From the NCBI RefSeq assembly GCF_026000575.1, contig NZ_AP026910.1, forward strand, positions 248,001 to 312,000: a stretch of DNA of 64,000 nucleotides, read 5' to 3'. Positions 1-64,000 of this stretch are shown here, piece after piece. Source of the stretch: Rhodoluna sp. KAS3. Its GTDB lineage: Bacteria; Actinomycetota; Actinomycetes; Actinomycetales; Microbacteriaceae. Below the pieces are notes generated by a model. That model did not search any database. It was not told the origin of the DNA and saw only the letters and a list, made by a program, of their open reading frames with translations. Every line of letters begins with the position of its first letter. The stretch's first letter is position 1. The position numbers and the translations under genes are program-made.

Positions 1-2
1 CA

Positions 3-2765
3 AAGTCATCAGCCGGCTTCTTCTGGCAGCTGTATAAGGGCATCGGTCAGCTCAACCGCTACGTGACCTATCCAACTCGCTACCCGACTTACCAACCGGG
101 TACCCGCAAGATTTATCTAAACCCTGACCGCACCTGTGGTCAGATGACCGTGAACATCATCAACAAGGCAACCACCGCGCTGTACACCTACACTCCGTAC
201 ACCCCGAATGCGGCTGCGTTGGCAAACCTATTTGGCAGCGGTGACAGCTGCAGTGCCTACGGTAACCGTAACTTCTGGCGGTTTTTCCACGTCTGGTTTG
301 GCGACCCGGTTGCCGGGTCCTTCATGGTTACCGCTGCTGATAGCCCAACTTACTTGATTGTCAATAATCAAAAAATTGAGATTCCAAGCACAGCAATCGC
401 GACTTCGTATAAGCCTCTCGGCCCGGTCGGAAAAGTGTCGAAAGACTACCTAGATTCGATTCCAACCGGAGCCGGAAAGCTGCCGGTAGTGGTCAAGAAT
501 TCAGCAGCAACGCCAAACTATTACGTTGTCGACTACGGACAAAAAATCGATTACAGTTGCACGCAAATTGCTGCCCTGGGTTTGAGTTGCGACTCTGCCA
601 TCCAGCTTGACGCCAACCAGTTGAGTCTGCTGCCGACCGTGCAACCAGACCTACTTCAAGACTTCAAGGGCAACCAATTTGCGCTGGTTGGTAACTCGAA
701 ATACACAATTTCTGACCCAGTGACCAAAGCAGCTTTTGCTCCAATGCTCAAGCCGATCACGGTTTCGGGAACCTACCTAGAGAAGTTCACCACGGCCGGT
801 GAATACCAGCCGGTCGTTCGGGCACCTGCATCACCTTGCTACTTTGTGCACGGAGGCAAGCGCTACTCATTCACAAATGATGCCCAGATGGCCGAATTTG
901 GAATTGACTGCGCTAAAGGTATGTACGTTTCAACAACCGTATCTGGCAAGCTGCCAATAGCGGGTGTTCTGAGTGAGTACGTAACATCTGCGACCGGTGA
1001 AAAATACTTGATTCAGGGCGGCACCAAACGGCAAATCTTCGACACCAAATCATCGGAAACTATCGGCTTGCCTTCTCTTTCTCCGGTAAGTGCGGCTGCA
1101 TTTGCCTGGATGCCAATCGGAAAACCGGTCATTCGCGACAAGATTCTATTTGCTAGCGCCACCACCGGTGAAAAGATTCTGCACCTTGACGGCGTTGCCT
1201 ATACCGTTGCCGATGCCACCGCCGCTGAACTGTCCCTATCGACAGTGTTTGAGGCTTCGAGTCTGAAATTGCCAACTGACGCACTTGCGCCAATTTTGGC
1301 TGATGACCCACTGAATCCGATTGTCAGTGATCCATCTGGGCAGCAGTACATTTTGACTTCTAGGGGAGCCCGCCGAATTGAAACCGGCAAGTCTCTGACC
1401 GAGAACGCCACAAAAGTGTCGGCCAACTTTATCGCTGCGTTTGCACCGAGCGCCGCTTCTCCGATGCCAACCACAGTTTTTGTAAAGTCGAGTGCCTCGA
1501 CCACGGTCTACTTGGTTGAGAGCGGTGTCAAACGTCAGTTGCTCAATACTGCAGACCGGGCCAAATTTGCCACCCTGATGACCAAGACAACCATCGAGCC
1601 GCTCTCGAGTTCGGCCATTGCCCAAATTCCGACAGGCAACCCAGTCATTACTCCTGGAACTTTTGTCACCGACAGCTCAACCAGCAAGACCTACTTGATT
1701 GACACGCTTTCGCGCGCAGTCCTGGTGCCAAACTCGAACCAGGCTGCCTTGCTTGGCCTGCCGACTCCAAAGGCCTACTCGGCTGCCGCACTCAAGGGCT
1801 ACACCAAGGGCGCAGCGCTCAAGAACACTAAGTTGAAATGCGGCACTCAGACTTACCTCTCAATTAGTGGCAGCCTCTACCCAATCAGCGATGCCTTGGC
1901 GGCCGAGTATCCGGGTGGCGCACTATCGCTCAGCGATATTACCTGCGGCAATTTGGTCAAGAACACCAAGTCAGCCGGCGTATTCATCAAGTCGACTGGC
2001 GACAACAAGATTTACTTCATCGAGGATGGCAAGAAGCGCCTAATCAGCGGCCCGAATTACCTGGCCAAGAAGCAAAGCCTCGATCCATACGTTTTTGTCG
2101 GTCCTTATTTTGCCTCGCTAATTCCGACCGGCACCCCAGTGGCAGATTCCGAAACCCTAACCGTTAGCAACGTCGATGCATCTGCTCCTGTGACTTCGCC
2201 AACTCCAACTCCTTCGCCTTCACCGGTAACTCCAACTCCAACTCCGAGCCCATCGGCATCAGCAACCGGAAGTTTGGCCGTGGGTAGTTTTGTGCAGAAC
2301 TCAGTGACCAAGGTTTTGTATCTAATTGACGCTAATCTCAGGGCGGTCAAGATTGCTAATGAGAGCCAAGCCGTTCTACTGGGCCTAGCCAACCCGCTGC
2401 AGGTGACCTCGAGTGACCTAGCGAATTACAATTTCGGTGCCGTCATTCAAAGTCCAAAAATCAAGTGCGGAACCCAGGTGTACCTAACTGTGACCGGCAC
2501 TTTGTACCCAATCTCGCTGGCAGATGCCGCCGAGTATTCTGGGGGAGCGCTCTCGATAAGCACAGCCGCTTGTGCCAACCTAACCAAGAGCAGCACAGCG
2601 GCCGGTGTATTTATTCGCACAGCGAACAAACAGATTTACCTTGTTGAAAACGGAACCAAGCGCGCTATTACAGGTTCCGAATACTGGTCGCTCAAGCGTT
2701 CATTGGGTAGCCCAGGTTTCGTGTACGTGGGGCCGTACTTCGCATCGATGATGCCGACTATTTAG
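3..2765 (+). CDS. Secreted repetitive cell-surface protein, 5' end outside window
   Basis: The reading frame is open to the first base of the window, so the N-terminus and any signal peptide are missing; 920 residues are visible. The first 100 residues (ending near the motif CSAYGNRNFWRFF) look like a block I associate with secreted actinobacterial hemagglutinin or cell-wall hydrolase-type proteins. After it come repeated units of roughly 85 residues with a YLI/V-x-x-G-x-KR-x-I core. A long block at about residues 550-712 is repeated at 758-920, both copies ending in VGPYFAS, separated by a Pro/Thr/Ser linker at about 728-756. No sortase motif or C-terminal membrane anchor is seen. It converges on the minus-strand gene downstream with a 4-base overlap of the stop codons. 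A surface or wall-binding role is inferred; the enzyme part, if any, lies upstream. Confidence 0.75.
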   Translation, partial: KSSAGFFWQLYKGIGQLNRYVTYPTRYPTYQPGTRKIYLNPDRTCGQMTVNIINKATTALYTYTPYTPNAAALANLFGSGDSCSAYGNRNFWRFFHVWFGDPVAGSFMVTAADSPTYLIVNNQKIEIPSTAIATSYKPLGPVGKVSKDYLDSIPTGAGKLPVVVKNSAATPNYYVVDYGQKIDYSCTQIAALGLSCDSAIQLDANQLSLLPTVQPDLLQDFKGNQFALVGNSKYTISDPVTKAAFAPMLKPITVSGTYLEKFTTAGEYQPVVRAPASPCYFVHGGKRYSFTNDAQMAEFGIDCAKGMYVSTTVSGKLPIAGVLSEYVTSATGEKYLIQGGTKRQIFDTKSSETIGLPSLSPVSAAAFAWMPIGKPVIRDKILFASATTGEKILHLDGVAYTVADATAAELSLSTVFEASSLKLPTDALAPILADDPLNPIVSDPSGQQYILTSRGARRIETGKSLTENATKVSANFIAAFAPSAASPMPTTVFVKSSASTTVYLVESGVKRQLLNTADRAKFATLMTKTTIEPLSSSAIAQIPTGNPVITPGTFVTDSSTSKTYLIDTLSRAVLVPNSNQAALLGLPTPKAYSAAALKGYTKGAALKNTKLKCGTQTYLSISGSLYPISDALAAEYPGGALSLSDITCGNLVKNTKSAGVFIKSTGDNKIYFIEDGKKRLISGPNYLAKKQSLDPYVFVGPYFASLIPTGTPVADSETLTVSNVDASAPVTSPTPTPSPSPVTPTPTPSPSASATGSLAVGSFVQNSVTKVLYLIDANLRAVKIANESQAVLLGLANPLQVTSSDLANYNFGAVIQSPKIKCGTQVYLTVTGTLYPISLADAAEYSGGALSISTAACANLTKSSTAAGVFIRTANKQIYLVENGTKRAITGSEYWSLKRSLGSPGFVYVGPYFASMMPTI

Positions 2766-4144
2766 TCTTTTTGCTTTAGTTTCAAGACCGGTTTCTTGGC
2801 CCAAAAAGCAATGCGGGTTCGCTTGGCTGAGCGGCCCTTTGGCTCCAGCAACTCGGATGACTCATTTACCTTGATCGCAAATAGCATCAACAGCACCCAG
2901 CCAATTTCAATCAGCATTCGGCTTTCTGTCAGGCTCCAAACACCAAGGCCCATAAAGATCAAAATTGGCCACAGGTAAAGGGCGCTGGTGTGACGCACTG
3001 CTAGTCGCCACAGCTTTACAAAGGTAACCAGCAGCAAAATTGCAAACAAAATTGCACCGATGATTCCGAGCTGCATCCAGACATCTAGGTAGGCATTATG
3101 CGCTTGGTAATAGGGAACGTTCTTGATTACCACCAAGCCCTCGTAAGGCTCAACGCCCGGGACCCAGTGACTAATCCAGCCCCAGCCAAGCCATGGACGT
3201 TGCTCAATCAGGCCAAGGACCAACTTCCAGATACCGCTCCGCCCAGTCATGTCTGGTGATTTGCCGAAAAACTCAAAAACCTCGGCCCGGTAGAACAGCG
3301 TGAAGATTGCCACAGTGCCGGCGCTTGCCCAGGCAATTCGGTAGTAGCGGTGGCGGGTCTCACGGTCTTTACCTTCTGCCGAGATTGACACGATGGCCGA
3401 AACCGCGATTGCTGCCATGGCAAAACCAATGCCCGCTGATTTTGCAGCGTAAACACAATAAAGCGCCATCAAGACGCTCGTGATGCTAACCCAGCGCTTG
3501 GTGGCAATGATTGCGTATTCCACGGAAAAAATAACCACACCCAACATGGCTGCAAACGCCAAAAGGTTTGAGTTACCGACAATGCCCTGGATGCGGTCAT
3601 CGGTGAATAGGTTGCCCTGGGTCCAGTAATAGGCCATCGCCGGAGGTTCATCGCCGCTGTAATTTTTGAAGATTGGCGCAATTGGGCCCTGAACAATGGC
3701 CGCCGCGACAAACTCAAAAATCAGCGATGCGCCCAGAATCACGCGGATCACGTTTGCAAATAGCCGCAAAAGGTGCCGCCAGCTGAAGAGCCCGGCCAGG
3801 ACCACCGCAAATGCAGTTGTGGCGATTTGTGTGACTGCTGCCAGCACCGTTACCGCCGTGTACGCCGACCAAATTGCGCTAAGCAGCATGTAGCCGAGCA
3901 AAGCCCAAATAAACCATGGAATCTCGCGCAGAGTGTTGTTATTGCGGTCCTTGGCAAAAAGGTAGAGCGAGCCGCTGAGCATTACAGCTAGGACGATGCC
4001 CCAACCGATCCAGCCAACTGAATACCGAACAGCATCGCCGGCCATGAGCGTGAAAACACCAAGTGAGGCCAGCCAGGTCTTGGACCGGTAGCCCTTTTCG
4101 CGAGTGTTGAAGACCACGCGAATCGGTCTGGTTAGTTCGTTCAC
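2762..4144 (-). CDS. O-antigen ligase/polymerase family membrane protein (Wzy/WaaL-like)
   Basis: This 460-residue polytopic protein has about ten to twelve hydrophobic segments. The C-terminal half carries the Wzy_C-type signature: RSGIWK, then RPWLGWGW, then a large external loop with HNAYLDVWMQLG, followed by more membrane segments. Family members join or polymerise lipid-linked oligosaccharides at the outer face of the cytoplasmic membrane. In a Gram-positive actinobacterium the product is more likely a cell-wall or capsular polysaccharide than an O-antigen. The ATG lies 84 bases from the divergent manA start, so the two may share a regulatory region. The substrate cannot be read from the sequence. 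Confidence 0.8.
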   Translation of the reverse strand: MNELTRPIRVVFNTREKGYRSKTWLASLGVFTLMAGDAVRYSVGWIGWGIVLAVMLSGSLYLFAKDRNNNTLREIPWFIWALLGYMLLSAIWSAYTAVTVLAAVTQIATTAFAVVLAGLFSWRHLLRLFANVIRVILGASLIFEFVAAAIVQGPIAPIFKNYSGDEPPAMAYYWTQGNLFTDDRIQGIVGNSNLLAFAAMLGVVIFSVEYAIIATKRWVSITSVLMALYCVYAAKSAGIGFAMAAIAVSAIVSISAEGKDRETRHRYYRIAWASAGTVAIFTLFYRAEVFEFFGKSPDMTGRSGIWKLVLGLIEQRPWLGWGWISHWVPGVEPYEGLVVIKNVPYYQAHNAYLDVWMQLGIIGAILFAILLLVTFVKLWRLAVRHTSALYLWPILIFMGLGVWSLTESRMLIEIGWVLLMLFAIKVNESSELLEPKGRSAKRTRIAFWAKKPVLKLKQKD

Positions 4145-4228
4145 TAAACTCTCTCTATTGCTCAGCCTTCAGTCTAAATCCCCTCGACAAAGTTAGGCTT
4201 AGACGGCAAGTTAGTAGAAAGGCTTCGG

Positions 4229-5380
4229 GTGCTCTTCAAGATCTCCAACATCGCGCGTGACTATGCGTGGGGTTCTCGCACCCTGATTGCTGACTATTTT
4301 GGCCTCACCGCCTCGGGTGCACCGATGGCTGAAATTTGGTACGGCACTCACAATGGTTCGCCAACTTTGGTTGCCGATGAACCGGGTGTGACCCTCAAAG
4401 ACAAACTGGGTGGCCGCGACCTCAGCTTCTTGCTCAAGATTTTGGCGGCCGATGCGCCGCTTTCTATCCAGGCGCACCCCAACTCAGATCAAGCCGAGCG
4501 CGGTTTTGCCCTTGAAAATGCTGCCGGCATTCCGATGCACTCACCTCAGCGCAACTACAAAGATGACCGGCACAAGCCAGAGATCATTTTTGCCCTGAGT
4601 GATTTTGAGGCGCTATGCGGGTTCAAGCCGCTCAAGGACATCGGTTACCTGTTCGAAGATTTGGCGTCGCACGGTGGCGTTAGCGAGGGCTTCAAAACCT
4701 TGGCTACTCACTGGGGTCAACTTTTGCTTGAAGAAAATGGTCTGCAGAAGGTTTTCTCGGACATCAGTCACCGGCGCGGTAATCTCGATGGATTCACCGC
4801 CGAGTTGGCCCAGTTTGCCGAATGGGAAGCCCGTTTTGAACTGGCCGATCGCCTAAATCGCATGTATCCGGGCGACCCAGGTGTAGTTATTGCCATGCTG
4901 ATGAACCACGTTTATCTCGAGCCGGGTCAGGCGCTGTTCTTGCCAGCGGGCAACATTCACGCCTACCTGGGTGGGCTTGCCGTTGAGCTCATGGCTTCTT
5001 CTGACAACGTTTTGCGCGGTGGGTTGACTCCAAAGCACATCGATGTCGACGAGCTTGAGACTGTGATTGACTTCACAGCCGGCTCGATTCCACTGGTCAA
5101 ACCGATTGAGCTAACTAACGGACTGACCCACTATCCATGTGCCGTAGACGACTTTATGTTCTATCGCGCAGAGGTCAGCGGCACCGTTGTTTTGGCCGAC
5201 CTAAATCTGCCTGGGGACACGATTTTCTTGTGCACTGCCGGCGAGGTTGCCGTGAGCGACAGCATCGAGGAACACCTGGTTTTGAGGCGCGGAGAAGCGG
5301 CTTTTATGTCGGCTGACGCTCGACTATTTAGCCTGGCCGGAAGCGGCACAGTCTTTATTGCTACGGCAAATTCCAACTAA
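4229..5380 (+). CDS. manA: Mannose-6-phosphate isomerase, class I
   Basis: ManA interconverts fructose-6-phosphate and mannose-6-phosphate and so feeds GDP-mannose and mannosylated wall components. The 383-residue product begins KISNIARDYAWGS, a typical ManA opening, and has the zinc-site motif QAHPN, a downstream HKPE and the cupin element LPAGNIHAYLGG. The length is usual for bacterial class I enzymes. The start is GTG, six bases after GAAAGG (4217-4222). Its partner manB lies 5 kb downstream in the same block, as in other actinobacteria. Assignment is firm. Confidence 0.95.
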   Translation: MLFKISNIARDYAWGSRTLIADYFGLTASGAPMAEIWYGTHNGSPTLVADEPGVTLKDKLGGRDLSFLLKILAADAPLSIQAHPNSDQAERGFALENAAGIPMHSPQRNYKDDRHKPEIIFALSDFEALCGFKPLKDIGYLFEDLASHGGVSEGFKTLATHWGQLLLEENGLQKVFSDISHRRGNLDGFTAELAQFAEWEARFELADRLNRMYPGDPGVVIAMLMNHVYLEPGQALFLPAGNIHAYLGGLAVELMASSDNVLRGGLTPKHIDVDELETVIDFTAGSIPLVKPIELTNGLTHYPCAVDDFMFYRAEVSGTVVLADLNLPGDTIFLCTAGEVAVSDSIEEHLVLRRGEAAFMSADARLFSLAGSGTVFIATANSN

Positions 5381-5437
5381 ATCTTCGGTTAGCCCCTAGA
5401 TATCCCCAATAATCTATCCATCGTTCATTTCCTCAAC

Positions 5438-5467
5438 TTGACACGGAGTGAATTACAAGAGTGTAAT
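5438..5467 (+). promoter_or_regulatory. Promoter and operator-like repeat of whiB2
   Basis: A consensus -35 TTGACA (5438-5443) is followed after 18 bases by TGTAAT (5462-5467). The -10 is covered by a perfect inverted repeat AATTACA-AGAG-TGTAATT (5451-5468). The -35 overlaps GACAC (5440-5444), the core recognised by WhiA in Streptomyces; one pentamer alone is weak evidence for WhiA control. Confidence 0.55.
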
Positions 5468-5483
5468 TACATCCAAGGAATTA

Positions 5484-5514
5484 TTTGCAAGATGCAAACG
5501 GGGGCGTTGGCATC
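5484..5514 (+). promoter_or_regulatory. Two overlapping hairpins in the whiB2 leader
   Basis: TTTGCA-AGA-TGCAAA (5484-5498) can form a 6-bp hairpin. The strand 5491-5500 can instead pair with 5505-5514 (GATGC with GCATC, AACG with CGTT, one mismatch, GGGG loop). The two share bases and exclude each other. They sit just upstream of the ribosome binding site AAGGAA of whiB2. No function is known to me. Confidence 0.4.
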
Positions 5515-5532
5515 TTATTAAGGAAATAAGTA

Positions 5533-5838
5533 ATGGACAGTCGTAGTCGTGTACCAGAGAACTGGTTTGTCGACCCGATCCGGCTAGGTGTCGCGGGGGC
5601 GTACTCAGATCCAGAAAATGATCCACTATCTTGGCAGGCTGATGCACTTTGTGCTCAGACCGACCCAGAAGCGTTCTTTCCTGAAAAGGGTGGCTCAACT
5701 CGAGATGCAAAGCGCATTTGCCAGGGCTGCGAAGTTAAGGCTCAGTGCCTTGACTACGCGTTGGCAAACGATGAGCGCTTTGGCATTTGGGGCGGCCTAT
5801 CTGAGCGCGAGCGTCGCAAGCTAAAGAAGCGCGCTTAA
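5533..5838 (+). CDS. whiB2: WhiB-family iron-sulfur regulator, WhiB2/WhmD type
   Basis: This 101-residue protein has the four cluster-ligand cysteines Cys40, Cys63, Cys66 and Cys72 (C-x22-C-x2-C-x5-C), followed by the conserved turn GIWGGLSERERR and a basic tail. The segment DPEAFFPEKGGSTRDAK is characteristic of the WhiB2/WhmD subgroup, which controls septation and division with WhiA in actinobacteria. WhiB proteins bind 4Fe-4S and act with sigma factor. The ATG follows AAGGAA at good spacing. The neighbourhood (manA, glycosyltransferase, DUF5719, manB) is the usual one for whiB2. A second WhiB, of WhiB1 type, is at 25698-25952. Confidence 0.93.
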   Translation: MDSRSRVPENWFVDPIRLGVAGAYSDPENDPLSWQADALCAQTDPEAFFPEKGGSTRDAKRICQGCEVKAQCLDYALANDERFGIWGGLSERERRKLKKRA

Positions 5839-5862
5839 TCCTGCGGCTGTGAGCCTTAGCTC

Positions 5863-8700
5863 ATGATGCAATCAGTAACCGCGGTAGTTATCGCACATGA
5901 TGAGCCAGACTATTTTGCGGCGACGCTAGCGGCCCTAAAGAATCAGTCACGACTTCCTGAACAGGTTGTCATTGTTGATACTTCTAACGATGACCGCTGT
6001 GAGCAGTTGGCCAAGGCTGCCGGATTCAAACAGATTCTCAAACTGTCGCCCAAATCAAATCTGGCAAAAATTACAGCAGCCGCCCGAGAGGTTGCCGGTG
6101 AATCTCGCTGGCTATGGCTGCTTCATGACGATAGTGCTCCACTCACCGACGCACTCAAAAACCTCCTCCTGGCCACTGAGGTTTCGCCATCGGTGGTTAT
6201 CGCCGGCCCAAAGCAGGTTGAGTGGTCCGATAACCGCGTCGTGATGCAACAGGGTTTGACACTCACTCCATTCGGTGATCTTTTCTCGTTGGTACGCGGT
6301 GAGCTTGACCAAGGTCAGCATGATGACACCGATGACGTCTTGGCGGTCGGTACCGCTGGCGCGCTGATCAGGGTCGATGCTTTTGACCAGTTGGGTGGCT
6401 TCGATCACCGTGCCCCCGCACTCGCAGCTGACTTCGACTTTTCTATCCGCGCCCGCTTGGCCGGCTTCAGAGTTATCGTCGTGCCGACCGCAAAAATTGC
6501 TCACGCTGGTTTGTCGCTGGCCGGTGCTCGGCCGCGCCGCTGGCTCAAAACATCCCCTAAGGCAGCCCGAAGACGAGCAGCCATTCACTTACGCCTGGTT
6601 TACTCAGCTTTACCGGCGGCACTGCTGTTCTGGCTTTTCCTGCCACTGATTGGACTACTGCGTGCCGTTTGGCGCATTATTGCCAAACGACCTGACCGAA
6701 TCCTTTCGGAAATATCCGCCGCGCTTTGGGGCTTCTTCAGCCTTCCGGTAAGGCTAGCCAGCCGCCGAGGCAAACCAAGGCAAATTCCATTCAAAAAGCT
6801 TCGTTCACTTCGCGCGGATTGGGACTCGGTTCGAGCCAGCGCAAGGTCTCAGCTTGACTCTGAGCAGTCGCGCGCGACCTTGGAAGCATTTGCCAACGGC
6901 ACGCTCGAAGGAACCGACCTCAAACCATCACCTGGTTTTGTCGCCTCGGGTGGCCTTTGGATTGGTGCATTGCTGGTAGCCGTCAGCTGGGCATTCTGGC
7001 CAACCAACGTTGCACTTGTCGGTCCGGGAGCCATGCCGCTCAATGGATCGTGGCTAGAACTGTTTGCCAGGGCCGGAACCAGCTATCAAGAAATCGGTTT
7101 CGGTTTTTACGGCCCAAGTGATCCGTTCGCGTGGGTTCTGGTCTTGCTTGGCGCACTGACTTTCTGGGCCCCATCGCTGTCTATTGCCATTGTGTTTTTG
7201 TTGGCCAAGGCAATTGCCTTTGCCGGAGCCTGGCGATTTATCGGGCTGGTTGCCGAGTCTGCTGTGGTTCGAACCCTTGCCGCCCTAGCGTTTGCGTTTT
7301 GGCCGGCTTTTACTGTTGCACAGCTTGAAGCGCGGGTGCCTGCAGTTCTAGCAATCACGGCGTTGCCTTGGTTGGGGTTGGCTTTGGCCCGCGTGGCAGC
7401 AATTGGCAAAGTAACCAAGTCAACCCAGCAAACCTGGTCTTGGGTAGCAGTTGCCGGATTACTTTTTGTAGTCGTTGGCGCCAGCGCTCCTTCAACCATC
7501 CCGGTGCTGTTGATTTCTCTAGCCGTGCTCGCCGGCATCCGAATCCGACGCTTCGGATACTTGGTTTGGGTTCCACTGCCGTTAGCGGCCGTTTTTGGCC
7601 CAACCATTTTGTGGCAGCTCCAAAATCTCAATCCGTTGGCATTGCTGGCCGATCCAGGTTTGCCCCAGGCGACCGCTGCAGTAGAGCCGTGGCAGTTCCT
7701 TCTCGGTGGGTTTAGGCACGGTGCCGAATTACCGCTAATTGGTCAGGTCGGGCTTTGGGTTGCCGCTCCGGTGGTAGCCCTGGCACTGGCGGCCACCCTC
7801 TCGACTCGTTGGGCACTCAGTTCAACCATTTGGCTTTTTGCCTTGGTGGCTCTTTCTGGCGCTTGGTTGCTATCGCAGGTTGAGTTTGTGGCCAGCGTCA
7901 GCGGAACCAGTCAGGCTGCTGACGGTTACGTAGCTGGGTCACCGCTGGCTCTCATTGCGATTTTCGGATTGTGTGTTGCCACGCTTGCCGGGGTAACTCT
8001 GGACCAACTGAATTCGGTTGTGGCGCGCCGCTGGTTGGCTGGCGGTCTCGTGTTGGCCTCATTGGTTCCGGCACTAGCGCTTTACACAGCCTCCGTACCT
8101 CAGGTTTCCTTCACCGATGGTCGCGTGGTTCCATCCATCGTTGCCGCTGAGGCACAGCAGGGTGTGGCCTTGAAACTATTGGTTTTGAACCCAACCGCTC
8201 ACGAAGATGGAACGGTTAGCTACTCAGCTGAACTGGTTTCAGGGCGGGGCGTTTATTTTGAAAACCAGAGCATCAACTACCGTTTTTCTCTTGCCGAACA
8301 AAAGGGAGAGGCCGTGGATGAACTCACCGGTCTGGTTGGTGGCTTAGTGGCCGCCAACAACTCCGATCTTCAGGCTGATCTTTTCGATGCCGGCATCGGC
8401 TACATCCTGGTTCCACCAGCCGACACTGCCGCCCGCGGAGATCTAGCTATCAGCCTCAATTCGGTCAAAGAACTTGAAGCTGTGGGCGAAACCGATTTTG
8501 GTGGCCTGTGGCGAGTTGCCGAGCCAAACACCACCCTCAAGAATGAGCCGGTGACCGAATCAAACCTTTGGTCAATCACCAAGGGTGCTCAGGCCGCAGT
8601 ATTGGCTGCCTTCGTTCTGCTTGCCCTGCCAACCTCAACCAACCGTCGCCGGGTTGCCGGCGAGAGCTCAATCTTTGTTGAGGCGGGTGACGATAACTAA
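5863..8700 (+). CDS. Large membrane glycosyltransferase, family 2 domain plus polytopic C-terminus
   Basis: Residues 1 to about 230 form a GT2 domain: TAVVIAHDEPDYF at the start, VVIVDTSND, and the nucleotide-sugar site LLHDDSAP, then ALAADFDFSIRARLAGF. A basic stretch with one hydrophobic pair follows. Residues 360-760 hold many membrane segments, and residues 760-910 form a probable extracellular domain before a last membrane helix near the C-terminus. The 945-residue architecture is that of the conserved actinobacterial protein found beside whiB2, thought to add sugars to a wall polymer; the polymer is not known. Two adjacent ATG codons (5863, 5866) are possible starts. It overlaps the next gene by one base (TAATG), so the two are translationally coupled. 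Confidence 0.85.
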   Translation: MMQSVTAVVIAHDEPDYFAATLAALKNQSRLPEQVVIVDTSNDDRCEQLAKAAGFKQILKLSPKSNLAKITAAAREVAGESRWLWLLHDDSAPLTDALKNLLLATEVSPSVVIAGPKQVEWSDNRVVMQQGLTLTPFGDLFSLVRGELDQGQHDDTDDVLAVGTAGALIRVDAFDQLGGFDHRAPALAADFDFSIRARLAGFRVIVVPTAKIAHAGLSLAGARPRRWLKTSPKAARRRAAIHLRLVYSALPAALLFWLFLPLIGLLRAVWRIIAKRPDRILSEISAALWGFFSLPVRLASRRGKPRQIPFKKLRSLRADWDSVRASARSQLDSEQSRATLEAFANGTLEGTDLKPSPGFVASGGLWIGALLVAVSWAFWPTNVALVGPGAMPLNGSWLELFARAGTSYQEIGFGFYGPSDPFAWVLVLLGALTFWAPSLSIAIVFLLAKAIAFAGAWRFIGLVAESAVVRTLAALAFAFWPAFTVAQLEARVPAVLAITALPWLGLALARVAAIGKVTKSTQQTWSWVAVAGLLFVVVGASAPSTIPVLLISLAVLAGIRIRRFGYLVWVPLPLAAVFGPTILWQLQNLNPLALLADPGLPQATAAVEPWQFLLGGFRHGAELPLIGQVGLWVAAPVVALALAATLSTRWALSSTIWLFALVALSGAWLLSQVEFVASVSGTSQAADGYVAGSPLALIAIFGLCVATLAGVTLDQLNSVVARRWLAGGLVLASLVPALALYTASVPQVSFTDGRVVPSIVAAEAQQGVALKLLVLNPTAHEDGTVSYSAELVSGRGVYFENQSINYRFSLAEQKGEAVDELTGLVGGLVAANNSDLQADLFDAGIGYILVPPADTAARGDLAISLNSVKELEAVGETDFGGLWRVAEPNTTLKNEPVTESNLWSITKGAQAAVLAAFVLLALPTSTNRRRVAGESSIFVEAGDDN

Positions 8701-10025
8701 TGCTCAAGAAACTTCTTGCACTGGCTGCTGTGGCCGCAATCGGCACGACCGGGGCTCTTTACGCGCCAAGTTTTGATTACCAGGTTGGCTCTTTGCCGGC
8801 CAGCACCTCACTCGACGTAAAAGCTCGCGACCTTAGCCTGGTTTGCCCGGGAGGCCTTTACCAATCCGGTGGTGCCTCAGGCACCAAACTGGGTTCTTTT
8901 ATTTCGGTCGGCACACCTGAGATGGCCAGCCAATTCAATGGCCCCGATGGCACCGAGTTGGTTGAATCCGATGGGGTTTACACCGTGGTTGATCCGGCAG
9001 GCATTGCGACTCAGGGGTCGGCTTTGCTCAACGTGGGTCAAATTCAGCTTGGTAAAACCTCAAGCATCTCTGGGCTAGCCGGTACTGCCTGCCAGCGCCC
9101 ATCGAGTGACATTTGGCTGAGTGGCGGAGACACCACCACCGGTCACGAGGCTCTGCTCATTCTTCGAAACCCTACCGCCGTTGACGCAACCGTTGATCTC
9201 GAAATTTTCACCGAGGGTGGCGCTATCGACGCGGCTGGCCTCAACGGTATTTCTGTGGTTGCGGGCAAGGTCACGGTATTGCCGCTGGCCAGTTTGGTGC
9301 CGCGTTCATCGGGGTTTGTCACCCACGTGTCTGCCAAAGGCGGTGCAGTGGCCGCTTGGGTACAGCAACGCAATGTAAACGGACTCACAGCGGTAGGCGT
9401 CGACTACATTTCACCGTCCGCACCGGCGTCCAAAGAATCCGTTGTGCCAGGAATTTTCATTCGCGGTGTCGCACTGGCCAAGAAGCTGGCCGATGCTGAT
9501 GAAGCTTATGCCGACCTGGTAACTACGGTTCGCTTTTTCAATCCGGGTAATTCAGTGGCAACCGTCACCGCTCAAATTATGGGGTCAAATTCAAAGACTT
9601 TTGGCACTGTGATTCAGCAGGATGTAAAGCCTGGTGCCATGGTTGATGTGCCGCTAACCGAGCTGGCTGACGGTGACTACGTGGCTTTGGTAAATTCCAA
9701 CACCGATGTTCTGGTCTCGGTCCGGTTGCCGCGTGTGGTTACCGGTTCCGCTCCCGACTTTACCTGGCTGGCTACGGCAGACCTTTCGCTTACTGAGCGC
9801 AAAATCACAGTGCCGGCATCGGGGTTGACCAAACTTTGCACCTACAACCTTGTGACCAAAGAAATTCGCGTCACACGGGTTACCCCAAACGCGACGCTAA
9901 CCATTCCGGCTTCTACCGAACAGGTTGCGGCGGTGCTGATTGTTGACATCAATGGCGCGGTGGCAAATCTGCCAGTGCTAGACCAAAAGAACCTAAGCGG
10001 AAAAGTCTCAGTCTCGGTCCATTAG
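8700..10025 (+). CDS. DUF5719 family exported protein
   Basis: This 441-residue protein has a single N-terminal hydrophobic segment (residues 2-20, no lipobox) and an otherwise beta-rich, Ser/Thr/Val-rich body, with repeats of the type HEALLILRNPTAVDATVDLEIF. It matches the DUF5719 family by composition and by its conserved position after the whiB2-linked glycosyltransferase. It is probably anchored in the membrane with an outside domain and works with the upstream enzyme, whose stop overlaps its start. The biochemical function of the family is unknown. Its last 18 bases overlap the convergent zincin-like gene. Confidence 0.8.
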   Translation: MLKKLLALAAVAAIGTTGALYAPSFDYQVGSLPASTSLDVKARDLSLVCPGGLYQSGGASGTKLGSFISVGTPEMASQFNGPDGTELVESDGVYTVVDPAGIATQGSALLNVGQIQLGKTSSISGLAGTACQRPSSDIWLSGGDTTTGHEALLILRNPTAVDATVDLEIFTEGGAIDAAGLNGISVVAGKVTVLPLASLVPRSSGFVTHVSAKGGAVAAWVQQRNVNGLTAVGVDYISPSAPASKESVVPGIFIRGVALAKKLADADEAYADLVTTVRFFNPGNSVATVTAQIMGSNSKTFGTVIQQDVKPGAMVDVPLTELADGDYVALVNSNTDVLVSVRLPRVVTGSAPDFTWLATADLSLTERKITVPASGLTKLCTYNLVTKEIRVTRVTPNATLTIPASTEQVAAVLIVDINGAVANLPVLDQKNLSGKVSVSVH

Positions 10026-10418
10026 TTCCCAGGGCTCTTTGCCCAGCAGTTTGGCAACTGCAGAAAACACGCATTCTTCGATGTGCATTCGTTCGTGCAA
10101 AGCATCCGACCTGCGCACGTGCCCCAGGCGCTCAATTGGCAGACGGTAAATGATTATCGTCATGTCCTCGTGTCTGACTGACCAGCGGGTTACCGAAACA
10201 GCATCTGGTCCCAACTTGGGCGCATCGCGAACCTGCCATTTGAGGTTGCTCAGTTCATCGGGGTAGAACGACTGCAAGAATTCGCAGGCCCCATTCACAA
10301 TCTGGGCAAAGCTGGTGTTTCTGGAGCCAGTTCTAAACAGCGGGCTCAGCAACAGTTGGCGTGAACCGCGCCCGTGGCGGTCTCGATAACTGCCCCTAGA
10401 GCGTGACCCATCAACCAT
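10008..10418 (-). CDS. Zincin-like metallopeptidase family protein
   Basis: The 136-residue product opens with a basic Arg/Gly-rich tail (SRSRGSYRDRHGRGSR), then a small alpha/beta domain with TIIIYRLPIE and ending AKLLGKEPWEL. This is the pattern of the actinobacterial metallopeptidase-family protein (DUF1025-like) found between DUF5719 and manB. In the canonical family an HExxH lies just before the final G-x5-L. Here that position reads SAVAK, as in many actinobacterial members, but an HExxH string (His108-Glu109-Arg-Met-His112) occurs about 11 residues earlier. Catalytic activity is therefore uncertain. It is divergent from manB. Confidence 0.7.
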   Translation of the reverse strand: MVDGSRSRGSYRDRHGRGSRQLLLSPLFRTGSRNTSFAQIVNGACEFLQSFYPDELSNLKWQVRDAPKLGPDAVSVTRWSVRHEDMTIIIYRLPIERLGHVRRSDALHERMHIEECVFSAVAKLLGKEPWELMDRD

Positions 10419-10485
10419 GAGGCCAGTCTATTTGAGGGCCCGCCTTGGTATTCTTGTAGTTCTGCCACTAAAGATTTGGAGTTTC

Positions 10486-11907
10486 ATGTCTATCGACTGG
10501 AATGCACTCGTTAAGACCTACGACGTGCGCGGTTTGGTTGGCTCTCAACTGACCACCAAAGTAGTGGCTGCGCTGGCTGCCGGCTTTGTAGATGAGCTAG
10601 ATGCTGCCGGGCAAGATGTCATCGTTGGGCATGACATGCGCGACTCTTCACCTGAATTTGCCGATGCCTTTGCTGAAGGCGCTCAGGCGCGAGGCGCCAA
10701 TGTTGTTTCGATTGGCCTTTGCTCAACCGATGAGTCTTACTTTGCCTCAGGAATCCTGAATGCGCCGGCAGCGATGTTTACCGCAAGCCACAACCCTGCT
10801 ACCTACAACGGAATCAAGTTTTCACGAGCCGGAGCCAGAGGCATCAGCCTGGATACCGGTTTGGCCAACATCCGCGATCGGGCCAAGGCTTACATTGAGA
10901 ACGGCATCGACGAGGTTGATGAGCCGGGCACCTATCGTGACCTTCACGTTTTGGTTCCGTATGCCAGCTACCTCCGCGAACTGGTAAACCTAAGCTCGAT
11001 CCGTCCGCTAAAAGTTGTGGTTGACGCCGGCAACGGTATGGGTGGCATGACAGTTCCTGCCGTACTCGGCACCGCCTCAGATCTAGAGCACTTGCCGCTT
11101 GCAATTATCCCGATGTATTTCGAGCTCGACGGTTCATTCCCGAACCACGAGGCCAACCCGCTGGACCCTAAGAACCTGGTTGACCTGCAGAAAGCAGTCG
11201 TCGAGCACGGAGCCGACATCGGCTTGGCTTTCGACGGCGATGCAGACCGCTGTTTTGTAGTTGACGAACTTGGCCAGCCGGTAACCCCTTCAGCGGTGGC
11301 AGCGATTGTTGCTCGTCGCGAGATTGCCCGTGAGCGTGCCACCAATCCGGGTGCTCCGGTCACTGTGCTTCACAACCTATTGACCTCAAAGGTGGTCGAA
11401 GAAGTTATCGAAGCCGACGGCGCCAAGCCGGTAAAGACCAAGGTCGGCCACTCGCTAATCAAAGACCAAATGGCCGCTACCAACGCAATTTTTGGCGGCG
11501 AGCACTCGGCCCACTATTACTTCCGTGATTTCTGGGGTGCCGATAACGGAATGTTGGCAGCCATGCACGTGTTGGCAGAGTTTGGATCTCAAGATCTTCC
11601 ACTTTCACAATTTGCCAAACAGTACAACCCTTACTACCTAAGCGGCGAGATCAACTCGACCGTTTCTGATGTCCCAGCCGCCAAGGCTCGTGTTCAGGCA
11701 GCATTTGCTGACCGTGCCGACTTTGATGAGTTTGACGGCATCACAGCGCAAGGCAAGCCTGCCGAAGCTGGTTCATGGTGGTGGTTCAACGTTCGTTCAT
11801 CGAACACCGAGCCGTTACTACGCCTAAATGTCGAAGCCAAAAATGAGGCCGACATGATCCAGATTCGCGATGAAGTCCTAGGGCTCATCCAGCAGAAAGC
11901 AGAATAA
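10486..11907 (+). CDS. manB: Phosphomannomutase/phosphoglucomutase
   Basis: The enzyme interconverts mannose-6-phosphate and mannose-1-phosphate (or the glucose pair). The catalytic phosphoserine lies in [11 protein letters not shown] (Ser101-His102), and the magnesium loop is DGDADR (Asp250, Asp252, Asp254, Arg255). The C-terminal phosphate-binding motif is RSSNTEP. The ATG at 10486 follows GGAG at 10478-10481; an upstream GTG in the same frame would add 23 residues lacking homology to the family start [16 protein letters not shown]. Length is 473 residues. It is followed one base later by ahcY. Confidence 0.94.
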
Positions 11908-11908
11908 T

Positions 11909-13381
11909 TTGTCATCGAACACCGCTTTTGAGTTCAAAGTTGCTGACCTTTCACTAGCCGAGGCAGGTCGTCACCAGTTGCGCCTGGCTGAAAACGAGAT
12001 GCCTGGCTTGATGGCCATTCGTGCCGAGTTTGCTCCGAGCCAGCCGCTGAAGGGCGCTCGAATCACCGGTTCGTTGCACATGACTGTGCAGACTGCCGTG
12101 CTGATCGAGACTCTTGTGGCTCTTGGTGCGCAGGTTCGCTGGGCGTCTTGCAACATCTTCTCTACCCAGGATGAAGCCGCAGCTGCTGTAGTTGTTGGCC
12201 TAAACGGAACCCCTGAAGAGCCAAAGGGTACCCCGGTTTTTGCTTGGAAGGGCGAGAGCCTCGAAGAGTACTGGTGGTGCACCGACCGCATCTTCGACTG
12301 GTCTGCAGAGGCAGAAGCACAGGGCGCTGACTACACCGGCCCAAACATGATTCTTGACGACGGCGGAGACGCCACCCTGTTGGTTCACAAGGGCCGCGAG
12401 TTCGAGCTGGCCGGCGCTGTTCCGGCCAAGACTGAAGCTGACTCTGAGGAGTATGGCGTAATTCTTGAGCTGCTGAAGAAGTCATTGGTCTTGGACCCAA
12501 CCCGTTTCACCCGCATCGCAGCTGAAATCAAGGGTGTCACCGAAGAGACCACAACCGGTGTGCACCGCCTATACGACTTCTTCAAGAGCGGCAAGCTGCT
12601 GTTCCCGGCAATCAACGTGAACGACTCGGTTACCAAGTCCAAGTTCGACAACAAGTACGGCATCCGCCACTCGCTGCCAGACGGTTTGAACCGCGCGACT
12701 GACACCCTCATCGGCGGAAAGACCGTTTGGGTTGCCGGCTATGGTGACGTTGGAAAGGGTTCAGCCGATGCAATGCGCGGCCAGGGCGCCCGAGTAATCG
12801 TCAGCGAAGTTGACCCGATCTGTGCTCTGCAGGCTGTCATGGATGGCTACCAGGTTGCCGCTTTGGAATCGGTCATCGAGACCATCGACATCTTTGTAAC
12901 CGCCACCGGTAACACCGCAATCATCAAGCCTGAGCACCTAATGCAAATGAAGCACCAGGCCATCATTGCCAACGTTGGTCACTTTGATGACGAGGTCGAC
13001 ATGGCTGGCATCAACCAGATTCCAGGCGTAGAAAAGATCGAGATCAAGCCACAGGTTCACGAATGGCGTTTGCCAAACGGCCGTTCGGTATTGATTCTGA
13101 GCGAGGGTCGATTGATGAACCTTGGTAACGCCACCGGCCACCCAAGCTTCGTGATGAGCACCTCGTTTGCCAACCAGGTTTTGGCGCAGATTGAGCTGTT
13201 CACCCGCACCGAAGAGTACCCACTTGGTGTCCACATCTTGCCAAAGGCTCTCGACGAAAAGGTGGCGCGTTTGCACCTTGACGCTCTTGGTGTTGAATTA
13301 ACTCAGTTGACTGCTCAGCAAGCGGCCTACATCGGTGTACCAATCGAAGGCCCTTATAAAGTAGACCACTACCGCTACTAA
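11909..13381 (+). CDS. ahcY: Adenosylhomocysteinase
   Basis: AhcY splits S-adenosylhomocysteine to adenosine and homocysteine, removing the inhibitor of methyltransferases. The 490-residue product has the NAD motif GYGDVGKG at residues 277-284, the substrate segment [13 protein letters not shown] and the typical C-terminus [10 protein letters not shown]. The start is TTG at 11909, two bases after the manB stop; the Shine-Dalgarno (AAGCAGAA) is weak, so coupling to manB is likely. The insertion-bearing length is that of actinobacterial enzymes. Gene order manB-ahcY-mtrA matches other actinobacteria. Confidence 0.95.
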
Positions 13382-13406
13382 AGTTTCAGAAAGCACAGAG
13401 GGGTTC

Positions 13407-14084
13407 ATGCCACACAGTATTTTGGTCGTTGACGACGACAACGCGCTTCGCGAAATGGTTGGCATTGTCCTTGAATCTGAGGGCTTTGAAGTTAGCTATC
13501 ACGATGCTGGATCTGGCGCCTACGAGAAGTTCAATGAAGTCAAACCAGACCTAGTTCTTCTTGACGTCATGTTGCCGGGTATGGATGGCATTCAGGTTTG
13601 CGAGCAGATTCGCAGCGAATGCGGTACCCCGATCATCATGCTGACGGCAAAGACCGAAAGTGAAGATGTGGTTCGTGGTCTTGAAGCTGGCGCCGATGAC
13701 TACGTGGTGAAGCCTTTTGACCCTGCCATTCTGATTGCTCGAATCAAAGCTCGACTGCGTCCGTTGGCTGAGCCAGAGGGCGAGACCATCACAATTGGTC
13801 CACTTACCCTTGACATCGTGGGGCACGAGGTTCGACGCGGTGGAGAAAAGCTTTCGCTGACCCCGCTGGAGTTCAACCTCTTGCTGACCTTGGCTTTGAA
13901 GCCAAAGCAGGTATTTACTCGCGAGATGCTGCTTGAGACCGTTTGGGGCTACCACTACAAGGCTGACACCCGTTTGGTGAACGTACACGTTCAGCGACTT
14001 CGTTCAAAGATTGAGGCCGACCCAGATAACCCTCAAATCGTGACCACCGTTCGCGGTATTGGTTATAAGGCTGGCCAGAACTAA
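13407..14084 (+). CDS. mtrA: Response regulator MtrA
   Basis: This 225-residue OmpR-type regulator has a receiver domain with the acidic pair Asp9-Asp10, phosphoacceptor Asp53 (LLDVMLPG) and Lys in VVKPFDP, followed by a winged-helix DNA-binding domain ending TVRGIGYKAGQN. MtrA controls wall hydrolases, division and replication-linked genes in actinobacteria. The ATG lies 25 bases after ahcY. The cognate kinase gene starts at the next base after its stop. Confidence 0.96.
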   Translation: MPHSILVVDDDNALREMVGIVLESEGFEVSYHDAGSGAYEKFNEVKPDLVLLDVMLPGMDGIQVCEQIRSECGTPIIMLTAKTESEDVVRGLEAGADDYVVKPFDPAILIARIKARLRPLAEPEGETITIGPLTLDIVGHEVRRGGEKLSLTPLEFNLLLTLALKPKQVFTREMLLETVWGYHYKADTRLVNVHVQRLRSKIEADPDNPQIVTTVRGIGYKAGQN

Positions 14085-15677
14085 GTGAAACTTCGAGCAG
14101 CCGTTAGCTGGGCGCTCGGTCTCTTCCGCCAATTCCTGCAGGTGCGTGCGGTTTTCTCGACCGTAGTGCTGAGCGGTCTTTCGCTGCTCATCATCGGCGG
14201 ATTTCTCTCGTATTCCATCGGAAACGGTTTGTACAACACTCGCTTGACTCAGTTGCTCAACGAGTCTTCAAAGAGTGTTGTCGAGGTTCAAAACTCGTTC
14301 TCGGCATCTACCGTGACCGATGAGGTTTCACTGCAAACCCTGCTCAACTCGGTGGTGCCAAAACTTGAATCCACTGACTCAACCAACAGCCGTCAGGTTG
14401 CCCTATTGCGCACACCGGGCGGGGTTAGTACCCAGGCCCTGCAGAGTCCAATTTCAGCCGACTTCAATACCGGCCTTCTAACCCCCGATTTTCGTGAGCA
14501 GGTTCGCGCCTCCCAGGGCAAGTTGATTTACCAATCAATCGCAATAGGTTCGCAGGATGGTTCAACCCATCCGGGTGTTGTGGTTGGTGCCCCGGTAGAA
14601 ATACCAATTGCCGGAGCCTATGAACTGTATTTAGTTTTTGACCTCAACAACGAACAGCAAACCCTAGATTTTGTTCAGCGCACCCTCGTGTTTGCCGGAA
14701 TCGTGTTGCTGCTGATCATCGGCGCGATTACCTTTTTTGTCACCAACTGGTTGGTCAAGCCAGTTCAAGAGGCGGCTATGGTTTCTGAGCAGATCGCCGA
14801 GGGTGACCTTGAGAGCCGTCTGCCAGAGCGTGGTGAAGACGTCATTGCCAAACTCGCGCACTCGTTCAACCGCATGGCCGACAGTCTTCAAAAGCAGATC
14901 ACCAAGCTGGCGTCGGTTTCTAAAATGCAACAGCGATTTGTGTCTGACGTCTCGCACGAGCTGCGTACTCCGCTGACCACCATCAAGCTTGCCGGTGAGG
15001 TTATTTTTGCGAGCCGTGAAACCTTGCAGCCGGCAGCCCGCCGCTCGGCTGAGTTGATGCACGACCAGATCGACCGATTCCAAGATCTGCTCAATGACCT
15101 GCTCGAAATTTCGCGCTACGACGCCGGTGCGGTTGCCGCCGAACTTGAGGTCCAAGACCTAAACGGTGTGGTTGGAATGGCAATTGTGGGTCTCGAACCA
15201 CTTGCGGTTAGCAAGGGGTCGACGATTGAAATTTCGATTCCGCCGGGTGAGGTTGACGCTGAAATTGATGGACGCCGCATCGAGCGCCTGATTAGAAACC
15301 TATTGGCCAACGCAATTGAGCATGGCGAGGGCAAACCGATTCAGGTTGCCGTTGGGATGAGCGAGACCGCTGTTGCCGTGAGTGTTACCGACTCTGGTGT
15401 TGGAATGACTCGTGCCCAGGTGGACCGCGTATTTGACCGCTTCTGGCGAGCCGACCCGGCCCGTAAGCGCACGACCGGTGGAACCGGTTTGGGTTTGGCT
15501 ATTTCACTCGAGGACACCCACCTGCACAGCGGTTGGCTTCAGGTTTGGGCCAAGCCAAACGAGGGGGCCTCGTTCCGCCTAACCCTGCCGAGACGCAGGG
15601 GAATGGTGTTTACGAAGTCACCATTGCCGCTTCCGCCTAAATCCAAAAACAAGTCCAAAAAAGAGGTGAGTGAGTAA
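14085..15677 (+). CDS. mtrB: Sensor histidine kinase MtrB
   Basis: The 530-residue protein has two membrane helices (about residues 20-50 and 203-223) enclosing an external sensor domain. A HAMP domain, a dimerisation domain with FVSDVSHELRTPL (His291) and an ATP-binding domain with NLLANAIEH, DSGVGM and GTGLGLAIS follow. It phosphorylates MtrA. The start is GTG at 14085, directly after the mtrA stop, and the stop overlaps the lpqB ATG (TAATG). The Lys-rich tail is probably cytoplasmic. Confidence 0.95.
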   Translation: MKLRAAVSWALGLFRQFLQVRAVFSTVVLSGLSLLIIGGFLSYSIGNGLYNTRLTQLLNESSKSVVEVQNSFSASTVTDEVSLQTLLNSVVPKLESTDSTNSRQVALLRTPGGVSTQALQSPISADFNTGLLTPDFREQVRASQGKLIYQSIAIGSQDGSTHPGVVVGAPVEIPIAGAYELYLVFDLNNEQQTLDFVQRTLVFAGIVLLLIIGAITFFVTNWLVKPVQEAAMVSEQIAEGDLESRLPERGEDVIAKLAHSFNRMADSLQKQITKLASVSKMQQRFVSDVSHELRTPLTTIKLAGEVIFASRETLQPAARRSAELMHDQIDRFQDLLNDLLEISRYDAGAVAAELEVQDLNGVVGMAIVGLEPLAVSKGSTIEISIPPGEVDAEIDGRRIERLIRNLLANAIEHGEGKPIQVAVGMSETAVAVSVTDSGVGMTRAQVDRVFDRFWRADPARKRTTGGTGLGLAISLEDTHLHSGWLQVWAKPNEGASFRLTLPRRRGMVFTKSPLPLPPKSKNKSKKEVSE

Positions 15678-17362
15678 TGTCCTCTTTGAAGAAAATTCTG
15701 GCAATTATTCTGGCCACATCGGTTGCCTGGCTGGCAACAGGTTGTGCGCAGCTACCGACAGCTGGTGAAATTGAAACCGGCCCAGACATCAAGTCATCTC
15801 TAGAAAACGACTACCTGTACTACTCGCCGCAGGGCCCAGAAGATACTGCGACCCAAGAGCAAATTCTGCTCGGATTCTTGAATGCCGGTACCGGCCCACA
15901 GAACGACTATGCAATTGCTAGAGAGTACCTGAGTGAGGAATTCAAGTCTGTCTGGAAGCCAAGCAATCGTGTTTTGATTCGACAGGGTTTTCCTGAGATC
16001 ACCGAGCGCACCGATCAGGCTGCTGTCGTGGACCTCAAAGTTTCTGCCCAGGTGAACAGCCTTGGTCAGTACCAGGTAGAGCCTGCCGACACTGTCGAGC
16101 AGTTGACCTTCTCGTTCGTTCGCGAAAACGGCCAGTGGCGAATCTCCAACGCACCTCACCTGACCACGGTTATTCGACCGGTCTTCGACGTTATTTTTCA
16201 GTCGTATTCGATCTACTTCTACGACAACCAGTTGAACTACCTGGTCCCTGACGTTCGATGGTTCCCATCACGTGCTTCGACGAGTACCCGATTGATTGAT
16301 GCCCTGCTCAAGGGTCCTAGCGCTTGGCTGGCACCTGCCGTGACTTCGGCTATTCCGTCTGGCACAAAGCTTTCGCTGAGCTCGGTAAACGTGACAGACG
16401 GCCAGGCCATCGTGGACCTCTCGGCGCGTGCCCTTTCAACGACCTATCGCGAAAAGCAACTCATGGAAGCTCAGATTCGCGAGACCCTGCTTCAGTTGAA
16501 TTCGGTGTTTAGCGTGCGCCTGCTCATCGAACGCTCACCGCAGGACATCGTTGACATTCAAACCCTCGCACCATCGCTGGTTTCAACCACCCCGGTTGCC
16601 TTCCTAGAAGACGGTTTGAGCCACATTGATGTCACCTCAACCTCAAAGATCATTGGCACCAACGCCGTACTGGACACCTTTGGAGCCACTGAGTTTGGCT
16701 TGAGTGCAGATGAGGAAACATTGTTGGTCCGCGGCGCCGAGGGAATTTACTTCAGCAACTTCGGCAAGTTGGGTAGCCAGGCAAAATTGCTCGCAGCCGG
16801 TACCAACTTCATTGCACCGGTAATTGACCGACAGGGGTTCAGTTGGGTTTCTGGCGCGGCACCAGGCAGTGTTCTGCGTGTTTACGGTCAATCCGGCCAG
16901 GCATTGCCGATTTCGGCCAACTGGATGATTCCTCTGACCAAATATGAAATCTCAATTAGCACCGAGGGTTCGCGCGCATTGATTCTGGCCGGTAGCGGAG
17001 ACGAGCGCGAGATATTTGTGTCGGCGATTGTTCGCGACGAAAATGGTCGACCAATCGAACTTGCGGAACCAATCAAACCGGTGGCGGCATCGCTCCAGGT
17101 GGTTTCGGCGAGTTGGGTTAACCCAACCTCGATTGGTTACCTAGAATCTGCCGGTGGCGCGTACACCAACGTGAGTATTCAGACGATCGGTGGCATCAAC
17201 AACACCTTGCCTCGCATCGAAGCCGGATCCAAGATCATGGGCAACAGCTCAAGCAACGCAATCTATGTGCTGAATGCCCGCGGCGAGTTCTATCAACAGC
17301 GCGGTATCAGCTGGACGCTAATTCGAGATCTGGTTACCGCAGCGCACTTCCCAGGAATCTAG
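15677..17362 (+). CDS. lpqB: Lipoprotein LpqB
   Basis: LpqB is an outer-face lipoprotein that modulates MtrB. The N-terminus has a basic start, a hydrophobic core and the lipobox ATGC with Cys23 as the lipid site. A GerMN domain follows (about residues 190-290), then a beta-propeller-like C-terminal region. Length is 561 residues, normal for the family. It is translationally coupled to mtrB by a one-base overlap, making mtrA-mtrB-lpqB one operon. Confidence 0.93.
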   Translation: MSSLKKILAIILATSVAWLATGCAQLPTAGEIETGPDIKSSLENDYLYYSPQGPEDTATQEQILLGFLNAGTGPQNDYAIAREYLSEEFKSVWKPSNRVLIRQGFPEITERTDQAAVVDLKVSAQVNSLGQYQVEPADTVEQLTFSFVRENGQWRISNAPHLTTVIRPVFDVIFQSYSIYFYDNQLNYLVPDVRWFPSRASTSTRLIDALLKGPSAWLAPAVTSAIPSGTKLSLSSVNVTDGQAIVDLSARALSTTYREKQLMEAQIRETLLQLNSVFSVRLLIERSPQDIVDIQTLAPSLVSTTPVAFLEDGLSHIDVTSTSKIIGTNAVLDTFGATEFGLSADEETLLVRGAEGIYFSNFGKLGSQAKLLAAGTNFIAPVIDRQGFSWVSGAAPGSVLRVYGQSGQALPISANWMIPLTKYEISISTEGSRALILAGSGDEREIFVSAIVRDENGRPIELAEPIKPVAASLQVVSASWVNPTSIGYLESAGGAYTNVSIQTIGGINNTLPRIEAGSKIMGNSSSNAIYVLNARGEFYQQRGISWTLIRDLVTAAHFPGI

Positions 17363-17422
17363 CCTTTCCACAGATTTTCGTCTGCTCGGGTGCCGGTGGT
17401 TGCCCTGTGGCAGCATTCCAGA

Positions 17423-18073
17423 ATGCTCGACGAGTTTCTAGACCTGTTTCTGCCGACTAAGTGCCTGCTGTGCTTGCGTCCGCCATCGGTTATTTGCCAA
17501 ACCTGCGCCTCCAGTCTCGACCTACCAGCCCACCCGGTCACAAGAGGCGGGCTAAACGGTTATTCGGTGGTCGACTACTCGGCCGAAGTCTCGCAACTCA
17601 TCGATAAGTACAAAGAACACGGTGCCACCACGGTGGCAAAGGTTCTGGCTAAACCCATGGTGACCAACCTGCTCGCCAACGCCAGCCCGGGCGACTTCCT
17701 GGTGGTGCCTCCGAGTTCAAAGCAGTCGGTGAGGCGCAGAGGTTATGAACCCGCGACGGTCCTGGCAGCCCAAATCATTCGGCAGGCACGCAAAGCTGGG
17801 TTCGAGCTCAAACTTGCTCGCCAGGCTCTAACTCTTATCGAGCCGGTTCATGATCAGGCGCAACTGAACGCCAGGCAGCGGTTTGAGAACCTCGCCAACG
17901 CCATGGTGGGGCAGCACTGGCTTGCTGGGCAACCGGTCATTCTGATTGATGACATAGTCACCACCGGCGCCACCCTTCTGGAATGCCGACGTGCAGTCGA
18001 GGAGGCTGGAGGTTTTGTGAGATTTTTCTCAACTTTTGCTGAGACAAAGTCAAAAAACGATACGCAAAGGTGA
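17423..18073 (+). CDS. comF: ComF-family phosphoribosyltransferase-like protein
   Basis: An N-terminal zinc-ribbon-like part (CLLC, then CQTC) precedes a phosphoribosyltransferase domain whose PRPP loop reads VILIDDIVTTGATL. The protein is related to ComF of DNA uptake; in actinobacteria it sits between lpqB and hpf, as here. I chose ATG 17423 because the product then begins MLDEFLDLFLPTKC, like other members. A GTG at 17390 would add 11 residues, and neither start has a clear ribosome binding site. No other competence genes are in the window. Confidence 0.85.
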   Translation: MLDEFLDLFLPTKCLLCLRPPSVICQTCASSLDLPAHPVTRGGLNGYSVVDYSAEVSQLIDKYKEHGATTVAKVLAKPMVTNLLANASPGDFLVVPPSSKQSVRRRGYEPATVLAAQIIRQARKAGFELKLARQALTLIEPVHDQAQLNARQRFENLANAMVGQHWLAGQPVILIDDIVTTGATLLECRRAVEEAGGFVRFFSTFAETKSKNDTQR

Positions 18074-18080
18074 AATTGGG

Positions 18081-18111
18081 TATAACTTACTTTCACGGGC
18101 AACGTTGCCCG
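18081..18111 (+). promoter_or_regulatory. hpf promoter -10 and perfect palindrome in the leader
   Basis: A -10 like box TATAAC (18081-18086) is followed by the perfect 16-base palindrome CGGGCAACGTTGCCCG (18096-18111) at about the expected transcription start. It could be an operator, or a leader hairpin 8-12 bases before the GGAGG of hpf. No clear -35 is visible. Confidence 0.45.
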
Positions 18112-18126
18112 AAGATGGAGGTCATC

Positions 18127-18750
18127 ATGGAAGTAAACATCTCAGCCCGCAACCTAAGTGTTTCGGACCGATTCCGCGAGTACGTATCTGATCGAAGCCA
18201 CAAGGTTGAGCAGTTGGCTCACAATGTGCAGTCGCTCGAGATCAAAGTAACCAGACACGATCACAGCAAAACCTCCGGGCCTGAAGATCAGGTAGAACTT
18301 ACCGTTTTCGAACCAGGCCATGTAATCCGTGCTGAGGCACATGCCGGTGACAAATTTGCCGCCTTCGACATTGCACTTGGAAAGTTGGCTGAACGCCTTC
18401 GCCGAGCAGCTGATCGCCGCAAGGTGCACCACGGTCGCCACGGCTCAATCGGAACCAGTGAGCTAACCGCACACGATTTTGCCGAACTCGACATCACCCC
18501 GGCCGACTCTGATGTGCTGTTGGGCAAGGCTCGCCCAGAGGCCGAAGCTCCTGCACCAGACTTTGGTGACAGCCCAGTTGTGATTCGTCGCAAAGAATTT
18601 GAAGCCACCCCGATGACCGTTGACGACGCTCTGTACCACATGGAACTCATCGGTCACGATTTCTACCTATTCCTTGACTCAGAGACTGGCAAGCCAAGCG
18701 TGGTTTACCGTCGCAAGGGTTGGAACTACGGAGTAATTACGCTTTCTTAA
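18127..18750 (+). CDS. hpf: Ribosome hibernation promoting factor, long form
   Basis: The first ~100 residues ([18 protein letters not shown] onward) are the S30AE domain, which binds the 30S decoding site. The C-terminal ~60 residues ([19 protein letters not shown] to the end, with [13 protein letters not shown]) are the dimerisation domain of long HPF, which makes 100S ribosome pairs. Length is 207 residues. The ATG at 18127 is preceded by GGAGG at ideal spacing; a longer frame from 18070 would include the leader palindrome and is rejected. It lies between comF and secA as in other actinobacteria. Confidence 0.94.
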
Positions 18751-18774
18751 CGTTTGCTGCCAATTGCTTGGATA

Positions 18775-18807
18775 GCAGGGCCCAGCCGGTCTCCGGTTGG
18801 GCCCTGC
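18775..18807 (+). terminator. Strong hairpin between hpf and secA, no U-tract
   Basis: Bases 18775-18789 pair with 18793-18807 (15 positions, one G-U) around a TCT loop. The stem is GC-rich, but the following sequence GTCTAAG has no T-run. It may still end hpf transcription, as U-less terminators are reported in actinobacteria, or protect the message 3' end. Confidence 0.6.
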
Positions 18808-18851
18808 GTCTAAGATTGATAGAGGACCAATCAAACGGTAGGGGCAATAAC

Positions 18852-21515
18852 TTGGCATCAATCATTGACAAACTTCTTCGCGCTGGCGAGGGCCGCGTGC
18901 TGGCACGCTTGCGTAACTACGCAGACGCCATCAATGCACTTGAAGAAGACTTCAGCCACCTCACCGAAGAAGAGCTCCGCAACGAGACCACAGTTTTGCG
19001 CGACCGCTATGCAGCGGGCGAGAGCCTTGATGACCTGCTACCTGAAGCATTTGCTGCCGTTCGTGAAGCATCAAAGCGCACCTTGGGGCTTCGTCACTTT
19101 GATGTTCAGCTCATGGGTGGAGCCGCTCTTCACCTCGGCAACATCGCTGAAATGCGCACCGGTGAAGGTAAGACTTTGGTTGCCACCTTGCCTGCCTACC
19201 TAAACGCAATTGCTGGCCGCGGCGTGCACGTTGTGACCGTTAACGACTTTTTGGCCTCTTACCAGAGTGACCTGATGGGCCGCGTATTCCGCGCCTTGGG
19301 TATGACCACCGGTTGCATTATCTCGGGTCAAGACCCAGCAGAGCGCCGCGAGCAGTATCTGGCTGACATCACCTACGGTACGAACAACGAGTTTGGTTTT
19401 GACTACCTTCGCGACAACATGGCTTGGCAGCAATCAGATATGGTCCAGCGCGGCCACTTCTTTGCAGTGGTCGACGAGGTTGACTCGATTTTGATCGATG
19501 AGGCCAGAACTCCTCTAATCATCAGCGGCCCTGCCTCGGGTGAGGCCAACCGCTGGTTCACCGAGTTTGCCAAGATTGCTGAAAAGCTGCAGCCGGTTAT
19601 TGACTATGAAGTCGATGAAAAGAAGCGCACCGTCGGAATTCTTGAGCCTGGCATTGCCAAGGTCGAGGACTACCTGGGTATTACCAACCTGTACGAATCA
19701 GTCAACACACCACTGATTTCGTTCCTGAACAACTCAATCAAGGCAAAGGCCCTTTTCAAGCGCGACAAAGACTACGTCGTGATGAATGGCGAGGTCCTGA
19801 TTGTTGACGAGCACACCGGTCGTATTTTGGCGGGTCGTCGCTACAACGAGGGTATCCACCAGGCAATTGAAGCCAAAGAAGGCGTCGAGGTTAAGGCTGA
19901 GAACCAGACCCTGGCCACCGTTACTTTGCAGAACTACTTCCGCCTCTACAGCAAGCTATCGGGTATGACCGGTACTGCTGAGACCGAGGCTGCTGAGTTC
20001 ATGAGCACCTACAAGCTTGGCGTTGTTCCAATTCCGACCAACAAGCCAATGGTGCGACTTGACCAGCCAGACCTCATCTACAAGAACGAAGAGGTCAAGT
20101 TCAACCAGGTGGTCGTTGACATCGCCGAGCGCCACAAGAAGGGCCAGCCAGTTTTGGTTGGTACCACCAGCGTTGAGAAGAGCGAGTACCTGTCGAAGCT
20201 TTTGGCTAAGGCCGGAGTGCGTCACGAGGTATTGAACGCCAAGAACCACGCCCGCGAGGCATCAATCGTTGCTCAGGCTGGTCGCCTGGGTGCAGTAACC
20301 GTTGCTACCAACATGGCCGGCCGCGGTACCGACATCATGCTCGGTGGAAACGCAGAATTCCTTACGGTTGAGGCGCTAAACAAGCAGGGCCTAAACGCCG
20401 AGGAGACTCCAGAGGCCTACGAGGCAGCTTGGGCTACCGAGTTTGCCAAGATCAAAGAAGAAGTAACCGCAGAGGCTGAAAAGGTTCTGGCTGTCGGCGG
20501 TCTTTACGTTCTCGGCACCGAGCGTCACGAGTCGCGCCGCATCGATAACCAGCTGCGTGGTCGTGCCGGTCGTCAGGGTGACGTCGGTGAATCACGCTTC
20601 TACCTTTCGCTAACCGATGACCTAATGCGCCTGTTCAATTCAGGTGCCGCAAGCTCATTGATGAACCGTGCCAGTGTTCCAGACGAGATGGCTATTGAAT
20701 CAAAGGTGGTCAGCCGCGCGATTGCCAGTGCTCAGTCACAGGTTGAAGGCCGCAACGCCGAGATTCGTAAGAACGTTTTGAAGTATGACGATGTTCTAAA
20801 CCGTCAGCGTGAAGCAATTTACAGCGATCGTCGTCACATTCTTGAAGGCGACGACATTGCCGGACGCGTTGAGATTTTCTTGACCGATGCCATTACCGCC
20901 ATTGTCGAAGGCCACATTTCAGACCACGCCGGTAACGACTGGGATCTTGAAGCGCTATGGGCTGAACTCAAGGCCATTTACCCGATCAACCTCGAAATTG
21001 CAGAGGTTCTTGCTGAGGCTGGTAACCGCTCACGCTTGACCAAGGCTTGGTTGACGCGTGAAATCGTTAGCGATGCCAAGGTTGCCTACGCAAAGCGCAC
21101 CGTTGCTTTGGGCGAGCCGGCAATGCGCGAGTTGGAACGCCGAGTTGTGCTTTCAGTGGTTGACCGCAAGTGGCGCGACCACCTCTACGAGATGGACTAC
21201 CTAAAAGAAGGTATTGGTCTTCGTGCCATGGCTCAGCGTGACCCACTGGTTGAATACCAGCGCGAGGGTTACAGCATGTTCCAGCAGATGATGGGCCAGA
21301 TCAAAGAAGAGGTAATTGGCTTCTTGTTCAACGTTGAGGTTGAGGTGACTCCAGCTCCGCGTCCAGCGGCTGAGCAGTTGACTTACATCGCTCCGAACGA
21401 AGATGGCGCCGCCGAGGCTCACTCAGCCAACGAGGCAGCGCAGAAGAATGCCCCGACTACTCCTACTCAGAAGCCTGAGCAGGGTGGCCAGGGCAGCGCT
21501 TTCTTCCGTTCATAG
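18852..21515 (+). CDS. secA: Preprotein translocase ATPase SecA
   Basis: SecA drives Sec-dependent export. The 887-residue product has Walker A GEGKT (residues 104-108), the DEAD-type [13 protein letters not shown] and [11 protein letters not shown] of the second motor domain, and the scaffold and wing regions. The C-terminal zinc finger of proteobacterial SecA is absent; the tail ends [10 protein letters not shown]. The start is TTG at 18852 (product begins [13 protein letters not shown], as in other actinobacteria), preceded by GGTAGGGG. It converges on the Rv3235-like gene with a two-base gap and no visible terminator. Confidence 0.96.
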
Positions 21516-21517
21516 CC

Positions 21518-22027
21518 TCATAACACCGATAGCGCGGTTGCGCGCCAGCGATGGTTGATGCCTTCAAGACGAATCGTCACCGCACGGTTTCGTTTGACGC
21601 CGTTCAAAATTACGACCGACTCGACTACGCCGTCTCGAGGTGAATTTTGGCGCATGTGACCAACTGAGAATTTTTGATGATGAGCCTTGATGCCGTTTTC
21701 TTCACGATACTGCTGCGCCTGCTTGGCCTTGTTTTGCAAGCTTTGGTAAACGCCGTCGGTAAGGTATCTCGACAACTGATCAACCTGCCGGGTGCCGGCA
21801 ATTACTTCAATCACGCCGGTTGCTAGCAGTGCCAGGCTTTCGGTTGGGTTCGGCAAATCTTTTGAACTGATGAACTGGCGGCCAAAAAATTCTTCAGACT
21901 CGATGAAGTTCTTGGCGTTCCGATCCTTTTTCTTTGGAGCTCGCTTTTTTGCTGGCTGCTGCTTATTGCTCGGCACGGCCGAGCCGGTCTCTTTGCCGGA
22001 GTCGTCCGACTGCTCTGAACTGTTCAA
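21518..22027 (-). CDS. Rv3235-family protein
   Basis: This 169-residue protein has a charged, Lys-rich N-terminal 50 residues, then a helical stretch (LALLATGVIEVIAGTRQVDQL, split by a turn) and a beta-rich end with DGVVESVVILNGVKRNRAV and HRWRATALSVL. This is the pattern of the Rv3235-like family, whose gene is regularly close to secA in actinobacteria. No enzymatic motif is seen, and function is unknown. The start is TTG (22025-22027) behind a GGGGGA ribosome binding site; the ATG just upstream runs straight into TAA and is excluded. Confidence 0.7.
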   Translation of the reverse strand: MNSSEQSDDSGKETGSAVPSNKQQPAKKRAPKKKDRNAKNFIESEEFFGRQFISSKDLPNPTESLALLATGVIEVIAGTRQVDQLSRYLTDGVYQSLQNKAKQAQQYREENGIKAHHQKFSVGHMRQNSPRDGVVESVVILNGVKRNRAVTIRLEGINHRWRATALSVL

Positions 22028-22111
22028 TTACATTCCCCCATCTCTGATCCTTGACCTCGCAACGTGATGCGAAGAATCTGAAAGTATTGCTTCGCTATCA
22101 CCGGCGCAATG

Positions 22112-22134
22112 GGTGGATAACCGCTTGTGGATAA
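22112..22134 (+). other. Pair of DnaA-box-like sequences
   Basis: TGTGGATAA (22126-22134) is an exact match to the reverse complement of the DnaA box TTATCCACA; GGTGGATAA (22112-22120) differs by one base and lies 14 bases before it. A third exact copy is at 22638-22646, inside the next gene. There is no dnaA, dnaN or AT-rich unwinding region nearby, so this is not an origin. Confidence 0.4.
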
Positions 22135-22161
22135 CTTCCGTAGTCTTGTCGGAGGTCCGGA

Positions 22162-22167
22162 CATACT
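22162..22167 (+). promoter_or_regulatory. -10 box of the 22174 gene, leaderless type
   Basis: CATACT ends six bases before the ATG at 22174. A transcript starting at the usual distance would begin at or next to the start codon. There is no Shine-Dalgarno in those six bases. Confidence 0.4.
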
Positions 22168-22173
22168 GACGAA

Positions 22174-22665
22174 ATGTCATTTGATAACTTTTTTGAGGAT
22201 CTGGAAGCCCAGTTTGAGGCAGCCCAAAATAGGCCGATTGCCCAGATAATTAATGGCCAGTCTGCTTTGGCCGAGGTGCAGGATCAAGGCTTCGCACACC
22301 ACGTATTAGTGGCCCCCATGCTGGGCTGCGACTTCATCGCTGGCCTGGACAAAACGTTACCAATTTGGAATATTTTTTCCTTCAAAATGGTGCGCAGCAT
22401 ACGGTTCTTCCCGGGTGAGGAACCCGATTTGCCAAAGGTCCGTGAGGTCCAAAAATCTTTGGTTGCGCACTTGGGTGAGGTGGCTTTGCCGATGGCCATC
22501 GAGTGGCGCGGGGTTGACGATGAGAACTTCCGGTCTGCAAACCTGCTCGGGATTTCCGGCGAACTGCTCCTGATTGCGAAGGGGGAGTCGGTCATCGGTG
22601 TGCCAGCCCAAAGAATCGGGCAGATCAAAGTTTTGTCTGTGGATAATTTCGGCTACCAATTTTGA
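22174..22665 (+). CDS. Conserved-looking hypothetical protein upstream of the SAF/ParA pair
   Basis: I do not recognise this 163-residue protein. It starts with an acidic amphipathic stretch (MSFDNFFEDLEAQFEAAQ), then a mixed alpha/beta body with a short hydrophobic stretch (LLGISGELLLIA) near residue 128. There is no signal peptide, membrane helix or metal motif. It lies 20 bases before the SAF-domain gene on the same strand, so co-transcription is likely. Codon use resembles its neighbours, so it is a real local gene rather than a recent import. Confidence 0.6.
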   Translation: MSFDNFFEDLEAQFEAAQNRPIAQIINGQSALAEVQDQGFAHHVLVAPMLGCDFIAGLDKTLPIWNIFSFKMVRSIRFFPGEEPDLPKVREVQKSLVAHLGEVALPMAIEWRGVDDENFRSANLLGISGELLLIAKGESVIGVPAQRIGQIKVLSVDNFGYQF

Positions 22666-22684
22666 GAACTGGTGTGATTTGGGC

Positions 22685-23305
22685 ATGAAATCCACTCGCG
22701 CAAGAAAACCCTCGAATCACAAAATCAAGTTACTCGCCGCTGCAGTGGCGTTTGCTTTGATGGCCTACGGGGCAATTATTTGGTCACAGCAGGCCGCCGG
22801 AAACACTCAGCAGTATCTGGTTGCCATCAAAGGTCTGCCAGCTGGAGCCCAGGTGAGTAGCGAGGATTTCACCGTGGTTGAGTATCAACTTGGCAGTACG
22901 GGAGAGCATTATTTGGCACCGGATCAGTTGAGTCGTGGTTCCTATACTCTTGGGCCAATTCGCGCTGGGCAGCTGGTGGCCAAGAGCTACTTGGCCAATG
23001 CCGTGATCGATGCCAGGGTTCCGGTCGTGGTTACCTCGGCAATGGGCTTACCCGAGTCAATGCAACCTGGGTCATCGGCCGACATCTGGGTCACCCCGCA
23101 GCTTGCCGATAAATCTTTCGGGGAGCCTTATCTCTTGGTGTTGGCCGCCGAAGTTGCCAGACTGGCAGAGCCATCGGCTGTCTTTGCTGATGCCCCACCC
23201 GAAGTAGAGCTTTGGGTGCCCGCTGAGGCTGTACCTGCGGTGCTCAAGGCGCAATCCGGTGGCAGTGAGCTTTCTTTGGTTATGAGGGCAACCTTTGCAG
23301 ACTGA
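22685..23305 (+). CDS. SAF-domain membrane protein, CpaB-like
   Basis: The 206-residue product has a basic N-terminus, one membrane helix (about residues 13-33) and then an external SAF domain: VAIKGLPAGAQVSSEDFTVVEYQ, the GPIRAGQLV motif and a C-terminal beta domain. This arrangement is that of CpaB/RcpC proteins of Tad/Flp pilus systems and related wall-facing SAF proteins. ATG 22685 is the best start; upstream codons in frame overlap the preceding gene. It overlaps the ParA-like gene by 11 bases. No other pilus gene is in the window, so a pilus role is not shown. Confidence 0.72.
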   Translation: MKSTRARKPSNHKIKLLAAAVAFALMAYGAIIWSQQAAGNTQQYLVAIKGLPAGAQVSSEDFTVVEYQLGSTGEHYLAPDQLSRGSYTLGPIRAGQLVAKSYLANAVIDARVPVVVTSAMGLPESMQPGSSADIWVTPQLADKSFGEPYLLVLAAEVARLAEPSAVFADAPPEVELWVPAEAVPAVLKAQSGGSELSLVMRATFAD

Positions 23306-24161
23306 TACCCCAACACCTGCCAAGCTAGGCAAGATTATTGCCGTTTGGGGTGCGTCTGGTTCGCCGGGCAAAACCACGATTGCGGTAGGCATGGCTAACG
23401 AGTTAGCCGAGGCAGGTAAAACTGTGACTTTAATTGACCTTGATCTTGAAGCAAGTTCCACCGGTGTGCTGCTTGGGCTCGGAGATTCACCCGGCGGCAT
23501 AGCTGCTGCCGCAAGACTGGCGGGGCATTCCAGGTTTGACTCGGAACAGCTCCACCGGTTGGCAACCCCGGTTTCCTCTGGCAAGCACTCGTTTCAATTG
23601 CTTGGCGGTTTGGTTGCGGCAGAGCGCTGGGCCGAAATTGCCCCCGATCGCGCCGAGGAGGTGATTCTGGTCGCCGCCAAAAATTCTGAGTTTGTGGTTA
23701 TCGACCTAGGGTCCTCGCTTGAGGCAAATTTGCGCGACGTTTCCACTGGCCTTGATCGCAATAAAGTTACCAAACAGACTTTGACCATGGCCGATCAAAT
23801 CATCACAGTTTGTCTGGCTGATCCGGTCGGTATCTCCCGCTACTTGAGAGCCATCGACCAATTGGTTGAGCTTCGTCCGGGTGGTCAGATCTTTTGCGTG
23901 GTCAATCGCATGCGGGCATCGGTGTTGGGGTCATCGGCCAAGCAGCAGGTTGCCGAAACACTGGGGCGAATGGCCCAAATCACGGTTGACTGCTTTATCC
24001 CCGATGACCCCGCGGCGGCAGATTTTGCTATGCGGCAGGCAGTGCCCATCAGTCATGCCAAGCGAACCTCGCTGGCGCGAATGGCCATTGGCGTGCTGAC
24101 CAAAACATTGGTTCTTGGCGAGCGGTCCCAGTTGGACAGGCGCCTCGCTAAACTCGGTTAG
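23295..24161 (+). CDS. ParA/MinD-type ATPase, CpaE-like
   Basis: This 288-residue P-loop ATPase has Walker A GASGSPGKTT near residue 17, the switch region TLIDLDLEASS and the later VVIDLGSS, all as in the MinD/CpaE branch. The canonical KGG before the P-loop lysine is replaced by GAS. The TTG start at 23295 lies inside the end of the SAF gene (11-base overlap), indicating tight coupling. The stop is immediately followed by the GTG of the histidine kinase. A role in placing or powering an envelope system together with the SAF protein is inferred. Confidence 0.75.
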   Translation: MQTDTPTPAKLGKIIAVWGASGSPGKTTIAVGMANELAEAGKTVTLIDLDLEASSTGVLLGLGDSPGGIAAAARLAGHSRFDSEQLHRLATPVSSGKHSFQLLGGLVAAERWAEIAPDRAEEVILVAAKNSEFVVIDLGSSLEANLRDVSTGLDRNKVTKQTLTMADQIITVCLADPVGISRYLRAIDQLVELRPGGQIFCVVNRMRASVLGSSAKQQVAETLGRMAQITVDCFIPDDPAAADFAMRQAVPISHAKRTSLARMAIGVLTKTLVLGERSQLDRRLAKLG

Positions 24162-25637
24162 GTGTCAACGCTTAGTGAACTAATCAAGGCCAATGGCGGC
24201 CGCACCAGCCATGCCGACATCGAGTGGCTTCACCTACTCATGGCCGATTGGCAGCTGATTGCCGACTTGGTCTTTGCTGACCTAGTGCTTTGGGTTCCGA
24301 CCGGCGACGGCAACTTCGTTGCGGTAGGGCATGCGCGCCCATCAAGTGCGGCAACAATTTTCTACCGTGACATCAGCGGTGCGCCGGTTCGTAAAGAGTG
24401 GGCTGCGCAGGTTAGCGAGGCATTTAGCTCGGGCTTTATGGTTGAGAACCGGGTGCAATCCTCTGATGAGGGGTTTACGTCACGCCTCAGCGCCTATCCC
24501 GTTCGCCGCAGGGTATCGACCAAATCAGAAGAAGTTACCAAAGACCCGATCGCGGTTATTACCCGTCACACCAACCTCAGCGATGTCAAGGTTCCCAATC
24601 GACTCCAGCTCAACTACCTTGGTTGCGGTAATGACCTGCTCGACATGGTTGCGGCCGGGTACTTTCCTGACTTCGGCAACCCTACGGGCCCTCGCCGAGG
24701 GGCCCCGCGCGCCAATGACGGCCTGCTGCGCCTAGACGTTGACGGAAACGTCATCTTTGCTAGCCCAAACGGCCTATCGGCCTTCAACCGCCTTGGCATC
24801 AAGGGTGAGCTTGAGGGTCAGTCTCTGGTTACTGCGGCAACGCCGGTTCTAAAAGATCGCAACGTCGATGAGAGCTTGCCTCTGGTGCTTACCGGTCGCG
24901 CGCCTTGGCGCACCGACATGGAGTCACGAAATGTGACCCTTACGGTTCGGGCCATACCGCTGCGGTCAGCAAACGAGCGCACCGGTGCCATTGTCCTTTG
25001 TCGCGATGTAACTGAGTTGCGTCGTCAAGAGCGCGAACTAATTACCAAAGACGCGACCATCCGTGAAATTCATCACCGGGTAAAAAACAACTTGCAAACC
25101 GTGGCCAGTCTGCTGCGGATTCAAGCTCGACGAAGCCAGAGTGAAGAGGCAAAAGAGTCGCTGCAGCAGGCTATGCGCCGAGTTTCAGCTATTGCCCTGG
25201 TGCACGACACGCTTTCTGAAGGACTCAACCAAGACGTCAACTTTGACGAGGTCTTTGACCGAATCCTGATGTTGGCTACTGAAGTTGCATCGTCGATGAA
25301 CACTTCGGTTCGAACCATCCTTGATGGTCGATTTGGTCAGTTGAAGAGTGCGGTTGCCACACCACTCGCGGTTGCCCTTACCGAGGTAATCACCAACGCA
25401 GTTGAGCACGGTCTGGCCGAACGCAGCGGTGTGGTTGCTGTAAATGCCGAGCGTAAGCAGCGTCAGTTGCTAATCACCGTTTCTGACAACGGTAAGGGCC
25501 TGACCGACGGCAAAGTTGGCCAGGGCCTAGGCACTCAGATCATTCGCACCCTGATTGAGGGTGAGCTTCGCGGAAGCATCTTCTGGTCTTCGCCGAGTGA
25601 AGGCGGAGCCCGAGTGGCCATTTCAATTCCGATTTAG
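24162..25637 (+). CDS. pdtaS: PdtaS-type sensor histidine kinase (HisKA_2)
   Basis: The 491-residue soluble kinase has an N-terminal GAF-like domain (residues 1-150), a PAS domain (about 180-285) and a HisKA_2 domain with EIHHRVKNNLQT (tandem His304-His305; the second aligns with the HRxKN phosphoacceptor). The ATPase domain has EVITNAVEHG and DNGKGL. This architecture is that of PdtaS, which in mycobacteria signals to the antiterminator PdtaR. No pdtaR is in the window. GTG 24162 directly follows the preceding stop. The neighbouring convergent whiB1 matches the Mycobacterium arrangement. Confidence 0.9.
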   Translation: MSTLSELIKANGGRTSHADIEWLHLLMADWQLIADLVFADLVLWVPTGDGNFVAVGHARPSSAATIFYRDISGAPVRKEWAAQVSEAFSSGFMVENRVQSSDEGFTSRLSAYPVRRRVSTKSEEVTKDPIAVITRHTNLSDVKVPNRLQLNYLGCGNDLLDMVAAGYFPDFGNPTGPRRGAPRANDGLLRLDVDGNVIFASPNGLSAFNRLGIKGELEGQSLVTAATPVLKDRNVDESLPLVLTGRAPWRTDMESRNVTLTVRAIPLRSANERTGAIVLCRDVTELRRQERELITKDATIREIHHRVKNNLQTVASLLRIQARRSQSEEAKESLQQAMRRVSAIALVHDTLSEGLNQDVNFDEVFDRILMLATEVASSMNTSVRTILDGRFGQLKSAVATPLAVALTEVITNAVEHGLAERSGVVAVNAERKQRQLLITVSDNGKGLTDGKVGQGLGTQIIRTLIEGELRGSIFWSSPSEGGARVAISIPI

Positions 25638-25652
25638 CCCAATTGAGGCAAT

Positions 25653-25687
25653 AAAAAACCCGCCCTGCATTGCAAGGCGGGTTTTTT
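25653..25687. terminator. Bidirectional terminator between pdtaS and whiB1
   Basis: AAAAAACCCGCC (25653-25664) pairs with GGCGGGTTTTTT (25676-25687), with a short inner TGCA/TGCA pairing. It gives a T-run on both strands and ends both convergent genes. Confidence 0.93.
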
Positions 25688-25697
25688 GAAACTTTAT

Positions 25698-25952
25698 TTA
25701 GCCAGCACGACGTGCACGAGCGTACTTGCGCTTGAGTGACTTGCGCTCGTCCTCGCTTAGGCCACCCCAAACGCCGGTGTCCTGGTTTTCTTTGATTGCG
25801 TACTCAAGGCACTGGGTGGCTACGCCACACTCGCGGCAAACTGATTTTGCTTGCTCAATTTGGTCAACTGCAGGGCCGGTGTTACCAACTGGAAAGAAAA
25901 GTTCTGGATCTTCGGTGAGGCAACGAGACTCATTTAGCCACTGCATGTTCAT
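25698..25952 (-). CDS. whiB1: WhiB-family regulator, WhiB1/WblE type
   Basis: The 84-residue protein has cluster ligands Cys11, Cys39, Cys42 and Cys48, the segment DPELFFPVGNTGPA that defines the WhiB1/WblE group, the turn GVWGGLSEDERKSLKR and a basic Arg-rich tail. WhiB1 is a 4Fe-4S, nitric-oxide-sensitive partner of the main sigma factor and is essential in mycobacteria. The ATG at 25952 has AAAGGAA upstream; a second ATG two codons later is possible. It is divergent from the 26110 gene, with a 157-base region between. Confidence 0.93.
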   Translation of the reverse strand: MNMQWLNESRCLTEDPELFFPVGNTGPAVDQIEQAKSVCRECGVATQCLEYAIKENQDTGVWGGLSEDERKSLKRKYARARRAG

Positions 25953-26109
25953 ACGTGCGGTATTCCTTTATTTAGTAAAACTTAGGCGTTCTGCCAGACG
26001 AGGATGAAAGTCTTCACAAGTGGTGAATTACGCTAGAAGAGCGATTACTTTTCCTTCCAAAATCGTTTCACACCACAGCCCGTTTGGCAATACCCAATAT
26101 CGAGGAATT

Positions 26110-26520
26110 ATGAACAAAAACGCCGATAAGAAGCCAGTTCCGCTCATCATCGCTGTGCTTTTTGTGCTTCTCGAAGGGTTGGTGGTTGCCTACTTTGCAG
26201 CCCAATTGGGTTTTGGCATATTGATGGGTGATAGCCGTAGTCTGGTCACCGCAATTGCTCTATTTGCTCTTGTTGCGGCCGCCGCGGCGTGGGTTATTTT
26301 TGTCGCAATTTCTTTGCTTACGGGCAAGCGTTGGGCGCGAAGCGGAGCCTTGTTTTGGCAGCTGATTCAGCTGGCTGTTGCGACTGGATCTTTTAGCGGC
26401 CAATTCGGTAGTCAAGCCATTGGTTGGAGCCTAATTTTGCCTTCGGCTGTGGTGCTGGTGGCCCTGTTCAATAAGCAGACAATTGCTGCCACTATGAAGA
26501 GCTCAGACCCAGAAGACTAG
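26110..26520 (+). CDS. Small four-helix membrane protein, unknown function
   Basis: The 136-residue product has four hydrophobic segments (about residues 10-33, 43-68, 77-95 and 99-117) and a charged tail ending SSDPED. The ATG at 26110 follows GAGGAA; a frame extending back to 26020 has no supporting start signal. I recognise no motif beyond a likely actinobacterial conserved membrane protein. It converges on the peroxiredoxin gene with a 4-base overlap. Confidence 0.75.
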   Translation: MNKNADKKPVPLIIAVLFVLLEGLVVAYFAAQLGFGILMGDSRSLVTAIALFALVAAAAAWVIFVAISLLTGKRWARSGALFWQLIQLAVATGSFSGQFGSQAIGWSLILPSAVVLVALFNKQTIAATMKSSDPED

Positions 26521-26990
26521 ATTCCTAGTAGCTTTCGAAGCATTAGAACGTGGCCGGTTGCCTTTACGTTGTAGAGGGCAAGGGAAACTTTTCCGGTCTC
26601 GTCGATCGCAAAGGTTGACCGCAGAACACCGGTGTACTCGCGGCCGTAGAGCTTCTTGAGCCCGTAGGCGCCAAATGCCTTGTGAACCGATAGGTCGGCG
26701 TCGCTCAGCAATTCAAAGTTCAAGTCTTGGTTCTGCTGGAAAGTCTTTAGCTTCGGTACCGCATCAGGAGAGATGCCAAGAACTGTGTAACCTGCAGCCT
26801 TAAATGGGTTTAGGTTGTCGTTGAAGTCGCAGGCTTCTTTGGTGCAACCTGGGGTTGAGGCGGCAGGGTAGAAGTACAAAATGACTTTCTGGCCTCGGTA
26901 GTCAGATAGCGAAACAGGCTTTCCGTCTTGGTTCTCGACCGTAAAGTTTGGGGCTTCATCACCGGCAGCAAGTTTTTTCTCATCAGACAT
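26517..26990 (-). CDS. bcp: Thioredoxin-dependent peroxiredoxin, Bcp/PrxQ type
   Basis: This reduces hydrogen peroxide and organic peroxides using thioredoxin. The 157-residue product has the peroxidatic site PAASTPGCTKEAC with Cys49 and the resolving Cys54 five residues later, the pattern of atypical 2-Cys Bcp. ATG 26990 is chosen over a GTG at 26996 because a TAGACT -10 box (26998-27003) lies seven bases before the ATG, which suggests a leaderless message; the GTG would be almost inside the -10. Confidence 0.93.
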   Translation of the reverse strand: MSDEKKLAAGDEAPNFTVENQDGKPVSLSDYRGQKVILYFYPAASTPGCTKEACDFNDNLNPFKAAGYTVLGISPDAVPKLKTFQQNQDLNFELLSDADLSVHKAFGAYGLKKLYGREYTGVLRSTFAIDETGKVSLALYNVKATGHVLMLRKLLGI

Positions 26991-26997
26991 ATTCACC

Positions 26998-27003
26998 AGT
27001 CTA
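26998..27003 (-). promoter_or_regulatory. -10 box of bcp, decides the start codon
   Basis: On the minus strand TAGACT is followed by GGTGAAT and then the ATG of bcp. The spacing fits transcription starting at the initiation codon. Confidence 0.5.
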
Positions 27004-27050
27004 TTCGATGTGGTATTGTTGTTCTTCGTTGCGCTGATTCAGCTCAGCAC

Positions 27051-27126
27051 GCGCCTCTAGCTCAATCGGCAGAGCAACTGACTCTTAATCAGTGGGTTCC
27101 GGGTTCAAGTCCCGGGGGGCGCACCA
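27051..27126 (+). tRNA. tRNA-Lys (anticodon CTT)
   Basis: The acceptor stem GCGCCTC pairs with GGGGCGC, the anticodon stem-loop is ACTGA-CTCTTAA-TCAGT and the T-loop is GGTTCAAGTCC. The 3' CCA is encoded (27124-27126). The 76-base cloverleaf is complete. Confidence 0.97.
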
Positions 27127-27129
27127 ATC

Positions 27130-27162
27130 AAAATCCTTCACCATCGCGGTGGAGGATTTTTT
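27130..27162 (+). terminator. Terminator of tRNA-Lys
   Basis: Bases 27130-27142 pair with 27148-27160 (13 pairs, one G-U) around ATCGC, followed by a T-run. It begins three bases after the tRNA. Confidence 0.9.
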
Positions 27163-27202
27163 CGTTTGGAATAGCACCCACCCGGTCGGGGTTGTTTTCG
27201 AA

Positions 27203-28387
27203 ATGCACGAGCTAATTGACATCCAGTCTGACCCAGAGTTAATTCTCGAAAAACACTTTTCGGGATTGCATTCGGGCGGGGGCAGAAGCTCGATTCGTGG
27301 CGGTCAAACCGCAGCTAATCAGGCTATGCACGAGCTGGACATCCGTGGTTATGCCGCCCAGCGCTCAGAGGTTTTACCGCGCTCAAAACGCGGGGCAACG
27401 GTGCTGTCGCCATACATTCGTCACAACCTGATAACCCTGAAGCAGGTTTGGCAAGAGGTTGAGGCAGCGCCCTATAAAGATCGTGAAAAATTTCAAGATG
27501 AGTTGTTGTGGCAAGAATATGCTCGCCACCTTTATGCCCGCATCGGTACCGAATTCTTTGAGAACCTTAGGTTTGAGCAGGTTTGGGATGCCCCGGGTGA
27601 CGGTTGGAATCGCGACATGAGGTGCATTGACGAGGTGGTTTCTGAGCTCGAACAGGATGGCTGGCTGGTCAACCAAACTCGTATGTGGTTGGCTTCACAC
27701 TGGACTGTGCGCAACGGTCGTGGATGGTTGCATGGTCAAGAGCGGATGCACCGCGAACTTATCGATGGATCGCGAGCCGCAAATCTATTGGGTTGGCAGT
27801 GGACGGTTGGCTCGGGCGGAAAGCCCTACGGTTTTGCTCGCTGGCAGGTAGAGAAACGCGCACCGGGTCTCTGCCTCAAGTGCCCGCTGAACAAGTCGTG
27901 CCCTATCCAAGAGTTTCCAGCAGATAAGCCCCTGCTCCAACTTGAATCCAGGCCAAGGCTGGACAGTGACCCTGACCTTGCCCGGACCACAGGGCCAGTT
28001 TCGGTTATTCAAAATGCCAAACCGGATGCCGTTCTGCTGACCATTGACTCGATGGGAGACGCAGATCCAGCTCTGGCGGCCAACCCTGATTTGCCGGTTG
28101 TATTTGTTTTCAACCGCGATGCCCTGGCCAAATTGCAACTCTCCTCGAAGCGAATTTACTTTTACCTCGAGACTCTGCAGGACCTCGCCAGCCGCAGAAA
28201 CGTATCGGTGTATTTGGGCAGCCCGTACGAATATGCCAAGGAGCACCGCGTTGCGGTCACCTATGCGCCGGTACCGAGCTTTGCCAGGTTCGAGGATCTG
28301 GCCGAGGTGCACCCGTACCCATGGCTCAAAAAACCGCACGCCATGAGTGTGCGCTCGTTTAGTTCGTGGCGCTCAAAGATTCGGTAG
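27203..28387 (+). CDS. Photolyase/cryptochrome-like FAD-binding protein with apparently reordered domains
   Basis: Residues 1-225 of this 394-residue protein match the helical FAD domain of photolyases: VLSPYIRHNLITLKQVW (canonical LSPYLxxGxxSxRxV), FQDELLWQEYARHL, the DGW-x2-NQTRMW segment, and the hallmark DGSRAANLLGWQW near residues 188-200. A Cys group CLKCPLNKSCPIQ follows at about 223. The N-terminal alpha/beta antenna domain of normal photolyases is missing. Instead the C-terminus (about residues 273-380) has a Rossmann-like block with LPVVFVFN, SSKRIYFYLETLQDLASRR and VSVYLGSPYEY, which resembles that missing domain. ATG 27203 is the only sensible start; earlier in-frame starts lie in the tRNA or its terminator. 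Repair activity or signalling is not established. Confidence 0.75.
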   Translation: MHELIDIQSDPELILEKHFSGLHSGGGRSSIRGGQTAANQAMHELDIRGYAAQRSEVLPRSKRGATVLSPYIRHNLITLKQVWQEVEAAPYKDREKFQDELLWQEYARHLYARIGTEFFENLRFEQVWDAPGDGWNRDMRCIDEVVSELEQDGWLVNQTRMWLASHWTVRNGRGWLHGQERMHRELIDGSRAANLLGWQWTVGSGGKPYGFARWQVEKRAPGLCLKCPLNKSCPIQEFPADKPLLQLESRPRLDSDPDLARTTGPVSVIQNAKPDAVLLTIDSMGDADPALAANPDLPVVFVFNRDALAKLQLSSKRIYFYLETLQDLASRRNVSVYLGSPYEYAKEHRVAVTYAPVPSFARFEDLAEVHPYPWLKKPHAMSVRSFSSWRSKIR

Positions 28388-28411
28388 CCGTTAAGTTTTA
28401 TTTCAAACCAC

Positions 28412-28441
28412 TTGCAAATTCTTGTCTAGCCCCCCTAGACT
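28412..28441 (+). promoter_or_regulatory. VOC-gene promoter with operator-like inverted repeat
   Basis: TTGCAA (28412-28417) and TAGACT (28436-28441) are 18 bases apart, and the ATG follows six bases after the -10. The inverted repeat GTCTAG-CCCCC-CTAGAC (28424-28440) fills the space from mid-spacer to the -10, a good place for a repressor. Confidence 0.5.
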
Positions 28442-28447
28442 AAAATC

Positions 28448-29290
28448 ATGACATTGCCAGCAAATCTAATCATGGGTGCAGTGACCCTGCGCGTTCAAAA
28501 TCTAGATCTAATGATTTCTTACTACCGAGATGCAGTGGGTCTGGACCTTATCTCAGAGGTTGCCGGTTCGGCGATCCTGGGTCGTGGCACCACACCGGCT
28601 TTGATTCTGGAACACTCGCCGGCTCTCAAGTACGCCAGCGAGAATCAGGCTGGCCTGTTTCACACCGCTTTTCTATTCGAAACCAAGGCCCAGTTAGCCT
28701 GGGCCGTTGCCTCGGTTGCGGCCAAGTATCCGGGTTCATTTACCGGCAGCGCCGACCACCTGGTCAGTGAGGCCTTTTACTTTGATGACCCAGAAAAGAA
28801 CGGCGTTGAGCTTTACTGGGACCGCGCTCGCAACGAGTGGAGTTGGAGGCACGGAGTCGTTGAAATGGGAACTTTCGGACTGGACCCAAATGCGTTCCTG
28901 GCCGAAAACCTACCAAAGCAGGCTGATGAGACCGCGTCGAATATTGGACATGTTCACTTGAGCGTTGGATCCATCGAGCAGGCTCAAGATTTTTATGTCA
29001 ACAAGCTTGGCTTTGATGTGACTTTGAATTACGGCGGTTCGGCGTTGTTTGTTAGTGCCGGCGGATACCACCACCACATGGCCATGAACATCTGGCGCAG
29101 TAGGGGAGCAGGGCTTCGTCAGCCAACCCTCGGGCTGCGTGACGTTTCGATCCTTCTGCCCGATAACGATGCCTTAGGGGCCGTTGAAGAGCGGCTAAAG
29201 ACCTCTAGCGTTCAGATTCGCCACGATGGTCAAACCATTCACCTCGATGACCCTTGGGGCAATCAAGTTAGTTTGTGCGCCCTGCGATAA
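28448..29290 (+). CDS. VOC-family ring-cleaving dioxygenase-like protein (CatE-like)
   Basis: The 280-residue product contains two vicinal-oxygen-chelate modules: residues 9-125, ending DPEKNGVELYWDR, and 165-280, ending DDPWGNQVSL. The metal ligands of the first module appear as His73 (FHTAFL) and Glu (VELYW). The two-module form is that of CatE/YfiE catechol-2,3-dioxygenase-like proteins. The natural substrate is unknown, and other VOC activities such as thiol or glyoxal chemistry cannot be excluded. An inverted repeat over its promoter suggests substrate-responsive control by an unlinked repressor. Confidence 0.8.
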   Translation: MTLPANLIMGAVTLRVQNLDLMISYYRDAVGLDLISEVAGSAILGRGTTPALILEHSPALKYASENQAGLFHTAFLFETKAQLAWAVASVAAKYPGSFTGSADHLVSEAFYFDDPEKNGVELYWDRARNEWSWRHGVVEMGTFGLDPNAFLAENLPKQADETASNIGHVHLSVGSIEQAQDFYVNKLGFDVTLNYGGSALFVSAGGYHHHMAMNIWRSRGAGLRQPTLGLRDVSILLPDNDALGAVEERLKTSSVQIRHDGQTIHLDDPWGNQVSLCALR

Positions 29291-29291
29291 T
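29286..29291 (+). promoter_or_regulatory. -10 box of the MalY/PatB gene, leaderless type
   Basis: GATAAT lies six bases before the ATG at 29298 and overlaps the stop region of the preceding gene. It may give the aminotransferase gene its own leaderless message. Confidence 0.4.
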
Positions 29292-29297
29292 CATTAG

Positions 29298-30461
29298 ATG
29301 CCTGACAATCAAGTAGTTGCACCATCGTTATCTGACCTCCGTCAACGTCACAGTTCCAAGTGGCGTCGATTTAGCTCGGATGTTTTACCGATGCATGTCG
29401 CCGAGATGGATTTTCAGGTCGCCGAGCCAATCCAAGCTGTCCTGACCGAGATGATTCAGCACTCCGATTTGGGTTACCTGGGTCCGGTTCCTGAGGTTGC
29501 CGAGGCGTTCGCTGAGTTTGCTGCTGCTCGCTGGAACTGGCCGGTTGACACCAAGCAGGTAAAAATGGCCACCGATGTCGGTGTGGCAGCTGTCGAGATT
29601 TTTCGAGCGCTGAGTAAGCCTGGCGATCAGGTGGTCATCAACACCCCGGTATACAGCGCATTCTTTGGTTGGTTGGCCGAAACTCACCTAACCCCGATTG
29701 ATGTTCCACTCGTTCAGAACGGCGCTGAGTGGTTGCTTGACCTCGAAGGGCTAGAGCAGGCCTTTGCCAACGGTGCCAAGTTCTACCTGCTGTGCCACCC
29801 GCACAACCCACTGGGCAAGGTTTTCTCGCGCGATGAGCTGACTGCTGTGGCCGCTCTGGCTGCTCGGTATGAAGTGTTGGTTATCAGCGATGAAATTCAC
29901 GCACCACTGACCTATGCCGGCGAAGTCTTTACGCCTTATCTAAACTGCGGCCCTGATGCCGAAGCCACCGGCATAACCATTACGTCTTCAAGTAAATCTT
30001 GGAACACGGCTGGCCTCAAGGCTGCCATCGTGGTTAGCCAAAGCAGCGAGGTTGCCGCTAAGTTGGCCAAACTGCCACCTGACATGCATTGGCGTTCATC
30101 GTTGTTGGGGGCCTTTGCCATGGTTGAGGCCTACCGCAACGGAACCACCTGGTTGGACTCAGCCATCGAAGCAATTGAGGCTAACTACCAGCACATGGTT
30201 TCAGAGGTTGCGGCCAAGTTGCCGGGTGTTGTTATTCACCGGCCGGTTAGCGGATACCTGAGTTGGTGGGATGTCTCAGCATTGAACCTTGGTACCGAAC
30301 CAGGCAAAGTCATTCTCGAGCGCGCCAAGGTAGCTGTGGTTGAGGGCTCAGATCTCGGTGGAGCAGCCGCAGCCAACTACACCCGGTTTATCCGATTCAA
30401 TTTTGGAACCAGCCCGGCAAACATCACCGAGGCAATTGATCGAATCGCTGCGCTTAGATAG
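29298..30461 (+). CDS. patB: MalY/PatB-family PLP-dependent cystathionine beta-lyase
   Basis: This is a fold-type I aminotransferase-like enzyme of 387 residues. The PLP lysine is Lys233 in TSSSKSWNTAGLK; other motifs are CHPHNPLGKVF, VISDEIHAPL and the C-terminal RFNFGTS. MalY/PatB proteins cleave C-S bonds of cystathionine or cysteine, giving homocysteine or sulfide. It sits tail to tail with metZ (8-base overlap), so both methionine-linked sulfur enzymes are adjacent. Gene symbol is by family and not proof of substrate. Confidence 0.85.
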   Translation: MPDNQVVAPSLSDLRQRHSSKWRRFSSDVLPMHVAEMDFQVAEPIQAVLTEMIQHSDLGYLGPVPEVAEAFAEFAAARWNWPVDTKQVKMATDVGVAAVEIFRALSKPGDQVVINTPVYSAFFGWLAETHLTPIDVPLVQNGAEWLLDLEGLEQAFANGAKFYLLCHPHNPLGKVFSRDELTAVAALAARYEVLVISDEIHAPLTYAGEVFTPYLNCGPDAEATGITITSSSKSWNTAGLKAAIVVSQSSEVAAKLAKLPPDMHWRSSLLGAFAMVEAYRNGTTWLDSAIEAIEANYQHMVSEVAAKLPGVVIHRPVSGYLSWWDVSALNLGTEPGKVILERAKVAVVEGSDLGGAAAANYTRFIRFNFGTSPANITEAIDRIAALR

Positions 30462-31686
30462 CCTTCAGCGCGGTTTCGATATCGCGCACTAGGTCTTCTG
30501 GGTGCTCTAGGCCAACCGATAGTCGAACGGTGCTCGGAGTAATGCCCATCTCTGCCTGAATTTCAAGCGATAGGCGACGGTGAGTGGTCGATGACGGGTG
30601 AGTCATAAGTGACTTGCTGTCGCCCAAGTTGTTTGAGATGTCGATTACCTGGAGCGCATTCATGAAGCGGAAAACCGAGTCCTTGTCGGCCTTGAACTGA
30701 ATAGCAACGGTAGAACCGCCACCCTTCATTTGCTGCTTGGCAAGTTCGTGACCCTCGTGTGACTTGAGGAACGGGTAAGAAACCTTCTCGATCGCAGGGT
30801 GGTTTTCGAAGGTCTCGGCAATGGTCAGCGCGGTGCTGCTCATTCTTTCGACGCGCATGTGCATGGTCTCAAGTGACTTGAGCATTACCCAAGCGTTGAA
30901 TGAGCTCATCGAAGGGCCGGTGTGGCGGGTGAACGGAATAACCACATCGGTGATGTACTGCTTGCTGCCAAGAATTGCGCCACCTAGAACGCGGCCCTGG
31001 CCATCGATGTGTTTGGTGGTTGAATACATCACAACGTCGGCACCAAGTTCAAGCGGCTTCTGGAGAACCGGCGAGGCCATTACGTTGTCAACAATTACTG
31101 TGGCGCCAACTTTGTGAGCTAGGTCAGACACCATACGGATGTCGGTGATCTCCATCAAAGGGTTGCTTGGCGATTCGATGAAAACAGCCTTGGTTGGTTC
31201 GGCAAGTGCAGCTGCCCAGCCCTCAGGTGTGTTTTCTTCGACCAAAACTGTGTTGATGCCCCATTTAGGCAAAATCTCTGTGAGCACTACGTAGCAAGAG
31301 CTGAACATGGCGGCATAGGCAACAACGCGGTCGCCAGACTTGACCAGTGCTGCCACGGATGCAAACATCGCGGCCATTCCAGATGCGGTTGCGAAGCAAG
31401 CCTCTGCGCCCTCAAGTAGTGCCAAACGGTTTTCGAACTGAGCGACGGTTGGATTTGAGAAACGGCTGTACAAGAAGTGGTCGGTCTCGTCGCGGAACGA
31501 AGATTCTGCCTGCTCTGCTGAGTCATAGGTAAAACCGCTGTTTAGAAACAGTGCCTCGCTGGTCTCGCCGAAGCCGGTGCGGCTTAGTGCGCCACGGATA
31601 GCCTGTGTGTCCGGGTGCAATTGCCAGTCTGGCTTAGATTCGTCGTTGCCGGCTTGGTAACCCCATGGGCGGTTTCTCTTGGTCAT
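30454..31686 (-). CDS. metZ: O-succinylhomoserine sulfhydrylase
   Basis: MetZ makes homocysteine from an activated homoserine and sulfide. The 410-residue Cys/Met-metabolism PLP enzyme has the PLP lysine Lys225 in YSTTKHIDGQGRVLGG, a motif typical of MetZ rather than cystathionine gamma-synthase, plus SRFSNPTVAQFE and ATASGMAAMF. It is the last gene of the nrtR-nadABC operon: its ATG overlaps the stop of the cysteine desulfurase by one base. A methionine gene within an NAD operon is unusual; sulfide from the desulfurase or shared sulfur demand may be the link (inference). Confidence 0.88.
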   Translation of the reverse strand: MTKRNRPWGYQAGNDESKPDWQLHPDTQAIRGALSRTGFGETSEALFLNSGFTYDSAEQAESSFRDETDHFLYSRFSNPTVAQFENRLALLEGAEACFATASGMAAMFASVAALVKSGDRVVAYAAMFSSCYVVLTEILPKWGINTVLVEENTPEGWAAALAEPTKAVFIESPSNPLMEITDIRMVSDLAHKVGATVIVDNVMASPVLQKPLELGADVVMYSTTKHIDGQGRVLGGAILGSKQYITDVVIPFTRHTGPSMSSFNAWVMLKSLETMHMRVERMSSTALTIAETFENHPAIEKVSYPFLKSHEGHELAKQQMKGGGSTVAIQFKADKDSVFRFMNALQVIDISNNLGDSKSLMTHPSSTTHRRLSLEIQAEMGITPSTVRLSVGLEHPEDLVRDIETALKAI

Positions 31687-32831
31687 TAGGCGATTTTATC
31701 AGTGCCGCCAACGGCAGCAACCGCATCAGCCAAGGCACAGGCGGCCGTTTCTAGTTCGGCTTCGGTGGTGTGGTGCGAAAAACTGAATCTAATGGCTGTC
31801 TGGGCCAACTCGGCATCGAATCCCATGGCGGTCAAAACATGGGATGGTTCATCACTGCCAGCCGCGCAGGCAGATCCACTAGAGACGATGACCTCGCGGC
31901 GCTCCAGCTCAAGCAGCAGGGCCTCGCCACTCAATCCGGGTACGCAAAATGAGGCGATGCTCGGTAGCCGATTGCTTGGGTGCCCGGTCAAAATTGCAGT
32001 TGGGACCAGGTCTTGAACCTGCCCGATAAACCGATCCCGGGCTGCTTCGATGCGCGCAACCTCAGCTTTTTGTTTAGTCAAAACCTCAACGGCGGTGGCC
32101 AGAGCCACAGCCCAGGCCACATTCTCGGTACCCGAACGGCGACCGTTCTCTTGCCCTCCACCGTGCAACAGTGGTTCAACCGCAAGCCGGCCTCGAATGT
32201 AGGTTGCGCCTGAACCCTTAGGTGCCCCAAGTTTGTGGCCAGAAACCGTCAGCGCATCCACGCCCAGTTGGGCAACATTGCAGTCCAGCCAAGCGGCAGC
32301 CTGAACGGCATCGGTGTGAAAAGCAGCCCCGACCTCGTGGGCCAGTGCGGCCAGGCGTGAGATGGGGTGAACTGTGCCGACCTCATTATTTGCCATCATC
32401 AGGGTGACCAGCGTGGTGTCTAGCCGCAGCGCGGTTTTGAGTTCGGCTAGCGAGATGCAGCCCTGAAGATCAACGCTCAACCAGGTGACTTCAAATTTGT
32501 GATGCCGAACCAGATACTCGATGCTCTGCAGCACGGCCTCGTGCTCGGTCGGTGAGCTGACGATGTGCCTGCCGCGCGGGTTGGCAAGGGCAAGCCCCTC
32601 AATAGCAAGGTTGATGCCTTCGGTGCCACCCGAGGTAAAGATGATTTCACTTCCTCGGCAGCCCAACCAGGCGGCAACTGCATCGCGCGCTGCCTCGAGC
32701 GCCATTCCGGCTCGATGCCCCAGTTCGTGAGTGCTTGACGGATTACCGAATTCTTCGGTTAGCCAAGGCCAGGCTGCCTGCAGCGCTTCTTTGGCTACCG
32801 GTGTCGTGGCCGCGTGATCGAGGTAAATCAT
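31686..32831 (-). CDS. Cysteine desulfurase, NifS/IscS family
   Basis: It removes sulfur from cysteine for Fe-S assembly. The 381-residue product has the opening IYLDHAATTPV, PLP lysine in SGHKLGAPKG, HTDAVQ and the catalytic-cysteine loop SSGSACAAGS. It lies inside the NAD operon between nadC and metZ, with 4-base and 1-base overlaps, so it most likely supplies the 4Fe-4S cluster of NadA (a NadS role). It is not the housekeeping SufS by context. Confidence 0.92.
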   Translation of the reverse strand: MIYLDHAATTPVAKEALQAAWPWLTEEFGNPSSTHELGHRAGMALEAARDAVAAWLGCRGSEIIFTSGGTEGINLAIEGLALANPRGRHIVSSPTEHEAVLQSIEYLVRHHKFEVTWLSVDLQGCISLAELKTALRLDTTLVTLMMANNEVGTVHPISRLAALAHEVGAAFHTDAVQAAAWLDCNVAQLGVDALTVSGHKLGAPKGSGATYIRGRLAVEPLLHGGGQENGRRSGTENVAWAVALATAVEVLTKQKAEVARIEAARDRFIGQVQDLVPTAILTGHPSNRLPSIASFCVPGLSGEALLLELERREVIVSSGSACAAGSDEPSHVLTAMGFDAELAQTAIRFSFSHHTTEAELETAACALADAVAAVGGTDKIA

Positions 32832-33685
32832 TTTGGCTCGATAGTTACGTCAAGGCCAAGGTCCAAGGAACGAACGCTGTGGGTCAGGGCCCCAACTGAA
32901 ATTACGTCCACACCGGTTGCAGCAATTTTGGCCACCGTCTCAAGGTTCACGCCGCCGGATGCTTCGACCACAGCGCGTCCCGCAATCAGGCTCACCCCGG
33001 CGCGAAGTTCATCGAGGGTGAAGTTATCGAGCATGATGATGTCGACTCCGCCCTCGAGTACCGGCATGATTTGATCGAGGCGGTCAACCTCAACCTCAAA
33101 CTTGACCGAAGCCGGAATCTCAGTTCTGACTCTGCGCAGCTCGGTGGTGAGGTCCTTGCCCCCGGCGGTTAGAACGGCCAGGTGGTTGTCCTTAGCCAAA
33201 ACCTGATCTGATAGTGAGAAGCGGTGGTTTGTTCCGCCACCGTCACGCACGGCTTGGCGCTCGAACTCGCGTAGACCCGGAGTGGTTTTGCGGGTGTCGA
33301 GAATTTTGGCCTTGGTGCCGGCAACTGCAGCAACGTACTGGGCAGTCAGTGTGGCAATGCCGCACATGCGCTGGGTGAAGTTCAAACCAATTCGCTCGCC
33401 GCGCAACACTGCTCGCGCTGGGCCGGTCACTGTGGCAAGGCTCTGCCCGGCAACAAAGTTTTCGCCGTCGGCAATCTTCATTTCAACCCGGATGTTTGGG
33501 TCGCACAGCTCAAATGCTGCCTTGAAAACTTCCACCCCGCTGAAAACTCCCGGTTCGCGAGCTGCTAGCTCGGCGGTTGCCTGAGCGCTCGCTGGAATCA
33601 GGTGCTCAGACGTGATGTCTCCGGCGGGTGCGTCTTCTTCGAGCGCTGCAGCCACGACTTTATTGATGTGCTCTGGAGTAAGCAT
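32828..33685 (-). CDS. nadC: Nicotinate-nucleotide pyrophosphorylase (quinolinate phosphoribosyltransferase)
   Basis: NadC converts quinolinate and PRPP to nicotinate mononucleotide. The 285-residue enzyme shows the family motifs: RTTPGLR in ILDTRKTTPGLR, GGGTNHRFSLSD, KDNHL, EVEVD and IIMLDNF, ending VEASGGVNL and SVGALTHS. The start overlaps the nadB stop by one base, and the end overlaps the desulfurase start by four bases. Confidence 0.96.
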   Translation of the reverse strand: MLTPEHINKVVAAALEEDAPAGDITSEHLIPASAQATAELAAREPGVFSGVEVFKAAFELCDPNIRVEMKIADGENFVAGQSLATVTGPARAVLRGERIGLNFTQRMCGIATLTAQYVAAVAGTKAKILDTRKTTPGLREFERQAVRDGGGTNHRFSLSDQVLAKDNHLAVLTAGGKDLTTELRRVRTEIPASVKFEVEVDRLDQIMPVLEGGVDIIMLDNFTLDELRAGVSLIAGRAVVEASGGVNLETVAKIAATGVDVISVGALTHSVRSLDLGLDVTIEPK

Positions 33686-35238
33686 TATTTGACCTGTCGA
33701 ACAATCGTGATGGGCTTGGCCATCGATGGGTTTGATTCAGGGAAGTCCAGTCGGTAGTGACCGCCTCTGGACTCTTCGCGGGCATTTGCCGAAGCCGTTA
33801 GGGCGCGTGCCAAGAGCAACAGGTTGGCGTCCTCCCAGTCGGTAAACAAACGGTTAGCTTTATCTGCCGAACGCCACTGAGCCAGTGCCTGTTCTGTGGC
33901 GGCTAGGCCCTCAGCATCGCGAGCCAGTCCAACGTTGTCCCACATCAGTGACTGCAATTCAACTCGGTCAACCACCTTCAGCGAGCTTGCCGGAACGGCA
34001 CTGTCGGCTTCGTCCTGCAGCTCGATTTCGCGCAAGACACCAGATTCCTTCCAGCGTGCGCTGGCTGCTTCGGTTGGCCAGGCCTCATCGAGCACCTGAA
34101 CTGCTCGGCGGGAGAACACGATGGACTCGAGTAGGGAGTTTGACGCCAGTCGGTTTGCTCCGTGAGCGCCGGTGCAGGCAACTTCGCCAACGGCAAATAA
34201 ACCTTCGATAGATGTGCGGCCCCAAATATCGGTTGCAACACCGCCCATCCAGTAGTGGGCTGCTGGGGTAACCGGAATCGGGTTTTTACCCCAATCCAGG
34301 CCATAGGCGCGGGTGGTTTTCGAAATACTTGGGAATCGCTTATTCAAAAAGTCGGAACCTAATCCGGTTGCATCTAGCAATACCGGTTGGCCGCCCTGCG
34401 ACAGCATCTCAGCCTGGATGCCTCGGGCCACCACGTCTCTCGGTGCCAGCTCGGCTAGGGGGTGCACCTTTTGCATGAAGCGTTCGCCAGCATTGTTGAT
34501 CAGCACAGCGCCGTCTCCGCGAACCGCCTCTGAGATCAAAAAACTGCCCGGAACAGCAAGTGCAGTTGGGTGAAATTGGTAGAACTCAACGTCAGCCAAT
34601 TCGGCACCGGCCCTAAAGGCTGCGGCAACGCCGTCTCCGGTGGTTACGGCTGGGTTGGTGGTGTGTCTGAACAGTTGCCCTGCGCCACCGCTGGCCAGAA
34701 TCACGGCATCTGCCTCAACAAAATGGCGCCCCGATGAATCCATCAGGTGCACGCCGGTAATTTTTGTGTTGACTACTTCAAAGTCGATTACAAAAGTGTG
34801 CTCGTGAATTGCGGCTGCGGTTGACTTGAGAGTTTCCACCAAAGCCCGACTGATGTCGGCTCCGGTGGTGTCTCCGCCGGCGTGAAGAACGCGCGGGTGA
34901 GAGTGAGCCGCCTCTAGGCCTAGTGCAAATTCAGGACCCTGCTTATCGAAATCGACACCAAACCGAATCAGATCCTGAATGCGATTCGGCCCCTCGGCAC
35001 AAAGCACCTCGACCGCAGGTTCGTAGCAATAACCTGCGCCAGCGGCCAGGGTATCGGCAACGTGCTCGGCAACTGTGTCGTCACTGGAGACAACCGCCGC
35101 GATGCCACCCTGCGCGTAGTGAGTGTTGCTTTCAGCCAGGTTTGACTTGGTGACCAGGGTCACCTCGTGGGTTCGGCTGGCTTCAACGGCCGCAATAAGG
35201 CCGGCAATGCCGCTGCCGATAACTACGAGCTTCTTCAT
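33685..35238 (-). CDS. nadB: L-aspartate oxidase
   Basis: NadB oxidises aspartate to iminoaspartate, the partner substrate for NadA. The 517-residue flavoprotein has the FAD fingerprint GSGIAGL at the N-terminus, THYAQGGIAAV, HSHPRVLHAGGDTTG, QFHPTAL and a C-terminal helical domain with SRGGHYRLDFPE. It is separated from nadA by only eight bases. Confidence 0.95.
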   Translation of the reverse strand: MKKLVVIGSGIAGLIAAVEASRTHEVTLVTKSNLAESNTHYAQGGIAAVVSSDDTVAEHVADTLAAGAGYCYEPAVEVLCAEGPNRIQDLIRFGVDFDKQGPEFALGLEAAHSHPRVLHAGGDTTGADISRALVETLKSTAAAIHEHTFVIDFEVVNTKITGVHLMDSSGRHFVEADAVILASGGAGQLFRHTTNPAVTTGDGVAAAFRAGAELADVEFYQFHPTALAVPGSFLISEAVRGDGAVLINNAGERFMQKVHPLAELAPRDVVARGIQAEMLSQGGQPVLLDATGLGSDFLNKRFPSISKTTRAYGLDWGKNPIPVTPAAHYWMGGVATDIWGRTSIEGLFAVGEVACTGAHGANRLASNSLLESIVFSRRAVQVLDEAWPTEAASARWKESGVLREIELQDEADSAVPASSLKVVDRVELQSLMWDNVGLARDAEGLAATEQALAQWRSADKANRLFTDWEDANLLLLARALTASANAREESRGGHYRLDFPESNPSMAKPITIVRQVK

Positions 35239-35246
35239 CGGTGTGC

Positions 35247-36527
35247 CTAGAGTGGCTTCGCCGCCAACATGCGCTCAAGCGCAACCTTGGCGCCCTCGGC
35301 TACCTTTTCATCAACCACAATCTGGTTTACGACTTCGCCGGCAACCAAGCGTTCAAGCACCCAGGCTAGGTATCCAGGGTGAATTCGGTACATCGTTGAG
35401 CATGGGCAGACTACCGGGTCTAGGCAAAAAATGTTGTGCTGCGGAAACTCGGCTGCCAGGCGCTGAACCATGTTGATTTCGGTGCCGATGGCAAAAGTGG
35501 TTGGCTCGGTCGCAGCAATTACTGCCTTGCGAATGTAGTCGGTCGAGCCATACTCGTCGGCTGCATCAACAACCTCCATTGGGCTTTCCGGGTGCACAAT
35601 TACGCGAACACCTGGGTGCTCGGCGCGGGCCTTATCAATTTGAGCCACGCTGAAGCGCTTGTGCACAGAGCAGAAACCATTCCAAAGGACAACCTTGGCG
35701 TCGACCAGCTGCTGCTCGGTGTTGCCGCCAAGTGGCTTGCGACCCTGCCAAAGCGGCATTAGGTCGGTGCTAATGCCCATGGCTTTCGCTGTGTTTCGGC
35801 CAAGGTGCTGGTCCGGAAAGAACAGCACGCGCTGACCGCGCTCAAAAGCCCACTTCAGAACAATTGCCGCGTTTGAAGATGTGCAAACAATGCCGCCGTG
35901 CTCTCCGCAGAAAGCCTTTAGTGCTGCAGATGAATTCATGTAGGTCACCGGGATGATTGGCGCGCGACCCTCGGCATCTGGCTCGGTGCCGTAAATCTCC
36001 TCCAGTTGTTCCCAGGCCTGAGTGACCGAGTCAATATCAGCCATGTCAGCCATTGAGCAGCCGGCTGCAAGGTTTGGCAAAATTACCGCCTGGTCGTCAC
36101 CCGAGAGAATGTCCGCTGTTTCTGCCATGAAGTGCACACCGCAGAACACAATTGCCTTTGCCTCTGGGTGGGCCTTGGCGGCATTAGCCAATTGAAAAGA
36201 GTCACCCAGATAATCGGCGTGCTCAACAATTTCATCGCGCTGGTAAAAGTGCCCAAGAATCACAACCTGGTCACCCAAAGTTTTTTTAGCCGCGATGATG
36301 CGCTCGCGCAGCTCTTCATCGGATGCGGTTTTGTACTCGGCTGGCAAGGCGCCTTGCACTGGCGATCCGGTCGGAATCAAATCGCTGCTGGATGCTCCAG
36401 GGCCGTAGGCTGCTGGGCCACCGTCAAACTCCCACGGGCCCTTGGCTAGAGAAGGGCTGCAGGTTGAGTCTGAAGATTGCCCCTTCACAATTAGCTGGAT
36501 GCGCTGGTTGACCGATGCTGTGGTCAT
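35247..36527 (-). CDS. nadA: Quinolinate synthase
   Basis: NadA condenses iminoaspartate with dihydroxyacetone phosphate. The 426-residue product has ILGHFYQRDEIV, GVHFMAETADIL, the cluster cysteines within SMADMAD-linked AAGC, SSNA and DPVVCPCSTMYRI, and HPESPMEV. The extra N-terminal 60 residues and length fit the actinobacterial type. Its ATG overlaps the stop of nrtR by four bases, so transcription starts upstream of nrtR. Confidence 0.95.
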   Translation of the reverse strand: MTTASVNQRIQLIVKGQSSDSTCSPSLAKGPWEFDGGPAAYGPGASSSDLIPTGSPVQGALPAEYKTASDEELRERIIAAKKTLGDQVVILGHFYQRDEIVEHADYLGDSFQLANAAKAHPEAKAIVFCGVHFMAETADILSGDDQAVILPNLAAGCSMADMADIDSVTQAWEQLEEIYGTEPDAEGRAPIIPVTYMNSSAALKAFCGEHGGIVCTSSNAAIVLKWAFERGQRVLFFPDQHLGRNTAKAMGISTDLMPLWQGRKPLGGNTEQQLVDAKVVLWNGFCSVHKRFSVAQIDKARAEHPGVRVIVHPESPMEVVDAADEYGSTDYIRKAVIAATEPTTFAIGTEINMVQRLAAEFPQHNIFCLDPVVCPCSTMYRIHPGYLAWVLERLVAGEVVNQIVVDEKVAEGAKVALERMLAAKPL

Positions 36528-37210
36528 TGATTTTCTCCTGTGTTCGTCGCGCGGTAAAGCTGTGGTGGTCGGTGGCGGGTGCCGGCAAGTCGCTCTCCGG
36601 TAGGCTCCACCGAGCCTTCTGCCTCAACCAGGCGCCGAAAGTTTCCCGGGTCCAGTTGAATGTTGAGCACTGCTTCGTAGACCTCGCGAAGCTGCGCCAA
36701 GGTGAATAGTTCTGGCAAAAATAGGTGCGCAAGTTGGCTATATGCCAGCTTGTTTCGCAGTCGGTTCAGTGCGTATTCAACGATGATGTTGTGGTCAAAG
36801 GCCAGCTGCGGAAGTTCGTCAGCCCAGAACCATTGGACGTTCTCGCTCTCGATTGCTGCGCCCGCTTCATCGGTGCCGACCAGGGCCCAGTAGACAATCG
36901 ACACCACGCGGTCACTGAGCTTGCTGCCGGGGGAGCGGTCAAGGCTGCCGAATGCGTAGAGCTGCTCTAGGTAGCGCGGTTCAAGCCCGGTTGTCTCAAG
37001 CAGGTTTCGCGAGGCTGCGTGGCTAAGGTCCTCGGTGATTTTGAGTGGACCACCCGGCAGAGCCCATTGGTTTTCAAACGGGGCACGGATTCTCTTGACT
37101 AGCGGGAGGGCTAGTTTTAGCTCGCCGGTCTCGCAGGTGCGAAGGGTAAAAATGACGGTCGACACGGCAAGGTTCGGCGCCTCTAGTGGAGCCTGAGTTT
37201 GATCTGCCAT
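36524..37210 (-). CDS. nrtR: NrtR-type Nudix/winged-helix repressor of NAD synthesis
   Basis: The 228-residue product has an N-terminal Nudix domain and a C-terminal winged helix (FTLAQLREVYEAVLNIQLDPGNFRR), the NrtR arrangement. The catalytic Nudix box is altered: the REUxEE core reads RNLLET, which fits a sensor that binds but no longer hydrolyses ADP-ribose. It is the first gene of the nad operon and lies just downstream of a large inverted-repeat operator (37227-37280), so autoregulation is expected. Known NrtR proteins derepress in response to ADP-ribose-type ligands. Confidence 0.9.
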   Translation of the reverse strand: MADQTQAPLEAPNLAVSTVIFTLRTCETGELKLALPLVKRIRAPFENQWALPGGPLKITEDLSHAASRNLLETTGLEPRYLEQLYAFGSLDRSPGSKLSDRVVSIVYWALVGTDEAGAAIESENVQWFWADELPQLAFDHNIIVEYALNRLRNKLAYSQLAHLFLPELFTLAQLREVYEAVLNIQLDPGNFRRLVEAEGSVEPTGERLAGTRHRPPQLYRATNTGENQ

Positions 37211-37226
37211 TGCTCTGCCGGTCTAG

Positions 37227-37280
37227 TAAAAGTAAAAATGACACTAAGTAATTTATATCTTAGTGTCATTCTGACTTTTA
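37227..37280. promoter_or_regulatory. Double NrtR operator upstream of the nad operon
   Basis: Two 22-base arms (37227-37248 and 37259-37280) are inverted copies matching at 20 of 22 positions, separated by the AT-rich TAATTTATAT. Each arm contains TGACACTA or TAGTGTCA, the half-site type expected for actinobacterial NrtR boxes. The arms are long enough for two NrtR dimers. Only the nad operon reads away from it; the deaminase gene ends 22 bases beyond. Confidence 0.75.
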
Positions 37281-37301
37281 GTGCAAAAAACTAGGCGGCT
37301 C

Positions 37302-37772
37302 TTAGTCCTCGCCGATGTCTTCGTTCCACAGCGCATCATTAGCTTCGATGAATTCGCGCATGATTTCGATTAGGCCCGGGTCGTTGAGAACATGTACCTC
37401 GGCACCGTGCTCGGCGACCCAATCTTGGCCACCCATAAAGTTTTTATCGTCGCCCACAATTACTCGGCCGATGCCGAATTGGCGAATCAAGCCAGAGCAG
37501 TACCAGCATGGCGAAAGGCTGGTAGCAAGGGTCACGTTTTTGTAGCTGCGCTGGCGGCCAGCGTTTCTAAATGCACTGGTTTCTCCGTGCATCGAGGCAT
37601 CGCCGTCTTGAACTCGGCGGTTGCGCCCGCTGCCTAGCAGTCGGCCATCCTGGTCAAACAGGGCAGCACCGATAGGGATTCCGCCCTCGGCAAGACCGAG
37701 GTGGGCCTCGGCAATAGCAACTTGAAGTTTCTCTTCGTCAGTGGCGAAGATTTGTCCAACTTTAAATTCCAT
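37302..37772 (-). CDS. Cytosine deaminase, yeast Fcy1-like
   Basis: This converts cytosine to uracil. The 156-residue zinc deaminase has ligands His62 in MHGE (with catalytic Glu64) and Cys89 and Cys92 in SPCWYC. The spacing, GGIPIGAAL, and the C-terminal LWNEDIGED resemble the small yeast cytosine deaminase far more than the large bacterial CodA. The upstream permease on the same strand, 29 bases away, supports a pyrimidine-salvage pair. A guanine- or tRNA-adenosine deaminase is less likely because of the C-terminal signature. Confidence 0.85.
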   Translation of the reverse strand: MEFKVGQIFATDEEKLQVAIAEAHLGLAEGGIPIGAALFDQDGRLLGSGRNRRVQDGDASMHGETSAFRNAGRQRSYKNVTLATSLSPCWYCSGLIRQFGIGRVIVGDDKNFMGGQDWVAEHGAEVHVLNDPGLIEIMREFIEANDALWNEDIGED

Positions 37773-37801
37773 TGCCGAGGCCTCTCGATTTTCGGTTCGG
37801 A

Positions 37802-39172
37802 TTATTTCTTGTTCGTTGCCTTATAGATTACGAAGTAAAGCACCGCTGCCAGCACAAAACCAATCAGCGCGGTCCAGTCACCGTTTTCGGCACCTGGGCC
37901 GGTAAAGATTCCATAGAACTGCACGGTTGGCATCTCAGCCTTTGCGAATAGTGAAACCGCGGTCACAGTTGCCACAACAAAGGCAATCGGTCCGGCGATG
38001 TTTGAGTGCTTGGTTTCTTCTTTGATCAATTCATCGATGTTCTGACCCTTGCGCAGAATGCGGTCAACAACAAGAATCGCAACCCATGGGGCCAACCAGT
38101 AGCCCACGGTAAGTAGGAACAACTCGAAAATGAAGCGGAAGTTGTCTTCAACGGCAAAGTACGAGATACCGCCGCCGAGGACACCGGCTAGAACCACCAT
38201 GATTGCGCGGCGGGTCTTGAAGCCAAGCTTCACACCTGCTGCGATGAACGACATGGTTCCTGAGTAGATGTTTAGAACGTTTGCCGATACCGAACCGACT
38301 GCGATACCGATCAGAGTCAGTACTGCAAGTGCTGGCGGAAGGACCGCGGTGAAAGCGGTGGTTGGTAGACCTTCGCCGACAACGCCGCTCCAAGCGATGG
38401 CACCAACTGACATCAGCATGGTGGTTGCGGTGAAGTTACCGAGACCTGCTGCTAGTCCAACTGCCTTAGGTGAGGTGTTGGCCGGAAGGTAGCGGGTGAA
38501 GTCTGCGGCAAATGGGGTCCAGCCCTGGGTGTAACCGTAGGCAAGTGCAACACCAACGCTGAATGCGCCCCACTTGAAGTCTTCGGTTGGGCTCACGTCA
38601 TAGTGGCCCTGTGAAACGATCACGGCTGCAACGATGGCAAACACTACGGCTAGGTAGAAGAACGCGTAGCGCTCAAACTTCTGAATGAAGTTGTGGCCGA
38701 TGAAAGCTGCAATTACCTGAACCAAAATGATGATGGTGACCGAGGCTGCGACCGGGAAATTGGTCAGGGTGGTCAATGCAAAAGCACCAGAAGTGGTGTT
38801 TACGGCAAACCAGCCGATTCCGGCAACCAGAGTCGAGGTTCCGGCAGGCAAAATGTTGCCGCGCAAACCAAATGCCGAACGGCTAATGACCATCTGTGGC
38901 ACACCGTGGCGTGGTCCCCAGCTGCTGAACCAACCGTGGGTGATTGCGGCTAAACCGTTACCCAGAGCCAGAGCCAAAATGGCCTGCCACACGTTTAGAC
39001 CTGCAAAAACAGCAAGTGCACCGATAAAGATTGTTGCGAACTCAAGGTTCGGAGACGACCAGACAGTGAACAGATGCCACGCCTTGCCGTGACGCTCAGC
39101 CGCCGGAATTGGGGCTACGTCGTTGGTTTCGATTGAGGTTGCCTTTGCAGAGCCTGTAGATGTTTGAGACAT
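37802..39172 (-). CDS. NCS1-family cytosine/purine permease (CodB-like)
   Basis: The 456-residue protein has about twelve membrane helices and the NCS1 opening AAERHGKAWHLFTVWSSPNL, followed by GPRHGVPQMV-type and GWTPFAADFTRYLP motifs. It imports cytosine or a related nucleobase and pairs with the deaminase downstream. ATG 39172 gives the usual NCS1 N-terminus; an in-frame GTG 72 bases upstream is less likely. A TAAGTT box seven bases before the ATG suggests a leaderless message; no ribosome binding site is present. Confidence 0.9.
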   Translation of the reverse strand: MSQTSTGSAKATSIETNDVAPIPAAERHGKAWHLFTVWSSPNLEFATIFIGALAVFAGLNVWQAILALALGNGLAAITHGWFSSWGPRHGVPQMVISRSAFGLRGNILPAGTSTLVAGIGWFAVNTTSGAFALTTLTNFPVAASVTIIILVQVIAAFIGHNFIQKFERYAFFYLAVVFAIVAAVIVSQGHYDVSPTEDFKWGAFSVGVALAYGYTQGWTPFAADFTRYLPANTSPKAVGLAAGLGNFTATTMLMSVGAIAWSGVVGEGLPTTAFTAVLPPALAVLTLIGIAVGSVSANVLNIYSGTMSFIAAGVKLGFKTRRAIMVVLAGVLGGGISYFAVEDNFRFIFELFLLTVGYWLAPWVAILVVDRILRKGQNIDELIKEETKHSNIAGPIAFVVATVTAVSLFAKAEMPTVQFYGIFTGPGAENGDWTALIGFVLAAVLYFVIYKATNKK

Positions 39173-39288
39173 AAATGAAAACTTAGCGAGAAAATTCACA
39201 GCAAATTCACATTTTTCTAAAATTGCTCCGGTATTTACAAGCACTTAATAATCGCCAACGGCATTGGCCTAAGTAGTGTTTAAGCACC

Positions 39289-39951
39289 ATGACATATCAG
39301 GATGCATTGCTGGCGCCACTGGTTGCCGATGAGAGCCTGCTAATTGACTTTTTGACCAGGCACTTTGACCAAAAAACTGGCGAAGTAATCAAAACTGCGG
39401 TGTCGGTAGATAACTTGCCGGTTATCGCGCGACTCGAAAATGTTGGTTTTCAAGCCGGTCGCCAATTCAGCCAGGGCAAGATTCGCATGGTGCGCATGTC
39501 TTGTGACCGATACGACTTTGTTCGACTCATGGCTGAGACCAAAATGGCCGAGTTTCTAGATCTCACAATTTGGAGTTTTGCTTTTGACAGCGCAAAACGC
39601 AGGGCGGGTCTCTGCAATTACACCGATAAACGCATTTCGGTTTCGCGCTATTTGGTTGACATCCACACCCTTGACGAGACGATGCAGGTGGTGCTGCACG
39701 AGATAGCCCACGCAATCTGCGGAAAATCAGCCGGTCACGGCAAGCTTTGGCTGCGTACCGCAAAGCAGATTGGCTATCGTGCCGAAAAGTTCACCGGCCG
39801 TGAGATTGCCGAAGAAACTGCTGCCTGGATAGGAACCTGCCCGCAGGGTCATACCCACTATCGGTATCGGCGCCCCGCCCGAGAGTTAAGCTGCGGGGTG
39901 TGCGGCCGAGGTTTTTCTAAACGGCACCTGATTCAATGGCAACCACGATAA
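39289..39951 (+). CDS. SprT-like zinc metalloprotease-like protein
   Basis: Residues 75-220 form a SprT-like domain with HEIAH (His137, Glu138, His141), GHGKLW, then a C-terminal zinc ribbon (C-x2-GHTHYRYRR and CGVCGRGF). SprT-like proteins include DNA-protein crosslink proteases. The first 70 residues form an extra N-terminal segment I do not recognise. The gene is divergent from the permease and converges with crtEb, overlapping its end by 35 bases. Confidence 0.8.
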   Translation: MTYQDALLAPLVADESLLIDFLTRHFDQKTGEVIKTAVSVDNLPVIARLENVGFQAGRQFSQGKIRMVRMSCDRYDFVRLMAETKMAEFLDLTIWSFAFDSAKRRAGLCNYTDKRISVSRYLVDIHTLDETMQVVLHEIAHAICGKSAGHGKLWLRTAKQIGYRAEKFTGREIAEETAAWIGTCPQGHTHYRYRRPARELSCGVCGRGFSKRHLIQWQPR

Positions 39952-40792
39952 CAAACTGAGTGACCACAAAGCCGGCAAAAAAGTTCAACCAGATAAACCT
40001 CTTCCAGCCTCGGTTTGCCGTCTCGCAAGTTTCGTCGGTGATGTTCCAGTAACGACCCACAACCACCAGGTAAGGAATGGCTGCTATCGCGACCCAGGAC
40101 GCGTATTCACCAACCGCAAGCAGCAGCAGCCCAGCCAAGAGGTAAGCAACGAAGGCAAATCGCGTGGTGAACCGGGCGCCCGTTTTGGTCGCAATCGAGT
40201 CGATGTTGGCTTCGCGATCTGCCCGAACATCTTGCACCGCACCGAAGGCGTGAGAAGCAATGCCCCAAAGCCCGAAAGCCGCAATCAGAGCCAACAGTTT
40301 TGGGTCGGCCAAATCTGCCCCAGCCAGGGCGGCCGCAAAAACCATTGGCCCGACAAAATGCGCTGCAGAAGTTAGCGAATCTATAAATGGACGTTCCTTG
40401 AAACGCAGCCCTTTAGCGCTGTAGGCAACCACGGTAAATAGCACCAGCAATAACCAACCTGTCGATGCCGGGTTGCCAACCAACAGCAGATACGCCACAA
40501 ACGGAAGGCAGGTTAGAACGGCAGCCCAAATGGTCAGCCGGTGCCACTTCGGTGCCAAGAGGGCACCCTCGATACCGCCCTTTCGAGGGTTCCGCAGGTC
40601 ACTTTCATAATCAAAGACGTCGTTAATTCCATACATCAGCAGGTTGTAGGGAATCAAAAAGAACAGGGTTCCTAAAACAAACGTCGCATCAAAGGCCTGC
40701 GCTACCAGCAGATAGGTTGCGGCAAAGGGGTAGGCGGTGTTGATCCATGAAATGGGCCTAGAAGCCCAGAACAACTGCCTTATGGCCTCCAA
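39917..40792 (-). CDS. crtEb: Lycopene elongase, UbiA-type prenyltransferase
   Basis: The enzyme adds C5 units to lycopene on the way to C50 carotenoids. The 291-residue membrane protein has the UbiA aspartate motifs NDVFDYESD and DVRADREAN and about eight helices. The N-terminus FWASRPISWINTAYPF is typical of CrtEb. The start is unclear: TTG 40792 overlaps crtYf by 13 bases, while a TTG at 40774 has AAGG close upstream. It is the last gene of the crt operon. Confidence 0.9.
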   Translation of the reverse strand: MEAIRQLFWASRPISWINTAYPFAATYLLVAQAFDATFVLGTLFFLIPYNLLMYGINDVFDYESDLRNPRKGGIEGALLAPKWHRLTIWAAVLTCLPFVAYLLLVGNPASTGWLLLVLFTVVAYSAKGLRFKERPFIDSLTSAAHFVGPMVFAAALAGADLADPKLLALIAAFGLWGIASHAFGAVQDVRADREANIDSIATKTGARFTTRFAFVAYLLAGLLLLAVGEYASWVAIAAIPYLVVVGRYWNITDETCETANRGWKRFIWLNFFAGFVVTQFVIVVAIESGAV

Positions 40793-41076
40793 CGAAGGCC
40801 CCGCGTAATTTCAATGGCAATCGAAATCAATAGGGGAGCCACCAGCGAATAGGCAAAATCCTCGATAGGGGCGTAGCCAAGTTTGATTCCACTAATCATC
40901 GACTCGTCGTAAGCCACTATCCCGCTGCCAACAATCAGGTTGTCAAAAATGGCGGTGGCAACCAGCAATACAGCTGTTGCTAAACCAATTGCGCGCCAAG
41001 GTAATTTTTTGAACACCGGGATGCTGGCCAGCAAAACCGCACTGACAAAAATCAGGTTGAGTGTCAGATAGTTCAT
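40780..41076 (-). CDS. crtYf: Lycopene cyclase small subunit f (C50 type)
   Basis: This 98-residue protein has three membrane helices and the conserved APIEDFAY motif of heterodimeric actinobacterial cyclases. With CrtYe it forms the epsilon-type ring on the elongated lycopene. It overlaps crtYe by four bases. Which of the two subunits is e and which f follows from gene order and motif. Confidence 0.87.
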   Translation of the reverse strand: MNYLTLNLIFVSAVLLASIPVFKKLPWRAIGLATAVLLVATAIFDNLIVGSGIVAYDESMISGIKLGYAPIEDFAYSLVAPLLISIAIEITRGLRWRP

Positions 41077-41396
41077 TTGCCGGTCCTTCGGCCGAAAGCC
41101 TTAAGTAGCAAAAGGGCACTGTAGCTCAGCAAAATCAGAAAAAATACCTCTTCGAGGGGGAGCTCTTCAGACAGCAGGATGCCGGTTAGGTAGGGGGCGT
41201 TGCCTCTAAAGAAAATACCCAGGCTGATGCCGGCTAAGTCCCAGATCAAGAAAAACGTCACCGGCACCAAAATCATGCAAAGGTACCGCCTAGTTTTGGC
41301 AATCGCGAGTTGATACTTGAAATCCAGAGCCGCAAGGCCTCCGATAGAAAAAAGCAGCAGGCCTAGATAGACCAAACTCAACGAAGGCCCTTCCAT
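41073..41396 (-). CDS. crtYe: Lycopene cyclase small subunit e (C50 type)
   Basis: The 107-residue protein has three membrane helices and the LPLEEVFF motif of the cyclase family. It needs the following subunit for activity. The 5' end overlaps crtI by 19 bases, so translation is coupled within the operon. Beta- or gamma-cyclisation cannot be excluded from the sequence. Confidence 0.87.
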   Translation of the reverse strand: MEGPSLSLVYLGLLLFSIGGLAALDFKYQLAIAKTRRYLCMILVPVTFFLIWDLAGISLGIFFRGNAPYLTGILLSEELPLEEVFFLILLSYSALLLLKAFGRRTGK

Positions 41397-42979
41397 CCGT
41401 TCTCGGCAACCGGCTTGATTTCGTGCTTGATAGGTCCAGCTGATCGGTCATCGACTAGTCGCTTATAAACCAACTCAGCACCGATTAGACACATCGGAAG
41501 GCCGATACCCGGCAGGCTGTGGTGTCCGGCGTAGTAGAGGCCCTCAACCTTTTTGCTCTTGTTCTTTGGTCTAAAGAAGGCACTCTGGAACAGGGTGTGG
41601 GCCATACCAAGTGCGGTTCCCGACCAGGCATTCAGGTCATCAACAAAGTCTTTTGGTCCCATGGTGCGGCGAACCACAATTCGCTCGGCCAGATCTGGAA
41701 TCTCACACCACTCCGAAATCTGCTGGATGATGCGATCGGCCTCGGCCTCAAACTTGGCATCTCCAGCGCCGTTAATTCCACCGTTGCCAAGCTCAGGGTC
41801 GGCAGCGATTGGAACCAGCACAAATAGATTCTCGTAGCCCTCTGGAGCAACCGCTGGGTCGGTAATGCTAGGCGCGCAAATGTAGAGCGATGCCGGGTTA
41901 GGAATGACACTCTTGGCTTTTTGCTTGCGCTTTTCGGCTGGAGTGCGGAAGACCTCTTTGAAGTTCTTTGCCCAGTCATCCGAGTAGAGCAGGGTGTGGT
42001 GATCAAGTTGCGGCAGCTTGCCCTTAACGCCCAAGAACAAGAGCATGGCTGATGGGCCCGGAACCTTGTCTTCCCACCATTTTGCTGGCAGGGTCTGGTC
42101 TTTTGAATCAAGCAGCTGGGTCTCAATGTGGTGAAGGTCAGCGTTGCCCACGACCACATCGGCGCTGTAAAAAACCTCACCGACACTTACACCGGCAACG
42201 TGGCCGTCGATGGTCTGAATCTTGGTGACCTTGGAGTTGGTGTGAATCTCAACCCCGTGCTGCTTGGCTAGGCGCTCAATGGCCTCAATGACTGTGTAAA
42301 AACCACCCATTGGATAGAAGACTCCGACATTCATGTCTACGTGAGTCATCAGGTGGTACATGCTTGGGGTGTCGTAAGGAGATGCCCCCAAGAAAACTGC
42401 CGGAAAGTTCAAAATCTTGCGCAGTCTGGCGTCGGTAACGTGCTGGCCGGCAAATTTATCCAGTGGCATGATCAGGTGCTTGATAAAGCGGCCCGCACGC
42501 GCAAGAACCTCTGGGTGAACAAAAGATTTTGCGTTCTGAAAGTTGGTGTACAAAAAGTGCTTGATCGAGAGTTTGTAGGCATCTTCGGCTGAGTCGATGT
42601 AAGCCTGCAGGCGCTCGCCGGAGCCTGGTTCAATGGCGTCGAACAACACTTTGTTGTCAGCTAGGTTTTCACGAATGATCAGCTTGTCGCCAAATCCCTC
42701 GTTTCGAGTTTGGTAGGCCGGGTCAAGGCGCACCAGGTTGAGTTCTTGGCTGGCGCTGGTTCCCATCAGTTTGAAGAATTGGTCAAAAGCGTCTGGCATT
42801 AGGTACCAAGAAGGACCCATGTCGAATTTGAAGCCGTCTTTCTCCCAAATGTAGGCGCGGCCGCCAACCTTCTCACGCGCCTCGAGAAGGGTGACCTTCA
42901 TGCCAGCCTTGGCAAGCAGAGCGGCAGTTGCCAATCCCGCAATTCCGCCACCTACAACTACTGCAGTTTTTTGGGTCAT
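41378..42979 (-). CDS. crtI: Phytoene desaturase
   Basis: CrtI desaturates phytoene to lycopene. The 533-residue flavoprotein has the N-terminal FAD motif VVVGGGIAGLA, GGRAYIWEKDGFKFDMGPSWY, and the C-terminal bacterial carotenoid desaturase signature LYYAGHHSLPGIGLPM. ATG 42979 overlaps the crtB stop (TAATG); an upstream in-frame start at 43000 would lie inside crtB and is not needed. Confidence 0.95.
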   Translation of the reverse strand: MTQKTAVVVGGGIAGLATAALLAKAGMKVTLLEAREKVGGRAYIWEKDGFKFDMGPSWYLMPDAFDQFFKLMGTSASQELNLVRLDPAYQTRNEGFGDKLIIRENLADNKVLFDAIEPGSGERLQAYIDSAEDAYKLSIKHFLYTNFQNAKSFVHPEVLARAGRFIKHLIMPLDKFAGQHVTDARLRKILNFPAVFLGASPYDTPSMYHLMTHVDMNVGVFYPMGGFYTVIEAIERLAKQHGVEIHTNSKVTKIQTIDGHVAGVSVGEVFYSADVVVGNADLHHIETQLLDSKDQTLPAKWWEDKVPGPSAMLLFLGVKGKLPQLDHHTLLYSDDWAKNFKEVFRTPAEKRKQKAKSVIPNPASLYICAPSITDPAVAPEGYENLFVLVPIAADPELGNGGINGAGDAKFEAEADRIIQQISEWCEIPDLAERIVVRRTMGPKDFVDDLNAWSGTALGMAHTLFQSAFFRPKNKSKKVEGLYYAGHHSLPGIGLPMCLIGAELVYKRLVDDRSAGPIKHEIKPVAENGWKGLR

Positions 42980-43872
42980 TAAGGTACAACTCCGATCCAA
43001 GCTTTGATGAGAATTACAAGTTTTTTACCGTTTGAAACTCGTATTCGTTCGCTAATCAGAGTTTCGGCTGGTGTTGCCATGATCTTTCGGTTCAGTTCAT
43101 CAAAAAACATCTGCGCGGCCGCCACAGCTTTTCGTGAAGACTTAGGCAGTTTTTTTAGCACCGATGAACTCACTTTGAGATCTTCTTGGATGTCAACCAC
43201 CAATCGGTGTTTTTCTTCCTCGTTGAACGAGGCAACATTCACACCCGGAAAGTAGGACCGACCTAGTTTTTGAAAGTCAGCTGCCAGGTCTCGCAGAAAG
43301 TTAACCTTTTGGAACGCTGCACCAAGGGCGCGTGCGCCTCGAACAAATTCGGCTTTCTGGTGAGCGGTCAACTCGAGCTCCATGAGGTAAACCTCGAGGC
43401 ACATCAGACCAACTACTTCGGCCGAACCGTAAACATACTTATCAAAACCGGCCTGGTCATACGCGTGGTTATCGATGTCCATGCGCATTGAAGTGAAAAA
43501 CGGCTCAATAATCTCGCGCTTGATGCCGGCTAGGCGGGCGGTGTGGGCAAAGGCGTGCACCACCAAGTTGGTGCTGAATCCTGACTCAATGGCGAGGTAT
43601 GTTTCAGCTTCAAGTTGGTCAAGGGCCTTTTTCGTGTAGCCCAGCTGGGTGCCCTGCAGTGCTTCGTCGGCAGCGCCATCAACAATCTCATCGGCTACCC
43701 GCACCAGTGCGTAAATATTGCGAATGTGCACCCGGATTTGCTTGCCCACGAGCTTGGTCGCCCAACCAAAAGAGGTTGAGTAGGCACCGATTACTTCAGC
43801 GGCCGCAAGTTCAGCCGCGCGAGTGTACTGCTGCAGGCTGCTGGGCTTTTGTTTTCTGGCAATCAAATCCAC
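42979..43872 (-). CDS. crtB: Phytoene synthase
   Basis: CrtB joins two geranylgeranyl diphosphates to phytoene. The 297-residue product has the first aspartate-rich motif region VRVADEIVDG and the second NFLRDLAADFQKLGRSYFP. The start is GTG at 43872; GGAGG lies 12 bases upstream, somewhat far. It is the first gene of the crt operon and divergent from ilvD (44 bases). No geranylgeranyl diphosphate synthase gene is present in the window. Confidence 0.93.
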   Translation of the reverse strand: MDLIARKQKPSSLQQYTRAAELAAAEVIGAYSTSFGWATKLVGKQIRVHIRNIYALVRVADEIVDGAADEALQGTQLGYTKKALDQLEAETYLAIESGFSTNLVVHAFAHTARLAGIKREIIEPFFTSMRMDIDNHAYDQAGFDKYVYGSAEVVGLMCLEVYLMELELTAHQKAEFVRGARALGAAFQKVNFLRDLAADFQKLGRSYFPGVNVASFNEEEKHRLVVDIQEDLKVSSSVLKKLPKSSRKAVAAAQMFFDELNRKIMATPAETLISERIRVSNGKKLVILIKAWIGVVP

Positions 43873-43903
43873 TCCATTAGGCTACCTCCAACTGTGAGAA
43901 AGA

Positions 43904-43909
43904 TAGACT
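43904..43909 (+). promoter_or_regulatory. -10 box of ilvD, leaderless type
   Basis: TAGACT is followed by seven bases and the ilvD ATG. No ribosome binding site fits in that gap, so the message probably begins at the ATG. Confidence 0.5.
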
Positions 43910-43916
43910 TGAACGT

Positions 43917-45608
43917 ATGTCTGCAGATATGAAACCGCGTTCACGCGACGTAACCGATGGTATTGAAAAAACTGCCTCTCGAGGCATGCTCCGTGCAGTT
44001 GGCATGGGAGACGAAGACTGGGTAAAGCCTCAGATCGGTGTTGCTTCATCTTGGAGCGAAGTCACTCCCTGCAACCTTTCATTGGACCGACTGGCTGACG
44101 CCACCAAGCAGGGTGTTCACGCCGCTGGTGGTTACCCACTTGAATTCGGCACCATTTCGGTTTCAGACGGCATCTCAATGGGCCACGAGGGTATGCACTT
44201 CTCTTTGGTTTCTCGCGAGGTTATCGCTGACTCTGTTGAGACCGTTATGCAGGCTGAGCGTCTTGACGGTTCGGTGCTGCTTGCCGGTTGCGACAAGTCA
44301 CTGCCGGGCATGCTTATGGCTGCAGCCCGCCTAAACCTTTCATCGGTGTTCTTGTACGCCGGTTCGATCATGCCTGGTTGGGTAAAGCTCGAGTCTGGCG
44401 AAGAAAAGCAAGTCACCATCATCGATGCTTTTGAAGCCGTCGGTGCCTGCAAGGCCGGCAAGATGTCTGAAGAAGACCTTGGCCGCATTGAGCGCGCCAT
44501 CTGCCCGGGCGAAGGCGCCTGTGGCGGTATGTACACCGCAAACACCATGGCTTCAGCTGCCGAGGCGCTGGGCATGAGCCTTCCTGGTTCAGCAGCCCCA
44601 CCGGCTGTAGACCGCCGCCGTGATGTCTGGGCACACCGCTCAGGTGAGGCAGTAGTCAACCTTCTGCGCCTCGGTATCACCGCTCGCGACATCCTGACCA
44701 AGAAGGCGTTTGAGAACGCAATTGCCGTAACCATGGCATTCGGTGGTTCAACCAACGCAGTTCTTCACCTATTGGCAATTGCGCGCGAAGCAGAGGTTGA
44801 CCTAACCCTCGATGACTTCAACCGCATCGCAGACAAGGTTCCGCACCTTGGCGACCTAAAGCCATTCGGTCAGTTTGTTATGACCGACGTTGACCGTGTT
44901 GGTGGCGTGCCGGTAGTAATGAAGGCCCTGCTTGACGCTGGTCTAATTCACGGCGATGCCCTAACCGTTACCGGTAAGACCGTTGCCGAGAACCTTGCTG
45001 GCATCAACCCGCCTGACCCAGACGGCAAGATCATCCGCGAACTACAGAACCCAATCCACAAGACTGGTGGCATCTCGATCCTCAAGGGTTCGATGGCTCC
45101 AGAGGGTGCTGTTGTTAAGACCGCTGGTTTTGACCTAGAAGAGTTCACCGGCCCTGCTCGTGTGTTTGAGCGAGAGCGCGCCGCCATGGATGCCCTAACC
45201 GAAGGAAAGATTGCTGCCGGCGACGTAGTGGTTATTCGCTACGAAGGCCCTAAGGGTGGTCCGGGTATGCGTGAAATGCTTGCCATCACCGGCGCAATTA
45301 AGGGTGCGGGATTGGGCAAGGATGTTCTACTATTGACTGACGGACGATTCTCAGGCGGCACAACCGGCCTTTGCATCGGACACATTGCACCAGAGGCCAC
45401 CGAAGGTGGACCAATTGCTCTGGTTCGCGATGGCGACTTGATTCGAGTCAACATCGCTTCTCGATCGCTCGAACTACTCGTTGAGCCTGAAGAGTTGGCT
45501 GCCCGCAAGCAAACATGGCAGTCTCTTCCACCGCGCTATACCCGAGGCGTTCTCGCGAAATACTCAAAGCTCGTGCACTCTGCAGCAGAGGGCGCTTACT
45601 GCGGCTAA
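43917..45608 (+). CDS. ilvD: Dihydroxy-acid dehydratase
   Basis: IlvD dehydrates the dihydroxy acids of the valine and isoleucine pathways. The 563-residue Fe-S enzyme has [38 protein letters not shown] and [14 protein letters not shown], with cluster cysteines at these sites. It starts at ATG 43917 without a ribosome binding site and precedes ilvBNC on the same strand. Confidence 0.97.
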
Positions 45609-45620
45609 TTCGCGTTCCAC

Positions 45621-45640
45621 CGTCAACCAATAGGTTGACG
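45621..45640 (+). promoter_or_regulatory. Short hairpin before ilvB
   Basis: CGTCAACC-AATA-GGTTGACG is a perfect 8-bp stem with a four-base loop between ilvD and ilvB. There is no T-run, and the leader is too short for a peptide attenuator or T-box. It may be an operator or a weak terminator. Confidence 0.35.
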
Positions 45641-45665
45641 CTCGAAAGCTACTGAGAGAAATCAA

Positions 45666-47420
45666 ATGTCTAATGAGATTCTGACCGGCGCCCAGGCGAT
45701 TGTTCGCAGCCTGGAGCTTCTCGGCATCGAGGACGTTTTTGGTCTGCCTGGTGGAGCAATTTTGCCTACCTACGACCCACTAATGGACTCGCAGAAAATT
45801 CGTCACATCCTGGTTCGTCACGAGCAGGGTGCAGGTCACGCAGCCGAAGGCTATGCGTCATCATCGGGCAAGCTCGGTGTCTGCATCGCAACCTCAGGGC
45901 CTGGAGCAACCAACCTAGTTACCGCGATTGCTGACGCCTACATGGACTCAGTTCCGCTGTTGGCAATCACCGGTCAGGTGGGCTCAAAGCTCATCGGTAC
46001 CGATGCTTTCCAAGAAGCTGACATCGTGGGTATCACCATGCCAATCACCAAGCACTCGTTCTTGGTGACCAAGGCTGAGGACATTCCTGAGACCATCGCC
46101 GCTGCAGTCATGATTGCGACTACCGGCCGCCCTGGTCCGGTTTTGGTTGACATCACCAAAGATGCTCAGCAGGGTAAGGCTGAATTTGTTTGGCCACCAA
46201 AGGTTGAGCTCGCTGGCTACAAGCCGGTAACCAAGCCGCACGGCAAGCAGATTCAGGCAGCTGCCCAGCTAATCGCTGAGTCAAAGCGCCCGGTTCTGTA
46301 CGTTGGTGGCGGTGTGGTTCGCGCTGGCGCCCACAAAGAATTGCTAAAGCTTGCCGAGCTCATCGGTGCCCCGGTTGTGACCACACTGATGGCCCGCGGT
46401 GCGTTCCCAGACTCACACAAGCAGAACCTAGGTATGCCTGGCATGCACGGAACCGTGCCTGCCGTGACCGCTCTGCAGAAGAGCGACTTGCTAATTACCC
46501 TTGGTGCGCGCTTTGATGACCGCGTTACCGGAGACGTCAAGAGCTTTGCTGTTGGTGCCAAGGTAATTCACGTAGACATCGACCCAGCCGAGATTGGCAA
46601 GATCCGTTTTGCTGATGTGCCAATCGTGGGCGATGCCAAAGAGGTTATTACCGAGCTAAACGCTGAGATGGCGGCAACTCTAAAGACCGCCAAGCTAGAC
46701 ATTGCCGAATGGTGGTCTTTCATTGATGGTTTGGTTGAGCGCTACCCGCTTGGTTACAGCCCAGCTACCGATGGCAAGCTTTCACCGCAGCACGTGATTC
46801 AGCGTGTTGGTGAGTTGAGCGGCCCGGAGGCAATTTACGCTGCCGGTGTTGGTCAGCACCAGATGTGGTCGGCTCAGTTCATTAAGTACGAGCGCCCAAA
46901 TGCCTGGCTAAACTCAGGCGGCGCCGGTACTATGGGCTACTCGGTTCCAGCAGCCATGGGTGCCAAGGTTGCCAATCCAGACCGCCTGGTCTGGGCGATC
47001 GACGGCGACGGTTGCTTCCAGATGACCAACCAAGAGTTGGCTACCTGTGCCATCAACAACATTCCAATCAAGGTTGCGTTGATCAACAACTCATCCTTGG
47101 GAATGGTTCGTCAGTGGCAGACACTGTTCTACAACGAGCGCTACTCAAACACCGATCTACACACCGGCACCGATGCCCTCATGATTCCTGACTTCGTGAA
47201 GTTGGCTGAGGCTTACGGCTGCCTGGGTATCCGTGTTGAAAAAGAAGAAGACATCGATGCAGCAATCAAGCTGGCCATCGAGACCAACGACCGCCCGGTT
47301 GTTATTGACTTCATCGTTAGCCGCGACGCCATGGTCTGGCCAATGGTCGCTGCCGGTCTATCAAACGACGCTGTTCAATATGCCCGCGATGCGGCTCCGA
47401 TCTGGGATGGTGTTGAGTAA
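45666..47420 (+). CDS. ilvB: Acetolactate synthase large subunit
   Basis: The thiamine-diphosphate enzyme makes acetolactate or acetohydroxybutyrate. The 584-residue product has [21 protein letters not shown], the FAD-linked central domain and the ThDP motif [16 protein letters not shown]. It is followed without gap by the regulatory subunit gene. Confidence 0.96.
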
Positions 47421-47927
47421 ATGTCTACACACGTACTTTCTTTGCTTGTAGAAGACAAGCCTGGAATCTTGACCCGCGTGGCAGCGCTTTTTGCTCGCCG
47501 CGGTTTCAACATCGAGTCTCTGGCGGTTGGCGTAAGCGAAATCGAGGGTCTCTCACGAATCACCGTGGTGGTTGGTGTTGAGGGTGCTCCGCTCGAGCAG
47601 GTGACCAAGCAGTTGAACAAATTGATCAACGTAATCAAGGTTGTTGAGCTGGATGCCGATCAGGCGGTGCAGCGTGATCACATGCTGATCAAGGTAAAGA
47701 CCGATGCGGTAACTCGCTCTCAGGTGCTTGAGGCAGTAACCTTGTTCCGTGCGCGCGTTATTGACGTAGTCAGCGATGCACTGATTATCGAGGTCACCGG
47801 CGACACTGCAAAGTGCGCAGCCTTCATCAAAGTTCTCGAACCATTCGGCATCAAAGAATTGGTGCAGTCTGGCGTATTGGCAATGGGTCGCGGCTCAAAG
47901 TCAATCACCGAGAAGGTGCTCAAGTAA
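47421..47927 (+). CDS. ilvN: Acetolactate synthase small (regulatory) subunit
   Basis: The 168-residue subunit has the N-terminal ACT domain (HVLSLLVEDKPGILTRVAALFARRGFN, split here by family motif) with the NI-ESL segment and a C-terminal domain typical of IlvN/IlvH. It confers valine feedback. The ATG follows the ilvB stop directly. Confidence 0.96.
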   Translation: MSTHVLSLLVEDKPGILTRVAALFARRGFNIESLAVGVSEIEGLSRITVVVGVEGAPLEQVTKQLNKLINVIKVVELDADQAVQRDHMLIKVKTDAVTRSQVLEAVTLFRARVIDVVSDALIIEVTGDTAKCAAFIKVLEPFGIKELVQSGVLAMGRGSKSITEKVLK

Positions 47928-49037
<1,110 letters not shown>

Positions 49038-49064
49038 TTCGAGTCGTGTTCCGGTAGGAATCCT

Positions 49065-49096
49065 AAAGACCCCTCACTTCGGTGGGGGGTCTTTTT
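49065..49096 (+). terminator. Terminator of ilvC
   Basis: AAAGACCCC-type stem (from 49065) pairs with GGGGGTCTTT (to 49093) around TTC, ending in a T-run. It closes the ilv cluster. Confidence 0.92.
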
Positions 49097-49157
49097 CTTG
49101 ACCCTTGGCGCCATGGCTATCCGTGAGCGCAAAGCCCGGAAAATCTTGTTGCTTGGT

Positions 49158-49179
49158 ATACCCCTAGGGGTATAAAATA
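49158..49179 (+). promoter_or_regulatory. CsoR/CstR-type operator and -10 of the small Cys-rich gene
   Basis: TATACCCCTAGGGGTATA (49158-49175) is a perfect 18-base palindrome with the C-tract/G-tract form of CsoR-family operators. It abuts or overlaps the -10 TATAAAAT (49172-49179); a -35 candidate TTGTTG is at 49147-49152. The same motif occurs by the cstR gene at 54055-54070. Confidence 0.8.
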
Positions 49180-49210
49180 GAGAGCAAGAAATTCTTTGAA
49201 GGAGATAATT

Positions 49211-49330
49211 ATGTGTTCACCAGCACTTTGCAGCTCATGCAACAAAGTCACCTGGACCGGCTGCGGCGGTCACATTGAAGAAGCCCTGGAGGGTGTTCCT
49301 CAGGACCAGCGCTGCACCTGCAACGACTAA
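49211..49330 (+). CDS. 39-residue cysteine-rich protein in the putative CstR regulon
   Basis: The small frame starts at ATG 49211 behind an ideal GAAGGAGATAATT and stops at TAA 49328-49330. The product has six cysteines (positions 2, 7, 10, 18, 35, 37) in CSPALCSSC, TWTGCGGHIEE and QRCTC motifs. Short proteins of this type with a CGxH-x-(E/D) centre occur in other bacteria, to my recollection without known function. The perfect CsoR/CstR-type operator in its promoter implies control by sulfide/persulfide or by copper. A metal- or sulfur-binding role is inferred. Confidence 0.8.
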   Translation: MCSPALCSSCNKVTWTGCGGHIEEALEGVPQDQRCTCND

Positions 49331-49349
49331 TCAACGAGGTCTACGGAAC

Positions 49350-49931
49350 TCAGGGAATAAGGGTCAACTCCACTAGGGGGTTGGCCTTTACTTCTTGAAC
49401 AAAGTCGGTGTCTTCGCGCTCCCAGGCTAGAGCGGTTGCAAATTGAACGTTTACTTCGCGGCCCAAAATATCCTCAGCCTTGGCTGCTGCCCTGGAGGCC
49501 TCGATTCGGCTCACGTTTCCGATCAGAAGCAAGTCGACTTCTTTTGGTGCAGCTGCGGTTTGCCTAGATAGGCGCGCGGCCCAAACTCCAAATAGGTAGG
49601 CGTGATCGATTCCATCCAAGCCGACCAAAAGTGGCGGCAGCACCGCAGCGGGCCCATAGCTAAAGGCAATGATTTGGCTGACCGAGTCAAAGAGTAGGTG
49701 CAGCTTATTTGCTTGGATGAGCCTTGCGCGACCCACGGTCTTCTGAACTACAAGTTGCCCGTCAAGAAGCCGGTCAACCTCGCGCATGGCAGTGGGCAGG
49801 CTGGTGCCGGCAAAGTCCGCTAGGTGGCTGATGGCAAAGAATTCATCGGGGTTCATGAACAATTCGGCCAAAATCAGGCCTTGCACGTCACTTTTCAGCA
49901 GCGGTGATAGCTTTGCGGCAGCAACTTTCAT
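49350..49931 (-). CDS. HTH regulator with nucleotidyltransferase-like domain
   Basis: Residues 1-90 form a winged helix of ArsR/MarR type (LADFAGTSLPTAMREVDRLL). The rest has the fold pattern of MNT nucleotidyltransferases. The usual catalytic GSxxxG reads FGVWAARL and the DxD reads EVDLLLIG, so the serine and one acidic residue are changed and catalysis is doubtful. It may be a stand-alone regulator; no antitoxin partner is next to it. It converges with the small Cys-rich gene and is divergent from serA. Confidence 0.7.
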   Translation of the reverse strand: MKVAAAKLSPLLKSDVQGLILAELFMNPDEFFAISHLADFAGTSLPTAMREVDRLLDGQLVVQKTVGRARLIQANKLHLLFDSVSQIIAFSYGPAAVLPPLLVGLDGIDHAYLFGVWAARLSRQTAAAPKEVDLLLIGNVSRIEASRAAAKAEDILGREVNVQFATALAWEREDTDFVQEVKANPLVELTLIP

Positions 49932-50046
49932 GTAAGCAAGTATAAGTAATGTTTAATGAAAGTTAGGCTGATGATTTTGTCGAAATTCAACCCTAAACTT
50001 ATTCCTGTCGCCAAATTCGAGGCGCAAAAATCACAAGGATGATGAA

Positions 50047-51636
50047 TTGACTAAGCCAGTTGTTCTAATTGCAGAAGAGCTTTCTCCAGCGACCGTTGAA
50101 GCACTAGGTCCAGATTTTGATGTAGTGAACGTGGACGGTACCGACCGCCCTGCACTGCTTGCCGCATTGGCAAAGGCCGACGCCATTTTGGTGCGCTCGG
50201 CAACCCAGGTTGACGCCGAAGCCATCGCCGCCGCGCCACAGCTCAAGGTTGTTGCTCGCGCCGGTGTTGGCCTAGACAACGTAGATATCAAGGCCGCAAC
50301 AGCTGCCGGTGTGATGGTTGTCAACGCGCCTACTTCAAACGTCGTTTCAGCCGCTGAACTAGCGATTGCACAGATGCTTGGTTTGGCTCGTCACATTCCA
50401 GATGCCAACCAGTCACTTAAGGCTGGCGAGTGGAAGCGCTCACAGTTCACTGGAGCCGAGCTTTACGAGAAGACCGTTGGAATCGTGGGCCTTGGCCGCA
50501 TCGGTGGTTTGGTGGCCGCCCGCCTTGCTGGTTTTGGCGTCGAGCTAATTGGTTACGACCCATACATCACCCCAGCACGTGCCGAGCAAATGGGTGTCAA
50601 GTTGGCTACTTTGGATGAGCTAATGGAGAAGTCAGACTTCATCACCATTCACATTCCAAAGACCCCAGAGACCACTGGCATGATCTCGACAGAGCAGTTC
50701 AAGTTGGCCAAGCCAAACCTGCGCATCGTTAACTGCTCTCGCGGTGGCATCATCGATGAGGCTGCGCTGTACGAGGCTCTAAGCACCAACCAAATTGCCG
50801 GTGCCGGTCTTGACGTTTTCGTAACCGAGCCACCAAAGGAAAGCCCGCTACTTGGCCTAAAGAACATCTTGGTCACCCCTCACTTGGGAGCATCTACCGA
50901 TGAGGCCCAGGAGAAGGCTGGTATTTCGGTTGCCAAGTCGGTTCGCCTGGCGTTGGCTGGCGACTTGGTGCCTGATGCCGTAAACGTAGCCGGTGGAAAC
51001 ATCGATGCATCTGTGAAGCCGGGTATCAACCTTATTGAGAAGCTTGGTCAGGTGCTGTTCGGTATCTCTGGCGGAAATGTGTCAGCTATTGAGGTTGAGG
51101 TTCGCGGAGAAATCGCAGTTCACGATGTGTCTGTGCTCAAGCTGGCCGGCCTAAAAGGCTTCTTCCAGAACGCCGTTACCGAGCAGGTCTCCTACGTCAA
51201 TGCGCCGCTTATGGCTGACTCCCGCGGTATCGATGTAAAACTCACCGTTGACACTAACTCTGAGGAATACCGCAACGTCACCACAATCAAGGCAACCCTG
51301 TCTGATGGCACTACCGCATCGGTTTCGGGTACAGTAACCGGCCCTAAGTTGCACCAGAAGATCGTCAACATCAACGGTTACGACGTAGAGCTTGGCCTAG
51401 CTGAGCACCTAGTCTTGATGGTTTACGCAGACCGCCCAGGTATCGTCGCGGTTTACGGCAAGGCTTTCGCAGACGCCAACATCAACATCGCTGCGATGCA
51501 GATTGCTCGCCAGCAGAAGGGCGGCAAGGCTCTGTCAGTCATCACCGTCGACTCTCCAGTTGCCGCTGATGTCCTTGAGGGCGTGCGCGTAGCGATTGAG
51601 GCTGATGTTATGAAGGCCATCGACATCCAGGCCTAG
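50047..51636 (+). CDS. serA: D-3-phosphoglycerate dehydrogenase, long form
   Basis: SerA starts serine synthesis. The 529-residue enzyme has the NAD motif GLGRIGG, catalytic Arg in VNCSRGGIIDE, the HLGAS segment with the active His, an allosteric substrate-binding domain and a C-terminal ACT domain (LVMVYADRPGIVAVYG). TTG 50047 follows AAGGATG. Length fits the actinobacterial type with three regulatory parts. Confidence 0.95.
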   Translation: MTKPVVLIAEELSPATVEALGPDFDVVNVDGTDRPALLAALAKADAILVRSATQVDAEAIAAAPQLKVVARAGVGLDNVDIKAATAAGVMVVNAPTSNVVSAAELAIAQMLGLARHIPDANQSLKAGEWKRSQFTGAELYEKTVGIVGLGRIGGLVAARLAGFGVELIGYDPYITPARAEQMGVKLATLDELMEKSDFITIHIPKTPETTGMISTEQFKLAKPNLRIVNCSRGGIIDEAALYEALSTNQIAGAGLDVFVTEPPKESPLLGLKNILVTPHLGASTDEAQEKAGISVAKSVRLALAGDLVPDAVNVAGGNIDASVKPGINLIEKLGQVLFGISGGNVSAIEVEVRGEIAVHDVSVLKLAGLKGFFQNAVTEQVSYVNAPLMADSRGIDVKLTVDTNSEEYRNVTTIKATLSDGTTASVSGTVTGPKLHQKIVNINGYDVELGLAEHLVLMVYADRPGIVAVYGKAFADANINIAAMQIARQQKGGKALSVITVDSPVAADVLEGVRVAIEADVMKAIDIQA

Positions 51637-51657
51637 CCTTTGGTTCGACAGAATTAC

Positions 51658-51693
51658 AAAAAGACCCCGAGCAAAATGCTCGGGGTCTTTTTT
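51658..51693. terminator. Bidirectional terminator between serA and the CoA-disulfide reductase gene
   Basis: AAAAAGACCCCGAGCA pairs with TGCTCGGGGTCTTTTT around a short A-rich loop, giving A- and T-runs for both directions. Confidence 0.95.
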
Positions 51694-51698
51694 ATCGC

Positions 51699-53342
51699 CT
51701 AGTTCCCAGCTCGGGCCAGGGCATCCATGCCCGCGCGCCAGGTAATAAAGCCGCCATCTAGGTTGCGCACCTTCATCCCGTGCGCTTTTAAAATTTGCGT
51801 TGCGGTGTGGCCGCGTTGTCCGACTGCGCAGTGAACAATCACGTCCTCATCCTGAATCTGGTGCAGGTGGTCACGCAGTTCATTTACATCGATGTTGATC
51901 GAGCCAGGAATACTGTCTAGGGCGTGCTCTCCCTTGGTGCGAACATCGATTAGTTGAGCACCGTTAGCCATGGCACTGCTTAGCTCATGCCACTGAACAG
52001 TTGGGGTGGTGCCCGTGATTACGTTGTTGCCGACGTATCCGGCCTGGTTGATTGCATCCTTGGCTGATCCAAACTGGGGTGCGTAGGCCAACTCAAGGTC
52101 CATCAAATCGTCAACCGTCAGACCAGCGTAAATTGCAGTTGCAATCACATCGATGCGCTTATCAGCGCCATCCTCGCCGGTGGCCTGGCCACCGAGAATC
52201 TTGCCGGTTGCAGGGTCAAATAGAACCTTTAGCGAAACCCGCTTTGAGCCAGGGTAGTAGCCAGCGTGGTTGCTTGGGTGCAGGTGAATTACCTGGTGAT
52301 TAATGCCAGCCCTCTTGGCAGCCTTTTCGGTCAGGCCGGTAACAGCGGCTACAAAACCAAATGCCCCGATAATCGCCGTTGCCACCGCTGGGTGTACGCG
52401 GGTCTCGATTCCGGCAATTGCATCGGCAACCAGTCGGCCGTGGCGGTTAGCCAGGTTGGCCAACGGCACCAGCAGGTGTTCCCCGGTTAGTTGTCCGTTT
52501 TTCTCCACGGCATCGCCGGCAGCATAGATGTGTTCATCGCTGGTGCGCTGCTGCTCGTCAACCCAAAGCCCGCCGGTGGTACCGATTTTTAGGCCAGCTT
52601 CTCGAGCCAGTGAGTTGTCAGGTGAAACACCTGCCGCCGAGAACACCAAGCCAGCCGGAAGCTCGCGACCGTCTGCCAGGATTACCGAATCGGCTGTGAT
52701 TTCAACCGGCTCTGTACCTAGCTCAAGCTTGACCCCGTTGCTGACTAAACGCGCTTGCAGAGGCTCAATTACCTCTGGGTCAAACTGACTCAAAATTGAG
52801 GTGCCGCGTTGAATAATTGTAGTTTCAATGCCCAGGTGGGTAAGGTTTTCGGCCAGCTCGATACCGATGAAACCGGCGCCGAGAATTACCGCTTGCTTGC
52901 CAATGTTGGCTTGGGCGGCAGCCTTGACCTCATCGGCGTCCACTACGTTGCGCAGGGTCATGGCCCGTTCAATGCCAGGGATGTTGAGCTTACGTGGCTT
53001 GGCACCGGTTGAAATGATCAATTTGTCGTACGAATCGGTGCTGGTGGCACCGGTCTGAATGTTCAATACCGAGACCGTCTTTGCCGCTTTGTCGATCGCG
53101 GTAACCATGTTGTTTACCTTCACGGCAATTCTGAATCGGTCCCAGAGGGACTCGGGTGTTTGCAAGAGCAGTAGTTCGCGTTTTGCAATCACGTCACTCA
53201 CGAAATACGGAAGACCACAATTGGCGTAGCTAACGTGCTCGCCCATTTCATAAACAGTGATCTCTGCGTCTTCTCGCAATCTGCGCAAGCGCGTAGCAGC
53301 AGACATCCCGCCCGCTACACCGCCGATGATGATTACCTTCAT
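51699..53342 (-). CDS. CoA-disulfide reductase with C-terminal rhodanese domain
   Basis: The flavoprotein part (1-450) has the FAD motif GGVAGGMSAA, active Cys42 in SYANCGLPYF and the NAD motif AVILGAGFIGIELAE. The C-terminal 100 residues are a rhodanese domain with active Cys505 (HCAVGQRGH). Such fusions reduce CoA persulfide or polysulfide. ATG 53342 has AGGAG five bases upstream; a GTG two codons earlier overlaps that site and is rejected. It is the last gene of the cstR operon. An NADH oxidase is the less likely alternative. Confidence 0.9.
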   Translation of the reverse strand: MKVIIIGGVAGGMSAATRLRRLREDAEITVYEMGEHVSYANCGLPYFVSDVIAKRELLLLQTPESLWDRFRIAVKVNNMVTAIDKAAKTVSVLNIQTGATSTDSYDKLIISTGAKPRKLNIPGIERAMTLRNVVDADEVKAAAQANIGKQAVILGAGFIGIELAENLTHLGIETTIIQRGTSILSQFDPEVIEPLQARLVSNGVKLELGTEPVEITADSVILADGRELPAGLVFSAAGVSPDNSLAREAGLKIGTTGGLWVDEQQRTSDEHIYAAGDAVEKNGQLTGEHLLVPLANLANRHGRLVADAIAGIETRVHPAVATAIIGAFGFVAAVTGLTEKAAKRAGINHQVIHLHPSNHAGYYPGSKRVSLKVLFDPATGKILGGQATGEDGADKRIDVIATAIYAGLTVDDLMDLELAYAPQFGSAKDAINQAGYVGNNVITGTTPTVQWHELSSAMANGAQLIDVRTKGEHALDSIPGSINIDVNELRDHLHQIQDEDVIVHCAVGQRGHTATQILKAHGMKVRNLDGGFITWRAGMDALARAGN

Positions 53343-53382
53343 TTCCACTCCTAGAAAAAGTAAATCGTTGTTGTTTCAGTGG

Positions 53383-53718
53383 TTATTTAGAGACCGATAG
53401 GCCTTGGCGACGCCAGTTGGCAGTGCCCCCGGCAACGTTGGTGACCTTATAACCCTTGGTAGCTAGAAAAGTGGCAGCCTGTGCTGATCGTGCACCACTT
53501 TGGCAGATCACCAGAATGTCCCGCTCAATCGGTAGGTCGTGTAGGCGATTCGGGATTGACCCGAGAGGAATGTGCTTGGCTCCGGACGCGTGCCCAGATT
53601 TGAACTCTTGGCTCTCACGAACATCAACCAAGAGCGCACCATCGAGCTGCATCTCTTTGGCGCGAGCTGGCGAGACGGTTTCAAATTTCTTTTTGAACAG
53701 GTTGCCGAATAGGCCCAT
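53383..53718 (-). CDS. Single-domain rhodanese (sulfurtransferase)
   Basis: The 111-residue protein begins GLFGNLFKKK, followed by one rhodanese domain with active Cys72 in CQSGARS and the HIPLGSIP motif. It moves sulfane sulfur between thiols in the cytoplasm. It lies between the repressor and the reductase gene; the short gaps (43 and 40 bases) indicate one operon. Confidence 0.9.
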   Translation of the reverse strand: MGLFGNLFKKKFETVSPARAKEMQLDGALLVDVRESQEFKSGHASGAKHIPLGSIPNRLHDLPIERDILVICQSGARSAQAATFLATKGYKVTNVAGGTANWRRQGLSVSK

Positions 53719-53761
53719 TTTGAATCCTTACTGGTGAAAAAGTTGAATGGATGACAGGTGG

Positions 53762-54019
53762 TTAGGCCAGGGACATGAAGGCTTTTTCGAGGGTCTCGCG
53801 ATTGGCCTTTCCCTCCGGGTCGTTGCCGCACTTGGCCATTCCGGTCGAAATAATGGTGAATCCTGCGCGGGTTAGGGCAGTGCTGGCGGCAGATAGTTGT
53901 GTCAATAGCTCGGTGCAGTCACGGCCCTCGTCGAGCATCTTCACGATTCCACCGATTTGCCCCTGAACGCGTACCAAGCGGTCGCGAGCGGCTTTGAGTT
54001 CAGTTGGTTCGATTTGCAT
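53762..54019 (-). CDS. cstR: CsoR-family repressor, CstR-like persulfide sensor
   Basis: The 85-residue all-helical protein has the CsoR-family core RLVRVQGQIGGIVKML. Two cysteines (Cys35 and Cys64) sit at sensor positions, but the copper-ligand His of CsoR, four residues before the second cysteine, is Gly60. Two Cys without the His is the pattern of CstR, which forms persulfide bridges. The downstream rhodanese and CoA-disulfide reductase support this. Its start faces an operator at 54055-54070. Copper sensing is the less likely alternative. Confidence 0.85.
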   Translation of the reverse strand: MQIEPTELKAARDRLVRVQGQIGGIVKMLDEGRDCTELLTQLSAASTALTRAGFTIISTGMAKCGNDPEGKANRETLEKAFMSLA

Positions 54020-54054
54020 GGTTCTCCTTGGCTTGACCTAAATCTATTTCTAGC

Positions 54055-54070
54055 ATACCCTAGGGGGTAT
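54055..54070. promoter_or_regulatory. CstR operator in the divergent promoter
   Basis: ATACCC-TAGG-GGGTAT has perfect outer arms and the same form as the palindrome at 49158. It lies between the divergent cstR and lipoprotein-rhodanese starts and overlaps a possible -10 TATACA (54068-54073) for the latter, so one site may control both. Confidence 0.8.
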
Positions 54071-54107
54071 ACAAACCGCCAGTAACTTTTCTACTACGGA
54101 GATCAAA

Positions 54108-54482
54108 ATGCAGAAAAAGTTTTTCCAGGTACTCGCTACCCTTGTAGTAGCGCTTTTCGCTACTTTCTCACTATCCGCTTGCAGCAGCCAAGGACCAATT
54201 GACATGTCATCAGTTTCAGCAGTAATCGATGTTCGCACCCCAGCAGAGACCGCCGAAGGTTATCTAGAAGGCGCTCTCCTAATCGACTGGCAGGGCCCAG
54301 ATTTCGGGACCGAAATCGAAAAGCTAGACAAGGCAGCTGACTACGTAATCTACTGCCGCTCAGGCAACCGCGCCGGTCAGGCAATCGAGGCTATGAAGGG
54401 CCTTGGTTTCACCGGCAACCTAACCAACGCCGGCGGTCTAGACGACGCCGCTTCGGTCACCGGACTTCCAATCGTTTTCTAA
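54108..54482 (+). CDS. Rhodanese-domain lipoprotein
   Basis: The 124-residue product has a lipoprotein signal with lipobox LSAC (Cys25) and one rhodanese domain with active Cys83 in CRSGNRAG. It would act at the outer face of the membrane, catching sulfane sulfur or thiosulfate outside the cell. The start has CGGAGA upstream. It is divergent from cstR behind the shared operator and followed after 11 bases by a methyltransferase gene. Confidence 0.9.
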   Translation: MQKKFFQVLATLVVALFATFSLSACSSQGPIDMSSVSAVIDVRTPAETAEGYLEGALLIDWQGPDFGTEIEKLDKAADYVIYCRSGNRAGQAIEAMKGLGFTGNLTNAGGLDDAASVTGLPIVF

Positions 54483-54493
54483 GTAGCAAAATA

Positions 54494-55111
54494 ATGGCGA
54501 TGAATTCTGAGTACTGGGATGCAAAGTTCGACGTACCGGAATACATCTACACCAAAGATGTAAACCGCTTTGTAAAGCAGTTTTGTGAGCACCTCCCTGC
54601 CGGCAAGATGATTGATCTTGCCGGTGGCGAGGGCCGCAACTCAGTCTGGTTCGCCGAACGCGGCTGGCAGGCCGAGAACATCGATTTTTCTAAGAAGGCA
54701 CTTACTAAGGCGTTGGCTTTTGCTGAGGAACGCGGTGTGGCTGACAAGTATTTTGCCCACATTGCCGATGCAACCGGTTTTGAATCGGTGCTCACTCCAG
54801 TAGACCTTGGAGTGATTGCCTACCTTCAAGTGAATAATCAAGACCTCTTCGATGCCATCGACACCCTGGTAGACAACATCAAACCGGGCGGTTACCTGTT
54901 TGGCGTATGGCACGCGCGTGAGAACCTGGTCGAGGGGTTTGGCGGGCCGCAGGACCCAAGTGTGTTGCCAACAGCCAGTGAAGTTCGCGAATTTCTAGAG
55001 ACGCTTCCGGTTGAAATTGAAACTCTCGAAAACTTTGAGGGTCAAATTCAGACTCGAGACGGACTCAAGCCATCGACAACGCTGGTACTTATGGCCAAGC
55101 GCCTCAAGTAA
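54494..55111 (+). CDS. Class I SAM-dependent methyltransferase, TehB-like
   Basis: The 205-residue enzyme has the SAM motif [18 protein letters not shown] and VDF-type NIDFSKKAL, then DLGVIAYLQ. It resembles the TehB/thiol methyltransferase-like group by its opening [20 protein letters not shown]. It is 11 bases after the rhodanese lipoprotein and probably in its operon, so methylation of a sulfur compound is possible but not shown. ATG 54494 and ATG 54500 are both usable starts. Confidence 0.8.
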
Positions 55112-55160
55112 TCACTGCTACGCAGTAAACTCAAGGTATCAACTGCCCTGGGAGCTTCAA

Positions 55161-56198
55161 TTGACGCGTGAATACAAAATTGCCGTAATCGGTGGGGATG
55201 GCATTGGGCCTGAAGTCACCAAAATTGCTTTGGAAGCAATGAACCGAGCCACTGTTGGCTCGGGAGTCGAGTTTAAGACCACCGAATTTGATCTGGGTGC
55301 CCGCCGCTACCTAGCTAACGGTGAGACCCTCACCGATGCAGACATGGCCTCACTCAAAGAACATGACGCAATCCTTCTAGGTGCCATCGGTGACCCAAAG
55401 GTTCCATCAGGCGTGCTCGAGCGTCAGTTGCTTCTAAAACTCCGTTTTTCTTTTGACCACTTCGTAAACCTTCGCCCGACCAAAATTTATCCGGGTGTGG
55501 TTAGTCCACTTGCCGACCCAGGCAAAGTTGACTTTGTTGTGGTCCGTGAAGGCACCGAAGGTCCTTATGTTGGCAACGGTGGCGCTATCCGTGTTGGTAC
55601 TCCAGCCGAGGTAGCTAACGAGGTCTCGGTGAACACCGCCTACGGCGTAGAGCGTCTGGTTCGCTATGCTTTCGAATTGGCTTCGACCCGCGATCGCAAA
55701 AAAATCACCCTGGTACACAAGCACAACGTATTGGTCCACGCCGGTTGGCTTTGGCAGCGCACAGTAAACAAGGTTGCCGAAGAATTCCCAGGCGTAAGTC
55801 ACGACTACCTTCACATCGATGCCGCAACCATCTTCATGGTCACCGACCCTGAGCGCTTTGATGTCATTGTCACCGATAACCTATTCGGCGACATCATCAC
55901 CGACTTGGCTGCTGCCATCGGTGGCGGTATTGGTCTGGGTGCATCCGGAAACATCAACCCGACCGGTGAATTCCCAAGCATGTTTGAGCCGGTACACGGT
56001 TCTGCTCCAGACATTGCCGGCAAAAACCTTGCCGACCCAACCGCAGCCATTCTCTCGGCTGCACTGTTGCTAAACCACCTAAACAATCCGGTGGCAGCTG
56101 CACGAATTGAAAAAGCCGTTGCGGCCGACCTCGCAACTCGCGGCGACCAAAAGCGTTCAACCACCGAGGTAGCTGAGAGCATCTTCGCTCTCCTCTAA
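55161..56198 (+). CDS. leuB: 3-isopropylmalate dehydrogenase
   Basis: LeuB performs the oxidative decarboxylation of leucine synthesis. The 345-residue enzyme has [33 protein letters not shown], the [13 protein letters not shown] motif and [12 protein letters not shown] 55161 is six bases after GGGAG; a longer frame back into the methyltransferase gene is spurious. No leuA or leuCD is in the window. Confidence 0.95.
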
Positions 56199-56227
56199 AC
56201 CGCAAGGATTCAAGAAAGTAGCAGATC

Positions 56228-57322
56228 ATGGCCGATCTAAAATTTGAAGTCACCCGCAACCCAAACCCAAAGCCAGATGCTGAGCGCGAGGCCATCTTGG
56301 CCGCACCGGTCTTCGGCGCTAACCTAACCGACCACCAGGTGGTTATTGTGTGGGAAAAGGACAAGGGCTGGCACAGCGCCGAGGTAATTCCTTACGGCCC
56401 GATCATGATGGATCCATCAGCAGCGGTTCTTCACTACGGTCAGGAAATATTTGAGGGCATCAAGGCCTACCGTCACGCCGACGGCTCAATTTGGACATTC
56501 CGCCCAGAGGCTAACGCGGCTCGACTGCAGCGTTCGGCTCACCGCATGGCTTTGCCTGAGCTGCCGGTTGAACTATTTGTTGAATCGCTTCGTCAGCTGA
56601 TTGCTGTTGATGGCGCTTGGGTTCCGCAGCCAGTTGATGAAAAGACGCTTTACATTCGTCCATTCGAAATTGCCGCCGAAAACTTCTTGGGTGTTCGAGC
56701 AGCCCACCGTGCCGAGTATCGCGTGATTGCTTCTCCGGTCGGCCCTTACTTCACCGGAGGACTAAAGCCGGTGTCGATTTGGATTGCCCTCGACTCAGCT
56801 CGAGCTGGCCGTCACGGCACCGGTGAGGCCAAGACCGGCGGAAACTACGCGGCCTCACTTCTGGCTCAGGGTGAGGGCTACGAGAACGGCTGCTCGCAGG
56901 TAATGTTCCTCGACGCCGAATCAGCCACCTACATTGAAGAGCTGGGAGGCATGAACCTGTTCTTCGTTTACAAAGATGGCCACGTTGCCACCCCGGCGCT
57001 CGACGGCACAATCCTGCACGGCATCACCCGCGCATCAGTTATCCAGTTGATTAAAGACCGTGGCCTTTCGGTAGAAGAGCGCAAGATTACTCTCGATGAG
57101 GTGCGCCAGGGCATCAACGGCGGCGACATCGTTGAGGTGTTTGCCTGCGGTACCGCTGCGGTAATTACTCCGATTGGGCAGTTCAAGAGTCGCGAAGAAA
57201 CCATCGGTTCAGAGACCAGCGAGCCTGGCCAGCTAACCGCAAGTTTGCGTGCCGAACTAACCGGTATTCAGTACGGAACGGTCGAAGACCGCCACGGCTG
57301 GATGGTTAAGCTAGCCGACTAG
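56228..57322 (+). CDS. ilvE: Branched-chain amino acid aminotransferase
   Basis: IlvE makes leucine, isoleucine and valine from the 2-oxo acids. The 364-residue fold-type IV enzyme has FEGIKAYRH, the PLP lysine region GEAKTGGNYAASL, EELGGMNLFFVY and GTAAVITPIG. It lies 29 bases after leuB, so co-expression is likely. Confidence 0.95.
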   Translation: MADLKFEVTRNPNPKPDAEREAILAAPVFGANLTDHQVVIVWEKDKGWHSAEVIPYGPIMMDPSAAVLHYGQEIFEGIKAYRHADGSIWTFRPEANAARLQRSAHRMALPELPVELFVESLRQLIAVDGAWVPQPVDEKTLYIRPFEIAAENFLGVRAAHRAEYRVIASPVGPYFTGGLKPVSIWIALDSARAGRHGTGEAKTGGNYAASLLAQGEGYENGCSQVMFLDAESATYIEELGGMNLFFVYKDGHVATPALDGTILHGITRASVIQLIKDRGLSVEERKITLDEVRQGINGGDIVEVFACGTAAVITPIGQFKSREETIGSETSEPGQLTASLRAELTGIQYGTVEDRHGWMVKLAD

Positions 57323-57336
57323 AAAGAAGCCCGATC

Positions 57337-58092
57337 ATGCGCGTAGCCAGATTCAGTTTGAACGGCGAGCCGAAGTTTGGTGTGCTTGATGGGCCTGAGC
57401 TGGTTGTTCTTGCTGGTCACCCGCTGGTGAACGGCTATGAGACCACGGGCGAGCGCGTGCCGCTAAAAGATGTCAAGTTGCTGGCGCCGATTATCCCGTC
57501 CAAGGTTGTTTGCATCGGTAAGAACTATGCCGACCACGCGGGAGAGTTGGGCTTGGCCCTAAACCCAGAGCCAACTATCTTTTTCAAGCCTTCAAGCGCC
57601 ATCGTCGGCCCTGGTGACCCAATCCAAATTCCGCAGCAGAGTGAACGCATCGAGTTGGAAGTTGAACTCACTGTGGTGATCGGCCAGATTGCCAAGAATG
57701 TTTCAGAGGCAAATGCGCTGGATTACGTGTGGGGTTTCACAATTGCCAACGATGTCACCGCGCGCGACCTGCAATTTAGCGATGACCAGTGGGCTCGGTC
57801 CAAGGCTTTTGACAGCTTCTGCCCGCTTGGCCCGTGGATTGAGACCGAGTTTGTTCCAGACGGTCAAATTCTTGAAAGCCGCATCGATGGTGAAACCAAA
57901 CAACAGGCCTCGATTGACCTGATGATTCACGATGTGCCAAAAATCATTTCTTACGTGAGCCAAAACATGACCCTGCTGCCCGGCGACATTATTTTGACGG
58001 GAACCCCGGCCGGAATTGCGCAGATTCAACGCGGCGAGATCATCGAATGTGAGATCGAGGGCATCGGCACTCTGCTAAACCCTGTGGTTTAG
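57337..58092 (+). CDS. Fumarylacetoacetate hydrolase family protein
   Basis: The 251-residue protein has the family core IGKNYADHA, the metal-binding ELEVELTVVIG and the GFTIANDVTARDLQ motif, ending TGTPAGI. Members act as oxaloacetate decarboxylases, acylpyruvases or hydratase/isomerases. It is 14 bases after ilvE on the same strand. The exact substrate is unknown; acylpyruvase or oxaloacetate decarboxylase activity is most common. Confidence 0.88.
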   Translation: MRVARFSLNGEPKFGVLDGPELVVLAGHPLVNGYETTGERVPLKDVKLLAPIIPSKVVCIGKNYADHAGELGLALNPEPTIFFKPSSAIVGPGDPIQIPQQSERIELEVELTVVIGQIAKNVSEANALDYVWGFTIANDVTARDLQFSDDQWARSKAFDSFCPLGPWIETEFVPDGQILESRIDGETKQQASIDLMIHDVPKIISYVSQNMTLLPGDIILTGTPAGIAQIQRGEIIECEIEGIGTLLNPVV

Positions 58093-58120
58093 CGCCCCGC
58101 TGTAGGGCAAGTCGGTCGTT

Positions 58121-58126
58121 TAGACT
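58121..58126 (+). promoter_or_regulatory. -10 box of gltX
   Basis: TAGACT lies nine bases before the gltX ATG at 58136, giving a leader of zero to three bases. Confidence 0.45.
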
Positions 58127-58135
58127 TGAGAAACT

Positions 58136-59650
58136 ATGTCTTCAGCCATCACAGCTCCCTTTACCGACGCCACTGGCGCCGATGTCAAAGTTCGATTCTG
58201 CCCATCTCCAACCGGTCTACCGCACGTTGGTCTGATTCGAACCGCACTCTTCAACTGGGCTTACGCCCGTCACACCGGCGGTTCATTCCTGTTCCGCATT
58301 GAAGACACCGATGCCGAGCGCGACAGCGAAGAGTCATTCGAGATGATTCTCGATGCACTCAACTGGTTGGGTTTGAACTGGGATGAGGGCGTGAATGTTG
58401 GCGGTCCTGCCGAGCCATACCGCCAGTCAGAGCGCACTCACATTTACCAAGAGGTAATCGACAAGCTCAAGGCATCTGGGCACATTTACGAGAGTTACCT
58501 GACCGGAGAAGAGCTTGACGAGCGCAACCGCGCAAATGGTCGTGCCGTGCAGTTGGGCTACGACAATTCTGAGCGTGAGCTAACCGAAGAAGCCAAGGCA
58601 GCCTACCGAGCCGAAGGCCGTTCACCGGCGCTGCGTTTGCGAGTGCCAGATGTAGACATTACTTTTACCGACCTAGTTCGCGGCGAAATTACCTTCCCGG
58701 CAGGTTCGTTCCCTGACTTTGTTGTGGTTCGCCCAAACGGTCAGCCGCTGTACACACTGGTCAACCCGGTTGACGACGCCCTAATGGGAGTAACCCACGT
58801 GCTACGCGGTGAGGACCTATTGTCTTCAACCCCTCGTCAGATTGCGCTGTACAACGCACTCTACGAAGCCGGAATCACCAAGTTCATTCCGCAATTTGGT
58901 CACCTGCCTTACGTGATGGGGGAGGGCACTAAGAAGCTCTCGAAGCGTGATCCAGAGGCCAACCTTTTCCACCACCGCGACCGCGGCTTTATTCCAGAGG
59001 GTTTGTTGAACTATCTGGCACTCCTTGGCTGGGGCCTTAGCGCCGACCAAGATATTTTCACCATGGATGAACTGGCAGCGGCATTTGACGTCACCAACGT
59101 GAACCCAAACCCGGCCCGATTTGACCAGAAGAAAGCCGACGCTATCAATGCGGCTCACATTCGCTTGCTCGGTGCCGATGACTTCAAGGCTCGTTTGATG
59201 CCTTACCTGCAGAGCGCCGGCGTTGTCGGAGCAACTCTTTCCGAGGCAGAACAGCGAGTTCTTGATGCTGCGGCCCCGCTTATTCAGGAGCGCTTGGTTG
59301 TCTTGAGTGAGGCACCAGATTTGGTGAGTTTTATGTTCAAGACTGCCGACCAGATTGTCGTTGAAGAGGATGCCAAAGCGGGTCTGCCAGAAAACACCGT
59401 TGAGGTCCTAAACGCCGGTGTTGCTGCACTGGAGGCAATTGCAGAATCTGACTTCAAGACTGAGGTTATCCAGGCGGCACTTCAGGCAGCACTGATCGAC
59501 GGACTGGGTCTCAAGCCACGTGTGGCATTTGGTCCACTGCGCACCGGAATTTCAGGCCGTCGCATTTCTCCGCCGTTGTTTGAGTCGATGGAGATTCTCG
59601 GAAAAGCCGAGACCATCGCTCGTCTAAACGCGTTTGCTCGAGTGGCCTAA
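58136..59650 (+). CDS. gltX: Glutamyl-tRNA synthetase
   Basis: GltX charges tRNA-Glu, and often tRNA-Gln for amidation. The 504-residue class I enzyme has [10 protein letters not shown] (HIGH-type), [11 protein letters not shown] and the KMSKS-type [10 protein letters not shown]. The absence of a glutaminyl-tRNA synthetase here fits the actinobacterial indirect pathway. It precedes tRNA-Gln by 44 bases, though each seems to have its own signals. Confidence 0.96.
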
Positions 59651-59669
59651 CAGGGCTAAGATTGTAAGT

Positions 59670-59684
59670 CGAGCCCACGGCTCG
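59670..59684 (+). other. Hairpin between gltX and tRNA-Gln
   Basis: CGAGCC-CAC-GGCTCG is a perfect 6-bp stem without a T-run. It may be a weak terminator of gltX or part of the tRNA precursor. Confidence 0.35.
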
Positions 59685-59694
59685 GTTCATACTC

Positions 59695-59766
59695 TGGGGT
59701 ATGGTGTAATTGGCAACACGGAGGTTTCTGGTACCTTTGTTCTTGGTTCGAGTCCAGGTACCCCAG
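59695..59766 (+). tRNA. tRNA-Gln (anticodon CTG)
   Basis: The acceptor TGGGGTA pairs with TACCCCA, the anticodon loop is TTCTGGT between GAGGT and ACCTT, and the T-loop is GGTTCGAGTCC. CCA is not encoded. The 72-base structure is complete. Confidence 0.96.
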
Positions 59767-59772
59767 CTTTAG

Positions 59773-59809
59773 AAAATGGTCTTTCCCGTCAAGGGAGAGG
59801 CCATTTTTC
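59773..59809 (+). terminator. Terminator of tRNA-Gln
   Basis: A 15-pair stem (AAAATGG to CCATTTT with GGG/CCC core) around GTCAA ends in a T-run. Confidence 0.9.
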
Positions 59810-59835
59810 TTTAGGTTGAGGCAATCGCAGGAGCC

Positions 59836-59841
59836 TAAACT
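59836..59841 (+). promoter_or_regulatory. -10 box of the 59848 gene, leaderless type
   Basis: TAAACT is followed by six bases and the ATG. No ribosome binding site fits between them. Confidence 0.4.
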
Positions 59842-59847
59842 ATTCCA

Positions 59848-60237
59848 ATGAATCCAGCATCAATTGCCGCCCTAAGCGTCGCTATCATCTACGTTTTTAT
59901 TGCCATGTTTCAGCTTGCACTGGCCCTTGGTGCACCGATGGGTGAGTACGCGTTTGGTGGCCAGAACCCGGGCAAACTGCCGGTTGGCTTTAGGGTTGCG
60001 TCGGTGTTTTCTCTGGCAATTAACTTCGCAATTGCGGGTCACTTCTTGGCTCAGGCATCGGTGTTGCCGCAGTTGTTGCCCACTGAACTCAATGTTTTGG
60101 CCAACTGGGGATTGGTCGGATTTGCCGGATTGGGTGTTCTGCTAAACAGCATTTCGAGAAGCAAAAAAGAGCGTCAAATGTGGGTTCCGGTAACCGTGCT
60201 TATACTGATTTGCGCGGTTATCGTCGCCATCGGCTAA
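59848..60237 (+). CDS. Small four-helix membrane protein, unknown function
   Basis: The 129-residue product has four hydrophobic segments (about residues 5-28, 48-70, 82-101 and 109-129) with a short loop containing GEYAFGGQNPGKLP. I do not recognise a named family, although such proteins are common in actinobacteria. It has its own probable leaderless promoter after the tRNA-Gln terminator and converges with the MBL gene. Confidence 0.75.
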   Translation: MNPASIAALSVAIIYVFIAMFQLALALGAPMGEYAFGGQNPGKLPVGFRVASVFSLAINFAIAGHFLAQASVLPQLLPTELNVLANWGLVGFAGLGVLLNSISRSKKERQMWVPVTVLILICAVIVAIG

Positions 60238-60270
60238 CCGACATATCAAACCTCGGTTGCTAGACCGGGT

Positions 60271-60918
60271 TTAGACGCTGGTGGTTTGCCCAGGCTCGAG
60301 GTACTCAAAAACCCCACCGCCCTGTTCGGTTACCAATTGAATTCGACTGTTATTGAGCGCATGGCCAACCTCGCTCAACAGAGCGTTGTGAGTCGCAAAG
60401 CTCCGTTTTGGTCGCACAGCGGCCAGAAAATCCATAACATCACCGATCTTCAACCACGGAGCCGAGGCTGGGCAGGCAAGTAGCTCAACCTCGCAATCCG
60501 GCTGGGTGTAGCTGTCGCCAGGATAGTAAAGCTTTCCGTTGATTAGCACTCCACAGTTTTGAACTAGGGGAATGCTGCGATGAATCTCGGCGTGTAGGTC
60601 TCCGAAGAATTCAAGTGTGAATTCGCCTTCGACAAAAAAGTCTCCGTGGCAAACCACGCCTAAATCAAAATTTGGTCGCGAAGCTGCCAGCCTTGAGCAC
60701 ACCTCGGCCGGGCCATAAATTTTCACACCCGGATTATTTGCGTAGATCCGGTCCAGTTGCTCTTCGTAGCAGTGGTCATCGTGAATGTGCGTAATTACTA
60801 CGGCACGAACACCAGTGAGCTGCTCCATTGGTCGGGTGTAGAAACCAGGGTCAACGATTATTTTGTCGCTACCCTCTTCAAGTAGCAGGCAGGCGTGCTC
60901 AAATTTTGTGATCTGCAT
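60271..60918 (-). CDS. MBL-fold metal-dependent hydrolase
   Basis: The 215-residue protein opens QITKFEHACLLLE, has the two-metal motif THIHDDHC, a later CHGDFF and YPGDSYT, and ends near FATHNALLS. It belongs to the UlaG-like branch of the metallo-beta-lactamase fold, whose members hydrolyse lactones, phosphodiesters or similar bonds. No neighbour suggests a substrate. It is divergent from the P-type ATPase gene. Confidence 0.85.
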   Translation of the reverse strand: MQITKFEHACLLLEEGSDKIIVDPGFYTRPMEQLTGVRAVVITHIHDDHCYEEQLDRIYANNPGVKIYGPAEVCSRLAASRPNFDLGVVCHGDFFVEGEFTLEFFGDLHAEIHRSIPLVQNCGVLINGKLYYPGDSYTQPDCEVELLACPASAPWLKIGDVMDFLAAVRPKRSFATHNALLSEVGHALNNSRIQLVTEQGGGVFEYLEPGQTTSV

Positions 60919-60994
60919 GGTCTCATTCTGCCAAGTAAATCCGCCGGCCGAGACTAGGATTTGGAGGGCAAAAGATTACTGAGAGAGCAACCTA

Positions 60995-63016
60995 ATGACG
61001 CAGGACCAACAGCACAGAGCCAAGCACTCGGCTGGTTTGCTGCGCCCATCGGTGTTCAGAAACTACCTGTTTTTGGCCAGCCCCTTTGCCATTGCGAGCA
61101 TTGTCTTTGACCCACTTTTTGGCCTAAGCATGGGCTTGGTACCGACCGCCGCGCCAGCCATTCTCTTGGGCCTTGGCTCGGTCTTGCTAGCCACACTCAC
61201 CCCAATTCTTCGCACCGCTGTAGCTGAACTATCAAGCCGCAAGCCAAGTGGAGCAGTGCTGACAGCCATTGCTCTAATCACCCTTTTCGGTCTGAATCTC
61301 GCCTGGAGTGTGACTGCACTGGTGGGCGCTGAACCGACTTTTGCCAGCGGTTGGTGGCAATTTGCCCTCGTTGTTCTGCTGGTATTGCTGGGCAACTGGC
61401 TGGCGTCCCGTGCGTTCAAGCGCATCGATCGGATCAAGACCAACCTTGGCCAGCTACTACCTAAATCCGCGCAGCTCCTTGACGGTGATCAGGTCCGCGA
61501 GGTTGCAGCTGACCAACTCCGCATCGGTGACCTAATCGAGGTTCGACCAGGGCAAATAATCGCGGCCGATGGCAAGGTTTTGTCAGGTTCTGCAGACGTG
61601 AATGACTTTGTCATCACCGGCTCAAACCAAGCAGTTTTTAAGTCTGAGGGTTCTCCAGTCTGGGCCGGCACGCAGACAAGTGCTGACGCCAAGCTAGGTC
61701 ATGGAATCCTGCAGATTGAGGTCGAACGCGCTGGTTCGGCTACTCACGTTGGTGCGCAGCATCGGTTGCTGTTGAGCGCCGAATCCAAGCCGTCAAAACT
61801 CGAACAGACGCTGCACGATGCCAGCGTCTGGGTTTTTTACGCTGCCGTGTTGATTGCTGTCATTGTGCTGGCCGCGACTGTTGCCATAGATGCCTCGCAA
61901 CTGGCCGGGGCGCTAACTGGGTTTGTTGCCGCCCTATTGATTTTCTCGCCGCAAAACCTCAAGTATGTGGTTGCTCCAGTGGCAATCAGTGCAATTCATC
62001 GGGCCGGCAAGACTGGCTTGCAGGTGCAGGATCGAGCCTCGTTTGAGGCGCTTACCAAGGCCGACGCTGTGGTTTTCGACAAGACCGGCACTCTGACCAC
62101 TGCAGAGCGCTCTTTCGTGCGGGCCCGCCTGACTCATAACTCTCCGCTGCAAAATATCGATGAACTTATTGCCCTGGCGGCTGGCGTTGAGGTCTTCGCC
62201 AAGCACTCGGTAGCCGCGCGAATTGTTGCTGAAGCCCAGATGCGCCGCCTCGAAATACCCGAAATTCTGGATTTCCGAGTCATTCCTGGTCAGGGTGTAA
62301 CCGGCATTCTTGATGGTTCAACCATCATTGTTGGCGGTGCCGCGCTGCTAACCGGTCGCAATATCGACATTTTTGTTGGCGATTTAGTTCAGGCTGATCA
62401 AGCCAACCAGTCTGGTAACTCGGTAATTTTTGTCATTCGTGACAGCGAGCTGCTCGGCTACATCGAGTTGAGTGACATCATTCGGCCAAATGCTGACTCT
62501 GTGGTCACCCAGTTGCACCTGCGCAAAAAGCGCGTCGTTCTAATCACCGGTGATGCCCACGGTGTTGCCGACTTTGTTGCCCGCCAGTTGGGAATTGCCG
62601 AGGTCTACGGTGAACTGGTCCCAATCCAGAAGGCCAAAACTATCGATCAGTTGAAGGCCGATGGTTCAGTGATAGCCATGGTTGGCGATGCCGAGAACGA
62701 CCTCGAATCGCTTGAACGCGCAGACATCGCGATTGCGGTTGGGGTCGACGCCCACGTCGATTCCGAAGCGGCAGGTCTAATTCTGAACACCTTGAACCCG
62801 ATGGCTGTGGTGCACGCGATTGATCTATCTAGCAAGGCGTCTCGGGCCATTAGGGCCAACCTAATTTGGTTTGTTGGTGCAACCCTTGTGGTCCTTCCGA
62901 TTGCCATCGGTGCAGCGGTTCTTCCGGCCAGTCCGCTCCTAGCGGTGGCTGCCAGCTTTGTGCCGGTCTGGGGCATGGCCCGCAGTGCCGGCAAATTCTT
63001 GGGTAACTCTCGCTAA
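60995..63016 (+). CDS. P-type ATPase-like protein with altered catalytic motifs
   Basis: The 673-residue protein has the P1B-type layout: four N-terminal helices, actuator domain, two helices, phosphorylation and nucleotide domains, two last helices. Phosphorylation site DKTGTLT (Asp362) and ITGDAHGVA are intact. Several other invariant motifs are not: the actuator TGES reads TGSN (208-211), the membrane CPC reads SPQ (318-320), the nucleotide-domain HP reads HS (404-405), and GDGxND reads GDAEND (564-569). No N-terminal metal-binding domain is present. The glutamate lost from TGES is needed for dephosphorylation in known pumps. It may move an unusual ion or have become a non-pumping sensor. 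KdpB was considered and rejected. Confidence 0.8.
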   Translation: MTQDQQHRAKHSAGLLRPSVFRNYLFLASPFAIASIVFDPLFGLSMGLVPTAAPAILLGLGSVLLATLTPILRTAVAELSSRKPSGAVLTAIALITLFGLNLAWSVTALVGAEPTFASGWWQFALVVLLVLLGNWLASRAFKRIDRIKTNLGQLLPKSAQLLDGDQVREVAADQLRIGDLIEVRPGQIIAADGKVLSGSADVNDFVITGSNQAVFKSEGSPVWAGTQTSADAKLGHGILQIEVERAGSATHVGAQHRLLLSAESKPSKLEQTLHDASVWVFYAAVLIAVIVLAATVAIDASQLAGALTGFVAALLIFSPQNLKYVVAPVAISAIHRAGKTGLQVQDRASFEALTKADAVVFDKTGTLTTAERSFVRARLTHNSPLQNIDELIALAAGVEVFAKHSVAARIVAEAQMRRLEIPEILDFRVIPGQGVTGILDGSTIIVGGAALLTGRNIDIFVGDLVQADQANQSGNSVIFVIRDSELLGYIELSDIIRPNADSVVTQLHLRKKRVVLITGDAHGVADFVARQLGIAEVYGELVPIQKAKTIDQLKADGSVIAMVGDAENDLESLERADIAIAVGVDAHVDSEAAGLILNTLNPMAVVHAIDLSSKASRAIRANLIWFVGATLVVLPIAIGAAVLPASPLLAVAASFVPVWGMARSAGKFLGNSR

Positions 63017-63052
63017 GTTTGGCCTCAACTAGCATCGCCGCAAAAGATGTGG

Positions 63053-63058
63053 CATAAT
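63053..63058 (+). promoter_or_regulatory. -10 box of tRNA-Glu
   Basis: CATAAT lies 18 bases before the mature tRNA 5' end. The -35 is unclear. Confidence 0.4.
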
Positions 63059-63076
63059 CGTCAGGTTGCACAAAAC

Positions 63077-63149
63077 GGTCCCATCGTTTAGCGGCCTAGG
63101 ACACCGCCCTCTCACGGCGGCAGCAGGGGTTCAAATCCCCTTGGGATCA
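63077..63149 (+). tRNA. tRNA-Glu (anticodon CTC)
   Basis: The acceptor GGTCCCA pairs with TGGGATC, the anticodon arm is CCGCC-CTCTCAC-GGCGG and the T-loop GGTTCAAATCC. CCA is not encoded. The 73-base cloverleaf is complete. Confidence 0.96.
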
Positions 63150-63155
63150 CGAAAT

Positions 63156-63194
63156 CTCCCTCTCGATGACTTGCTCTCGGGAGGGAGTTTTTTC
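63156..63194 (+). terminator. Terminator of tRNA-Glu
   Basis: CTCCCTCTCG (63156-63165) pairs with CGGGAGGGAG (63178-63187), followed by six T. Confidence 0.88.
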
Positions 63195-63234
63195 TTAAGT
63201 GGCAGCTGGTCTGCCCGTTGGTTTTAGTGGTGCT

Positions 63235-64000
63235 TTACTGGCGCTCAAGGCGCCCAAATGCGCCCAGTCCAACAATGATCACGACTGGCACCAGTGCTGC
63301 CACATTCACCCCGATGAACGCAAAGGCCGCCAACACCGATCCGGCCAGGCCGCCACCGAGGGCACCCGCTAGGTTCATCGAAGAGTCGCTGAGGCCCTGC
63401 ACGTTGGTTTTCTCATCAGCTGGCAATGACTCGGCCAAAAGCGCGGAACCTGCGACCGTAGCGGCCGACCAGCCTAGGCCAAGCAGAAACAATCCCACCG
63501 TGACCATGAATCGGTCCTCTGAGCCGAATCCGGCAAAACCGAGGGCAAAAACAAAAATCATTTGTCCCAGGAGGACTGTTTTTAGTCGCCCAAATTTATC
63601 GGCGAACCAGCCGAATACCGGTGAAAAGGCATACATTCCGGCAATGTGCAGGCTAATCGTGAAACCGACCACCACTAAGTCGTAGCCAAGGTGCTGCATG
63701 TGAATCGGGGTCATGGCCATGACCGAAACCATAATCATGTGGCTAAGGGCAATGGAGATGACGGCAAATTTAGCGAGGGGATAGGCCTGAAGGGTAGCCA
63801 GTGCCGAAGCAAACGATACCTTTGGTTTGAGTCCTTTGGTCTCAGCGTTGAGCTCTTTTGCCAACAGCAGTGGGTCGGGGCGTAGGCCAAACCAAAAAAC
63901 CGTGGTGGCCGAGATCTGGGCAAGGATGGTGAAAAGGAACGGGCCGGTCATGGTTGGAAGACCCAAGGCCTGGCCAACAACCTCACCCGGTCCAAACATG
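63235..64000 (-). CDS. MFS transporter, C-terminal half only (N-terminus beyond window)
   Basis: The visible 254 residues contain the last membrane helix of the first bundle and all six helices of the second, with the MFS loop motif GWFADKFGRLK. The frame is open to the last base of the window, and a whole transporter of about 400 residues would start outside it. The substrate is not evident; efflux-type members have this pattern. It converges with the tRNA-Glu unit. Confidence 0.82.
   Translation of the reverse strand, partial: MFGPGEVVGQALGLPTMTGPFLFTILAQISATTVFWFGLRPDPLLLAKELNAETKGLKPKVSFASALATLQAYPLAKFAVISIALSHMIMVSVMAMTPIHMQHLGYDLVVVGFTISLHIAGMYAFSPVFGWFADKFGRLKTVLLGQMIFVFALGFAGFGSEDRFMVTVGLFLLGLGWSAATVAGSALLAESLPADEKTNVQGLSDSSMNLAGALGGGLAGSVLAAFAFIGVNVAALVPVVIIVGLGAFGRLERQ

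Follow-up and report, generated by a model that had tools for sequence, protein, structure and literature searches.

A probable Fe-S-type member of the inverted-topology photolyases in the actinobacterium Rhodoluna sp. KAS3

The window, by which we mean the whole stretch of 64,000 nucleotides from Rhodoluna sp. KAS3 that was analysed, encodes a photolyase-like protein in which the FAD-binding part comes first and an alpha/beta domain comes last. We consider it very likely that the gene belongs to the Fe-S branch of the short photolyases with inverted topology (NewPHL/SPL), and that the product is a light-driven repair enzyme for cyclobutane pyrimidine dimers (CPDs) with FAD, a four-cysteine cluster and an antenna-type C-terminal domain. 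The domain inversion is real but the class is a known one, and the protein is an actinobacterial, Fe-S-type member of it, not a new family. Inverted photolyases have reportedly been known since about 2020, when NewPHL is said to have been described by Emmerich et al. in NAR, and the SPL with an Fe-S cluster is likewise attributed to Xu et al., 2021, in Mol Biol Evol. NewPHLs and SPLs are described as short photolyase-like proteins with an inverted domain topology that repair CPDs in single-stranded DNA (PMC13274461), SPLs as CPD photolyases bearing an Fe-S cluster (PMC9649867), and SPL is listed among eight main groups (PMC9178010). The first-pass annotation had supposed that known photolyases always carry the antenna domain first, which the inverted topology already described for NewPHL/SPL contradicts (PMC13274461), and it had proposed a circular permutation or a domain-swapped new family; the inverted order stands, but NewPHL and SPL are already in print (PMC13274461, PMC9649867).

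Gene, domain layout and conservation

Table 1. Window coordinates of the inverted photolyase gene and its features
Feature	Position	Strand	Basis
Whole gene, 394 aa + stop, inverted-topology photolyase (SPL/NewPHL class, Fe-S branch)	27203..28387	+	Translation, Pfam, homologues, alignment, dN/dS
FAD-binding catalytic domain, residues 29-220	27287..27862	+	Pfam, phmmer, Foldseek
E100-L-L-W103, aligned with class I photolyase Glu and Trp	27500..27511	+	E100 and W103 invariant in 21/21
C141, first of four putative Fe-S ligands	27623..27625	+	99/99 rows; alignment with FeS-BCP Cys
W154-LV-N157-QT-R160-M161 motif	27662..27685	+	W154, N157, R160 and M161 invariant in 21/21
DGSRAANLLGWQW, residues 188-200, with N194, W198 and W200	27764..27802	+	phmmer alignment, invariance
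C224-x2-C227-x5-C233, three further putative Fe-S ligands	27872..27901	+	99/99 rows; FeS-BCP alignment
C-terminal alpha/beta domain, residues 272-394 (start approximate)	28016..28384	+	Kinship with canonical N-terminal DNA_photolyase domain
Stretch of C-terminal domain aligned to DNA_photolyase, residues 277-346	28031-28240	+	

When the protein was scanned whole, FAD_binding_7 (PF03441) was the sole Pfam match (residues 140-209, E 6e-9), covering profile positions 55-124 of 203 and leaving the final part of the profile, positions 125-203, unmatched, and PF00875 was absent. The canonical class I layout of an N-terminal PF00875 and a complete PF03441, as seen in the canonical protein of the same genome (PF00875 at 4-159, PF03441 at 255-449), was thus not found in it by Pfam. 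Among solved structures, the best phmmer matches were class I CPD photolyases, covering residues 29-209, and nothing matched past residue 220. Those enzymes (1owl/1tez, Synechococcus elongatus, formerly Anacystis nidulans) share the FAD pocket and the active-site motifs with the window protein but, unlike it, have the antenna domain first and a complete FAD domain. None of the NCBIfam photolyase models came near its cut-off (best 44.6 bits versus 884.6 needed).

The motifs follow the same order, with LSPY at residues 68-71 and DGWLVNQTRMW at 152-162 in the FAD part, and VVFVFN at 299-304, SSKRIYFYLETLQDL at 314-328 and VYLGSP at 336-341 in the C-terminal block. Both the FAD-first reading of the first-pass annotation, with no antenna domain ahead, and its Rossmann-like block behind the FAD part were therefore borne out. 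No antenna-type domain is encoded in frame upstream of the FAD part, and a longer mechanical ORF from 27092 is not credible because it would overlap a tRNA-Lys gene at 27051-27126, the photolyase gene starting 76 bases beyond. A separate antenna gene upstream, which would have undone the inverted reading, was rejected, as it is this tRNA-Lys gene that lies there. Elsewhere in the genome, which is a single contig of 1.34 Mb, there is a canonical photolyase at C1:571043 and, separate from the inverted gene, a PF04244 gene of the FeS-BCP/CryB type at C1:81631.

Homologues with the same layout were found. The order of FAD domain, cysteine block and C-terminal block was constant in an alignment of the query and 20 relatives, which are 48-94% identical to it (L013 and L014, both partial, were left out), and two Deinococcus proteins share the FAD-first order. 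Relative to the closest relative seen, dN/dS was about 0.04 for the whole gene (0.029/0.675), being 0.04 for residues 1-265 and 0.05 for residues 266-394; purifying selection acts on the whole gene. The possibility of a truncated pseudogene was rejected on the same ratio.

Strong matches (E below 1e-100) were present in 23 of the 149 genomes searched, own genome included: 11 of 67 Rhodoluna genomes, many of the 67 being incomplete, one further genus of Microbacteriaceae, and 11 genomes outside that family, spread over five more families of Actinomycetales. At E 1e-5 or better a match was found in 109/149 genomes, the other 86 having weaker matches that were restricted to the FAD part. A pattern scan of 84,980 species genomes returned 458 stretches encoding relatives, canonical photolyases included, and the record titles of the best 80 of these were mostly actinobacterial. 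Plasmid records with a match numbered 78, of which five were examined; two of the 78 cover at least 80% of the query, and these are the two Deinococcus ones used here. Several metagenome-assembled records carry titles that fit poorly with a gene identity of 66-69% to the query and may be mislabelled or misbinned (L053, L063, L101 and L109, Bifidobacterium breve; L078 and L079, Chloroflexi; L065 and L076, Ilumatobacteraceae; L069, Acidimicrobium). In Aquiluna sp. M30B12 (L074:6001-7188) the match ends at query residue 376 with the conserved C-terminal tail out of frame, a loss due to a frameshift or an assembly error.

The C-terminal domain and the four cysteines

Sequence comparison supports the C-terminal block as a diverged relative of DNA_photolyase (PF00875), the domain found at the N-terminus of canonical enzymes, and it is this kinship that makes the domain order an inverted one. 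When 58 C-terminal domains (drawn from 65 pieces under 85% identity, with the two Deinococcus proteins and five others left out) were scanned alone against 24,736 Pfam models at E up to 10, PF00875 was matched by 23 of them (best E 0.0044), and the runner-up family by four (best E 0.095). The window protein's own block, scanned alone at the same limit, matched no Pfam family. Among six inverted proteins scanned whole, that of Deinococcus sp. AJ005 matched PF00875 at residues 300-395 with an E of 7e-4, which is below the curated cut-off, and the other five (D. wulumuqiensis and four presumed NewPHLs) did not match it.

Comparison of profiles, the check that had been envisaged for this block, was carried out with hhalign and aligned the C-terminal profile with that of 31 canonical N-terminal domains over 68 columns at a probability of 86.8% and a score of 40.3. 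The controls in this comparison were 30 column shuffles, which scored 8.6-18.0, and a reversed profile, which scored 12.1. The match covers the antenna domain's first half. Because the rest of the C-terminal domain is shorter in the actinobacterial branch than in Deinococcus, a full antenna pocket in that branch appears improbable. The C-terminal block of the presumed NewPHLs aligned with the canonical N-terminal domain at 41% (score 31.7), and the window-type and presumed cysteine-free NewPHL C-terminal profiles did not match each other directly (0.2%).

AlphaFold gave models with a pLDDT of 81.8 and a pTM of 0.85 for the full-length protein and 86.6 and 0.78 for the C-terminal domain. With the latter alone as Foldseek query, class II photolyases ranked first and third and had the top query TM-score of the matches listed (0.52), but their E values were only 0.03-0.07 (best 0.034), and methyltransferases and universal stress proteins followed closely. 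The structural check thus places class II photolyases on top without separating them well from other folds, and on the question raised at the outset of whether the block has an unrelated fold, it is the sequence kinship to PF00875 that speaks against this, the fold comparison by itself being weak.

The four cysteines C141, C224, C227 and C233 are all present in 99 of 99 rows, the two Deinococcus proteins included. These rows contain some duplicates (one contig was reached via two collections) and exclude L013, L014, L063, L080, L107 and L074, which are frameshifted or cut, as well as the presumed NewPHLs L115-L117. A cysteine trio had been proposed to join the two parts of the protein, and CLKCPLNKSC is indeed there at residues 224-233, but the fourth invariant cysteine, C141, had been overlooked. 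In an unconstrained hhalign comparison with 14 congeneric proteins of the FeS-BCP type, all four aligned with FeS-BCP cysteines (97.7%, E 2e-12), which we take to be the ligands of a [4Fe-4S] cluster. Such a cluster is described for FeS-BCPs (PMC13274461). Unlike the window protein, the FeS-BCP/CryB/PhrB proteins (prokaryotic 6-4 photolyases) have the usual order, an N-terminal DPRP domain (PF04244) and about 500 residues. Membership of the FeS-BCPs was rejected on the absence of PF04244 from the window protein in Pfam.

The presumed NewPHLs in our set, namely those of Ruegeria, Asticcacaulis and Peteryoungia and 14 Microbacteriaceae-family genes, were assigned by architecture and taxon, none being a characterised NewPHL. 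The cysteine trio is absent from the first three (L115-L117), of which L117 nonetheless has a cysteine in the C141 column, and from 13 related Microbacteriaceae-family proteins within the aligned stretch compared; the presumed NewPHLs read GYLHNHxRM and lack the trio, whereas the window branch reads GWLVNQxRM and has it. With NewPHL the window protein shares the inverted topology, the short length and a Trp dyad rather than a triad. With the Fe-S SPLs, as these are described, it shares the short length, the lack of an N-terminal alpha/beta domain, cysteines of the Fe-S type and an FAD domain near class I CPD photolyases. The assignment to the SPL/NewPHL class accords with the lack of an alpha/beta domain ahead of the FAD domain, a C-terminal alpha/beta domain akin to its canonical counterpart and a class I/III CPD-type FAD domain with conserved active-site residues, and that to its Fe-S branch with the homology of the four conserved cysteines to those of FeS-BCPs.

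Relationships and gene neighbourhood

In a tree built from 46 FAD-domain rows, the midpoint root of which lies on the FeS-BCP branch, the window branch, the presumed NewPHLs, the canonical enzymes, the FeS-BCPs and the Deinococcus pair each formed one side of a branch. FeS-BCP was split from all other rows with a support of 100/100. The window branch and Deinococcus joined at only 63/59, and the presumed NewPHLs and canonical enzymes joined weakly, at only 88/66 and with a long-branch warning. A single clade of all inverted proteins, the NewPHLs in this set being presumed ones, was not rejected (p-AU 0.127) but not demonstrated either. A circular permutation or a domain shuffle may lie behind the inverted order. 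We think it unlikely that the architecture of the Fe-S inverted proteins (window branch and Deinococcus), with the FAD part in front, a cluster and the alpha/beta domain at the end, predates the one seen in the usual photolyases, in which case the standard order and cluster loss would be derived and the cysteine-free NewPHLs intermediate; the tree allows such a history, with its key branches weakly supported and long branches meeting, but FeS-BCP itself has the usual order.

The window gene is probably the orthologue of cpf2 of Rhodoluna lacicola. The R. lacicola locus tags are rhola_00007890 for phrB, 00011000 for cpf2, 00013030 for cryB and Rhola_00011030 for a peroxiredoxin (PMC8591293). 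In one genome (G006), genes matching phrB, cpf2 and cryB lie at 807, 1105 and 1330 kb and a peroxiredoxin-like ORF adjoins the short photolyase gene; since these three genes and the neighbour match the locus tags, G006 probably represents R. lacicola or a near relative, which would make this family cpf2. The transcriptome paper calls cpf2 uncharacterised and reports that its transcript, like those of phrB and actR, decreases in the light and increases in darkness (PMC8591293).

In the window, a peroxiredoxin-like gene (26517-26996, minus strand) lies upstream of the tRNA-Lys and short photolyase genes, and such a gene is found less than 2 kb from the photolyase gene in six loci of relatives (L033, L034, L039, L103, L168 and L170). 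Any of ten neighbours of the window gene was present in 6 of the 84 loci in which they were sought. A survey of the 553 ORFs lying no more than 4 kb from the gene in 80 loci (L033-L112, some being short) revealed no constant partner; the commonest neighbour cluster occurred in 12 of the 80, on both sides and both strands. A gene that by eye resembles FAD/NAD(P)-dependent oxidoreductases lies just downstream on the opposite strand in six of these 80 loci (L057, L073, L086, L092, L094 and L101), and in Asticcacaulis an NAD(P)-binding protein gene lies directly upstream of the related gene. In two Rhodoluna genomes the short photolyase shares a contig with a PF04244 (FeS-BCP, CryB-type) gene within about 1.5 to 6 kb (G061:C271:2-850 with 2397-2978; G066:C82:7466-8638 with 1166-1753).

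Active site, proposed function and alternatives

All 21 aligned proteins keep the same ten residues of catalytic type: E100, W103, W154, N157, R160, M161, W175, N194, W198 and W200. Going by the phmmer alignment and E. coli numbering, we take E100 and W103 to correspond to the Glu and Trp with which class I photolyases contact the dimer, N194 to occupy the position beside flavin N5 and W198 that of the first Trp of the electron chain, two Trp of which are presumably among the invariant residues. Two positions differ from S. elongatus 1tez in the phmmer alignment, with S190 and Q158 in place of an Asp and an Arg. The distal Trp of the triad aligns at W129, a position that is not conserved, in keeping with the Trp dyad that one NewPHL is reported to have (PMC8948257). 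By Foldseek, the fold of the FAD domain was matched best by 1owm (E 3e-7), and the highest query TM-score among the matches listed was 0.47, for the Fe-S cryptochrome CryB (3zxs). No solved structure of the SPL/NewPHL class was recognisable among the phmmer and Foldseek matches listed.

Judged by its sequence, the window protein is most likely a CPD photolyase. For this protein we infer repair activity, binding of FAD and of an Fe-S cluster, and the state of antenna binding. FAD would be held in the N-terminal helical domain and, in its reduced form, be excited by blue or UV-A light, whereupon an electron would pass to a cyclobutane pyrimidine dimer near E100, W103 and W200 and the dimer would be split, perhaps preferentially in single-stranded DNA. 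The putative cluster on C141, C224, C227 and C233 would occupy the place of the missing last part of the FAD domain. The shortened C-terminal alpha/beta domain would pack on the FAD domain, and probably seals it without holding an antenna pigment.

A cryptochrome, acting as a light sensor for the actinobacterial light-dark transcription response without repair, would be compatible with the listing of cpf2, the likely orthologue, among putative R. lacicola light sensors and with the cycling of its transcript in light and dark, yet the expression pattern is like that of phrB, as expected for repair, and actR behaves likewise (PMC8591293). Repair may already be covered by the canonical photolyase and the PF04244 (FeS-BCP type) gene of the same genome, but the invariance of all ten catalytic-type residues and the repair activity reported for the SPL/NewPHL class (PMC13274461, PMC9649867) argue for an enzyme, and a core light sensor would hardly be expected in just 11 of the 67 Rhodoluna genomes, many of which are incomplete. 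We therefore regard a sensor role as improbable. Still less probable is a 6-4 photolyase like the four-cysteine FeS-BCPs: the alignment of the cysteines and the TM-score of CryB point that way, but the active-site motifs are of the class I CPD type, the FeS-BCPs stand fully apart in the FAD-domain tree, and SPLs are reported as CPD photolyases (PMC9649867). The lack of a Pfam match for the C-terminal block of the window protein alone and the weak, mixed Foldseek matches of its model might suggest a degenerate or truncated photolyase that became joined by accident to some unrelated Rossmann-like domain, but this is hardly credible given the order kept in the 20 aligned relatives and two Deinococcus proteins, the low dN/dS and the relationship of the block to PF00875.

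With the inverted CPD photolyase as the preferred reading, a light-related gene that had lacked a characterisation in small-genome actinobacteria, and that is probably cpf2 in the freshwater species R. lacicola, is identified as an Fe-S inverted photolyase, and there is sequence evidence that the C-terminal domain of the inverted class is the antenna-type domain in another place. Since an ancestral position relative to all photolyases and cryptochromes has been proposed for the SPL/NewPHL class (PMC9649867), these well-conserved small members would be useful for structural work.
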